Source: a virus. From it: a DNA stretch of 29,309 nt. Below are positions 1 to 29,309 of the stretch, piece by piece. Both the position numbers and the translations under genes were made by a program. The notes beneath the pieces are model-generated. The model worked only from the letters and a program-made list of their open reading frames with translations. It made no database searches and was not told the DNA's origin. Position 1 is the stretch's first letter; each line of letters opens with the position of its first letter. The stretch is taken from positions 1 to 29,309 of IMG/VR virus record IMGVR_UViG_3300028800_000263. One strand, 5' to 3'.

Positions 1-174
1 GACCGGGTACAGGAGCTTCGCTGGCGCCTCAAGGTCATAAGCCGTCAGGCCCGAGGTCGCCGAGCCGGACTGTAGCCAGGCCTTGGCCAGAATGTCGTCG
101 GCGGGCTTCTGCCAGGACTGAGCGAGCGCCGCCCGGACCTTGGCTAGGGTTTCTGTCGTGAGATTGTCGATCAT
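1..174 (-). CDS. Major capsid protein, N-terminal 58 residues (cut by window edge)
   Basis: The reading frame opens at an ATG at 174 behind an AAGGGG Shine-Dalgarno with a 7-nt spacer and runs off the left edge, so only the N-terminus is seen. The visible segment has a hydrophilic helical start (MIDNLTTETL) and then the stretch GLTAYDLEAPAKLLYPV, which from memory is typical of major capsid proteins of alphaproteobacterial siphophages, where it precedes a TPLRN-type motif. The protein would form the icosahedral shell. Position supports this: it lies directly downstream of the portal, head morphogenesis and protease-scaffold genes. Confidence rests mostly on gene order, because the diagnostic core is outside the window. 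Confidence 0.72.
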   Translation of the reverse strand, partial: MIDNLTTETLAKVRAALAQSWQKPADDILAKAWLQSGSATSGLTAYDLEAPAKLLYPV

Positions 175-229
175 GGATTAGCCCCTTGTCAGCCCGGCCC
201 CCTCAGAGGTCAACGGGCGGTGTGGCTTG

Positions 230-271
230 CCAAAGGCCGCTATTGGCTTTGGTCCCGTCCCCGGGCCCGGG
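230..271 (-). other. Hairpin and GC palindrome between the protease-scaffold and capsid genes
   Basis: The 122-bp gap (175-296) between the protease-scaffold stop and the capsid start holds an inverted repeat at 230-252 (CCAAAG, one bulged G, CC; loop GCTATT; GGCTTTGG). Eight bases away is a perfect 12-bp palindrome, CCCGGGCCCGGG, at 260-271. No T-run follows on the minus strand, so it is not a standard terminator. It may act as an mRNA processing or stability element that raises capsid output relative to the protease. That role is inference. Confidence 0.4.
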
Positions 272-296
272 CGACCGTCCCCGGCCGCCGAATTCG

Positions 297-2048
297 TCAG
301 CGCGTCGTCGCCGGTACGGTCCGCATGCCGCCGGCCTTGTGCGCGAGCTTGATCATTTCCGCCGCGCGCTGTTCCTCGGGCATGGCCGCCAGGCGCTTCG
401 CCATATCGTCGATCGTCTCGTCGCCGGCGGCCTTTTCCATGGTGGAAGCGCCGTCCTGTTCCTTGGTCACGGTGACGGCCGTGCCATTGAGCGCGCCCTT
501 GGCGGCGGCCGGCAGGGCCTCGAGTTCGGTCACGCGAGCCTTGGCCTTCGCCAGGCCGTCGACCACGCCCTTAACCCAGGCGCCCAGTTCCTCGTCGCCC
601 TTCGCGCCGTTGGCCTTCGCCAGGGTAAGAATTTCCTGGACGACCGGGGCCAGGGCCGCGGCCTTTTTCATTTCCTCGGTCGGCGCGGCCTTACCCATGC
701 CGCTGCAGTCCGCGCCCATGTTGGTCGCGTGATCGTGGATGGCCTGCAGCCGGTCCTTGTTCGCGCCCGTCTGCTTCCCGCTGGCCTTCGCCATGTCGCC
801 GAGCTTGGCGGCCAATTCCATGACCACGACCACAACGTCGCTGGTGTCCATGTAGCCCTTGACGGCTTCGTTCGATTCTTCGGCCGCCCAATCGGCAAAG
901 ATGCTGGCGGCGTCGACGGCCAGCTTCTTGAGCCGGCCCGGGATCGGCGAGGCGTCGCCTTCCTCGGCGGCTTCATAGGCTGCGCTGCTGGCCGCATAGG
1001 TGATCGACATGACTACGGAACCGAAGTCCGTGACGTTCCAGATGGCCTTTTTAAGGTCGCCCGTGGCCAGTGCCTTCGCGAGGTCTGTCGGCGCGGCCGA
1101 GCCCATGGCCTTCGCCAGCGCCCCGCCGGCGGCCGCCACAAGGGCAGCCTTGGCCGGGTCGGCGACCGGCGCCTTACCCTTCACGCCATCGCGCGCGGCC
1201 TTGGCCATGGCGGCTTCCAGAACCGGCAGGTCCTCGGCCTTGTCGAGGCCGATCGCCTTGCCGATCGCGATTTTGTCGCCCTTCGCCAGGACGTCGGCCG
1301 GCAGTTCGGCCAGCTTCGCGATATGGGGCGCCAGCGTGTCGGCGGCCTTGTGGTCGGCAACTGCCTTCGCCAGCGCGCCTTCGACGTCGGCAAGGGTCCC
1401 GGTCTCGATCGCCTTCGCCAGCGCGTCGCGCGCCGCGGAGGGCTCAAGCGCCTTCGGGTTGGCGTCGAGCAATTCCTGGTAGCGTTCCGCGTCGGCCTTC
1501 TGGCCGAAGGTCTTGCCGTCGCCCGTGGCCCAGACCTGCGATAGGTTAGCGCGCGCGGCGAATTTCCGCATTTCCGTCGAACCGTCGGCCTTGACCATGC
1601 TGAAGGTCGCCGAGGGGATGCAGGGCATATCGACGAGGGAGATTTCGGACGGTCCGGCCGTGTACCGCTTGAGGCTCGGGTCCGCGACGTCGTTCCACTT
1701 TTTCATGAACCGGCCGCCGGGGGAAATGCCGGTATAGACGCCGGCCTCTACCTTGGCCCATTCCGCGTCGTCGACGACGTGCACGACGAAACTGATGCTC
1801 TTGCCCATGTCGTCATAGGCGATGGCGTCGACCCGGCCCGCGGCCGTCATGCCGTGCATGGCGCGGACGTTGCCATAAGACTTGCCGCCGCTGGCCTTGT
1901 GCATGTCGGCCGACCACTGCTCGAAATACGGCTTCGACGTCGCGTAGTCGAAAACCTCGCGCGAGCGATCCGGGGTCTCGTCAATGCTGGCCTCGACGGT
2001 CCGCTGGGCGGCGTTGACCTTGCGAAGGGGGATGAGAATGCCGTTCAT
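297..2048 (-). CDS. Prohead protease (XkdF/S78-like) fused to a scaffold domain
   Basis: This 583-residue protein has two parts. Residues 1-155 look like a prohead serine protease: His65 in RAMHG, Ser109 in GVYTGISPGG, and the segment SEISLVDMPCIPSATF at 134-149 fit the H...S...E/D layout of peptidase S78 or XkdF-type enzymes. The rest (about 160-580) is Ala/Lys/Glu-rich and helical, with repeated AKA and LAKA motifs, as expected for an internal scaffold that the protease degrades during capsid maturation. The ATG at 2048 overlaps the stop of the upstream head gene (ATGA), so translation is probably coupled. The capsid gene follows. Fused protease-scaffold proteins are known in other phages; the catalytic assignment here is by motif only. 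Confidence 0.8.
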   Translation of the reverse strand: MNGILIPLRKVNAAQRTVEASIDETPDRSREVFDYATSKPYFEQWSADMHKASGGKSYGNVRAMHGMTAAGRVDAIAYDDMGKSISFVVHVVDDAEWAKVEAGVYTGISPGGRFMKKWNDVADPSLKRYTAGPSEISLVDMPCIPSATFSMVKADGSTEMRKFAARANLSQVWATGDGKTFGQKADAERYQELLDANPKALEPSAARDALAKAIETGTLADVEGALAKAVADHKAADTLAPHIAKLAELPADVLAKGDKIAIGKAIGLDKAEDLPVLEAAMAKAARDGVKGKAPVADPAKAALVAAAGGALAKAMGSAAPTDLAKALATGDLKKAIWNVTDFGSVVMSITYAASSAAYEAAEEGDASPIPGRLKKLAVDAASIFADWAAEESNEAVKGYMDTSDVVVVVMELAAKLGDMAKASGKQTGANKDRLQAIHDHATNMGADCSGMGKAAPTEEMKKAAALAPVVQEILTLAKANGAKGDEELGAWVKGVVDGLAKAKARVTELEALPAAAKGALNGTAVTVTKEQDGASTMEKAAGDETIDDMAKRLAAMPEEQRAAEMIKLAHKAGGMRTVPATTR

Positions 2049-2878
2049 GAGTCGTCGCCTTCCTCTTGGCTATCGTCGGACACAATGGCCGCGACGTCGC
2101 ATCGGCAATTTATATGGGCTGGGGGCGCATCGTCCCCGGAAGCGAAATTCTCGTCGAGGCCGATCGGCCCCTGGTCGGCGTTGTCCTCGCAAAGGCCGTC
2201 GTCGTCCTTTGCATCGTAGTCGTTCGACAGCAGCCAGACCTTTTTCGACACGACCCCGGAACGGCGATATCCGTTCATGGCCCCGGTCGAGTTCGCGCGG
2301 TTGAGTTCAGTTTGCGCGATGGTCTCGGCGCGGGCTTCGCTAAAGGAATATGTCGTTTCGAGTTCGGTAGCAAGGCGGTCGCGCGACCAGCCTTCGTTGA
2401 TCGCCTGGGAAACCGTGCCGCGGATCATGTCGCGGGTCGATTCGGTGATGGCCCATTTCGCGCTCGGGTTCTCGATCCAGACGCCGTCGATCTGCTTCAT
2501 GCCGACGAGTTCCGCGGCGCGGGCCTGCGCGTAGTCGAGCGCGTCCTGGTGGACCTGGTCGAGTGCGTTCGTGGCCGTGACGCCAAGCTGCGCCAGGACC
2601 GCCTTGCCCGCGTCCTCGAGGACCGAAGCAAGCTGTTCCTCGGTCGGGTCGATCAGGATTTGCCAGGCGGAAAAATCCAGCGACGCGAGAATGATATCGG
2701 CCGACTGATCGGGGTCGGCGTTTTCGTCGAGGTTCTGGGCCTTTGCCATCTTTCCCATGGCGGCGGTGATCTGTGTCGCCAGGTCGCGCGCGAGCTTGGG
2801 CCAGGCGGCGGTGATCGCCTTGACGTATGCAGCCTTGACCTTGTCGAGTTTCGCGCCGTCGATCCTAGCGGGCTTCAC
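2045..2878 (-). CDS. Mu F-like head morphogenesis (minor head) protein
   Basis: A 277-residue protein of the phage Mu gpF / SPP1 gp7 family, which helps head assembly and DNA injection and is a minor virion component. The C-terminal third carries the signature: IAQTELNRANSTGAMNGYR (188-206), then KKVWL, DDDGLCEDNADQGPIGLDENF (226-246) and PPAHINCRCDV (252-262), including the conserved PPxHxxCRC core. The N-terminus is helical. The start is a GTG at 2878, four bases after the portal stop; no better in-frame ATG exists near it. The gene sits between portal and protease, the usual place for this family, and its stop overlaps the next start. Confidence 0.9.
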   Translation of the reverse strand: MKPARIDGAKLDKVKAAYVKAITAAWPKLARDLATQITAAMGKMAKAQNLDENADPDQSADIILASLDFSAWQILIDPTEEQLASVLEDAGKAVLAQLGVTATNALDQVHQDALDYAQARAAELVGMKQIDGVWIENPSAKWAITESTRDMIRGTVSQAINEGWSRDRLATELETTYSFSEARAETIAQTELNRANSTGAMNGYRRSGVVSKKVWLLSNDYDAKDDDGLCEDNADQGPIGLDENFASGDDAPPAHINCRCDVAAIVSDDSQEEGDDS

Positions 2879-2882
2879 GACC

Positions 2883-4496
2883 TTATGCGCCGCGCGTTTT
2901 GCGAAAGGTCCCGCCGCCTGCCGGGGCGCCGTCCTTTCCCGACTTGTCGTTGGCCGGCTGGCCGCCGCCGAATGGCTGTTTCGGCAGACCGGTCAGCGGG
3001 TCGATTTCCGGACCTGAATTCAGGCCGACCAGCTTCAGCCGGTCCTCGGGCGACAGGTCGAGGAAGTCCGCCAGCAGAATAGGACCGCGCTGGGTGTAAA
3101 TCGCGTTCCCCATGCCGATCGCGTCCAGGCCCAGGTCGGCCCGAATATCGTCGATCGACTTGCTGCCGTTCTTCAGATAGACGTCATTCGAAGTCGCGAG
3201 CGCGCCCTCGTCGATCTTTTCATCGTCGACCCAGACGAACTCAAGATCGGGCGCCTTCATGTAGACCCGAATAATCCGGTCCATGACGCCCTTGATGAAT
3301 TTCAGCAGCGGTTGAATCCCTTCCTCGGCCGCCTGCTTCATGGCGGTCTCGGCCGTGGCGCGGTTCATCATCTTGACGAACGGCGTCGGGGGGATGCTGA
3401 AGGCGAAACAGACGACGCGCGCGAGCCATTCGTCGTATTCGTCCTTGATCATCGGCTCGCGGGTGGGGACGTAGTTTTTCGCGATATCGCCGGGGACGAA
3501 CTTTGCATGGCGGCGCTGGGCCGTGTCGCCCTCGAGCATCGCGTCCCAATTGCTTTGAAAGCGTTTGATTTCGTCCGGGTTCCAGGTCGCGGGCACACCG
3601 ATCAGCGCGTCCGGGATATTGCCCTCGGTGTAATACTGAAGCTGGGCCGTTTGGCGGCGCAGCGCGATATTGACCGTCGTTATGATTTGCTCGACGGGCG
3701 AATATCCGTAAAGGCGCCGCGTCCGAAAGTTCCTCGGCAGATACAGCAGGTCGTCGCGCGTGTAGTCGGTCGCGGGCAGGCCCTTGATCACCTGCTGATA
3801 GGCGACGGAAGGCGGCAAGGGCGTGCGGCCGCCGTTGTCGACCTTGCGGACGATCGTCGCGCCGTCCAGCAGGTCCAGAGAATATAGGTCGTCGAGGATC
3901 GCAACGGCGCCAGCGTCGTCCGGTGAATTTCGCCCGTTCCTTCGCGCCTGGCCGCCGATCGTCGGCCGCGGATAAATGGTAGCGGCGTCGATGACGAACA
4001 TATCCTCGAGGAAGGCGCGCAGCCAGACGCCGAACTCGTGTTCCTTGTCCGGGAAGGCCAGGAACGCCTCTAGCGGCGCGATCCGGGCATCCTGCGGAGA
4101 TCCGGTCTTGGGTTTCGGCTCGCCCGGCTTCATTCGCTTGGCGATCGACCAGCCGAGCTTTTCAATCTGGTCTTTCCGGGTTTCGATCACCAGCCGCAGC
4201 AGGTCGTAGTTGTCCGCCAGGCCGATCAATTGGCCGAAGCTGACGGCCTCGTTGGCGCGCGGCGCCTGCTGGGTATTGACCGCGAACGGATAGTCGAACT
4301 GCCGGCCGTGGGCCTGTTCCTGGGCGGTCGGCAGAAGCGGCTGGCCGGGGCCGAAGAAATCATCCGGTGCCGACGCGCCGCGGACCGTGTAGCTGACGCC
4401 GCGGACGACGGCGTCGATCACGCTTGAGGCTATCCCGGTCTTGACGCCTTCGCTTCGCTGATTCTTGCCGGCGCGCGGATTTGCGGCGTCGGTCAC
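2883..4496 (-). CDS. Phage portal protein (HK97 portal superfamily)
   Basis: A 537-residue protein matching the length and pattern of HK97-type portals, the dodecameric ring at one capsid vertex through which DNA enters and leaves. Recognisable parts include the N-terminal DLLRLVIETRKDQIEKLGW helix, a central beta-rich region, the LYGYSPVEQIITTVNIALRR segment (about 270-290), the WDAMLEGD motif and FAFSIPPTPFVKMMNRATAE (about 362-381), the stem and wing landmarks of the family. The tail is Gly/Pro-rich and disordered. The start is GTG at 4496, overlapping the upstream stop as GTGA with no Shine-Dalgarno, so expression probably depends on coupling. It directly precedes the Mu F-like gene, as usual. 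Confidence 0.9.
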   Translation of the reverse strand: MTDAANPRAGKNQRSEGVKTGIASSVIDAVVRGVSYTVRGASAPDDFFGPGQPLLPTAQEQAHGRQFDYPFAVNTQQAPRANEAVSFGQLIGLADNYDLLRLVIETRKDQIEKLGWSIAKRMKPGEPKPKTGSPQDARIAPLEAFLAFPDKEHEFGVWLRAFLEDMFVIDAATIYPRPTIGGQARRNGRNSPDDAGAVAILDDLYSLDLLDGATIVRKVDNGGRTPLPPSVAYQQVIKGLPATDYTRDDLLYLPRNFRTRRLYGYSPVEQIITTVNIALRRQTAQLQYYTEGNIPDALIGVPATWNPDEIKRFQSNWDAMLEGDTAQRRHAKFVPGDIAKNYVPTREPMIKDEYDEWLARVVCFAFSIPPTPFVKMMNRATAETAMKQAAEEGIQPLLKFIKGVMDRIIRVYMKAPDLEFVWVDDEKIDEGALATSNDVYLKNGSKSIDDIRADLGLDAIGMGNAIYTQRGPILLADFLDLSPEDRLKLVGLNSGPEIDPLTGLPKQPFGGGQPANDKSGKDGAPAGGGTFRKTRGA

Positions 4497-6196
4497 GGAT
4501 AAAGGACCGGGTTGGTCGCGCTCAGGGCCGTATTGCGCATGAGCAGTTGGGTGGGCGCGATCGCGGTGCCGAGCAGCCAGCCGGTGTTATTTGCCGTCAG
4601 GCTGCCGTCGCCGTTGGCGTAATAGGGCGTGCCAGGCGTCAGCCCCGAGAAGCCGGAAGCGATGCCGTCCGTCGCGACCGCGGCATTGGCGCCCGCCGCC
4701 GCGCTGCTTTGTGCGATTCCGAGGACACCGTAGTTCGCGACGAACGACGTGGGCGTGATGATATAGGCGAAGGAGCCAGTCGTGCCGCCGCCAACGCCGA
4801 GGACAGCCGTCGAGCTAATCGGCGCGATGTATGTGGCGAGCAGCAGCGTAATCTGCGGCGAGACCGTCGCCGTTGTGCCGCTAACCGACGCTTCGCTAAA
4901 TGGCGTTGTATTGAGCGCCCCGGTGACGACTGAACTGCTCGACGGCGCGACGATCTGTGCGCTGGAGGCAGCCAGCGCAGCGCCCGAACCAAGCGTGACA
5001 GTCGTGCCTGAAATACTCGCCACCCACAACTGAATGGCGGCGGAGGTGCTTGTGATCGCGGCGATATGCGTGGAGTCCAGCGACAGGATAGAGCCGTAGG
5101 AATTACCAAATCCCTTGAAAATAGTCGCCGTCGTACCGACTAACTGATTAATAGCACCGAGCGTTATGGTTGTGCCGGAGACCGTTCCCGCCGAGACAAA
5201 CGCCCCGGATGGGCTGCTCCACGCGATCACGAATGCCGATGATGAGAGTGGAGTTGAACTTATCGCTATGCCTGCCGACGACCCGCCACCGCCGCCCTGC
5301 GGCGTGACCGCAGCACTCGGGAAGGTGACAACCGTGCCGGTCAGCAGGCCGCAGATCGTGCTTTGAAGGTTGCTGTTGGCGCTGTCCGAATAGTTGACGA
5401 CGAAGTGTGTGCTGTCGAGGGCCGAGATAAAGAACCCGCGATTGGTCGTCGTCCCGATGACGACGCCAGACCCAAAGGTCGGCACAGTCGTCGCCACCGT
5501 GGCGGAGAAAATCGTGATCTTATTCGCGTTCGTGCTGTCGGAAATGCCGATCACGAACTGCGTCGAACTGACCGGGACTATGATCGCCGGAATGCCGGTC
5601 GTAGCCAGAACCGAATTGACCGACGCGCTGAAGCTGACCGGGGTTCCCGCCGTGACCGTGGTGCCGGAAATCGTGCCGACAACGACCGTCTGCTTGGCCG
5701 TGTTCGTGCTGTCCTGATATGAGACAACAAAGGTCGTGGAGTTCAGCGCGATGACGACAAATCCAGCAGTCGTCGAGGCGCTGAGTTGAACCGGCGTTCC
5801 TGCTGTGACAGTCGTGCCCGATATGCTGAGGGCAACCGCCCTCATGCTGCTGGAATTCGTCGAATCCGTAAAAACGGCAACGCCCAGCGTCGAACTGAGC
5901 ATTACGGCGACCATTTTGTTAGAAGCGGCCGTCGTCGCCGGTGCATTCGTGCTGGCCGAGAAATTCACCTGTCCGGCGAAGTTGATCAGCGGGGCAAAGG
6001 CGCCCGCGATCTTGCCGGAATTGGCGCTGCTCAGGGTGACGGCGTTCCCGGCGGTGACGGTGGAATTAGGATCAACGGTGAATGCCTGGCCGACCTGCTG
6101 CGCCTGTGGCCCGGGCGTGACCGTGACCTGTTGCGCGTCGGCGAACGGCGCCAGCAGCAGCGCCAGCGCGAGGACGAAACCGAATAGGCGCCTCAC
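4493..6196 (-). CDS. Signal-peptide-bearing beta-repeat protein, possible virion fibre or adhesin
   Basis: A 567-residue protein that starts with a signal peptide (MRR, hydrophobic 4-16, cleavage probably after the ADA near residue 21). Residues about 95-490 are seven or eight degenerate repeats of some 40-50 residues. Each has a first half like LDSTHFVVNYSDSAN (Ser-Thr, then FVV, then aromatic-x-DS) and a second half like ISGTTVTAGTPV. Alternating hydrophobic strands suggest a beta-propeller or similar beta-solid. Residues about 510-555 (GFSGLTPGTPYYANGDG, then GWLLGTAIAPTQLLM) resemble C-terminal caps of phage fibre or decoration proteins. The start is GTG at 6196, overlapping the upstream stop. 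The gene sits between terminase and portal. Function is inferred; no enzymatic motif is seen. Confidence 0.7.
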   Translation of the reverse strand: MRRLFGFVLALALLLAPFADAQQVTVTPGPQAQQVGQAFTVDPNSTVTAGNAVTLSSANSGKIAGAFAPLINFAGQVNFSASTNAPATTAASNKMVAVMLSSTLGVAVFTDSTNSSSMRAVALSISGTTVTAGTPVQLSASTTAGFVVIALNSTTFVVSYQDSTNTAKQTVVVGTISGTTVTAGTPVSFSASVNSVLATTGIPAIIVPVSSTQFVIGISDSTNANKITIFSATVATTVPTFGSGVVIGTTTNRGFFISALDSTHFVVNYSDSANSNLQSTICGLLTGTVVTFPSAAVTPQGGGGGSSAGIAISSTPLSSSAFVIAWSSPSGAFVSAGTVSGTTITLGAINQLVGTTATIFKGFGNSYGSILSLDSTHIAAITSTSAAIQLWVASISGTTVTLGSGAALAASSAQIVAPSSSSVVTGALNTTPFSEASVSGTTATVSPQITLLLATYIAPISSTAVLGVGGGTTGSFAYIITPTSFVANYGVLGIAQSSAAAGANAAVATDGIASGFSGLTPGTPYYANGDGSLTANNTGWLLGTAIAPTQLLMRNTALSATNPVLYP

Positions 6197-6786
6197 TGGA
6201 CCGCCCCCTTGATCGCGCCGGTTATGACGCCGGTCGTCTTAGTGAAGGGCGTCGTGGCGGAGGTGAGTATCGCCGTGATGCCCGTCGAATAGGCGGCGGC
6301 CGGGCCCGGATTATAATTGATCGAGGCCGACCCATTGGCCGGCAGCGGCACGAAATCCAGCGGCGTGATCGCTCCGTCGGCGGGCGCCGACGTGGCGTTG
6401 ACGACCACCAGGAAGCCCGGCGTCGCCGTGAGGTTTGTGGCATAGACGGAATAGAGGCTTCCGGCGCTGGCCTTGAGGACGTGGTTATTTTCCGCCGAGG
6501 CCGAGACGACCGGCGTTATCGTCAGGCCGTTCTTGGTCGAGATATTCCCCAGGGCGTCGACCGCCGCTTTCTGGCTCGTTACCGTGCCGTCGTTGAGCGC
6601 CGTCGAGGACGAGCCGCCGATGCTCGCCGTTACCGGTAGGGGATTGGCCGCCGTGACGGCCGTCCCGCTGAACCAAAGCTCGACCGGCGAGGCCGCCATC
6701 GCCAGGGGGACCCGATACAGATAGGCCGTGAACGCCAGCGCGGCCAGAAGGCCGAGCGAGGCGAGGATTTTCCGTTTCGGAGTCAT
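6193..6786 (-). CDS. Putative virion-associated protein with N-terminal hydrophobic segment
   Basis: A 197-residue protein. Residues 8-32 form a signal peptide or single membrane anchor (LASLGLLAALAFTAYLYRV, then AMAAS as a possible cleavage site). The rest is Ser/Thr/Ala-rich and beta-like, with the segment HVLKASAGSLYSVYATNLTATPG and a later LPANGSASINYNPG. I recall this pattern as a common uncharacterised family in alphaproteobacterial phages and prophages, but have no name for it. The ATG at 6786 has a GGGGGA ribosome-binding site six bases upstream. Its stop overlaps the GTG of the beta-repeat protein, so the two are probably translated together and may form one surface structure. Confidence 0.65.
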   Translation of the reverse strand: MTPKRKILASLGLLAALAFTAYLYRVPLAMAASPVELWFSGTAVTAANPLPVTASIGGSSSTALNDGTVTSQKAAVDALGNISTKNGLTITPVVSASAENNHVLKASAGSLYSVYATNLTATPGFLVVVNATSAPADGAITPLDFVPLPANGSASINYNPGPAAAYSTGITAILTSATTPFTKTTGVITGAIKGAVQ

Positions 6787-6822
6787 GTCGTCCCCCTGGA
6801 CTATGTTGCGGTAATGCCTGGC

Positions 6823-7365
6823 TTACGATGCCGGGTAAATCTGGCCTTCCATGTAGAAGTCCGCCGTCGCCGCCGCGCCCTGGCCCGTGGTCAGCGACAG
6901 TGTCGGGATCACGCCCGCGGCATAGACGGTCGGCAACGTGCCCGAAACGATCGTCAGGTCGAGGGCCAGCGCCGCGGCGGTCAGCGCCGAATATGCCTGC
7001 GCGGCCGCGACGATCGCCGTGCCGGCCTTGCTGGCCGCCGGATAGATTCCGCCCGCCGCGGTCGTGAGCGAGACCGAGGCATTGAGCGCGGTGATCTTGG
7101 TCGGGCGGAACTTCGCGCCCGCCGGCAGGTACATGACGAACGGCTGATCGGTCGTGACGTTCATATTCGCGCCGAGCAACCGCCCGATGTAATTCGGGCC
7201 GAGGCCGAACGGAACCGTCCGACAGCCCGCGCGCTCGAGGGTCGGAACGTCCAGCGGATCGGCGAGGAAAAAGCCCTGCACGTCCGGGACGTAAACATTG
7301 TTGTTGGGGGTCGCCTGGATCATGCCGCCGCCCGTCGGGCCCAGCATCAGAACCGTCTTAGCCAT
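6823..7365 (-). CDS. Phage structural protein, possible decoration or head-fibre component
   Basis: A 180-residue protein with no signal peptide. The N-terminal half has short turns and a Gly-rich start (MAKTVLMLGPTGGG) and a segment about a position on a product layer (VPDVQGFFLADPLDVPTLERAG). The C-terminal half holds KITALNASVSLTTAAGGIYP, a long Ala-rich helix (TAIVAAAQAYSALTAAALALDLT) and LSLTTGQGAAATADFYMEG. That C-terminal arrangement is one I associate with phage head-decoration or fibre proteins. Its ATG at 7365 lies inside the terminase stop region (8-bp overlap). Cellular role is therefore inferred from composition and from position between terminase and portal. Confidence 0.6.
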   Translation of the reverse strand: MAKTVLMLGPTGGGMIQATPNNNVYVPDVQGFFLADPLDVPTLERAGCRTVPFGLGPNYIGRLLGANMNVTTDQPFVMYLPAGAKFRPTKITALNASVSLTTAAGGIYPAASKAGTAIVAAAQAYSALTAAALALDLTIVSGTLPTVYAAGVIPTLSLTTGQGAAATADFYMEGQIYPAS

Positions 7366-8911
7366 TGTGTGATTTCCCTTCTCGTTTGGCCGCTTCGGCG
7401 ACTTCGCGCCGAGCCTTCAATTCCTGGCCGTAAAAGTCGATTAGACCGGTTTCGGACTCCCCGAGCATAAGCTCGGTCAAGACCCAAACGAGCGCGTCGA
7501 CCCGATTAGGGGACTCTTTGCTGGTGAGCGGATCCCAGGTGCATTGCTCGTCCTCGAGCGCCGGGAAATTCCCGACGTGATGCACAAGTCCCCGCTCATA
7601 CAGCGCCGCGACCGGTTCGGCCCTGACGGCCTTGCCGCGCGAAGCGACAACGTCCTTATACGACACATTTTTCCCGCTTGTCCCGTCCGGATTTTTCGCG
7701 ACGGTCCGAATCACATACTCGACCATGTCGCCGCCGAAGTTTTTTTCGCCGATCACGCGGTCGGCTTTCAGCTTCGAATAGAGCGCGACAGTGCGTTCGC
7801 CCCAGCCGTTCGGCGTGAAGTGACCGGACTCGTCGGCGAGGACATAGGCCTGCCCGTTCTCGCCCAGGCCAGCGGCGATAATCCCCTGCTCGTCGTTCGT
7901 GTCCTCGTCGCCGCCCGAGGGATCGACACCGACCACGACCCGCCGCAGGGTCGGCAGCACGTCCTCGATCTTGCGCGTGTCGCGGTGTATCTCGATCAGT
8001 TCGCGCCGCCACAGCGCGCCCGGCGCCTCGGCGCGGAATGCTTCCTCGACCGTGGCAGGATACTCGCGGCGGAAATTGTGGATCCCGCGCAGTTCGATGA
8101 TCTTGGCTCGCCGCCAGGTGACCTGCTCGAGGTCGAGGCCGTGCTTTTCTCGATAGGTCTTTTCCTCGCCTGTGATTTCGAAGCTGCCAGGGGTCGGCAG
8201 GCGATATTCGGGCTGCCAGAACCACGGGACGAATATCAGGATGAATTCGCCCACGCCCTGCAGCGCGTCGTTGCACATGCGATAGAACAGGCCCTGCCGG
8301 CCGGCTGACGTGGATTCCAGTATGACCTCGGTCCCGGGCGCATTCGGCACGGCCTGCAGCGCGCCTTTGACATGATCCTCGGCGTTGGGCCAATAGGCGA
8401 CCTCGGACCCATGGAAATATTGGAGCGTGTCGGACCGGCCCGCGCCCTTGCTGCCGGCGGTCGCGACCGCATAGCCGCTGTCGAGCCGGTTGAACTGCAG
8501 GACCTTGGAGTTCGATTTCTTGACCGCGGGCTTGAGCAGCGCCGGGCAATGGTCGAGATATCGTTTCGTCATTTCGAACAGCGTCGTCGTCGCGTCGTCA
8601 TTGTGGGTCAGAATGTAGCCCTTGACGCCCTTGCGATGGGTGATCTTCCAGAAGAAGCGGCCCTCGACCAGCGTGCTGCAGCCCTGCTGCCGGCCCTTGA
8701 GCACGATCGCGCGGATTTTGCCGACCTGCTTTAGCTGGGCCTCGAGGCGCGCGTGAATGTAAAGCTGCGCGGCGTTCAGGATCAGCGGCTTGACGGCCGC
8801 GGCCTTGGTCCGGATCCGGAGTGCCCTGGACGCATAGAGGGGAAAGTCGTCGCGCAGCCGCTGGCGGATGGCGCGCTCGCGCGGGGAAACGTCGCCGTTA
8901 TTTGTCGCCAT
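7358..8911 (-). CDS. terL: Terminase large subunit (ATPase and nuclease)
   Basis: A 517-residue packaging motor protein. The ATPase domain has a Walker A at 73-80 (GRQQGCST), a Walker B-like YFHGSE at 165-170 and a coupling motif ESTSAG at 199-204. The RNase H-fold nuclease is marked by D330 in VVGVDPSGGDEDT, E389 in VIGEKNFGGDMV and D472 in SPNRVDALVWVLTE, matching the three acidic residues expected. The protein cuts concatemeric DNA and pumps it through the portal. The ATG at 8911 overlaps the end of the small subunit gene by 14 bp. Length and motif order are normal for the family; nothing is missing. Confidence 0.95.
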   Translation of the reverse strand: MATNNGDVSPRERAIRQRLRDDFPLYASRALRIRTKAAAVKPLILNAAQLYIHARLEAQLKQVGKIRAIVLKGRQQGCSTLVEGRFFWKITHRKGVKGYILTHNDDATTTLFEMTKRYLDHCPALLKPAVKKSNSKVLQFNRLDSGYAVATAGSKGAGRSDTLQYFHGSEVAYWPNAEDHVKGALQAVPNAPGTEVILESTSAGRQGLFYRMCNDALQGVGEFILIFVPWFWQPEYRLPTPGSFEITGEEKTYREKHGLDLEQVTWRRAKIIELRGIHNFRREYPATVEEAFRAEAPGALWRRELIEIHRDTRKIEDVLPTLRRVVVGVDPSGGDEDTNDEQGIIAAGLGENGQAYVLADESGHFTPNGWGERTVALYSKLKADRVIGEKNFGGDMVEYVIRTVAKNPDGTSGKNVSYKDVVASRGKAVRAEPVAALYERGLVHHVGNFPALEDEQCTWDPLTSKESPNRVDALVWVLTELMLGESETGLIDFYGQELKARREVAEAAKREGKSHNG

Positions 8912-9278
8912 CGAGTTCGTCGAGGGCTTCCTCGTGGGTCTTGTTGCCGATATCGCCCGAATGCTCGATCTCGGTCTTGGGCTCGCGCATGCCGAGGTAT
9001 TGCTTAGTCGCCCAGATGATCAGCGCCGGGACCTTGTCCGTGACCGCGCCCTCATAGAGCGATTTGCGGAGGTTCGTGTCGGCCTTCATATGGCCGGTTT
9101 CCAGTTCCTCGGCGAAGTAGCGGCGCAGCGTCGTTATGTCGACGCCCTTGGGCCGAAGCATGCGGGCGATATGCGTCTGCGGGACGCGCAGCCCGGCCAT
9201 GCTTTCGACCAGGACTCTTTCCTGTTCCGTCGGCTTGAAGCTGGGCCGACCGCGCCGGTTATGTTTGATCTTTGCCAT
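8898..9278 (-). CDS. terS: Terminase small subunit-like DNA-binding protein
   Basis: A 126-residue protein beginning at the ATG at 9278 (MAKIKHNRRGRPSF); an upstream ATG at 9353 would add 25 residues overlapping the methylase and is less likely. The N-terminus is basic and is followed by a helix-turn-helix (TEQERVLVESMAGLRVPQTH, then IARML, then VDITTLRRYF). After it comes the conserved-looking GHMKADTNLRKSLYEGA and VPALIIWATKQYLGMREP, typical of a family of small phage packaging or DNA-recognition proteins encoded directly before terL. It probably recognises the packaging site. It overlaps the upstream methylase by 20 bp and the terL start by 14 bp. Confidence 0.75.
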   Translation of the reverse strand: MAKIKHNRRGRPSFKPTEQERVLVESMAGLRVPQTHIARMLRPKGVDITTLRRYFAEELETGHMKADTNLRKSLYEGAVTDKVPALIIWATKQYLGMREPKTEIEHSGDIGNKTHEEALDELDGDK

Positions 9279-10545
9279 CGCGCTCGAGCTTAGCCTGTTT
9301 TCCAGTGAAGTCCTGCCAGCGCGAAAATATGACGTCGCAATAGCCGGGGTCAATTTCCAGCCCGTAGCATATCCGCCCGGTTGTCTCGGCGGCGATCAGC
9401 GTGGTGCCGGATCCCAAGAACGGGTCATAGACCGCCTCGCCGGCCTTGGAGTTGTTCCGGATCGGCCGAGCCATGCATTCGAGAGGCTTCTGTGTCCCAT
9501 GGCCGGTTTCGTTTTTCCGGTTACTCGTGATTTTCCACAAGGTCGACTGCTTGCGATCTCCGGACCAGCGCGCAGTCGATCCTGCGCGGACAAAATACCA
9601 GCATCCTTCGTGTTGGGGATGATAGTGGCCGCGGCTGATCACCAGCCCTTCCTTGGCCCACACGATTAGGTTTCTGGGTTCGAAATCGACTGCACGAAAA
9701 TGGCCGACGAGGTCTGGCCCCTGGCGTTCGCCGTGCCAGACATAGGCCACGTCGCCGGGGAATAGTGCCCAGGCATCCGTCCAGTCTGAGCGATCGTCAT
9801 TGACGACTTTCCCGGCTGCGGCGTTCCGAGGTCGGAACGCCGTCGTTGATTTCAGATTCAGCTTTCCCGGTTGGTTCCGCCATCCCGGGTCGTAGCTGAT
9901 CCCATAGGGCGGGTCGGTCACCATCAGGTGCGGCCTGGCGCCGGCGAGCAATTTTGTGACAGCGTCCGCCGATGTTGCATCGCCGCATAAAAGCCGATGC
10001 TCGCCCATAACCCAAATATCGCCCGGCCTGGTGATCGGCTTCTTCGGTACCGGCGGGGTCGCTTCCGGGTCGCCCTTGGCCCCGGCGGCGAACAGCAGTC
10101 GAAGCTCGGGCGCGGCAAAGCCGGTCAGGGCCAGGTCTATCCCCAGGTCGCGCAGTTCCCCCATCTCGAGGCGCAAAAGCTCGTCGTTCCAGCCGGCATT
10201 GAGCGCCAGCTTGTTATCGGCAACCACGTAGGCCCGCCTCTGGCCCTCGGACAGGCCCGTCAGGGTGATTGTGGGGCATTGGGGCCGCCCGAGGGCCAGC
10301 GCCGCCAGGACGCGCCCGTGGCCCGCCACGATGCCATCCTGCTCGTCGACTAGGACCGGGTTCGTCCAGCCAAAGGCCTCGATCGAGGCGGCGATTTGCT
10401 TAACCTGCTCGGGGGAGTGGGTCCGGGCGTTCCGGGCATAGGGCACCAGGGTTGCCGTATCCCGCCAGACGACGGCCAGGGCCCGGTCTTTTATAGGGGT
10501 CGATTTATTGGCTTTTTGGCGGTTTACCGCCGTTTTGCGCGCCAC
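9259..10545 (-). CDS. ParB-domain DNA methyltransferase (beta-class, N4/N6)
   Basis: A 428-residue two-domain protein. Residues 25-115 are a ParB/Srx N-terminal fold (LVPYARNARTHSPEQVKQIA, NPVLVDEQDGIVAGHGRVLA with the GHGR box, VVADNKLA). Residues 175-410 are an S-adenosylmethionine-dependent amino-methyltransferase: catalytic DPPYG at 211-215, then target-recognition sequence, then SAM-binding DPFLGSGTT at 374-382. DPPY ahead of FxGxG puts it in the beta class, modifying adenine N6 or cytosine N4. Phages use such enzymes to evade restriction or mark packaging DNA. The start is GTG at 10545, with an in-frame stop just upstream. It directly precedes the terminase genes. Target site cannot be read from sequence. 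Confidence 0.92.
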   Translation of the reverse strand: MARKTAVNRQKANKSTPIKDRALAVVWRDTATLVPYARNARTHSPEQVKQIAASIEAFGWTNPVLVDEQDGIVAGHGRVLAALALGRPQCPTITLTGLSEGQRRAYVVADNKLALNAGWNDELLRLEMGELRDLGIDLALTGFAAPELRLLFAAGAKGDPEATPPVPKKPITRPGDIWVMGEHRLLCGDATSADAVTKLLAGARPHLMVTDPPYGISYDPGWRNQPGKLNLKSTTAFRPRNAAAGKVVNDDRSDWTDAWALFPGDVAYVWHGERQGPDLVGHFRAVDFEPRNLIVWAKEGLVISRGHYHPQHEGCWYFVRAGSTARWSGDRKQSTLWKITSNRKNETGHGTQKPLECMARPIRNNSKAGEAVYDPFLGSGTTLIAAETTGRICYGLEIDPGYCDVIFSRWQDFTGKQAKLERDGKDQT

Positions 10546-10568
10546 GATAATCAGCCATTATCGCAGCG

Positions 10569-10754
10569 TCATATCCGGCCCATGACCACCAGGACGACCA
10601 CGACCAGCAGGACGAGGCCGAGAATGCCGATCCCGCCGCCGCCGAAGCCGTAGCCATAGGCATAGGGGCCGTTCGTCCAGTAGTGGCCGCCGGTGCCGCC
10701 GAGGCCGCCGAGGACGAACAGGATCAGCAGGACGATCAGGATTGTTCCGAGCAT
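10569..10754 (-). CDS. DUF3309-family small membrane protein
   Basis: A 61-residue protein with two hydrophobic segments (2-17, MLGTILIVLLILFVLGG; 43-59, IGILGLVLLVVVVLVVMGRI) around a Gly/Tyr-rich loop (GGHYWTNGPYAYGYGFGGGG). This matches the DUF3309 pattern, a family widespread in Proteobacteria but of unknown function. The ATG at 10754 has a GAGG site six bases upstream. The N-terminal TM, turn and C-terminal TM layout would also be compatible with a holin-like pore, but no endolysin is nearby, so that is only a possibility. A terminator-like hairpin lies just upstream on the same strand. Confidence 0.8.
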   Translation of the reverse strand: MLGTILIVLLILFVLGGLGGTGGHYWTNGPYAYGYGFGGGGIGILGLVLLVVVVLVVMGRI

Positions 10755-10769
10755 TTCGCGCCTCGCTTC

Positions 10770-10805
10770 AAAAGGTCGGGGCCCGGATCATAGACCCGAG
10801 CCCCG
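10770..10805 (-). terminator. Terminator-like hairpin inside the left arm
   Basis: Bases 10777-10805 form a stem of 10 bp on the minus-strand RNA (CGGGGCUCGG with CCGGGCCCCG, one U-G pair, 9-nt loop). ACC and then TTTT (10773-10770) follow on the minus strand. On the plus strand the stem has one mismatch and is also followed by TTTT at 10807-10810, so it could work in both directions. It lies between the coiled-coil membrane protein and the DUF3309/methylase/terminase genes. If active, it would uncouple packaging and head genes from upstream transcription unless read through. Strength is inferred from base pairing only. Confidence 0.5.
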
Positions 10806-10812
10806 GTTTTAG

Positions 10813-10865
10813 CTACTTGCCCGGCCGCGGCTCGCGCGGCTCGGTCGGCTTGGGATTCGGTGCCA
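10813..10865 (-). CDS. Possible 17-residue Pro-rich micro-ORF
   Basis: An ATG at 10865 is preceded by GGAG nine bases upstream and opens MAPNPKPTEPREPRPGK, ending with TAG at 10813. An in-frame ATG at 10881 would add five residues. The charged, proline-rich composition is not random-looking and ends just before the terminator-like hairpin. Nothing else supports translation; the wider gap 10,755-10,942 otherwise holds only that hairpin. I do not recognise the product. Confidence 0.3.
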
Positions 10866-10942
10866 TTGGGAAAGTCTCCATGGATTGAGGCGCGGCATGG
10901 CGCGCATGGAATCAAACCTTCCGCCAGTCCGTTGTTCCCCGG

Positions 10943-11608
10943 TCACGGCGTCTTGGCCGCGCCGTCGCCCTGCTGCTGCGCGGGCTGCTGAAAAACGATC
11001 GGCTGCGGCGTCGCAACGGTCGCGCTCGGATGCCACGCCGCATAGATAGCCACGACGACGGCGGCAATTGATATCGCCAGCGTGACGTTGCCGTCGATCC
11101 CCTTGCGGTTTTCGGCCGCGCCGATCTTGAGGCTTTCGATTTGCAGGACACGGCCCTCAAGCCGGTTAAGCGAGGCTTTCACGTCCTCGACCTTGCCGTC
11201 GAGGCCTTTGCCGATTCCCGCGATATTGGCGCCCAATAGTTCGATTTGGCGGGTGAACGCGGCCTCGCTTTTCTGGACCGCCCGGTCGTTCGCCTCGTTA
11301 GTCTGCTGGCCGAGGTCGCGCGCCGATTGTAGGGCCGCGGCCAGCGCCGCGCTTGCCGCCGTCGTGCGTTCTGTATTCCGGATATCGCGCTCTTTGAACC
11401 GGTTGTCGATCGAGGCAAACCGTTCCTCGCCCATGTTCCGGATCGCGCGAAGTTCGGTTTCCAGCGTCCGGACCAGCCCTTCCGCGTGTTCGCGGACGTG
11501 CCCGACTTCACGCAACAGATTGTCGGTCGTCAGCGACGTGGGATCAGGGTCGGGCTTTGTGATTGCGGGCTGCGGGGCCAATGGCTTCCCCCTGGCTGGC
11601 GCCTGCAT
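10943..11608 (-). CDS. Coiled-coil protein with a C-terminal membrane segment
   Basis: About 221 residues from an ATG at 11608 (MQAPARGK); a TTG at 11632 is the only in-frame codon further up and is unlikely. After a Pro-rich N-terminus, residues about 25-165 are helical with heptad-like spacing (NLLREVGHVREHAEGLVRTL, later QIELLGANIAGIGKGLDGKV). A single hydrophobic helix (about 175-192, NVTLAISIAAVVVAIYAAW) is followed by a short Pro/Gln-rich tail. This topology, long coiled coil plus one C-terminal TM, is seen in uncharacterised phage membrane proteins, sometimes near lysis genes. No lysin is present here. The start overlaps the upstream gene by 65 bp. Confidence 0.6.
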   Translation of the reverse strand: MQAPARGKPLAPQPAITKPDPDPTSLTTDNLLREVGHVREHAEGLVRTLETELRAIRNMGEERFASIDNRFKERDIRNTERTTAASAALAAALQSARDLGQQTNEANDRAVQKSEAAFTRQIELLGANIAGIGKGLDGKVEDVKASLNRLEGRVLQIESLKIGAAENRKGIDGNVTLAISIAAVVVAIYAAWHPSATVATPQPIVFQQPAQQQGDGAAKTP

Positions 11609-11882
11609 TGAGGCTGCGACAGATAGCCACAATTTTGCCCGCGGCGCTATGGGGTCCGGGTTGACGGGACGTTAACCGCTTCCAATTCCGGGCGCCGGCG
11701 GCCCGGCGTTCCTTGGCGCTGATTTTTTTGAGCGGCCGAATGACCGGGAAAATATCTATGACGGGCGCCTTGTCGTCATAGAGGCGCAGCAAGACGGCGG
11801 CGCTGGCGAATTTTCGGGCGTCGAACTTCTTGGGGTTTAGCCACGCATCCCCGATCATGCGCCGCGCCTGCCGCGGGGTCAT
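11544..11882 (-). CDS. Small basic protein of unknown function
   Basis: A 112-residue protein from an ATG at 11882 (MTPRQARRMIGDAWLNPKKF) that overlaps the previous stop as ATGA. The first 70 residues are basic, with mixed helix and strand (FASAAVLLRLYDDKAPVIDIFPVIRPLKK). The C-terminal 45 residues look less structured and overlap the next gene by 65 bp, so the true protein might end functionally earlier. No known domain was recognised. Its coupling to the Tat-like gene upstream suggests co-expression. Confidence 0.5.
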   Translation of the reverse strand: MTPRQARRMIGDAWLNPKKFDARKFASAAVLLRLYDDKAPVIDIFPVIRPLKKISAKERRAAGARNWKRLTSRQPGPHSAAGKIVAICRSLNAGASQGEAIGPAARNHKARP

Positions 11883-12118
11883 GCGTCGACCCATCGGGCC
11901 CGCGTCGTCAGGACCTCGCCGACATAGGCTGGCGAAACTCCGAAGGTCTGGGCGACCGTGCGCGCCAGCCAGTTGTCGAAAGATTCTTCGACGCCGGGCA
12001 CGAACCACGGACCGGCCGACAGCAGCGAACGGATCGGCATTAGCAGGCCCGACCGAACGACGATCGGCGCCGCGATGGCGCCCGCGAGGACGCCGAGGAA
12101 ACCGCGCCGGCCGATCAT
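11879..12118 (-). CDS. Small exported protein with Tat-type signal sequence
   Basis: A 79-residue protein starting with MIGRRGFLGVLAGAIAAPIVV. The RRGFLG motif followed by a moderately hydrophobic stretch and Ala residues fits a twin-arginine signal. The next section, VRSGLLMPIRSLL, recurs as far as I remember in small proteins of alphaproteobacterial phages; these have no assigned role. The remaining 45 residues contain Trp and acidic residues but no catalytic motif. It is coupled to both neighbours by ATGA overlaps. It could act in the periplasm, for example in superinfection exclusion or lysis, but that is speculation. Confidence 0.6.
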   Translation of the reverse strand: MIGRRGFLGVLAGAIAAPIVVRSGLLMPIRSLLSAGPWFVPGVEESFDNWLARTVAQTFGVSPAYVGEVLTTRARWVDA

Positions 12119-12546
12119 GGTTCAGACGCCAGCGAATGCGGTTTCGGGTATATCGCAGTCCAGCCGCAGGCCTCATTAAGGCAAGCGGTCTTGGTCGCGC
12201 CATCCTGTTCGAAGGTGTGCCCGTCGCGCAGGAAACCTTCGACGTCGTGCTTTGTCCCTGACCCGCAGCGCGGGCAGCTAGTCGGCGGTTCGGCCCAGGG
12301 CTGCAGGCCTTCGATCGTGTACCGCTTCTTCAATTCCGCCTCCCGCGCCAGTGAGGCGTCGAGGCTACGCTTTAGATGACGGTTTTGCCAGACCAGGCCC
12401 TCGTTCAGGCTTTCACCCTTGCGCTGATTTTCGAATCCGGTCCGCAACGGTCGATGGCAGTACGGGCAGAGAACCGGGTCGGTCCGGACGATCCCGCCGC
12501 AGTGCGGGCAACGGAATTCCGCGACGGCGGCTGTTTCTCGGTTCAT
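12115..12546 (-). CDS. Double zinc-ribbon protein
   Basis: A 143-residue protein starting at the ATG at 12546 (MNRETAAVAEF), which overlaps the preceding stop; upstream in-frame ATGs would extend it into the neighbouring gene. It has two likely zinc sites: CPHC...CPYC near residues 13-31 and CPRC near 91-94 paired with a C-x4-C further on (ACLNEACGW). A helical, charged linker (NRHLKRSLDASLAREAELKKR) joins them. Zinc ribbons of this kind often bind nucleic acid or transcription complexes. The stop overlaps the Tat-like gene. No family name is recognised. Confidence 0.6.
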   Translation of the reverse strand: MNRETAAVAEFRCPHCGGIVRTDPVLCPYCHRPLRTGFENQRKGESLNEGLVWQNRHLKRSLDASLAREAELKKRYTIEGLQPWAEPPTSCPRCGSGTKHDVEGFLRDGHTFEQDGATKTACLNEACGWTAIYPKPHSLASEP

Positions 12547-12989
12547 GGCGCCTTGCCTTTCGGGGATGCGCCCAGGGCGGCGTCGAAGCCGCAGGTGCAA
12601 CCGGGCGCACTCTCTTGCGAAATTCTGCCATCGGCGTGGAACGTGACGATAGTTCCGCAATCTGAAAGATGCCGTCCAAACTTGCGCAAATCATCCCGCA
12701 GGCGGTCGCGGTCGGCCTCGGCTGCCCGCTTGGCCGTGTGGCTGGCCTCGATCTCACGGAACATTTTGCAAATCTTATCGAAGCGGGTTTTGCATTCACT
12801 CAATGCAGTCGGGTTGCCGAACGCCATATCCACCGCTCGCAACTCGGCCAGCGCGGCGCGGAGTTCGCTGATGAGCCATTGAAGGTTCCGATAGCCAGGC
12901 GCCACACCGGCTTCGACCAGCTTCTCGATCTTGTCCAGCCGCCCCTCTATCTCCGCAATCCTCTTTTCGGTGCTGTCAGCCATGGTCAT
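12543..12989 (-). CDS. Coiled-coil protein with C-terminal HxxxC...CTCG motif
   Basis: A 148-residue protein; the ATG at 12989 overlaps the upstream stop as ATGA and is preferred to ATGs at 12983 and 12998. The N-terminal 95 residues are strongly helical (RIAEIEGRLDKIEKLVEAG; LRAALAELRAVDMAF; later RAAEADRDRLRDDLRK). The C-terminus holds H-x3-C, 19 residues, then CTCGFDAAL, which looks like a small metal-binding knuckle. The same end motif recurs in two neighbouring genes (13176-13631 and 13971-14315). Function unknown. Confidence 0.6.
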   Translation of the reverse strand: MTMADSTEKRIAEIEGRLDKIEKLVEAGVAPGYRNLQWLISELRAALAELRAVDMAFGNPTALSECKTRFDKICKMFREIEASHTAKRAAEADRDRLRDDLRKFGRHLSDCGTIVTFHADGRISQESAPGCTCGFDAALGASPKGKAP

Positions 12990-13183
12990 ATAACCCACCA
13001 GATGATTGAGGCAGAGATCACCAACACTGCGGCTGCGACGGCCTTGGTCGGCCAGTCAAACGTACCGTCGCGGCTATCCGGCGAGTAGATTTGTCCGCCA
13101 GCGCCCCACGGATCGCGACAGATTTTTGTGCCGGGATGGAAGCATCTGCCATCCGGGCAATCACATTGCTTCCTGTCAGCCAT
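12986..13183 (-). CDS. Small Cys-rich protein with C-terminal transmembrane segment
   Basis: A 65-residue protein starting at the ATG at 13183. The first 25 residues carry five cysteines and one histidine (CDC...C..H...C in DRKQCDCPDGRCFHPGTK) and could chelate zinc. The last 20 residues (AVAAAVLVISASIIWWVI) form one hydrophobic helix, so the Cys-rich part is probably anchored at the inner membrane. It overlaps the downstream gene by ATGA and the upstream gene by 8 bp. No known family recognised. Confidence 0.5.
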   Translation of the reverse strand: MADRKQCDCPDGRCFHPGTKICRDPWGAGGQIYSPDSRDGTFDWPTKAVAAAVLVISASIIWWVI

Positions 13184-13631
13184 GGGGAGGGGCCTTGCGG
13201 TAGCCTGCGGCGAGGATGGCGTCGGTGATCTTGTCTGCCGCGTCAGTTAGCTGATCCGGCAATTCATGCATGACCATTGCAAACACCTTCGCCCGCTCAT
13301 CGGCGCTCGCCGCTGGTGGGGCAGAGAGGGCGGCTTTAAGCACCCTGAACCATCCGCAGGTGCAGCCCGTTTCTCCGTGACTGCTGGCGACGGAAAACTT
13401 GCAGTCGCGCTTGTGCCATCCGAACTCGATCAATTGTTCAATCAGCCCGGCACCCCCCACCCTCGGCGCTGCCGGCGCGGAGAGGCGGCGGGCGGCTTCG
13501 CGGAGCATTTCAACAGCTCTGCCCATGCGTCCAGTAAACACGGCGTCAATGCCAGACGCTTCTCGAACCATTGCCTCGGCAAACTCGGCGTCACTCAGCA
13601 GCGCCACGTCCTCGGCCTTGGGCGGGCTCAT
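13176..13631 (-). CDS. Unknown protein with internal HxxxC...CTCG motif
   Basis: A 151-residue protein from the ATG at 13631 (MSPPKAEDVALLSD), just behind an ACGAGGAA site and overlapping the previous stop. The first 55 residues are helical (DAEFAEAMVREASG; MGRAVEMLREAARRL). Residues about 72-90 have H-x3-C, 12 residues, then CTCGW. A second helical region follows (ADERAKVFAMVMHEL; AADKITDAILAAGYRK). It shares the metal-knuckle motif with two close neighbours but little else. Role unknown; likely accessory. Confidence 0.55.
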   Translation of the reverse strand: MSPPKAEDVALLSDAEFAEAMVREASGIDAVFTGRMGRAVEMLREAARRLSAPAAPRVGGAGLIEQLIEFGWHKRDCKFSVASSHGETGCTCGWFRVLKAALSAPPAASADERAKVFAMVMHELPDQLTDAADKITDAILAAGYRKAPPHG

Positions 13632-13786
13632 TTCATTTCCTCGTAATCCAGAAAGTAGGTTTGCCCACAGACCTCGCAGCGAGACCGCTCGCCATCGAAG
13701 CCTTCGTAGGTGCATTTCATGTTCTCGCATTCGCCGCGCTGGTTGGGCTGCGGTGCCTTGCACTCGGCCTTGGGCGGGGTGGTCAT
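13628..13786 (-). CDS. Small zinc-finger-like protein
   Basis: A 52-residue protein starting at the ATG at 13786 (MTTPPKAECKAP), which overlaps the previous stop. It has a CENMKC pair and a CEVCG pair about 14 residues apart, a typical four-cysteine zinc-binding layout, and ends with an acidic, aromatic tail (YFLDYEEMK). An in-frame ATG at 13822 would add a basic leader and is less likely because it lies inside the upstream gene. Function unknown. Confidence 0.5.
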   Translation of the reverse strand: MTTPPKAECKAPQPNQRGECENMKCTYEGFDGERSRCEVCGQTYFLDYEEMK

Positions 13787-13974
13787 GGGGTCACCTCGTA
13801 GGTTATTTTTGCTTTCACACAACGCCAGCCCTTGGCCGTTGCCTTACTCCATTTTAGCGGGCCAGGGACCGTGCAAAACTCCTCGATGGAACCCTTGCGC
13901 GTATTATTCATGGCGTAAATCCAGTAGCCGGGTTCAACGTTGACCACGACCCAGACGGTCTTTGCGCGCTTCAT
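13783..13974 (-). CDS. Small unknown protein
   Basis: A 63-residue protein from the ATG at 13974 (MKRAKTVWVVVNVEPGYWIY), coupled by ATGA to both neighbours. The N-terminal strand-like part is followed by TRKGSIEEFC and KGWRCVKAKITYEV, giving a beta-rich pattern. No motif or family is recognised. Its acceptance rests on coupling and on the coding-like composition. Confidence 0.45.
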   Translation of the reverse strand: MKRAKTVWVVVNVEPGYWIYAMNNTRKGSIEEFCTVPGPLKWSKATAKGWRCVKAKITYEVTP

Positions 13975-14315
13975 GGGGCACCGAGGGCGGCGGATAGGCC
14001 GCAGGTGCAGACGCCTGTGACCATGCCCGAATAGTCTCCCATGCACGGGTCAATGTGCCTCGCATACTTCACCAACTCCTTGGCCCGGGCCTCGGCGGCT
14101 TCGGCGCGCCTCATGGTCTGCATGTATGCCTTTTCAAAACCCGCTGCATTGTCCTCCGCCTCCGCCAGCTTCGCCGTGAGCGCAAGATGGGCGCGGGCGA
14201 GGGCGTTGTGTTCGGCAAATATCTGACCGCCGGTTAAGCCGAGCGTGTTCCGTAAGTCCCACTTCCTCACCACCACCTCGGCGCTGTCGCTCATGCTGGG
14301 TTTTTGTTCGCTCAT
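13971..14315 (-). CDS. Helical protein with C-terminal HxxxC...CTCG motif
   Basis: A 114-residue protein starting at the ATG at 14315, with GGAGG eight bases upstream and an ATGA overlap with the helicase-loader-like gene. Residues about 40-85 are helical (AHLALTAKLAEAEDNAAGFE; RRAEAAEARAKELVKYA). The end has H-x3-C, 11 residues, CTCGLSAALGAP, so it is the clearest relative of the motif proteins at 12543-12989 and 13176-13631. An alternative start lies at the second Met (MSDSAEVV). Unknown function. Confidence 0.55.
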   Translation of the reverse strand: MSEQKPSMSDSAEVVVRKWDLRNTLGLTGGQIFAEHNALARAHLALTAKLAEAEDNAAGFEKAYMQTMRRAEAAEARAKELVKYARHIDPCMGDYSGMVTGVCTCGLSAALGAP

Positions 14316-15085
14316 CGGCGAATCCTCCCTGAAATTTCCTCGCCGCGTGGCGGGTTCGGGAATGCCGCGTGGTTTGTGCCGGGGATCGGACCCCATGCGG
14401 CCTTCGGGTTCGGCGGCTGGCCCTGGAACGGGCCGTTCCTGAGATAGGACGACCGGACCGGCCCATATCGTTCAGCCTTCGCTTCCTTAGCGGCCGCCCG
14501 AAGCTGCGCGATTCGCTTATCGTTCTCGGCGTCGATGATCGCCATTTCCTCCGGGCTGCGCTTGACCTGCTTGTGCGGCGGTTCCTGCGGCGCGCGAGGC
14601 TGGCGCAGCGGCATCCTGGATACGACGCCGACGCGCCGGAACATTTCTTCAAGGGGCGCGGCGATCTCCGACAGGAATGCGTGAAGCTCGGCATAGCTGG
14701 GCAGCCATTTGAACCGTTCTGCGGCCGACCGCAGGCTGTCCTTGGTGTAGCAGGCGCCCGGAAATTCTAGCAGGCCGGCATAGGCGAGGATCTTGGCCTT
14801 GGCGTCCTCGGCCGCGGTCGAGCCGGCGCACAGCAGCCCCAGAGAGGCGAGCCACTTTCTCACGTCTGGTGTCGGCGCGCGGGCGCACTGTGGTTCGAGC
14901 TTGGCGCAGGCTGCGATGGCGTCGCGCTTCAGCTCCGCGCTGACATAATCGGGCGGCATCCATTTCCCGGGCACCATTTCGCCGCCGTACCCGTCATCCT
15001 TCGAAACCCAGCGGCTCGGCGTCTTACAGGTCTCCGTCAGCAATGAGCTGAGCGAAGCCGTTACGATGGCGGGTAGATTTTCCAC
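14312..15085 (-). CDS. Putative helicase loader-like replication protein
   Basis: A protein of about 257 residues. A GGAGG Shine-Dalgarno five bases before a GTG at 15085 (read as MENLPAIVTASL) sets the start; the GTG at 15097 has no such site. The region at about 85-165 (VRKWLASLGLLCAG; AKILAYAGLLEFPGACY; FKWLPSYAELHAFLSEI) follows the pattern of phage proteins encoded after replication initiators: a helix, a 'Y..L..P', then a 'W.PS..EL' helix. It is likely to recruit host DnaB, as lambda P does, but this is inferred from context and weak similarity. The C-terminus is basic and Pro-rich. It overlaps the DUF1376 gene by 62 bp. Confidence 0.5.
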   Translation of the reverse strand: MENLPAIVTASLSSLLTETCKTPSRWVSKDDGYGGEMVPGKWMPPDYVSAELKRDAIAACAKLEPQCARAPTPDVRKWLASLGLLCAGSTAAEDAKAKILAYAGLLEFPGACYTKDSLRSAAERFKWLPSYAELHAFLSEIAAPLEEMFRRVGVVSRMPLRQPRAPQEPPHKQVKRSPEEMAIIDAENDKRIAQLRAAAKEAKAERYGPVRSSYLRNGPFQGQPPNPKAAWGPIPGTNHAAFPNPPRGEEISGRIRR

Positions 15086-15803
15086 TTTTGCCTCCACGGT
15101 TTGAGATCATTCGGCATGAATTTCGGAAGGTCGCTTGCCAGTCAAGCTTCAGGCCGCGATGGCCTGGCACGCTGCGCCAGTAATCCCGGAACTCCGGAAG
15201 GATGGCCCGCCAGTCCTGGGCTAGGGTTTCGCATAGCGAAATGCTCGTCGCGTCGGGCTGGAAATCATCGGGCAATCTGGTGCCTCGTTTTGCAGGTTGT
15301 CGCGCGCCGCTTTTTTCAAGCGGTGCCAATGCCAGTTCAGGGCTCGGTCTATCCGTAGAGGACTCGGTCTTAGAAGAAGGTAAGGAAGAAAGTAAGGGTA
15401 AGGGGGTTGGCGTTCCGTTGCCATTCGGTTGCAACACAGCGGCAACGGCCGTTGACCGTGTTTCGTGTCTTTTCAAAGCACTAGCGTTCCCAGCGCGGCG
15501 GGCGTTCTCGGCGTTTTGCTGCGACCGTAACCGCTCTGACGAAAGCCGTTTCTGGCGATAGAGGCCGTCAGGACCCAGGGTCCAGAAGGGCAGAACCGCG
15601 CCCTTAATCTGGCGCCAATTTCGGTTCACGTTCGACCGGGATATCCGCGACAGATAGACCTCGTCGGACGACAACGCGCAGCCGGGCGCACGCCATGCCG
15701 TGATAAGCATGAGCATATAGGCGCCGAACTCGGCCTGGGTCAGGTGCGTGGTATCGCCCAGCAAGGCGTCGGTAAATAGCGGCAGGGCCGGGAATTCAGC
15801 CAA
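15024..15803 (-). CDS. DUF1376 replication initiation-like protein
   Basis: A 259-residue protein. Residues 1-95 show the DUF1376 pattern: PALPLFTDALLGDTTHLT, EFGAYMLMLITAWRAPG, and LPFWTLGPDGLYRQKRLSSE. Many phage replication (lambda O-like) proteins begin with this. A disordered, Ser/Pro-rich linker follows. The C-terminal SVPGHRGLKLDWQATFRN segment is the usual end of such proteins; the last residues lie in the 62-bp overlap with the next gene. The start appears to be TTG at 15803, only eight bases into the previous gene's stop region, with GGGGA close by. It probably binds the phage origin; no iteron cluster was seen inside it. Confidence 0.75.
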   Translation of the reverse strand: MAEFPALPLFTDALLGDTTHLTQAEFGAYMLMLITAWRAPGCALSSDEVYLSRISRSNVNRNWRQIKGAVLPFWTLGPDGLYRQKRLSSERLRSQQNAENARRAGNASALKRHETRSTAVAAVLQPNGNGTPTPLPLLSSLPSSKTESSTDRPSPELALAPLEKSGARQPAKRGTRLPDDFQPDATSISLCETLAQDWRAILPEFRDYWRSVPGHRGLKLDWQATFRNSCRMISNRGGKSGKSTRHRNGFAQLIADGDL

Positions 15804-16095
15804 AGTCCCCTAAACCTTCCTCAAGTCGCCCATGGCGGGCAAGGCGGGCGGGGCGACAACGGACTTGAGGTCCCGTGATCGCGCCCGCCCTCAGACCGGT
15901 TGCATGCCGGCCAGACGCGGATATTGCCCGAGTCTCGGCGGCGCGGTCAACGGCCTTTCGGCGCCGCAGGTTCGGAACGTCGCGTGAGCGCCGCCAGATG
16001 GCGATACGACGGGGGCCCATGCCGATGATGAACCCGACCAGCGCGTCCGTGCCGCCGGCGGCCAGCATTTCGGCGATATGCTCGTCGAGGGTCAT
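15796..16095 (-). CDS. Small Arg-rich protein of unknown function
   Basis: A 99-residue protein from the ATG at 16095, overlapping the upstream HNH stop as ATGA. The N-terminus (MTLDEHIAEMLAAGGTDALV, then FIIGMGPRR) resembles a short helical DNA-binding unit, and the rest is Arg-rich. It sits between the HNH protein and the replication initiator, so a DNA-associated role is plausible, but no known domain is recognised. The stop overlaps the next start by 8 bp. Confidence 0.45.
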   Translation of the reverse strand: MTLDEHIAEMLAAGGTDALVGFIIGMGPRRIAIWRRSRDVPNLRRRKAVDRAAETRAISASGRHATGLRAGAITGPQVRCRPARLARHGRLEEGLGDFG

Positions 16096-16475
16096 TTGAA
16101 CAGGTCGCCGTCAGCGCGCCGCTTGCGCCTCGTCTCGGCGCTGTTTCGGGCATGGTGATGGGCGTCATATTTCAGATGGCATCGCTGGCACATAGCCCGC
16201 AGGTTGTCGTCCGCGCAGTGTTCGGGCGTATGGTCGAGATGGGCTACGGTCAGGACGACGGTCGACCCGGTGACAGGGTGTTTTCCCGCGTTGCGCGCAT
16301 AGCAGCGCCAGACCTCTTTGCCGGCCAAATCAGGCCGATATGGGTCGTCGGCATGGTGACTGATGCCGCATTCGCCCTCGCATTCGCAGCGCCCGCCTGA
16401 CCGCTCGCGGATCCGCTTGCTGATCGCCGACCAATCCTTCGGATATCGCGCGCGGTTTTCGGCCTTTATGGGCAT
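16092..16475 (-). CDS. HNH endonuclease-like protein
   Basis: A 127-residue protein with an HNH-type core: AHLDHTPEHCADDNLRAMC at 78-96, with His80, Asp81 and His82, Asn91, then CQRCH at 96-100 and a basic HHHARNSAETRRKRR tail. Cys30, Cys32 and Cys36 near the N-terminus could add a zinc site. HNH enzymes nick or cut DNA, and in phages act in packaging, recombination or homing. This one is not next to the terminase and sits beside replication and methyltransferase genes. Catalysis is likely but untested; the ATG at 16475 overlaps the MT-A70 gene by 10 bp. Confidence 0.75.
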   Translation of the reverse strand: MPIKAENRARYPKDWSAISKRIRERSGGRCECEGECGISHHADDPYRPDLAGKEVWRCYARNAGKHPVTGSTVVLTVAHLDHTPEHCADDNLRAMCQRCHLKYDAHHHARNSAETRRKRRADGDLFK

Positions 16476-17221
16476 TTTTTCTTGCCCCGCATGGCCTCGA
16501 TCGCCACGTCGTAGCAGCCGCGGCTATTGGCCTCGGCGTCCGGCCAGCCGTCCGCGTAGGGGTCGGCTTCCGCTTTCACCCCCTCTTTTGAGGGCGGAAA
16601 AATTAACATGGGGTCCGGAACTGGCGCGAATTTATCCGTCTGGTTGCCCCAAACGTCCCAGCCCGGCCGCTTTTGCCTGGCGAATAGTTCGAGGTAGGGG
16701 CCAGCCACCAGACGCTCTATCCGCTCATGGATGCCGTCAGGCTTGCGGGAGTGCTCGCGGCGCGGTGCTATGATTCCTTGGCGCACATCGGCGTTGAGGC
16801 GCTTGGGCTTGCCGCGCGTTGCCAGCAGGCATGGTTCTGTGTTGGCGCGGGTCCAGTAACCCATCCCGGCGGTCGGCGTTTTGTCGTCAGCAAAGAGGCG
16901 GTAAGGGTCGGCCTTCATCCATGAGAAGGCGCAGGTTTTATATTTGAACTCCCAGCCCTGCAGGACCGCGAACGCCTTGTCCATCACGGGCCAGCATGTC
17001 CACATGAAAACGACGCAGTCCTCGGCCGCCAATTCGCTAACAGGTAGCGCGGCAATCTGGTCAGTCGTCAGCGTGTCGTAGTGAGCGTCGACCGCCCGCG
17101 ATGGATAATTGCCGCCGACCTTCTTCGGTCGGCCGCCCCACAGGCTATCGAACTGCCACGGCGGGTCAGCGAGGATCGCCCCATAATGCCCGCGCGGGAG
17201 ACCTGCGAACGCGTCAGTCAC
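16466..17221 (-). CDS. MT-A70-family DNA adenine methyltransferase
   Basis: A 251-residue protein from the GTG at 17221, which overlaps the resolvase stop as GTGA; longer starts in the same frame read through the resolvase and are rejected. The catalytic DPPW is at 19-22. Further landmarks of the MT-A70 family follow: MWTCWPVMDKAF, MGYWTRANTEPCLLATRGKP and SRKPDGIHERIERLVAGPY, ELFARQKRPGWDVWGNQ. These enzymes add a methyl group to the N6 of adenine. In phages they often protect against restriction. The fit over the whole length is good. It is the second methyltransferase in this window. Confidence 0.9.
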   Translation of the reverse strand: MTDAFAGLPRGHYGAILADPPWQFDSLWGGRPKKVGGNYPSRAVDAHYDTLTTDQIAALPVSELAAEDCVVFMWTCWPVMDKAFAVLQGWEFKYKTCAFSWMKADPYRLFADDKTPTAGMGYWTRANTEPCLLATRGKPKRLNADVRQGIIAPRREHSRKPDGIHERIERLVAGPYLELFARQKRPGWDVWGNQTDKFAPVPDPMLIFPPSKEGVKAEADPYADGWPDAEANSRGCYDVAIEAMRGKKKCP

Positions 17222-17736
17222 GTCAGCCGCGCCGCGTGAAGGGCCCTGGCCTCGACTTCGCCAGCGCGCAGCATGGCCTTGGCGTAATCCCAGACCGCGC
17301 CCGAGTCCGATTCGTCGAACGTCTTGGGGGTCCAGCCCAGCGACTTGCATCGGTCCATGACTACCACCTTGGGATTTTTGGGATAAGCGGACCCGACGAA
17401 ATGCCGCCGGACCGTCGAAACGTCGCAGCTATAGACCTCGAGGTCGAGTTCGAAACCGGTCAATTCCACCATGGCGCCGAGGCCCAGCAGCAACAGGGAA
17501 GCGTCGAGGCCGTGAAGTCGCTCGGTCAGCGCGGCTTCAAAAGCTAGAATCTCGGGCTTGTGAAGCGAGACCAGGCCCAGCAGGTCGCGGCGGAACTGCG
17601 CGAATGCCCGGCCCAAGGCTTCCCCGCCGTCGCTGTCGACCTTGAAGTTGCCGAACAGCGGCCGGTCGCCGCCGCTTGGCATATCGACGGCATAGCCCGT
17701 GGTTGTGGCGATATCGAGCGCGAGCAAGCGAGTCAT
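17218..17736 (-). CDS. RuvC-like Holliday junction resolvase
   Basis: A 172-residue protein of the RNase H fold. It starts LLALDIATTTGYA, with D8 as the first catalytic acid. E67 in ILAFEAALTERLHG is the likely second, and D141/D144 in FDESDSGAVWDYA the third and fourth, where the family usually has DExDA. The core RRHFVGSAYPKNPK and CKSLGWTPK match phage RuvC-like resolvases, which cut branched DNA made during recombination and replication before packaging. The Ser-Gly after the last Asp is unusual and worth noting. It overlaps the methyltransferase gene by 4 bp. Confidence 0.8.
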   Translation of the reverse strand: MTRLLALDIATTTGYAVDMPSGGDRPLFGNFKVDSDGGEALGRAFAQFRRDLLGLVSLHKPEILAFEAALTERLHGLDASLLLLGLGAMVELTGFELDLEVYSCDVSTVRRHFVGSAYPKNPKVVVMDRCKSLGWTPKTFDESDSGAVWDYAKAMLRAGEVEARALHAARLT

Positions 17737-17791
17737 AAAACGCCCTCAATCGGCGGCGCGAATCCGGAAGTCAACCCGCGCCGCCCGATGG

Positions 17792-18397
17792 TTACTGAAC
17801 GGTCGCGTCCCCGGCCTTGTGGCCCCTGCCGAGGTTTTCCTTGTTCTCGAACTGGCCCTCGTCATGGCCGCGGGTAAACGAAATATATGCCGCGGAGTCT
17901 TTCGGAAACGACGTCTTGAAGGGCTTTCCGGCCAGCCCGAGCTTTTTGCCCGAAGCGAACGCCTGGTCGAGCATGGCCTGGGTGTCGACTTCGCTCGCCA
18001 CTGTCGGCGCCGCTTCCTCGCCGAAAAGGCTGAGCTGGGCGAAGGCGAACGGCGCGCCCATGACCTTCGCGATCCGGACGTCGTCCCGATACTCGTTGTC
18101 CACGTCCTGGACCTCGCGCTTGATGTTCGCCAGATAGCGGACGATCGCGGCCGGGTTGACGCCGTGGGCCTTCGCGTCTTTCAGCACGGCCCGATATCGG
18201 CCATTGGCGGAACTGACCTTTTCCTGCGCGTCCTCGACGTTGCGCTTTTCGGTCGACGCCTTCTGGCAATATTTCCGGATTATGTCGTCGGTCACATTCG
18301 ACCCGGGCTGGGTCGAGGATGGCGGGGCCTGTTCCTTGACGGGGGTTTTCCGGCCGGCTCGCGCGCGGGCGGATTTCTTATCTAGCTTGGGGGCCAT
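17792..18397 (-). CDS. Conserved phage protein with GapR-like helical region and RMF-like tail
   Basis: A 201-residue protein with AAAGGA six bases before the ATG at 18397. After a basic, disordered N-terminus (MAPKLDKKSARARAGRKT), residues 35-115 form a long helical region (NVEDAQEKVSSANGRYRAVL, AKAHGVNPAAIVRYLANIKR), which recalls GapR/DUF2312-like or similar phage proteins. The C-terminal section, ASGKKLGLAGKPFKTSFPK, with later FTRGHDEGQ, has Gly/aromatic spacing similar to ribosome modulation factor-like tails. Both comparisons are from memory and are weak. It is encoded early in the minus-strand arm, after the Cro-like gene. Confidence 0.6.
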   Translation of the reverse strand: MAPKLDKKSARARAGRKTPVKEQAPPSSTQPGSNVTDDIIRKYCQKASTEKRNVEDAQEKVSSANGRYRAVLKDAKAHGVNPAAIVRYLANIKREVQDVDNEYRDDVRIAKVMGAPFAFAQLSLFGEEAAPTVASEVDTQAMLDQAFASGKKLGLAGKPFKTSFPKDSAAYISFTRGHDEGQFENKENLGRGHKAGDATVQ

Positions 18398-18525
18398 GTC
18401 AGGTCCTTTCGGTTGGAGGGGGTAAGGGGATCGGGGATATCGGCCATTGTTGCGGCCCGTGTCCTGCCGCGGCGGCCGCCAATTTCCCCTTGGTTTGCTC
18501 GGGCGTTGCCCCGTCGCCCGCTCAT
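18382..18525 (-). CDS. Possible 47-residue basic protein
   Basis: An ATG at 18525 with AAGG eight bases upstream opens a 47-residue frame beginning MSGRRGNARANQGEIGG and ending in TWPPS with TAG at 18382. It fills the 150-bp gap between the Cro-like gene and the RMF-tailed protein gene and overlaps the latter by 16 bp. It is Arg-rich and has no known motif. Support is limited to spacing and the ribosome-binding site. If it is not real, 18,398-18,547 is an untranslated leader of about 150 bp with no other feature. Confidence 0.35.
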   Translation of the reverse strand: MSGRRGNARANQGEIGGRRGRTRAATMADIPDPLTPSNRKDLTWPPS

Positions 18526-18547
18526 GCTGGCCGCCTTCACGAAACGG

Positions 18548-18766
18548 TTAAGCTGCTTTCAGGAACCAATCGGGCAGCGGGACGCCCTTGGACTCGGCCG
18601 CCGCCTTGATATTCAGGATATGCCAGCGGGGGATTTTCCCCGTCCTGACCCAGGCGGCAACGGTCGTGTGGTGGTCGTGGTCAAGGGCCTTGGCGAGGGC
18701 TGTAGGGCCGCCGAACGCCGCGACGATGGTTTCGACCCGCTTCGGGGTCCATGCGATCTTTGCCAT
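18548..18766 (-). CDS. Cro-like HTH DNA-binding protein
   Basis: A 72-residue protein (MAKIAWTPKRV...). Residues about 18-45 fit a Cro-type helix-turn-helix: GGPTALAKALDHDHHTTVAAW, then RTGKIPRWHILNIKAAA. The pattern 'TALAKAL.H...TV..W...G.IP.W' is typical of small phage repressors or Cro proteins. It is the first gene of the minus-strand arm and faces away from a divergent gene set, so it probably binds the operators in 18,797-18,886 and regulates its own and the rightward promoter. No Shine-Dalgarno is clear; the message may be nearly leaderless. Confidence 0.8.
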   Translation of the reverse strand: MAKIAWTPKRVETIVAAFGGPTALAKALDHDHHTTVAAWVRTGKIPRWHILNIKAAAESKGVPLPDWFLKAA

Positions 18767-18796
18767 GCCGGGGACGTTAACGAACCCGGCCTGATC

Positions 18797-18886
18797 CGGT
18801 CAAGGCAAATATTGTCGTTGACAAGTTTTGACCGAATTCCTACCTTCCGCTCATTCCGGACCGATCGAGTCCGGGCCTTGACCGAA
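18797..18886 (+). promoter_or_regulatory. Divergent control region: rightward promoter with operator-like repeats
   Basis: A sigma70-type promoter faces right: TTGACA at 18818-18823, exactly 17 bp, then TACCTT at 18841-18846. A dyad, TTGTC-GTT-GACAA, spans 18812-18824 over the -35 box. The word TTGACCG appears three times: in reverse orientation at 18797-18803, and forward at 18828-18834 and 18878-18884. The two forward copies extend to TTGACCGAA and are exactly 50 bp apart; the outer two share CCTTGACCG. On the minus strand TTGACC (18803-18798) is followed 17 bp on by TTAACG, a weak candidate promoter for the Cro-like gene. Regulators could be that protein and the HTH protein at 19105. Confidence 0.6.
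18856..18874. repeat. Perfect dyad in the leader of the rightward operon
   Basis: CCGGAC at 18856-18861 and GTCCGG at 18869-18874 are perfect inverted repeats around CGATCGA, which itself contains the palindrome CGATCG. It lies just after the predicted transcription start and about 25 bp before the first start codon. It could be an operator or a leader hairpin. Confidence 0.5.
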
Positions 18887-18898
18887 GGAATGGGCATT

Positions 18899-19108
18899 GT
18901 GAACGAACAGACCAGCAAGCCGACCAACCTCTACGCGACCGACGGAAGGTGCCACAACGCCGAGCCCGGGACATACGGGCACGAATGCGGCAAGCCGGCC
19001 AAATGGATCGGCACTAAGCCGGACGGTTTTTCGTCCGGGTTCTGCAATGACTGCAAGGTCCGCGGGCATGAAGCCCAGGCCTATACGGTATGGGAGCGCC
19101 GCGCATGA
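18899..19108 (+). CDS. Small zinc-motif protein, first gene of the right arm
   Basis: A 69-residue protein. AAGGA at 18885-18889 is nine bases from the GTG at 18899, whereas the in-frame ATG at 18890 directly abuts the Shine-Dalgarno, so the GTG is preferred. The protein has a Cys-His pair (RCHNAEPG), then C in HECGKPAKW, and FCNDCKVRGHEA, which together could bind one zinc. I remember similar short proteins at the head of early operons in rhizobial phages, with no assigned function. Its stop overlaps the next start as ATGA. Confidence 0.65.
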   Translation: MNEQTSKPTNLYATDGRCHNAEPGTYGHECGKPAKWIGTKPDGFSSGFCNDCKVRGHEAQAYTVWERRA

Positions 19109-19434
19109 ACGCCGCCCCGGAACTCGCCTTTTCCCGCCACACGATCCGCGTCCCCGCCGACAACCTCCGCCGCCTGCTGCGCGAGGGCGGTCAGTCGGCG
19201 AAACAGATAGCCGACGCGATCGGCGTCACGTCAGGCGCGATCAGCCATTGGGTCAAAAGCGGCAATATGCCGAAGGTTGCCCAGGTCGCCGTCGAGGCCC
19301 TGGAACGCCGCCTCGGCCGATCGGCACGGCCGACGGTCTTTATCGCGGTCGTTCATCCGGACAAGGTCCCGGCCTTCGAATCCTTCGCGGCCGCGGTCGG
19401 GGTCGAACTGTCGAAAGTGAAGGTCGGGCCATGA
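19105..19434 (+). CDS. HTH transcriptional regulator (CI/Cro-type)
   Basis: A 109-residue protein from the ATG at 19105 (MNAAPELAFSRHTI). A helix-turn-helix covers about residues 20-55: LRRLLREGGQSAKQIADAIG, VTSGAISHWVKSGNMP, then VAVEALERRL. The C-terminal 40 residues (PTVFIAVVHPDKVPAFESF) are a mixed alpha/beta fold, perhaps for dimerisation or ligand sensing. It is the second gene right of the divergent control region, so it may work with the Cro-like protein at 18548 as the other half of a switch. It lacks the peptidase domain of full-size CI repressors. Confidence 0.75.
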   Translation: MNAAPELAFSRHTIRVPADNLRRLLREGGQSAKQIADAIGVTSGAISHWVKSGNMPKVAQVAVEALERRLGRSARPTVFIAVVHPDKVPAFESFAAAVGVELSKVKVGP

Positions 19435-19616
19435 GCGCCTGTCCGCTTTGCGGCTCATACGCGACGCCCTGCCGATGCAAGCCGAACGCCCGCCGCGACT
19501 ACGGGGACATGCAGGCGGTCCGCCGCACCATGGCGGCGCGGCGCGAACAATCTGAGACCGGCTTACGGTTGCCGCCGGAACCAAGGCAGCCAAAAGAGGG
19601 AAACGGGAAACCATGA
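19431..19616 (+). CDS. Small Cys-rich protein
   Basis: A 61-residue protein whose ATG at 19431 overlaps the previous stop as ATGA and whose stop overlaps the next start. MSACPLCGSYATPCRCKP at the N-terminus gives a C-x2-C and a C-x-C, a plausible zinc knuckle. The rest is basic and Pro-rich. Related small Cys proteins are common in phage early operons; function unknown. Confidence 0.5.
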   Translation: MSACPLCGSYATPCRCKPNARRDYGDMQAVRRTMAARREQSETGLRLPPEPRQPKEGNGKP

Positions 19617-20386
19617 AGCGTCTATTTTTGGCGGCGATGTTCGCCATGATGCTGCCGGCCAGCGCCTTCGCTTGGTCGAATAGCTGCGGGGATAACTGCG
19701 GGCAGGCCGCGGTCGACAACGGCCAGGCGCAGGCCCAGCAGCAGCACCAGAGTCAGAACGCCTACGGCGGCAAGGGCGGCACGGCCTACGGTGGCGCTGG
19801 CGGGCAGGGCGGGACCGGTGGTCAGGGTGGCCTCGGCGGAACGGGCGGCAATGGCTATGGCGGGTCGGCTTCCGCGACCGGCGGCAATGCCTCGGCCACG
19901 GGCGGCGCTGCGTCGTCGAACAGCGGCGGGAACGTCTTTTCGGTCAACAACGACCCGGCGGTCTCGTCGGTCGTTGTCAGCCCTTCCGCGCTATCTGGAC
20001 TGGCGGCTTCGGAATGCGTCCTGTCCGACACGCAATCGGTCGGCGCCGGCCTGCAGCTCATGCAAATCGGCATCGCTGGCGCCGAGGGCACGGGCCATAC
20101 CAAGCCCTATGACGAATGCAATACGCGAGCCGCATTGCCATACGTCGCCGCAGCCACGGGGCAAATCCAGGGCGTCGATACCAAGATCATCTACGCCAAC
20201 ATGGTCTCGACCCTGACCGGCGTTCAGGCGGCGATCGACAAGGCCAAGGGCAAGACCTCGACCGACCAGTCGTCGGCGGTTCCTGCTTCGGGCCCGGTCC
20301 AGACCGCGAGCGCCGCGCCAGCGGTCAATCCCTCCTGCATCGGGGCGAATACCAAGACGAACTGGTACGCGAATAATTGCCAGTAA
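19613..20386 (+). CDS. Secreted glycine-rich repeat protein
   Basis: A 257-residue protein with a clear signal peptide (MKRLFLAAMFAMMLPASAFA, cleavage after ASAFA). The mature part begins with two Cys (NSCGDNCG), a Gln-rich stretch, then about 60 residues of low-complexity Gly-rich sequence (GGAGGQGGTGGQGG, then ASATGGN repeats). The C-terminal 140 residues are globular, with Cys in ASECVLSD and YDECNTR, ending in CIGANTKTNWY and NNCQ, so disulfides in the periplasm are likely. I know of Gly-rich, signal-bearing proteins in other alphaproteobacterial phages, also unassigned. It is an odd member of an early operon; a role at the host envelope is inference. Confidence 0.7.
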   Translation: MKRLFLAAMFAMMLPASAFAWSNSCGDNCGQAAVDNGQAQAQQQHQSQNAYGGKGGTAYGGAGGQGGTGGQGGLGGTGGNGYGGSASATGGNASATGGAASSNSGGNVFSVNNDPAVSSVVVSPSALSGLAASECVLSDTQSVGAGLQLMQIGIAGAEGTGHTKPYDECNTRAALPYVAAATGQIQGVDTKIIYANMVSTLTGVQAAIDKAKGKTSTDQSSAVPASGPVQTASAAPAVNPSCIGANTKTNWYANNCQ

Positions 20387-20440
20387 TCTGACTTCTGGGG
20401 AGGGTCGTCGCAAGGCGGCCTTCACCAGAGAGCAGGGGAC

Positions 20441-20530
20441 ATGGAACGCCTTGTCGAATGGTTTCTCATGGCTGCGATCATCGGAGTTTGCGTTCTGGCC
20501 TGGTGGCCGACGCTGGATTGCTCGCGGTGA
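20441..20530 (+). CDS. 29-residue hydrophobic peptide
   Basis: An ATG at 20441 follows AGGGG closely and encodes MERLVEWFLMAAIIGVCVLA followed by WWPTLDCSR. It is a single membrane-spanning segment flanked by Trp and Arg residues. Its stop overlaps a GTG that starts the next small gene (GTGA). Too short for domain calls; the coupling and hydrophobic pattern favour a real gene. Confidence 0.5.
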   Translation: MERLVEWFLMAAIIGVCVLAWWPTLDCSR

Positions 20531-20634
20531 AAGTGGCGGTCGTTTTCGTGATCGTGGCGGTCGTTCTTCCGACGATCATCTGCATCGCGGCCTTCGACAG
20601 CTTCGATATCTGGCGCAACCGAACGAGGAAATGA
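20527..20634 (+). CDS. 35-residue hydrophobic peptide
   Basis: A GTG at 20527 overlaps the preceding TGA. The product starts MKVAVVFVIVAVVLPTIICI, a strong transmembrane helix, and ends in a basic cytoplasm-like tail (DIWRNRTRK). Its stop is followed by an ATG one base later, with GAGGA of this gene's end serving as the next ribosome-binding site. It may pair with the 29-residue peptide upstream. Confidence 0.5.
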   Translation: MKVAVVFVIVAVVLPTIICIAAFDSFDIWRNRTRK

Positions 20635-20635
20635 A

Positions 20636-20854
20636 ATGCCGATCGTCCCTGGCCTGCTGACCGCCCCGCAATGGGACCTGCTCAAGGCCGCGATGCTGAA
20701 CAGCGGCAAGGTTCCGCTGCAGAACAAGCGGGCGCTCCCGGACGTCGAGGTCCTGGCGAAGGGGGGTTATATCGAAATCCGCAAGGGCGAGCGGCTTTAT
20801 GGCCTGACGGTCAAGGGCCGCGCCGCGATCGTCGTCGAGAGGAAAAGCAAATGA
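20636..20854 (+). CDS. Small winged-helix-like protein
   Basis: A 72-residue protein; GAGGA at 20625-20629 is six bases from the ATG. The order APQWDLLKAAMLNSG, ALPDVEVLAKGGYIEIRKGE, LYGLTVKGRAAIV follows a winged-helix outline (helix, recognition helix, two-strand wing), as in small MarR- or ArsR-like domains, though the helical core is short. A DNA-binding role is plausible but not secure. Overlaps the next gene by ATGA. Confidence 0.5.
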   Translation: MPIVPGLLTAPQWDLLKAAMLNSGKVPLQNKRALPDVEVLAKGGYIEIRKGERLYGLTVKGRAAIVVERKSK

Positions 20855-21012
20855 CGAGCCGTGAAATAAAAGTCCGGATCCTATGGGGCCTGTTCGTGGC
20901 CGGCCTGGCGCTGTTCGTCGACATATCGCTCGACGCGGGCTGGACCGGCGCCCTGTGCGCGGCGGGCGTCGTCGTGATCGGCACGGCCGCGCTGCCGCTG
21001 AACGCCGGATGA
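20851..21012 (+). CDS. Two-TM small membrane protein
   Basis: A 53-residue protein starting at the ATG at 20851 (MTSREIKVRILWGL). Two hydrophobic helices (about 10-25 and 32-48, ALCAAGVVVIGTAALPL) are joined by DISLDAGW. No family recognised. It is coupled to both neighbours by ATGA. The topology is holin-like, but there is no neighbouring endolysin, so only a membrane protein can be claimed. Confidence 0.5.
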   Translation: MTSREIKVRILWGLFVAGLALFVDISLDAGWTGALCAAGVVVIGTAALPLNAG

Positions 21013-21188
21013 CCAAGCCGATCACGAAAATGGTCTGGCTGATCTGGCGGAAAGGCCGAATGACCGTGCATTCGACCGACAAAACCGAGGCTGAGGCCAT
21101 CTATGCGCGCATGAAAGCCGACCGGCTCGGCGGCGAGGTCATTCTGGCCCGCGGCGTCGTGACGGAAATCAAAAGGAGTCCAGAATGA
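21009..21188 (+). CDS. Small unknown protein
   Basis: A 59-residue protein from the ATG at 21009, coupled to the previous gene. It reads MTKPITKMVWLIWRKG, then TDKTEAEAIYARMKADRLGG, then VILARGVVTEIKRS, an alpha/beta arrangement like a small ferredoxin-like or RNA-binding fold. No family is recognised. Confidence 0.45.
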   Translation: MTKPITKMVWLIWRKGRMTVHSTDKTEAEAIYARMKADRLGGEVILARGVVTEIKRSPE

Positions 21189-21370
21189 AGCTGTGGGCAT
21201 TGATCGGCGGCTGGAACTATGAAGGCAACGACGCGCCGGCCGGCATATTTTCTACCCCTGAGAAAGCCGAGGCTGCGAAAGCCACGGCGTACAAGGGTTA
21301 CGACAATATCGACGTAACCGAATACGAACTCGACGTTCCCGTCGGACCGGACGGAAAGGCGATCAAATGA
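21185..21370 (+). CDS. Small acidic unknown protein
   Basis: A 61-residue protein at the ATG at 21185 (MKLWALIGGWNYEGNDAPAG), overlapping the previous stop as ATGA. It contains FSTPEKAEAAKATA and TEYELDVPVG, a strand-helix-strand pattern typical of short phage proteins that bind other proteins. No known domain was recognised. Confidence 0.5.
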   Translation: MKLWALIGGWNYEGNDAPAGIFSTPEKAEAAKATAYKGYDNIDVTEYELDVPVGPDGKAIK

Positions 21371-21561
21371 GCATCCCGAAATCTATCCAGCTTCAATTCC
21401 GCACGATCGACGGCGCGCTGCTGGCCCAGGCGATCGATAATCAGGGGAACGTCGTCATGGTCGAGGCCCTGCCGCAAATGCGCGGCTATCTGGACGCGCT
21501 GGGCTTCAAATGGGTCACGGGCTCGCAAGGCGTCTGGACCCGCGAGGTCAAGGCCGCATAA
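21367..21561 (+). CDS. Small unknown protein
   Basis: A 64-residue protein from the ATG at 21367, coupled to the gene before it. The sequence SIQLQFRTIDGALLAQAIDN and LGFKWVTGSQGVWTREV suggests a small beta-rich domain. It joins the chain of eight coupled micro-genes from 20,441. Function unknown. Confidence 0.45.
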   Translation: MSIPKSIQLQFRTIDGALLAQAIDNQGNVVMVEALPQMRGYLDALGFKWVTGSQGVWTREVKAA

Positions 21562-21791
21562 TGGACATTCTGGAAATCATGGCCGAGACGGACCGGCTGG
21601 CGAACATGATCAAGCCGCTGGGCTGGTCGTGGGCCGAAGTGTCCTACACCGCTGGCGCGTATCCGTGGCGGTTTACTTTCGGCGGCATCGGGCGGTCGCC
21701 GGTCTTGATCCAGGGCGAATCTCTAGCGGATGCTATTGCGAAGGCGCGCCGCTGGATATCGGCTGGCACTCCCCATGCGGGGAACGCTTGA
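21561..21791 (+). CDS. Small unknown protein
   Basis: A 76-residue protein whose ATG at 21561 overlaps the previous TAA (TAATG). It opens MDILEIMAETDRLANMIKPL, then has Trp- and Tyr-rich strands (WSWAEVSYTAGAYPWRFTFG), and ends in LADAIAKARRWISAG. No known family recognised. It ends the coupled chain; a 53-bp gap follows before the next gene. Confidence 0.45.
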   Translation: MDILEIMAETDRLANMIKPLGWSWAEVSYTAGAYPWRFTFGGIGRSPVLIQGESLADAIAKARRWISAGTPHAGNA

Positions 21792-21844
21792 CCTTTCCCT
21801 CGACCTCGCCGAAAGTGTCGCCCTTGCAATGTTGGGAAACGCCC

Positions 21845-22204
21845 ATGCGCGCGACCTCGGCAAAGACCCCGCCCCGTATTGACCAGCCCGTCGTCGGCTT
21901 CTATCGCATGAAGCTCGGCCGCCGCTGTCCGTGGGTTCCCGTCCGCTTCCAATTCGGACCGCCGCCCGATCCCGAGACCGGCGAACCGCTCGACCGCTCA
22001 TGGCGCTGGCAGGCATTCGTCTGCGGCAACCTGGCCGACGACCCGTTCGATATCTGGACCCGCTGCTGCGGCCAGCCGATCACGCGCGCCGAATACCGCT
22101 ACATGATCGACCTCGGACGCTATGCCGTCAAATACGACCCAGGCTTGCCGCAGGCGGCGCCGGACAAGCCTATCGACCTCCACGCTATGCGCCCACTCTA
22201 CTGA
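21845..22204 (+). CDS. Conserved alphaproteobacterial phage protein of unknown function
   Basis: A 119-residue protein from the ATG at 21845 (MRATSAKTPPRIDQPVVG), preceded by TTGGGAA. It contains the features I associate with a widespread but unnamed phage family: GFYRMKLGRRCPWVPVRFQ, GPPPDPETGEPLDRSWRWQA, and ITRAEYRYMIDLGRYA. This family is frequent near recombination genes in rhizobial prophages. Trp/Arg-rich, probably soluble. The function is unknown and none is proposed. Confidence 0.65.
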   Translation: MRATSAKTPPRIDQPVVGFYRMKLGRRCPWVPVRFQFGPPPDPETGEPLDRSWRWQAFVCGNLADDPFDIWTRCCGQPITRAEYRYMIDLGRYAVKYDPGLPQAAPDKPIDLHAMRPLY

Positions 22205-22218
22205 AAGGAACCGCGCCG

Positions 22219-22989
22219 ATGAGCGCCCAACAAGGCCACAACCTCCCCGACGATCCCGCGATCGCGCTTCAAGAGAATCTGAACGAACGCCATCATGCCT
22301 TGCTCACGCGCGCCCAGGCGTTGCTAGACGGCGTCGCGCGCGTTCCCGACGTCATCACCAGCGAGGAAGAGTCTGGCCGGATCGGCGACTTTCAAAAACA
22401 GATTACCGGCCATGAAAAGAAAATGGACGCCCAGCGGGTCGCGGAAAAGGAACCGTTTCTCGCCGCCGAGCGCGCGGTCGACGGTTATTTCAACCCGCTC
22501 CGCGTCAAACTGAAAGCCGCCGCCGCAGACCTCAATGAGCGCGACACGATATATCGGCGCAAGGTCGTCGCGGAGGAAAGGCGCAAACGCGAGGCAGCGG
22601 AGCGCGCCGCGCGCGAGGAAGCGGACCGGCTGGCTAAAAAGGCCGCAGAGCTTGAGGCCAAGGCCCGCACGGAAAAGAGCCTGCAGAAGGCAGTCGAGGC
22701 CGAGGCGGCGGCGAAACAAGCCGCGGCGGACGCCGAGGAAGCGGCCAAACATGCGGCGGCGAAGCCTGCCGATCTGGCGCGGACCCGCGGTGACCACGGA
22801 AGCGTGTCGAGCCTTAAAACATTCTGGGACTTCGCGGACCTCGACAAGGATGCTATCGACCTAGAATATCTGCGGCCGCATTTACCAATCGAAGCGATCG
22901 AGCAGGCGATTCGGTCCGCAATCAAAGCCGGGTGCCGCGACCTCCGCGGCGTAAAAATCTTTGAGAACACAAAGACGGTTCGTCACTAG
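22219..22989 (+). CDS. Coiled-coil protein encoded next to the annealase
   Basis: A 256-residue protein from the ATG at 22219 with AAAGGAA eight bases upstream. An N-terminal helical region (residues 15-95, including GRIGDFQKQITGHEKKMDAQ) leads into a long Ala/Glu/Lys/Arg coiled coil (about 110-185, with RAAREEADRLAKKAAELEAK). A globular end follows (SSLKTFWDFADLDKDAIDLE and later AIRSAIKAGCRDLRGVKIFE). Proteins with this plan commonly precede recT or bet genes in phages of this kind and may help or control the annealase, but no activity is established. Low-complexity Ala runs make similarity searches unreliable. Confidence 0.6.
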   Translation: MSAQQGHNLPDDPAIALQENLNERHHALLTRAQALLDGVARVPDVITSEEESGRIGDFQKQITGHEKKMDAQRVAEKEPFLAAERAVDGYFNPLRVKLKAAAADLNERDTIYRRKVVAEERRKREAAERAAREEADRLAKKAAELEAKARTEKSLQKAVEAEAAAKQAAADAEEAAKHAAAKPADLARTRGDHGSVSSLKTFWDFADLDKDAIDLEYLRPHLPIEAIEQAIRSAIKAGCRDLRGVKIFENTKTVRH

Positions 22990-23006
22990 AAAAGGACAAT
23001 CGACCT

Positions 23007-24116
23007 ATGAACGAATCCAAGCCCGCGCCATCGGCCACAAAGCCGACCGCAACAAAGGGCGAGATTGCAAAGCTGGCGCCCGCGCGCCTGCCTTACCTTC
23101 CCGCCGTCGAGACTGAATTCGGCATTTCCCGCGCCGCATGGCGGGCATTGTGCGAGGCGATCTTTCCCGCTGCAAAATCCAGCGAGGCGATCGTCCTCGC
23201 CCTGTCGTATTGCAAGGCGCGCAAGCTCGACATTTTCAAGCGCGTGATTCATATCGTCCCGATCTGGGATTCGAAGGCTGGGCGGGAAATCGAAACCGTC
23301 TGGCCGGGGATCGGCGAACTGCGGGTCACGGCGAGCCGGACCGGCAAGTTCGCGGGCTCGGATCCGGCGGCATTCGGCGACGACAAAACGACGACCTTCA
23401 AGGGCAAGACGAAAAAGGGCGTCGCGAAAGAGGCCAAGGTCACCTATCCGGCCTGGTGCCAGGTGACGGTTTTCGTCCTCGACGGGAACAAGGAACGGCA
23501 GGCCATGCCGGGCCCGCGCGTCCGCTGGCTCGAGACCTTCAGCCATGTCTCGCACGGCTGCCCGGTACCCAATGAGCGGTGGCAGCGCGCGCCCTATCAG
23601 ATGATCGAGAAATGCGCCGAGGCCGCGGCCCTGCGGCGTGCCTTCCCCGAGGAAATGGGCGGCGAGTTGATCGTCGAGGAAGTCCAGCGTTACGGCGGCG
23701 ACGGCGCGGCCGACGTCACGAACAGCGCAACCGGCGGCGAGCCCCAGCGCAAAGACTACAAGCCCGGCGGCGCGAAGGCCGAGGGCGAGGTCGACCCGGC
23801 GGTTGAGCAAGACGAACAGGTCGAGGAATCGGGCGGCGAGGAAACCACGGAAGGCGGCGCCAGCGGCCAGGAAGGCGAGGCCGACGAGGCCGTGACCTTC
23901 ACGGTCTGCAACGCCGACGGGGAAATCATGTTTCCGACCAAAGACCCGGCGGAGTTCGTCCGCAACCTGGTCGCCGAGTTGGAGACCTGCGCGAAGAATC
24001 CGGAGAGGCTGGCCGAGGTCTGGAAGCACAACGAGGGCCAGTTGCAGCATTGCCCGCCGAACGTCGCCAAGACCGCGACGGCGCGCTATGCGGTCCTAAG
24101 CAAGCCGAAGGCCTGA
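23007..24116 (+). CDS. bet: Bet/RecT-family single-strand annealing protein
   Basis: A 369-residue protein. Residues 29-225 match the Bet-type annealase core: ISRAAWRALCEAIFPAAKSS, LSYCKARKLDIFKRVIHIVP, IETVWPGIGELRVTASRTG, then APYQMIEKCAEAAALRRAFP at 195-214. These proteins anneal complementary single strands during phage recombination. Residues about 230-310 are an acidic, disordered linker (Glu/Gly-rich), and about 310-369 form a small domain (DPAEFVRNLVAELETC) that may contact a partner such as SSB. No lambda-exo or YqaJ-type nuclease is found next to it, which is unusual. AAAGGA lies ten bases before the ATG. Confidence 0.88.
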   Translation: MNESKPAPSATKPTATKGEIAKLAPARLPYLPAVETEFGISRAAWRALCEAIFPAAKSSEAIVLALSYCKARKLDIFKRVIHIVPIWDSKAGREIETVWPGIGELRVTASRTGKFAGSDPAAFGDDKTTTFKGKTKKGVAKEAKVTYPAWCQVTVFVLDGNKERQAMPGPRVRWLETFSHVSHGCPVPNERWQRAPYQMIEKCAEAAALRRAFPEEMGGELIVEEVQRYGGDGAADVTNSATGGEPQRKDYKPGGAKAEGEVDPAVEQDEQVEESGGEETTEGGASGQEGEADEAVTFTVCNADGEIMFPTKDPAEFVRNLVAELETCAKNPERLAEVWKHNEGQLQHCPPNVAKTATARYAVLSKPKA

Positions 24117-24119
24117 ACC

Positions 24120-24515
24120 ATGTCGGACGACGGGAAAATCTGGGTCGTGATCACGGCCGCGGAAAAGAAGGCCATGACCGGCGATCAGGTCGCCCTTGCT
24201 GTTATGGAGCGGGGCATAGATCCCCGTCGTCCGTTTTCCCAAATGGTCGCCGTCGACAGCGGCGACCTCTATTACTCCCAAGAAAGGGAACCGCCTATGA
24301 GCGACCAGCCGAAGCGAACCGTTGCGGACGTGACCCTCGTCGATATGAGGAAGGCCGTCGGCGCCGAACTCGGCAAAAGCCGCGGCGCTTATCCCCGGTT
24401 CGTCCGCGAGGGCAAGCTGACCCAGGCCGAGGCCGACGAGAAAATCCTCGTTTTCGAAGCCCTCTATGGGAAGCTGAAAAACGAGGAAACGACGGCCGCA
24501 GGCCCGCAGGTCTAG
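24120..24515 (+). CDS. Unknown protein, possibly two products from nested starts
   Basis: A 131-residue open frame from the ATG at 24120 (MSDDGKIWVVITAAEKKAMT). The first 59 residues look like an independent alpha/beta unit. A second in-frame ATG at 24297 (MSDQPKRTVADVTLVDMRKA) has AAAGGGAA directly upstream in good spacing, in a leader (AAAGGGAACCGCCTATGAGCG) that closely matches the start of the 22219 gene. A 72-residue shorter product is thus likely as well. Its part (GKSRGAYPRFVREGKLTQAE, EKILVFEALYGKLK) is helical. No named family for either half. Confidence 0.55.
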   Translation: MSDDGKIWVVITAAEKKAMTGDQVALAVMERGIDPRRPFSQMVAVDSGDLYYSQEREPPMSDQPKRTVADVTLVDMRKAVGAELGKSRGAYPRFVREGKLTQAEADEKILVFEALYGKLKNEETTAAGPQV

Positions 24516-24517
24516 CC

Positions 24518-24742
24518 GTGCCGATCATGCCGCCGCCGCGTCTTATCGAAATTGGCCGGTTCTGCCAGACCTGTTTTGACTGCATCCCAGGCGACGCGCC
24601 GGGCAAGCCGCGCGACTGTCACCTATGCCGGCCCATGCCCGCGCCGACGACGACGCCGGCGAAGCAAAAGCGGAACTTCCGCCGGAAGCTGCGGCGGCGC
24701 CGGGCCCGCGAGCGAGCGAGGGCGGCCAATGTCACGGCGTAA
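24518..24742 (+). CDS. Small zinc-motif protein with Arg-rich tail
   Basis: A 74-residue protein; GTG at 24518 has AGG seven bases upstream, while the in-frame ATG at 24527 has no obvious site. It contains FCQTCFDCIPGDAPGKPRDC and HLC, giving C-x2-C, C, C-x2-C as a probable zinc-binding unit, and then a strongly basic C-terminus (KLRRRRARERARA), suggesting nucleic acid binding. It overlaps the next tiny gene by 14 bp. Confidence 0.55.
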   Translation: MPIMPPPRLIEIGRFCQTCFDCIPGDAPGKPRDCHLCRPMPAPTTTPAKQKRNFRRKLRRRRARERARAANVTA

Positions 24743-24818
24743 CTGGCGGCGCCTCGGCGTCGCGATAATCCTTTTTCCCTGGGCGCTCGCTGGCGCCGTT
24801 TTGTGGAGTTTCCTTTAA
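24729..24818 (+). CDS. 29-residue single-TM peptide
   Basis: An ATG at 24729 encodes MSRRNWRRLGVAIILFPWALA and a short hydrophobic end (GAVLWSFL). Basic residues sit before one membrane helix, so the N-terminus should stay in the cytoplasm. It starts inside the previous gene and its TAA overlaps the next ATG (TAATG). Too small for a family call. Confidence 0.45.
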   Translation: MSRRNWRRLGVAIILFPWALAGAVLWSFL

Positions 24819-25162
24819 TGGGCCAGGCTAAAGAAAAGCGGAGTAACTACGCGCAGTTGCGGACGGCAGTCTGGCAGGGCATCGGCAATCTGGCCCGCCA
24901 GCCGCTCGACCAAATGCTGATCGCGGCTCGCGCCCTGCTGGAACAGGCGCCGACGATTGAGCCGCAGCCCAGCAAGCAACAGATAGCCGCGCTCAAGGCC
25001 GATATCGAAATGCTCGAGGCTGCGCGCATCTTTACCGCCGCCGTCATGGTGATCGGCCAGAAGCTCGCGGCCGAGCCGGTCGGGCCGTCGTCGCCGGTCG
25101 AGTATGTAAACGGCAAGCCGGCAGAGGTCGCGCGCGAAGGCCGGGAAGGCGGCGACTCATGA
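24818..25162 (+). CDS. Unknown helical protein
   Basis: A 114-residue protein from the ATG at 24818 (MGQAKEKRSNYAQLRTAVW), with GGAG nine bases upstream; a GTG at 24803 would add five residues. Mostly helical (DQMLIAARALLEQAPTI; QQIAALKADIEMLEAARIFT; AVMVIGQKLAAE) with a flexible, Pro/Gly-rich end. No motif recognised. Coupled to the following gene by ATGA. Confidence 0.5.
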   Translation: MGQAKEKRSNYAQLRTAVWQGIGNLARQPLDQMLIAARALLEQAPTIEPQPSKQQIAALKADIEMLEAARIFTAAVMVIGQKLAAEPVGPSSPVEYVNGKPAEVAREGREGGDS

Positions 25163-25767
25163 CCGACCAGACTCCAGCCGTGCCGGATCGGCGCATAACG
25201 CGCGCCGAGGCTCACGATCTGTCTATGCTGATCAAAGATCGCGCGAAGGTATTGAAGGCCCACGCCGAGGCGGAATCTGCCCGCTATCTGTCCGAGTTTG
25301 AGCAGCAGATTTCGCAGCAATATTCCTTTGACCAAGACGATGTGTGGCAGAAGGCCATGATGGAAGTGGCAGAGGTCGCGCGCAAGGCGCAGGAGACCGT
25401 CCTCGCGCGATGCAAAGCCCTCGGCATCCCCTCAATGTTCGCGCCGGTTATCGGCGTCGGCTGGCAAGGCCGCGGCCAAAACCTAATGGCGGAACGCCGA
25501 GGGGAACTTCGTCGAGCCGCAAAGGCGAAAATTGAGGCGATGGTTCGCGCAGCCCAGACCAAGATTGAGCAGCAGGCCGTCGATCTGCGGACGAAAATCC
25601 TGAGCATGGGCGTCCTGTCGGCTGACGGGCAGATGTTCCTTGAAAGCCTCGCCCCGGTCGACGACTCGATCAGCAATTTGAGTTTCAGCGATATCGCGCA
25701 GGAACTCGACGCGAAGCGAAAGAACAACAACGAGGCCATGCGGCGCCTCGGCTACTCGGGGGATTGA
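25159..25767 (+). CDS. Unknown coiled-coil protein preceding the ATPase
   Basis: A 202-residue protein (ATG at 25159, overlapping the previous stop). It is almost wholly helical: TRAEAHDLSMLIKDRAKVLK, QKAMMEVAEVARKAQETVL, AERRGELRRAAKAKIEAMVR, then a C-terminal acidic section ending in a helical EAMRRLGYSG. It lies four bases before the HerA-like ATPase gene, so the two may form a complex, but no known partner family was identified. Confidence 0.55.
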   Translation: MTDQTPAVPDRRITRAEAHDLSMLIKDRAKVLKAHAEAESARYLSEFEQQISQQYSFDQDDVWQKAMMEVAEVARKAQETVLARCKALGIPSMFAPVIGVGWQGRGQNLMAERRGELRRAAKAKIEAMVRAAQTKIEQQAVDLRTKILSMGVLSADGQMFLESLAPVDDSISNLSFSDIAQELDAKRKNNNEAMRRLGYSGD

Positions 25768-25770
25768 CCC

Positions 25771-27426
25771 ATGACCGGATTCCCAATCCCCGACGCGGCA
25801 ATGGGCCAGCATATGGCCCTCATAGGCCGTACAGGCGCCGGGAAGAGCTACGCCGCGCGCGGTTGCGTCGAGCGCATGCTGGAAGCGAAAAAGCGCGTCT
25901 GTATCATCGACCCGACGGGCGTATGGTACGGGCTGAAATCATCGGCCGACGGTAAGACCGCGGGATTCCCGGTCGTGATATTCGGCGGGGATCACGCGGA
26001 CGTTGCGATCACGGAAAAGATGGCCGCGGCGCTGGGCGAACTCGTCGCGCTGTCGGACCTGTCGAGCGTGATCGACCTGACGGGCTTCGGCGTCGGGGAA
26101 ATGCGCCGCTTCATGGCGGACTTCGCAGGCGCGCTCTATCACCATTTGCGCGCGCCCCTGCATCTGGTCATTGACGAGGCCGACGAATTCGCCCCGCAGC
26201 GGATCCCGCCGGACGCGACCTTGATGTTCAACCGGGTCGACCGGATCGTCCGCCGCGGCCGATCGCGCGGGTTCGTGGTTACGATGATTTCCCAGCGGCC
26301 AGCCGTCCTGAACAAGGACGTCCTGTCCCAGGCCGCGACCCTGGTCGCCATGAAGCTGACGGGCCCGCACGACCGCGACGCGCTCGGGACATGGATCGAC
26401 GGCCAGGCGTCGCGCGAGGAAGGGAAGGACGTTGTCGCGAGCCTGCCCAAGCTGAAGCTCGGCGAGGGCTGGGTCTGGTGGCCGGACGGCGAGCTGCTGA
26501 AGCGGGTCAAGTTTCCGCTGATTAAGACGTTCGACAGCATGAGGGCGCCCGGGCACGGGGAACAGCGAGCCGAGCCGCAAAAGCTGGCCCATGTCGACCT
26601 CGAGGCCATCAAGGGCAAGCTGGCGATCGTCGAGGAAGGCCCCAAGCCCGGGAAACCGGCCGGCGGACCGCCGGTGGACTGGGCCGCCATTCGATCGGAA
26701 GCGTTCTGGAAGGGCGAGCAAAAGGCGGCCAGCGAATATAACCGGTGGCGGGAACGCCAGCAGGTCGCTGTCCGCGAGGCCCTGGGGCGCCTGCGGCTGG
26801 CCCTGAAGGGCGTCGAGATGGCCCTTGAAGCTGATTCCCGGACCCCGCTGGACGTCGGCCTTGGCGACAAGGCGAACGGCACGGGAACGCCACTTATCGA
26901 GACCCGGCCGCCGACGGCCAAGGGCGACAGGTTCTATCGCCTCCCGCCCGGAAAGGGCCTGGCCGGGGCGGGCGCGGGGCTGCTGGGCTCGCTGGCGGCG
27001 GTGGCGCCCGCTGGCCTTACCTGGGCGGCAGCGGCCACCATGGCGGGCCTGAAGGCCCGTGGCGGGCATTTCAACGCCGGGCGGAACGATCTGCTGGCAA
27101 AGGGCTATGTCGAGGCCAGGGGCGGGCTGCTTTTCGCCACGGCCGCCGCGCTGGCAGCTTTGGGCCAGGACAAGCCCGCGCCCAAGACCCCGGCCGAAAC
27201 CCTTAATATGTGGCGTGACCGCCTGCCCAGCCCAGCCCCGACCATGCTGAACGCCCTGTCGTTCAACCCGGACGGCCTGACCAAAGAAGAATTGGCGGAA
27301 AAGATCGGCGCGAAGCCGACCGGCGGGCATTGGAACAGCGGAATCGCCATCCTTCGGGACAACGGCCTGATTGTGAAACGCGGCGAGGCCTGGACCCTGT
27401 CGCCGCTGCTCGGGGGCCCGGCATGA
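25771..27426 (+). CDS. HerA/FtsK-type ATPase with doubled C-terminal winged-helix-like module
   Basis: A 551-residue protein. The N-terminal 260 residues are a P-loop motor: Walker A GRTGAGKS at 19-26, CIIDPTGVWYGL at 44-55, Walker B LVIDEADEF at 132-140, and VTMISQRPAVLNKDVLSQA at 170-188, typical of HerA/VirB4/FtsK-type DNA translocases. A linker with a coiled-coil section (about 300-355) follows. Residues about 402-465 and 490-546 look like two copies of a winged-helix module, each with a GGHxN core (431-435 and 518-522). This suggests a DNA-bound motor with target-binding arms. It may act in recombination, packaging of early DNA or defence. The ATPase call is firm; the rest is inferred. 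Confidence 0.85.
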   Translation: MTGFPIPDAAMGQHMALIGRTGAGKSYAARGCVERMLEAKKRVCIIDPTGVWYGLKSSADGKTAGFPVVIFGGDHADVAITEKMAAALGELVALSDLSSVIDLTGFGVGEMRRFMADFAGALYHHLRAPLHLVIDEADEFAPQRIPPDATLMFNRVDRIVRRGRSRGFVVTMISQRPAVLNKDVLSQAATLVAMKLTGPHDRDALGTWIDGQASREEGKDVVASLPKLKLGEGWVWWPDGELLKRVKFPLIKTFDSMRAPGHGEQRAEPQKLAHVDLEAIKGKLAIVEEGPKPGKPAGGPPVDWAAIRSEAFWKGEQKAASEYNRWRERQQVAVREALGRLRLALKGVEMALEADSRTPLDVGLGDKANGTGTPLIETRPPTAKGDRFYRLPPGKGLAGAGAGLLGSLAAVAPAGLTWAAAATMAGLKARGGHFNAGRNDLLAKGYVEARGGLLFATAAALAALGQDKPAPKTPAETLNMWRDRLPSPAPTMLNALSFNPDGLTKEELAEKIGAKPTGGHWNSGIAILRDNGLIVKRGEAWTLSPLLGGPA

Positions 27427-27656
27427 CCATGACCCTTGCCGAGTTTCATAACGCCCTGCGGATCCTGCGGTCGATCGACCGGGCCGAGATATGGGACGAG
27501 AAAATCGAATTTGACGACGATCCGCGCCCAGGCCACGCCATGCGCGAGGAACATGCCTGGAATCGCTTCCGAGATAACCCCTATGAGACCTTTATTCGAT
27601 GCTCGGACAAGGTAGCGGCCGGACTTTGGCGGATTATCGCAAGGCGGCAGGCATGA
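27423..27656 (+). CDS. Small conserved-looking phage protein
   Basis: A 77-residue protein from the ATG at 27423, overlapping the ATPase stop as ATGA. It reads MTMTLAEFHNALRILRSIDR, then HAWNRFRDNPYETFIRCSD, then AAGLWRIIARRQA. I recall similar short proteins ('..FHNALRIL.SID..', '..FR..P...FI..') from alphaproteobacterial phages without a known role. Soluble, mixed helix. Confidence 0.55.
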   Translation: MTMTLAEFHNALRILRSIDRAEIWDEKIEFDDDPRPGHAMREEHAWNRFRDNPYETFIRCSDKVAAGLWRIIARRQA

Positions 27657-27871
27657 TCGAGCGTCGCATGTATGTCCGCTATCGCTCCGCGACCTCGCCG
27701 ACCGGGGTCATGCGCTGCATTCTGTTTTCCGACGCGCGCGGCGAGTTCCCCAAGCTGGCCGACGTCCTGTTTAAGGCCGAGATTCCGCCCGAGCATTTCG
27801 ACAAGTCGCTCGACGAGGTTTCGGCCTTCTTCGACCACGGGACAAAGCCGCGGGTCAGGGTGACGACGTGA
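27653..27871 (+). CDS. Small unknown protein
   Basis: A 72-residue protein starting at the ATG at 27653 (MIERRMYVRYRSATSPTGVM), coupled to both neighbours. Contains FSDARGEFPKLADVLFKAEI and HFDKSLDEVSAFFDHG. Alpha/beta pattern, no recognised family. Confidence 0.45.
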   Translation: MIERRMYVRYRSATSPTGVMRCILFSDARGEFPKLADVLFKAEIPPEHFDKSLDEVSAFFDHGTKPRVRVTT

Positions 27872-28074
27872 CGGCCCAGCCCGAACTCGCCGAACTCGAG
27901 GCCGTGGCCTGGCGCTGGCGCTGGCGGTCGATCCGCTGCTTTATCGCCGAGGCGAACTTTCGCGGCTATACGGTCAAGGCCATCGAGGGGCCGGGATACT
28001 GGCGCCGCCGGTTCCTGGTGATCGGCAGCAAGTCCGGGATTGACGCAATCGCGCGGCAGATAGACCGTCTTTGA
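27868..28074 (+). CDS. Small basic unknown protein, last gene of the right arm
   Basis: A 68-residue protein from the GTG at 27868, overlapping the previous stop as GTGA. Trp- and Arg-rich N-terminal helix (AVAWRWRWRSIRCFIAE), then strand-like WRRRFLVIGSKSG, and DAIARQIDRL at the end. May bind nucleic acid, but this is only composition. The right arm ends here. Confidence 0.45.
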   Translation: MTAQPELAELEAVAWRWRWRSIRCFIAEANFRGYTVKAIEGPGYWRRRFLVIGSKSGIDAIARQIDRL

Positions 28075-28349
28075 AATAGAACGAACCCGGGAGTAATGTC
28101 CCGGCGCTGCGGCGGCGTGGGTAGGACACGCAACGGCGGTTGTGAGTGGGGAAATAGCATAGCGGGCGCGCGGGGCCACATCGGCGGGCCGATGGTTAGG
28201 CGGACACTGGCGAAACCCCAGCTTTAGAGAACATGCAACCGACGGGCGTCCGGCTGGTCTCAAGCTCCAGCCCGCAGCACTTCCCCTCAAATAGAAAGGG
28301 CCGGACCCTTGCGAGCCCGGCCCCTGGCCGTGACGGCCATCCCCAGAGA
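28075..28349. other. Non-coding convergence zone with several hairpins
   Basis: No convincing gene is seen on either strand between the last plus-strand stop and the first minus-strand stop. Hairpins lie at 28087-28104 (CCGGGA, loop GTAATG, TCCCGG, 12 bp after the right arm ends, no T-run), at 28179-28194 (CATCGG, CGGG, CCGATG), at about 28252-28272 (GGCTGG, nine-base loop, CCAGCC), and the terminator at 28289-28323. The set suggests a zone that stops or processes transcripts from both sides, or a structured RNA. None of the hairpins forms a tRNA. Confidence 0.5.
28289..28323 (-). terminator. Intrinsic terminator of the right-end minus-strand operon
   Basis: On the minus strand GGGCCGG and CCGGCCC (28323-28317 and 28304-28298) form a stem that can be extended with G-U and C-G pairs over GCTC and GGGT to about 11 bp with a GCAA tetraloop. 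TTTCTATTT follows directly. It lies about 27 bp after the stop of the Ig-like gene at 28350. Strong by eye; not yet tested by folding. Confidence 0.7.
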
Positions 28350-28652
28350 TTAGTCGAAGTTGATCTTGCCGCCGCTGACCTCGACGTCGGTCCCGGTGAC
28401 GTGGCCGGTAATGACCACAGTATCGACGCCGGGCTGGGTGTCGCCTTCGCCCGTGCAGGTGACGTCCGTCTCGCCGACGCCGAGAACCGGGCCGCTGGCC
28501 GACAGGCCGTCAGCAGAGGCTACCGGATTCCAGATGCTCGGGTCGCTAGCGGCCCAGACCGGGATCCCAAAGACCTTTCCGTCGGTTCCGTCCGGCTTCG
28601 TGAATTCGGCATGAGCGGTGATGACCGTGCCGACCGGCGCTGTTTTTGCCAT
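28350..28652 (-). CDS. Ig-like domain virion protein (possible decoration protein)
   Basis: A 100-residue protein starting at the ATG at 28652 with AAAGGGAG eight bases upstream (an in-frame ATG at 28751 would add an unlikely Arg-rich leader). The pattern VGTVITAHAEFTKPDGTDGK, VPVWAASDPSIWNP-like turn, ADGLSASGPVLGVGETDVTC, and VDTVVITGHVTGTDVEVSG follows a bacterial Ig-like (BIG2-type) beta sandwich seen in phage decoration, tail or head proteins. It probably sits on the particle surface. A strong terminator lies downstream, so this gene ends the operon. Confidence 0.65.
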   Translation of the reverse strand: MAKTAPVGTVITAHAEFTKPDGTDGKVFGIPVWAASDPSIWNPVASADGLSASGPVLGVGETDVTCTGEGDTQPGVDTVVITGHVTGTDVEVSGGKINFD

Positions 28653-28753
28653 TTTCGTGACTCCCTTTTGAGTGATGAAAAACAATCGCCCGCGCCTGAT
28701 AACGTGACCCCTACAGCGGCGGGCGAGCCATAGGATGAAGTGGCAGAACATTG

Positions 28754-28981
28754 TCAGGCCTTGGGGCCGACCTCTGTTGCCGGCGCCTTGGCGGCCGACT
28801 TCTTTTCGATCTTGTCCCGCAGCGGTTCAAGGTCCGCCTCGGCGATATCCTGCTGGCCCTGAATGCGCGCCTTCTGTGCGGCCGCGATCAGATTTTTGAC
28901 GAGACCCACGTCAGGGCTGGGCAACGAAAGGGCCTGCACGGCGAGGCCGAGGCCTTCGCTAAAGAGCGGTGGGAGGTTCAT
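28754..28981 (-). CDS. Small unknown protein
   Basis: A 75-residue protein from the ATG at 28981 with AGGAG seven bases upstream. It has a hydrophobic-leaning N-terminus (MNLPPLFSEGLGLAVQALSL) and a helical second half (LIAAAQKARIQGQQDIAEAD) with a Lys/Ala-rich end. No domain recognised. Part of the right-end minus operon together with the Ig-like gene. Confidence 0.55.
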   Translation of the reverse strand: MNLPPLFSEGLGLAVQALSLPSPDVGLVKNLIAAAQKARIQGQQDIAEADLEPLRDKIEKKSAAKAPATEVGPKA

Positions 28982-29003
28982 CGGGAGACTCCTGTTTCGG
29001 GGT

Positions 29004-29234
29004 TTAGCGGCGGCGCTTAGGCTTCTTGGCGTGCTTGGACTTCTTGTCGCGCTTGCGGACCTTCGGCGCGCGGTGGATCACCTCGGCGTCAGGCGGGACC
29101 CGGACGGGGACCGGATCGTCGGCGCTCAATAGATGGCCGACCGGGATCACCACGACCGCGCCCTTTGCAATTGTCGGGTGATCGCGGAACAGGTCCAGGA
29201 AATCTTCCCATCGCTGGTGCATTGTCTTTGCCAT
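29004..29234 (-). CDS. Small protein with strongly basic C-terminus
   Basis: A 76-residue protein from the ATG at 29234, six bases behind AAGGAG; an ATG at 29249 overlapping the upstream stop has this site inside the frame and is less likely. N-terminal helix (MHQRWEDFLDLFRDHPTIAK), strands (AVVVIPVGHLL, DAEVIHRAPKV), then a tail dense in Lys and Arg (KRDKKSKHAKKPKRRR) that should bind nucleic acid or be disordered. No family recognised. Confidence 0.55.
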   Translation of the reverse strand: MAKTMHQRWEDFLDLFRDHPTIAKGAVVVIPVGHLLSADDPVPVRVPPDAEVIHRAPKVRKRDKKSKHAKKPKRRR

Positions 29235-29245
29235 AGCGGTCTCCT

Positions 29246-29309
29246 TCATCCGTCGTTCGGCGCGTATGGAACCCATTTGCCGAGCGCCAATCCGAGCGAG
29301 GCAAGGATG
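29246..29309 (-). CDS. C-terminal 20 residues of a gene cut by the right edge
   Basis: A minus-strand frame enters at the right edge and ends with TGA at 29248-29246. The visible end is ILASLGLALGKWVPYAPNDG. It has a hydrophobic stretch before polar residues. It precedes the basic small gene in the same operon. Too little remains for a functional call. Confidence 0.5.
   Translation of the reverse strand, partial: ILASLGLALGKWVPYAPNDG

Follow-up and report, generated by a model that had tools for sequence, protein, structure and literature searches.

Two adjacent genes among the head genes of a virus recorded in IMG/VR encode proteins of surface type, P197 and P567, that carry Sec-type signal peptides and, judging from these signals and from the class to which P197 belongs, are probably exported from the host cytoplasm. 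Signal peptides of this kind recur across a large class of proteins from dozens of uncultivated phages, and on sequence grounds the signals of the class very likely work in export. This class of fibre- and cement-like, Sec-routed proteins in head modules is apparently undescribed: we found no description of it in open-access papers, and it is invisible in Pfam and PHROGs. The surface-type build and the export tags of P197 and P567 are at odds with the accepted scheme of tailed-phage assembly, in which the cytoplasm is the only place where particles are put together. If the class, with its cysteine signature of periplasmic folding, is real, either part of the virion is attached outside the cytoplasm, or phages, shortly before lysis, flood the surroundings of their host with copies of their surface domains.

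The window, i.e. the whole stretch of DNA analysed, is a complete IMG/VR virus record of 29,309 bases. On its minus strand, a methyltransferase gene and a small terminase gene are followed by the genes for the large terminase subunit TerL (7358..8911; PHROG 979, 1.2e-24; Pfam Terminase_6C), P180 (6823..7365, 180 aa), P197 (6193..6786, 197 aa), P567 (4493..6196, 567 aa), the portal protein (2883..4496; PHROG 2662, 1.8e-71; Pfam Phage_portal), a MuF-like minor head protein (2045..2878; Pfam Phage_Mu_F, 4.5e-12) and P583 (297..2048; PHROG 21715, of unknown function), assigned to the head module by its position in relatives. In four loci (L002, L009, L010 and L023) P583 lies directly before the probable major capsid gene, and we infer that it is scaffold- or protease-like. 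As whole proteins, P180, P197 and P567 had no match in Pfam or PHROGs; the third-position GC of their genes and of those for TerL and the portal (0.76–0.87) is of the coding type. A first-pass annotation of this DNA had described three coupled genes between terminase and portal. All three are present, and coupling holds at the P197/P567 and P567/portal junctions (overlaps of 4 nt each; TerL and P180 overlap by 8 nt), but P180 and P197 do not overlap and are 36 nt apart.

The same annotation noted that large terminase and portal genes are usually adjacent. Indeed, the two genes adjoin in the cultured phages whose portals are closest, Polewnik and Strzyga of Brevundimonas, and in two near terminase relatives (L045 and L051). 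However, small genes recur at this junction. Members of the P180 family, alone or with small genes, occupy it in L009, L010 and L023; in L149 the order is terminase, a signal-bearing P197 relative and a portal of PHROG 12082 (6e-154); and in L162 a P197 relative is one of several signal-bearing genes between the terminase and a portal from the PHROG family of the window's portal. Thus, signal-bearing genes are found at the terminase–portal spot with at least two portal families. The P180 family was retrieved from 40 related IMG/VR loci, where, outside L009, L010 and L023, it lies beside the portal, P583 or capsid gene; its alignment displays conservation across most of the length, and a signal peptide, looked for in P180, was not found. 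P180 is an ordinary companion of the portal/MuF/P583 head module, so that of the three genes only the P197–P567 pair is odd. Kinship between P180 and the P197 domain was rejected by profile comparison (probability 0.2).

P197 begins with MTPKRKILASLGLLAALAFTAYLYRVPLAMA, followed by A, and its sequence, hydropathy and start codons predict a Sec-type signal peptide (6694..6786, minus strand) cleaved between AMA and A, after residue 31. The first ATG is preceded by AGGGGGA, and an alternative ATG at codon 30 is without a good ribosome site. The C-terminal 110 residues (88–197; 6196..6525, minus strand) form a beta-type domain that is common to 73 viral loci of IMG/VR, is 73–74% identical to that of L122 and is in neither Pfam nor PHROGs. 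Among GTDB species genomes it was retrieved from one locus only, a prophage-like head module of Sphingomonas melonis AS2.3 (L206); relatives occur in 4 of 201 Sphingomonas genomes, INPHARED yielded none, and the collections searched held no close relative in an isolate with a published virion proteome. This distribution bears on the idea that P197 and P567 are morons, exported proteins from a bacterial host that are unrelated to the virion and alter the host surface for the benefit of the host. The presence of two coupled genes at a spot left empty in several relatives would fit such an origin, but relatives of the P197 domain are almost confined to viral contigs, the single GTDB locus being itself prophage-like, the genes share the strand of the head genes with overlapping frames, and the architecture of P567 is viral; we regard a moron origin as highly improbable.

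The N-terminus of P567, VRRLFGFVLALALLLAPFADA followed by QQ, is a textbook Sec-type signal peptide (6134..6196, minus strand; sequence, hydropathy and start codons), with predicted cleavage between ADA and QQ. Its first 60 codons contain no further ATG, GTG or TTG, so that translation of the conserved N-terminal strands implies translation of the signal ahead of them; chance or a mis-assigned start was rejected as its origin for want of a second start codon. Both P567 and P197 display a positive n-region, a hydrophobic core and an AxA site at the N-terminus, so that the export or membrane signals noticed earlier on these two products are borne out in sequence as Sec-type signal peptides.

The seven or eight SGTTVT-type repeats previously noticed in P567 are a fair description: six clear [SLT]GT[TV][VIA]T motifs (residues 126, 177, 286, 340, 396 and 439) are accompanied by a degenerate one near residue 232 and by a last unit devoid of motif, and in self-alignment the best offset is 51, with a score that none of 200 shuffles reached. 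Single-query scans of IMG/VR, GTDB genomes, INPHARED and PLSDB with P567 returned no relatives, and no stretch of the blade alignment was conserved enough to serve as a scan query; relatives were obtained only when the SGTTVT unit was turned into a DNA pattern, which retrieved 91 stretches from IMG/VR. A blade profile then gathered 73 proteins with at least three blades, 72 of them without signal. Twenty-one proteins align with P567 across all or most of its length (N-terminal strands, propeller and C-terminal hairpin region) at 19–25% identity, one repeat unit of P567 being an insertion relative to them.

Structure prediction agrees with the propeller that had been proposed from these repeats. 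AlphaFold2 was useless on P567 alone (pLDDT 34), but with the alignment of 22 sequences it reached a mean pLDDT of 63 and modelled four-stranded blades at a pLDDT of approximately 75–90 for most of residues 93–405. Foldseek and VIA-align both identified the model as a propeller spanning residues 68–487 (4736..5995, minus strand; low confidence over 409–489, with pLDDT 25–34), with best matches at Z 22–24; with VIA-align, residues 72–489 matched Sec12 at Z 24.1 and PLL at 22.8. The best structural matches are mostly seven-bladed, subject to the low pLDDT of residues 409–489, and many are lectins; PDB sequence searches gave nothing useful. The seven-bladed Photorhabdus lectins PLL/PHL share the propeller fold (Z 21–23 over approximately 315 residues), but at a sequence identity of 7–12% that shows no relationship, and they do not possess the cement-like base described below. 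Glycan binding by P567 is plausible from the modelled propeller fold. Among viral proteins, the best structural matches are to phage proteins built like P567, one of them AYP28108.1 of Lentibacter phage ICBM2, and unnamed propeller proteins of marine phages such as this one are of the same kind. AYP28108.1 has the full-length architecture of P567 (N-terminal strands, propeller, C-terminal base), and its gene lies upstream of terminase and portal, two genes away; unlike P567, it starts with MSTLRVDTITDEAG and has no signal peptide.

The propeller appears to be set into a second fold. When it was removed and the flanking parts were fused (N-terminal strands, residues 34–63, 6008..6097; C-terminal part, residues 488–553, 4538..4735, delimited also on the model; both minus strand), P567 matched the Pfam profile Phage_cement_2 (PF09956) at 23.7 bits, 0.3 bits under the cut-off of 24. 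The fused bases of two relatives scored above it (26.6 and 26.3 bits), the matches covering positions 8–91 of the 103 in the profile, and three full-length members of the alignment gave weak matches. From these matches we read P567 as a cement-type base topped by a propeller, which differs from Phage_cement_2 in having the propeller inserted mid-base and a signal peptide in front. P567 thus resembles a capsid-surface design, the score being marginal and obtained on an artificial fused sequence. Among the roles offered by the first-pass annotation, whose observations are confirmed and whose interpretation is partly supported, the capsid-surface one gains from this split base as far as the fold of P567 is concerned.

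The signal of P197 is no isolated case. P197 belongs to the class as we define it, by homology of the C-terminal domain, a signal peptide and a gene among head genes. Signals were called by a home-made rule (charge, hydrophobic core, AxA) rather than by SignalP, with starts chosen by ribosome-site scoring; since loci were selected via the P197 or P180 families, the rates describe those loci. Among untruncated, non-redundant relatives of the P197 domain, 58 of 65 start with a signal peptide; in the terminase-set phage loci used as a control, the same rule calls a signal on 1.7% of ORFs. Up to 13% of the other genes in P197-domain loci are signal-bearing as well, a rate due to the clustering of genes with signals from several unrelated families: L158 and L123 contain several each, L159 has several consecutively after the capsid gene, and L162 encodes an 856-aa signal-bearing protein of PHROG 17312, a tail protein family. 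The neighbours in P197-domain loci include portals, capsid proteins (major capsid among them), scaffolds and terminases. For comparison, phage DGR target proteins are devoid of the signal peptides present on bacterial ones (PMC6199706).

Cysteines bear on whether these signals work. At least two domain cysteines (the pair sits in alignment columns 58 and 93) were present in 58 of 59 signal-bearing P197-domain proteins versus none of seven signal-free ones; in L156 two copies of the domain are neighbours, one signal-free and one signal-bearing, and the signal-bearing copy has two domain cysteines. The signal-free state requires at least five changes on the domain tree, but only two independent pairs lie on well-supported branches, so that the association is not significant by phylogeny alone. 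More broadly, among the cysteine-containing proteins of these loci an even count is found in 72 of 78 with a signal versus 220 of 491 (45%) without; leaving out the P197 family, 46 of 52 signal-bearing proteins remain even (Fisher 7e-10). A preference for even cysteine counts is known in exported Gram-negative proteins (PMC7678975). Taken together, pairing and parity indicate that the signals of the class are very likely functional.

The sole exception among the 59 is the P197 of the window, in which the paired positions are F and P. With no cysteine in P197 and one in P567, the pair falls outside the signature, and export in this phage is accordingly inferred from the signal sequences and the class. 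In the tree P197 is sister to L149, inside the clade whose members have both signals and paired cysteines, and it has therefore probably lost its cysteines. The same absence lends weight to the view that in this phage the hydrophobic N-termini do not direct export, but are virion anchors or segments cut during head maturation, in which case P197 and P567 would be ordinary capsid decorations assembled in the cytoplasm. The long hydrophobic stretch of P197 and the signal-free, virion-type relatives of P567 also suit this view. It must nevertheless account for AxA motifs, charged n-regions and relatives whose N-termini are varied yet always signal-like, for cysteine pairing and parity that mark such N-termini as exporting in the class, and for the nesting of P197 within a signal-bearing clade; we consider it unlikely. 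Export and non-export are separated fairly well for the class, but poorly for P197 and P567 themselves.

Phage proteins with signals and established roles comprise SAR and Sec endolysins, T5 Llp and the coat proteins of filamentous phages. They resemble P197 and P567 in being routed through Sec, but to our knowledge they include no tailed-phage protein of fibre or cement type whose gene lies among head genes, and we know of no Sec-exported virion protein in tailed phages, whose capsids assemble in the cytoplasm. Most likely, P197 and P567 act outside the cytoplasm, and for the pair we favour a tentative scheme. P197 and P567 would be virion-type surface proteins made late, together with the head genes, as their operon position suggests; Sec would export them, signal peptidase would cut the N-terminus and folding would take place in the periplasm, although the P197 signal, given its length, might remain uncut as an anchor. 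Finished particles would then be encountered at lysis, and P567 might use its cement-like base to attach to capsids, presenting the lectin-like propeller. The head-module context, the AxA signals, the signals and cysteines of relatives, and the combination of a cement-like base with a PLL-like propeller favour this chain; the full-length relatives of P567, signal-free like all but one of the blade proteins, count against it. As a whole, we hold it to be possible but short of probable.

Alternatively, P197 and P567 may be exported without ever entering virions, as soluble or envelope-bound glycan-binding proteins that would mask receptors or matrix, on the host and on its debris, thereby protecting progeny or excluding other phages, a logic that can be likened to that of T5 Llp. 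Such masking, which we find somewhat unlikely, would draw on the same class evidence for export (signals and cysteines) and on the modelled lectin-like propeller, as well as on the mosaic clustering of signal-bearing genes and on signal-bearing neighbours of tail type in other loci, such as the L162 protein. It would leave two features aside: a free lectin would not need the whole cement-like base of P567, and the genes lie among head genes, not with early or lysogenic-conversion genes. Docking and a soluble role are not separated by the evidence; docking of P567 on finished capsids is what the retained base suggests. By extension, many uncultivated tailed phages might assemble in two compartments, heads and tails being made in the cytoplasm while disulfide-stabilised, Sec-exported surface proteins fold in the oxidising periplasm of the host and are fitted on only at lysis. 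We regard this generalization, in which P197 and P567 would stand for the cysteine-poor case, as rather doubtful.

Several signal-bearing phage genes, that is, genes with an N-terminal signal peptide called by a simple rule (charge, hydrophobic core, AxA), lie in series near capsid or tail genes in three loci with relatives of P197 or P180 (L159, 4969-9819; L158, 2325-9143; L123, 7593-12952), and the members of these runs belong to several unrelated families. In another such locus (L162, 3343-5913), a signal-bearing protein of 856 aa is encoded between terminase and portal; its N-terminal motif is tailspike-like and its C-terminus matches a PHROG tail protein family.

The P197 domain (the C-terminal 110 residues of P197) occurs in L156 (5012-6330) as two adjacent copies with a 4-base overlap, one signal-free and one signal-bearing, the second copy containing two cysteines within the domain. 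The motif QSGxVTPGH is common to a signal-free P180 relative and a nearby signal-bearing protein in both L030 (7893-10356) and L154 (8782-11147).

A named bacterium, Sphingomonas melonis AS2.3, carries a prophage-like head module (L206, 7504-8803) with portal, GroES-like protein and two overlapping signal-bearing genes (126 and 193 aa), followed later by scaffold-like and major capsid genes. This module is possibly a cultivable test case.

Within the window, a small minus-strand ORF (11879-12118) has a twin-arginine-like N-terminus, MIGRRGFLGVLAGAIAAPIVVRSG; in L127, small proteins resembling it (MIARRSFITGLATLIAAPAIVRA) adjoin predicted exported genes. The window further encodes MT-A70-type (16466-17350) and ParB-fused N6/N4 (9259-10545) methyltransferases, both on the minus strand.
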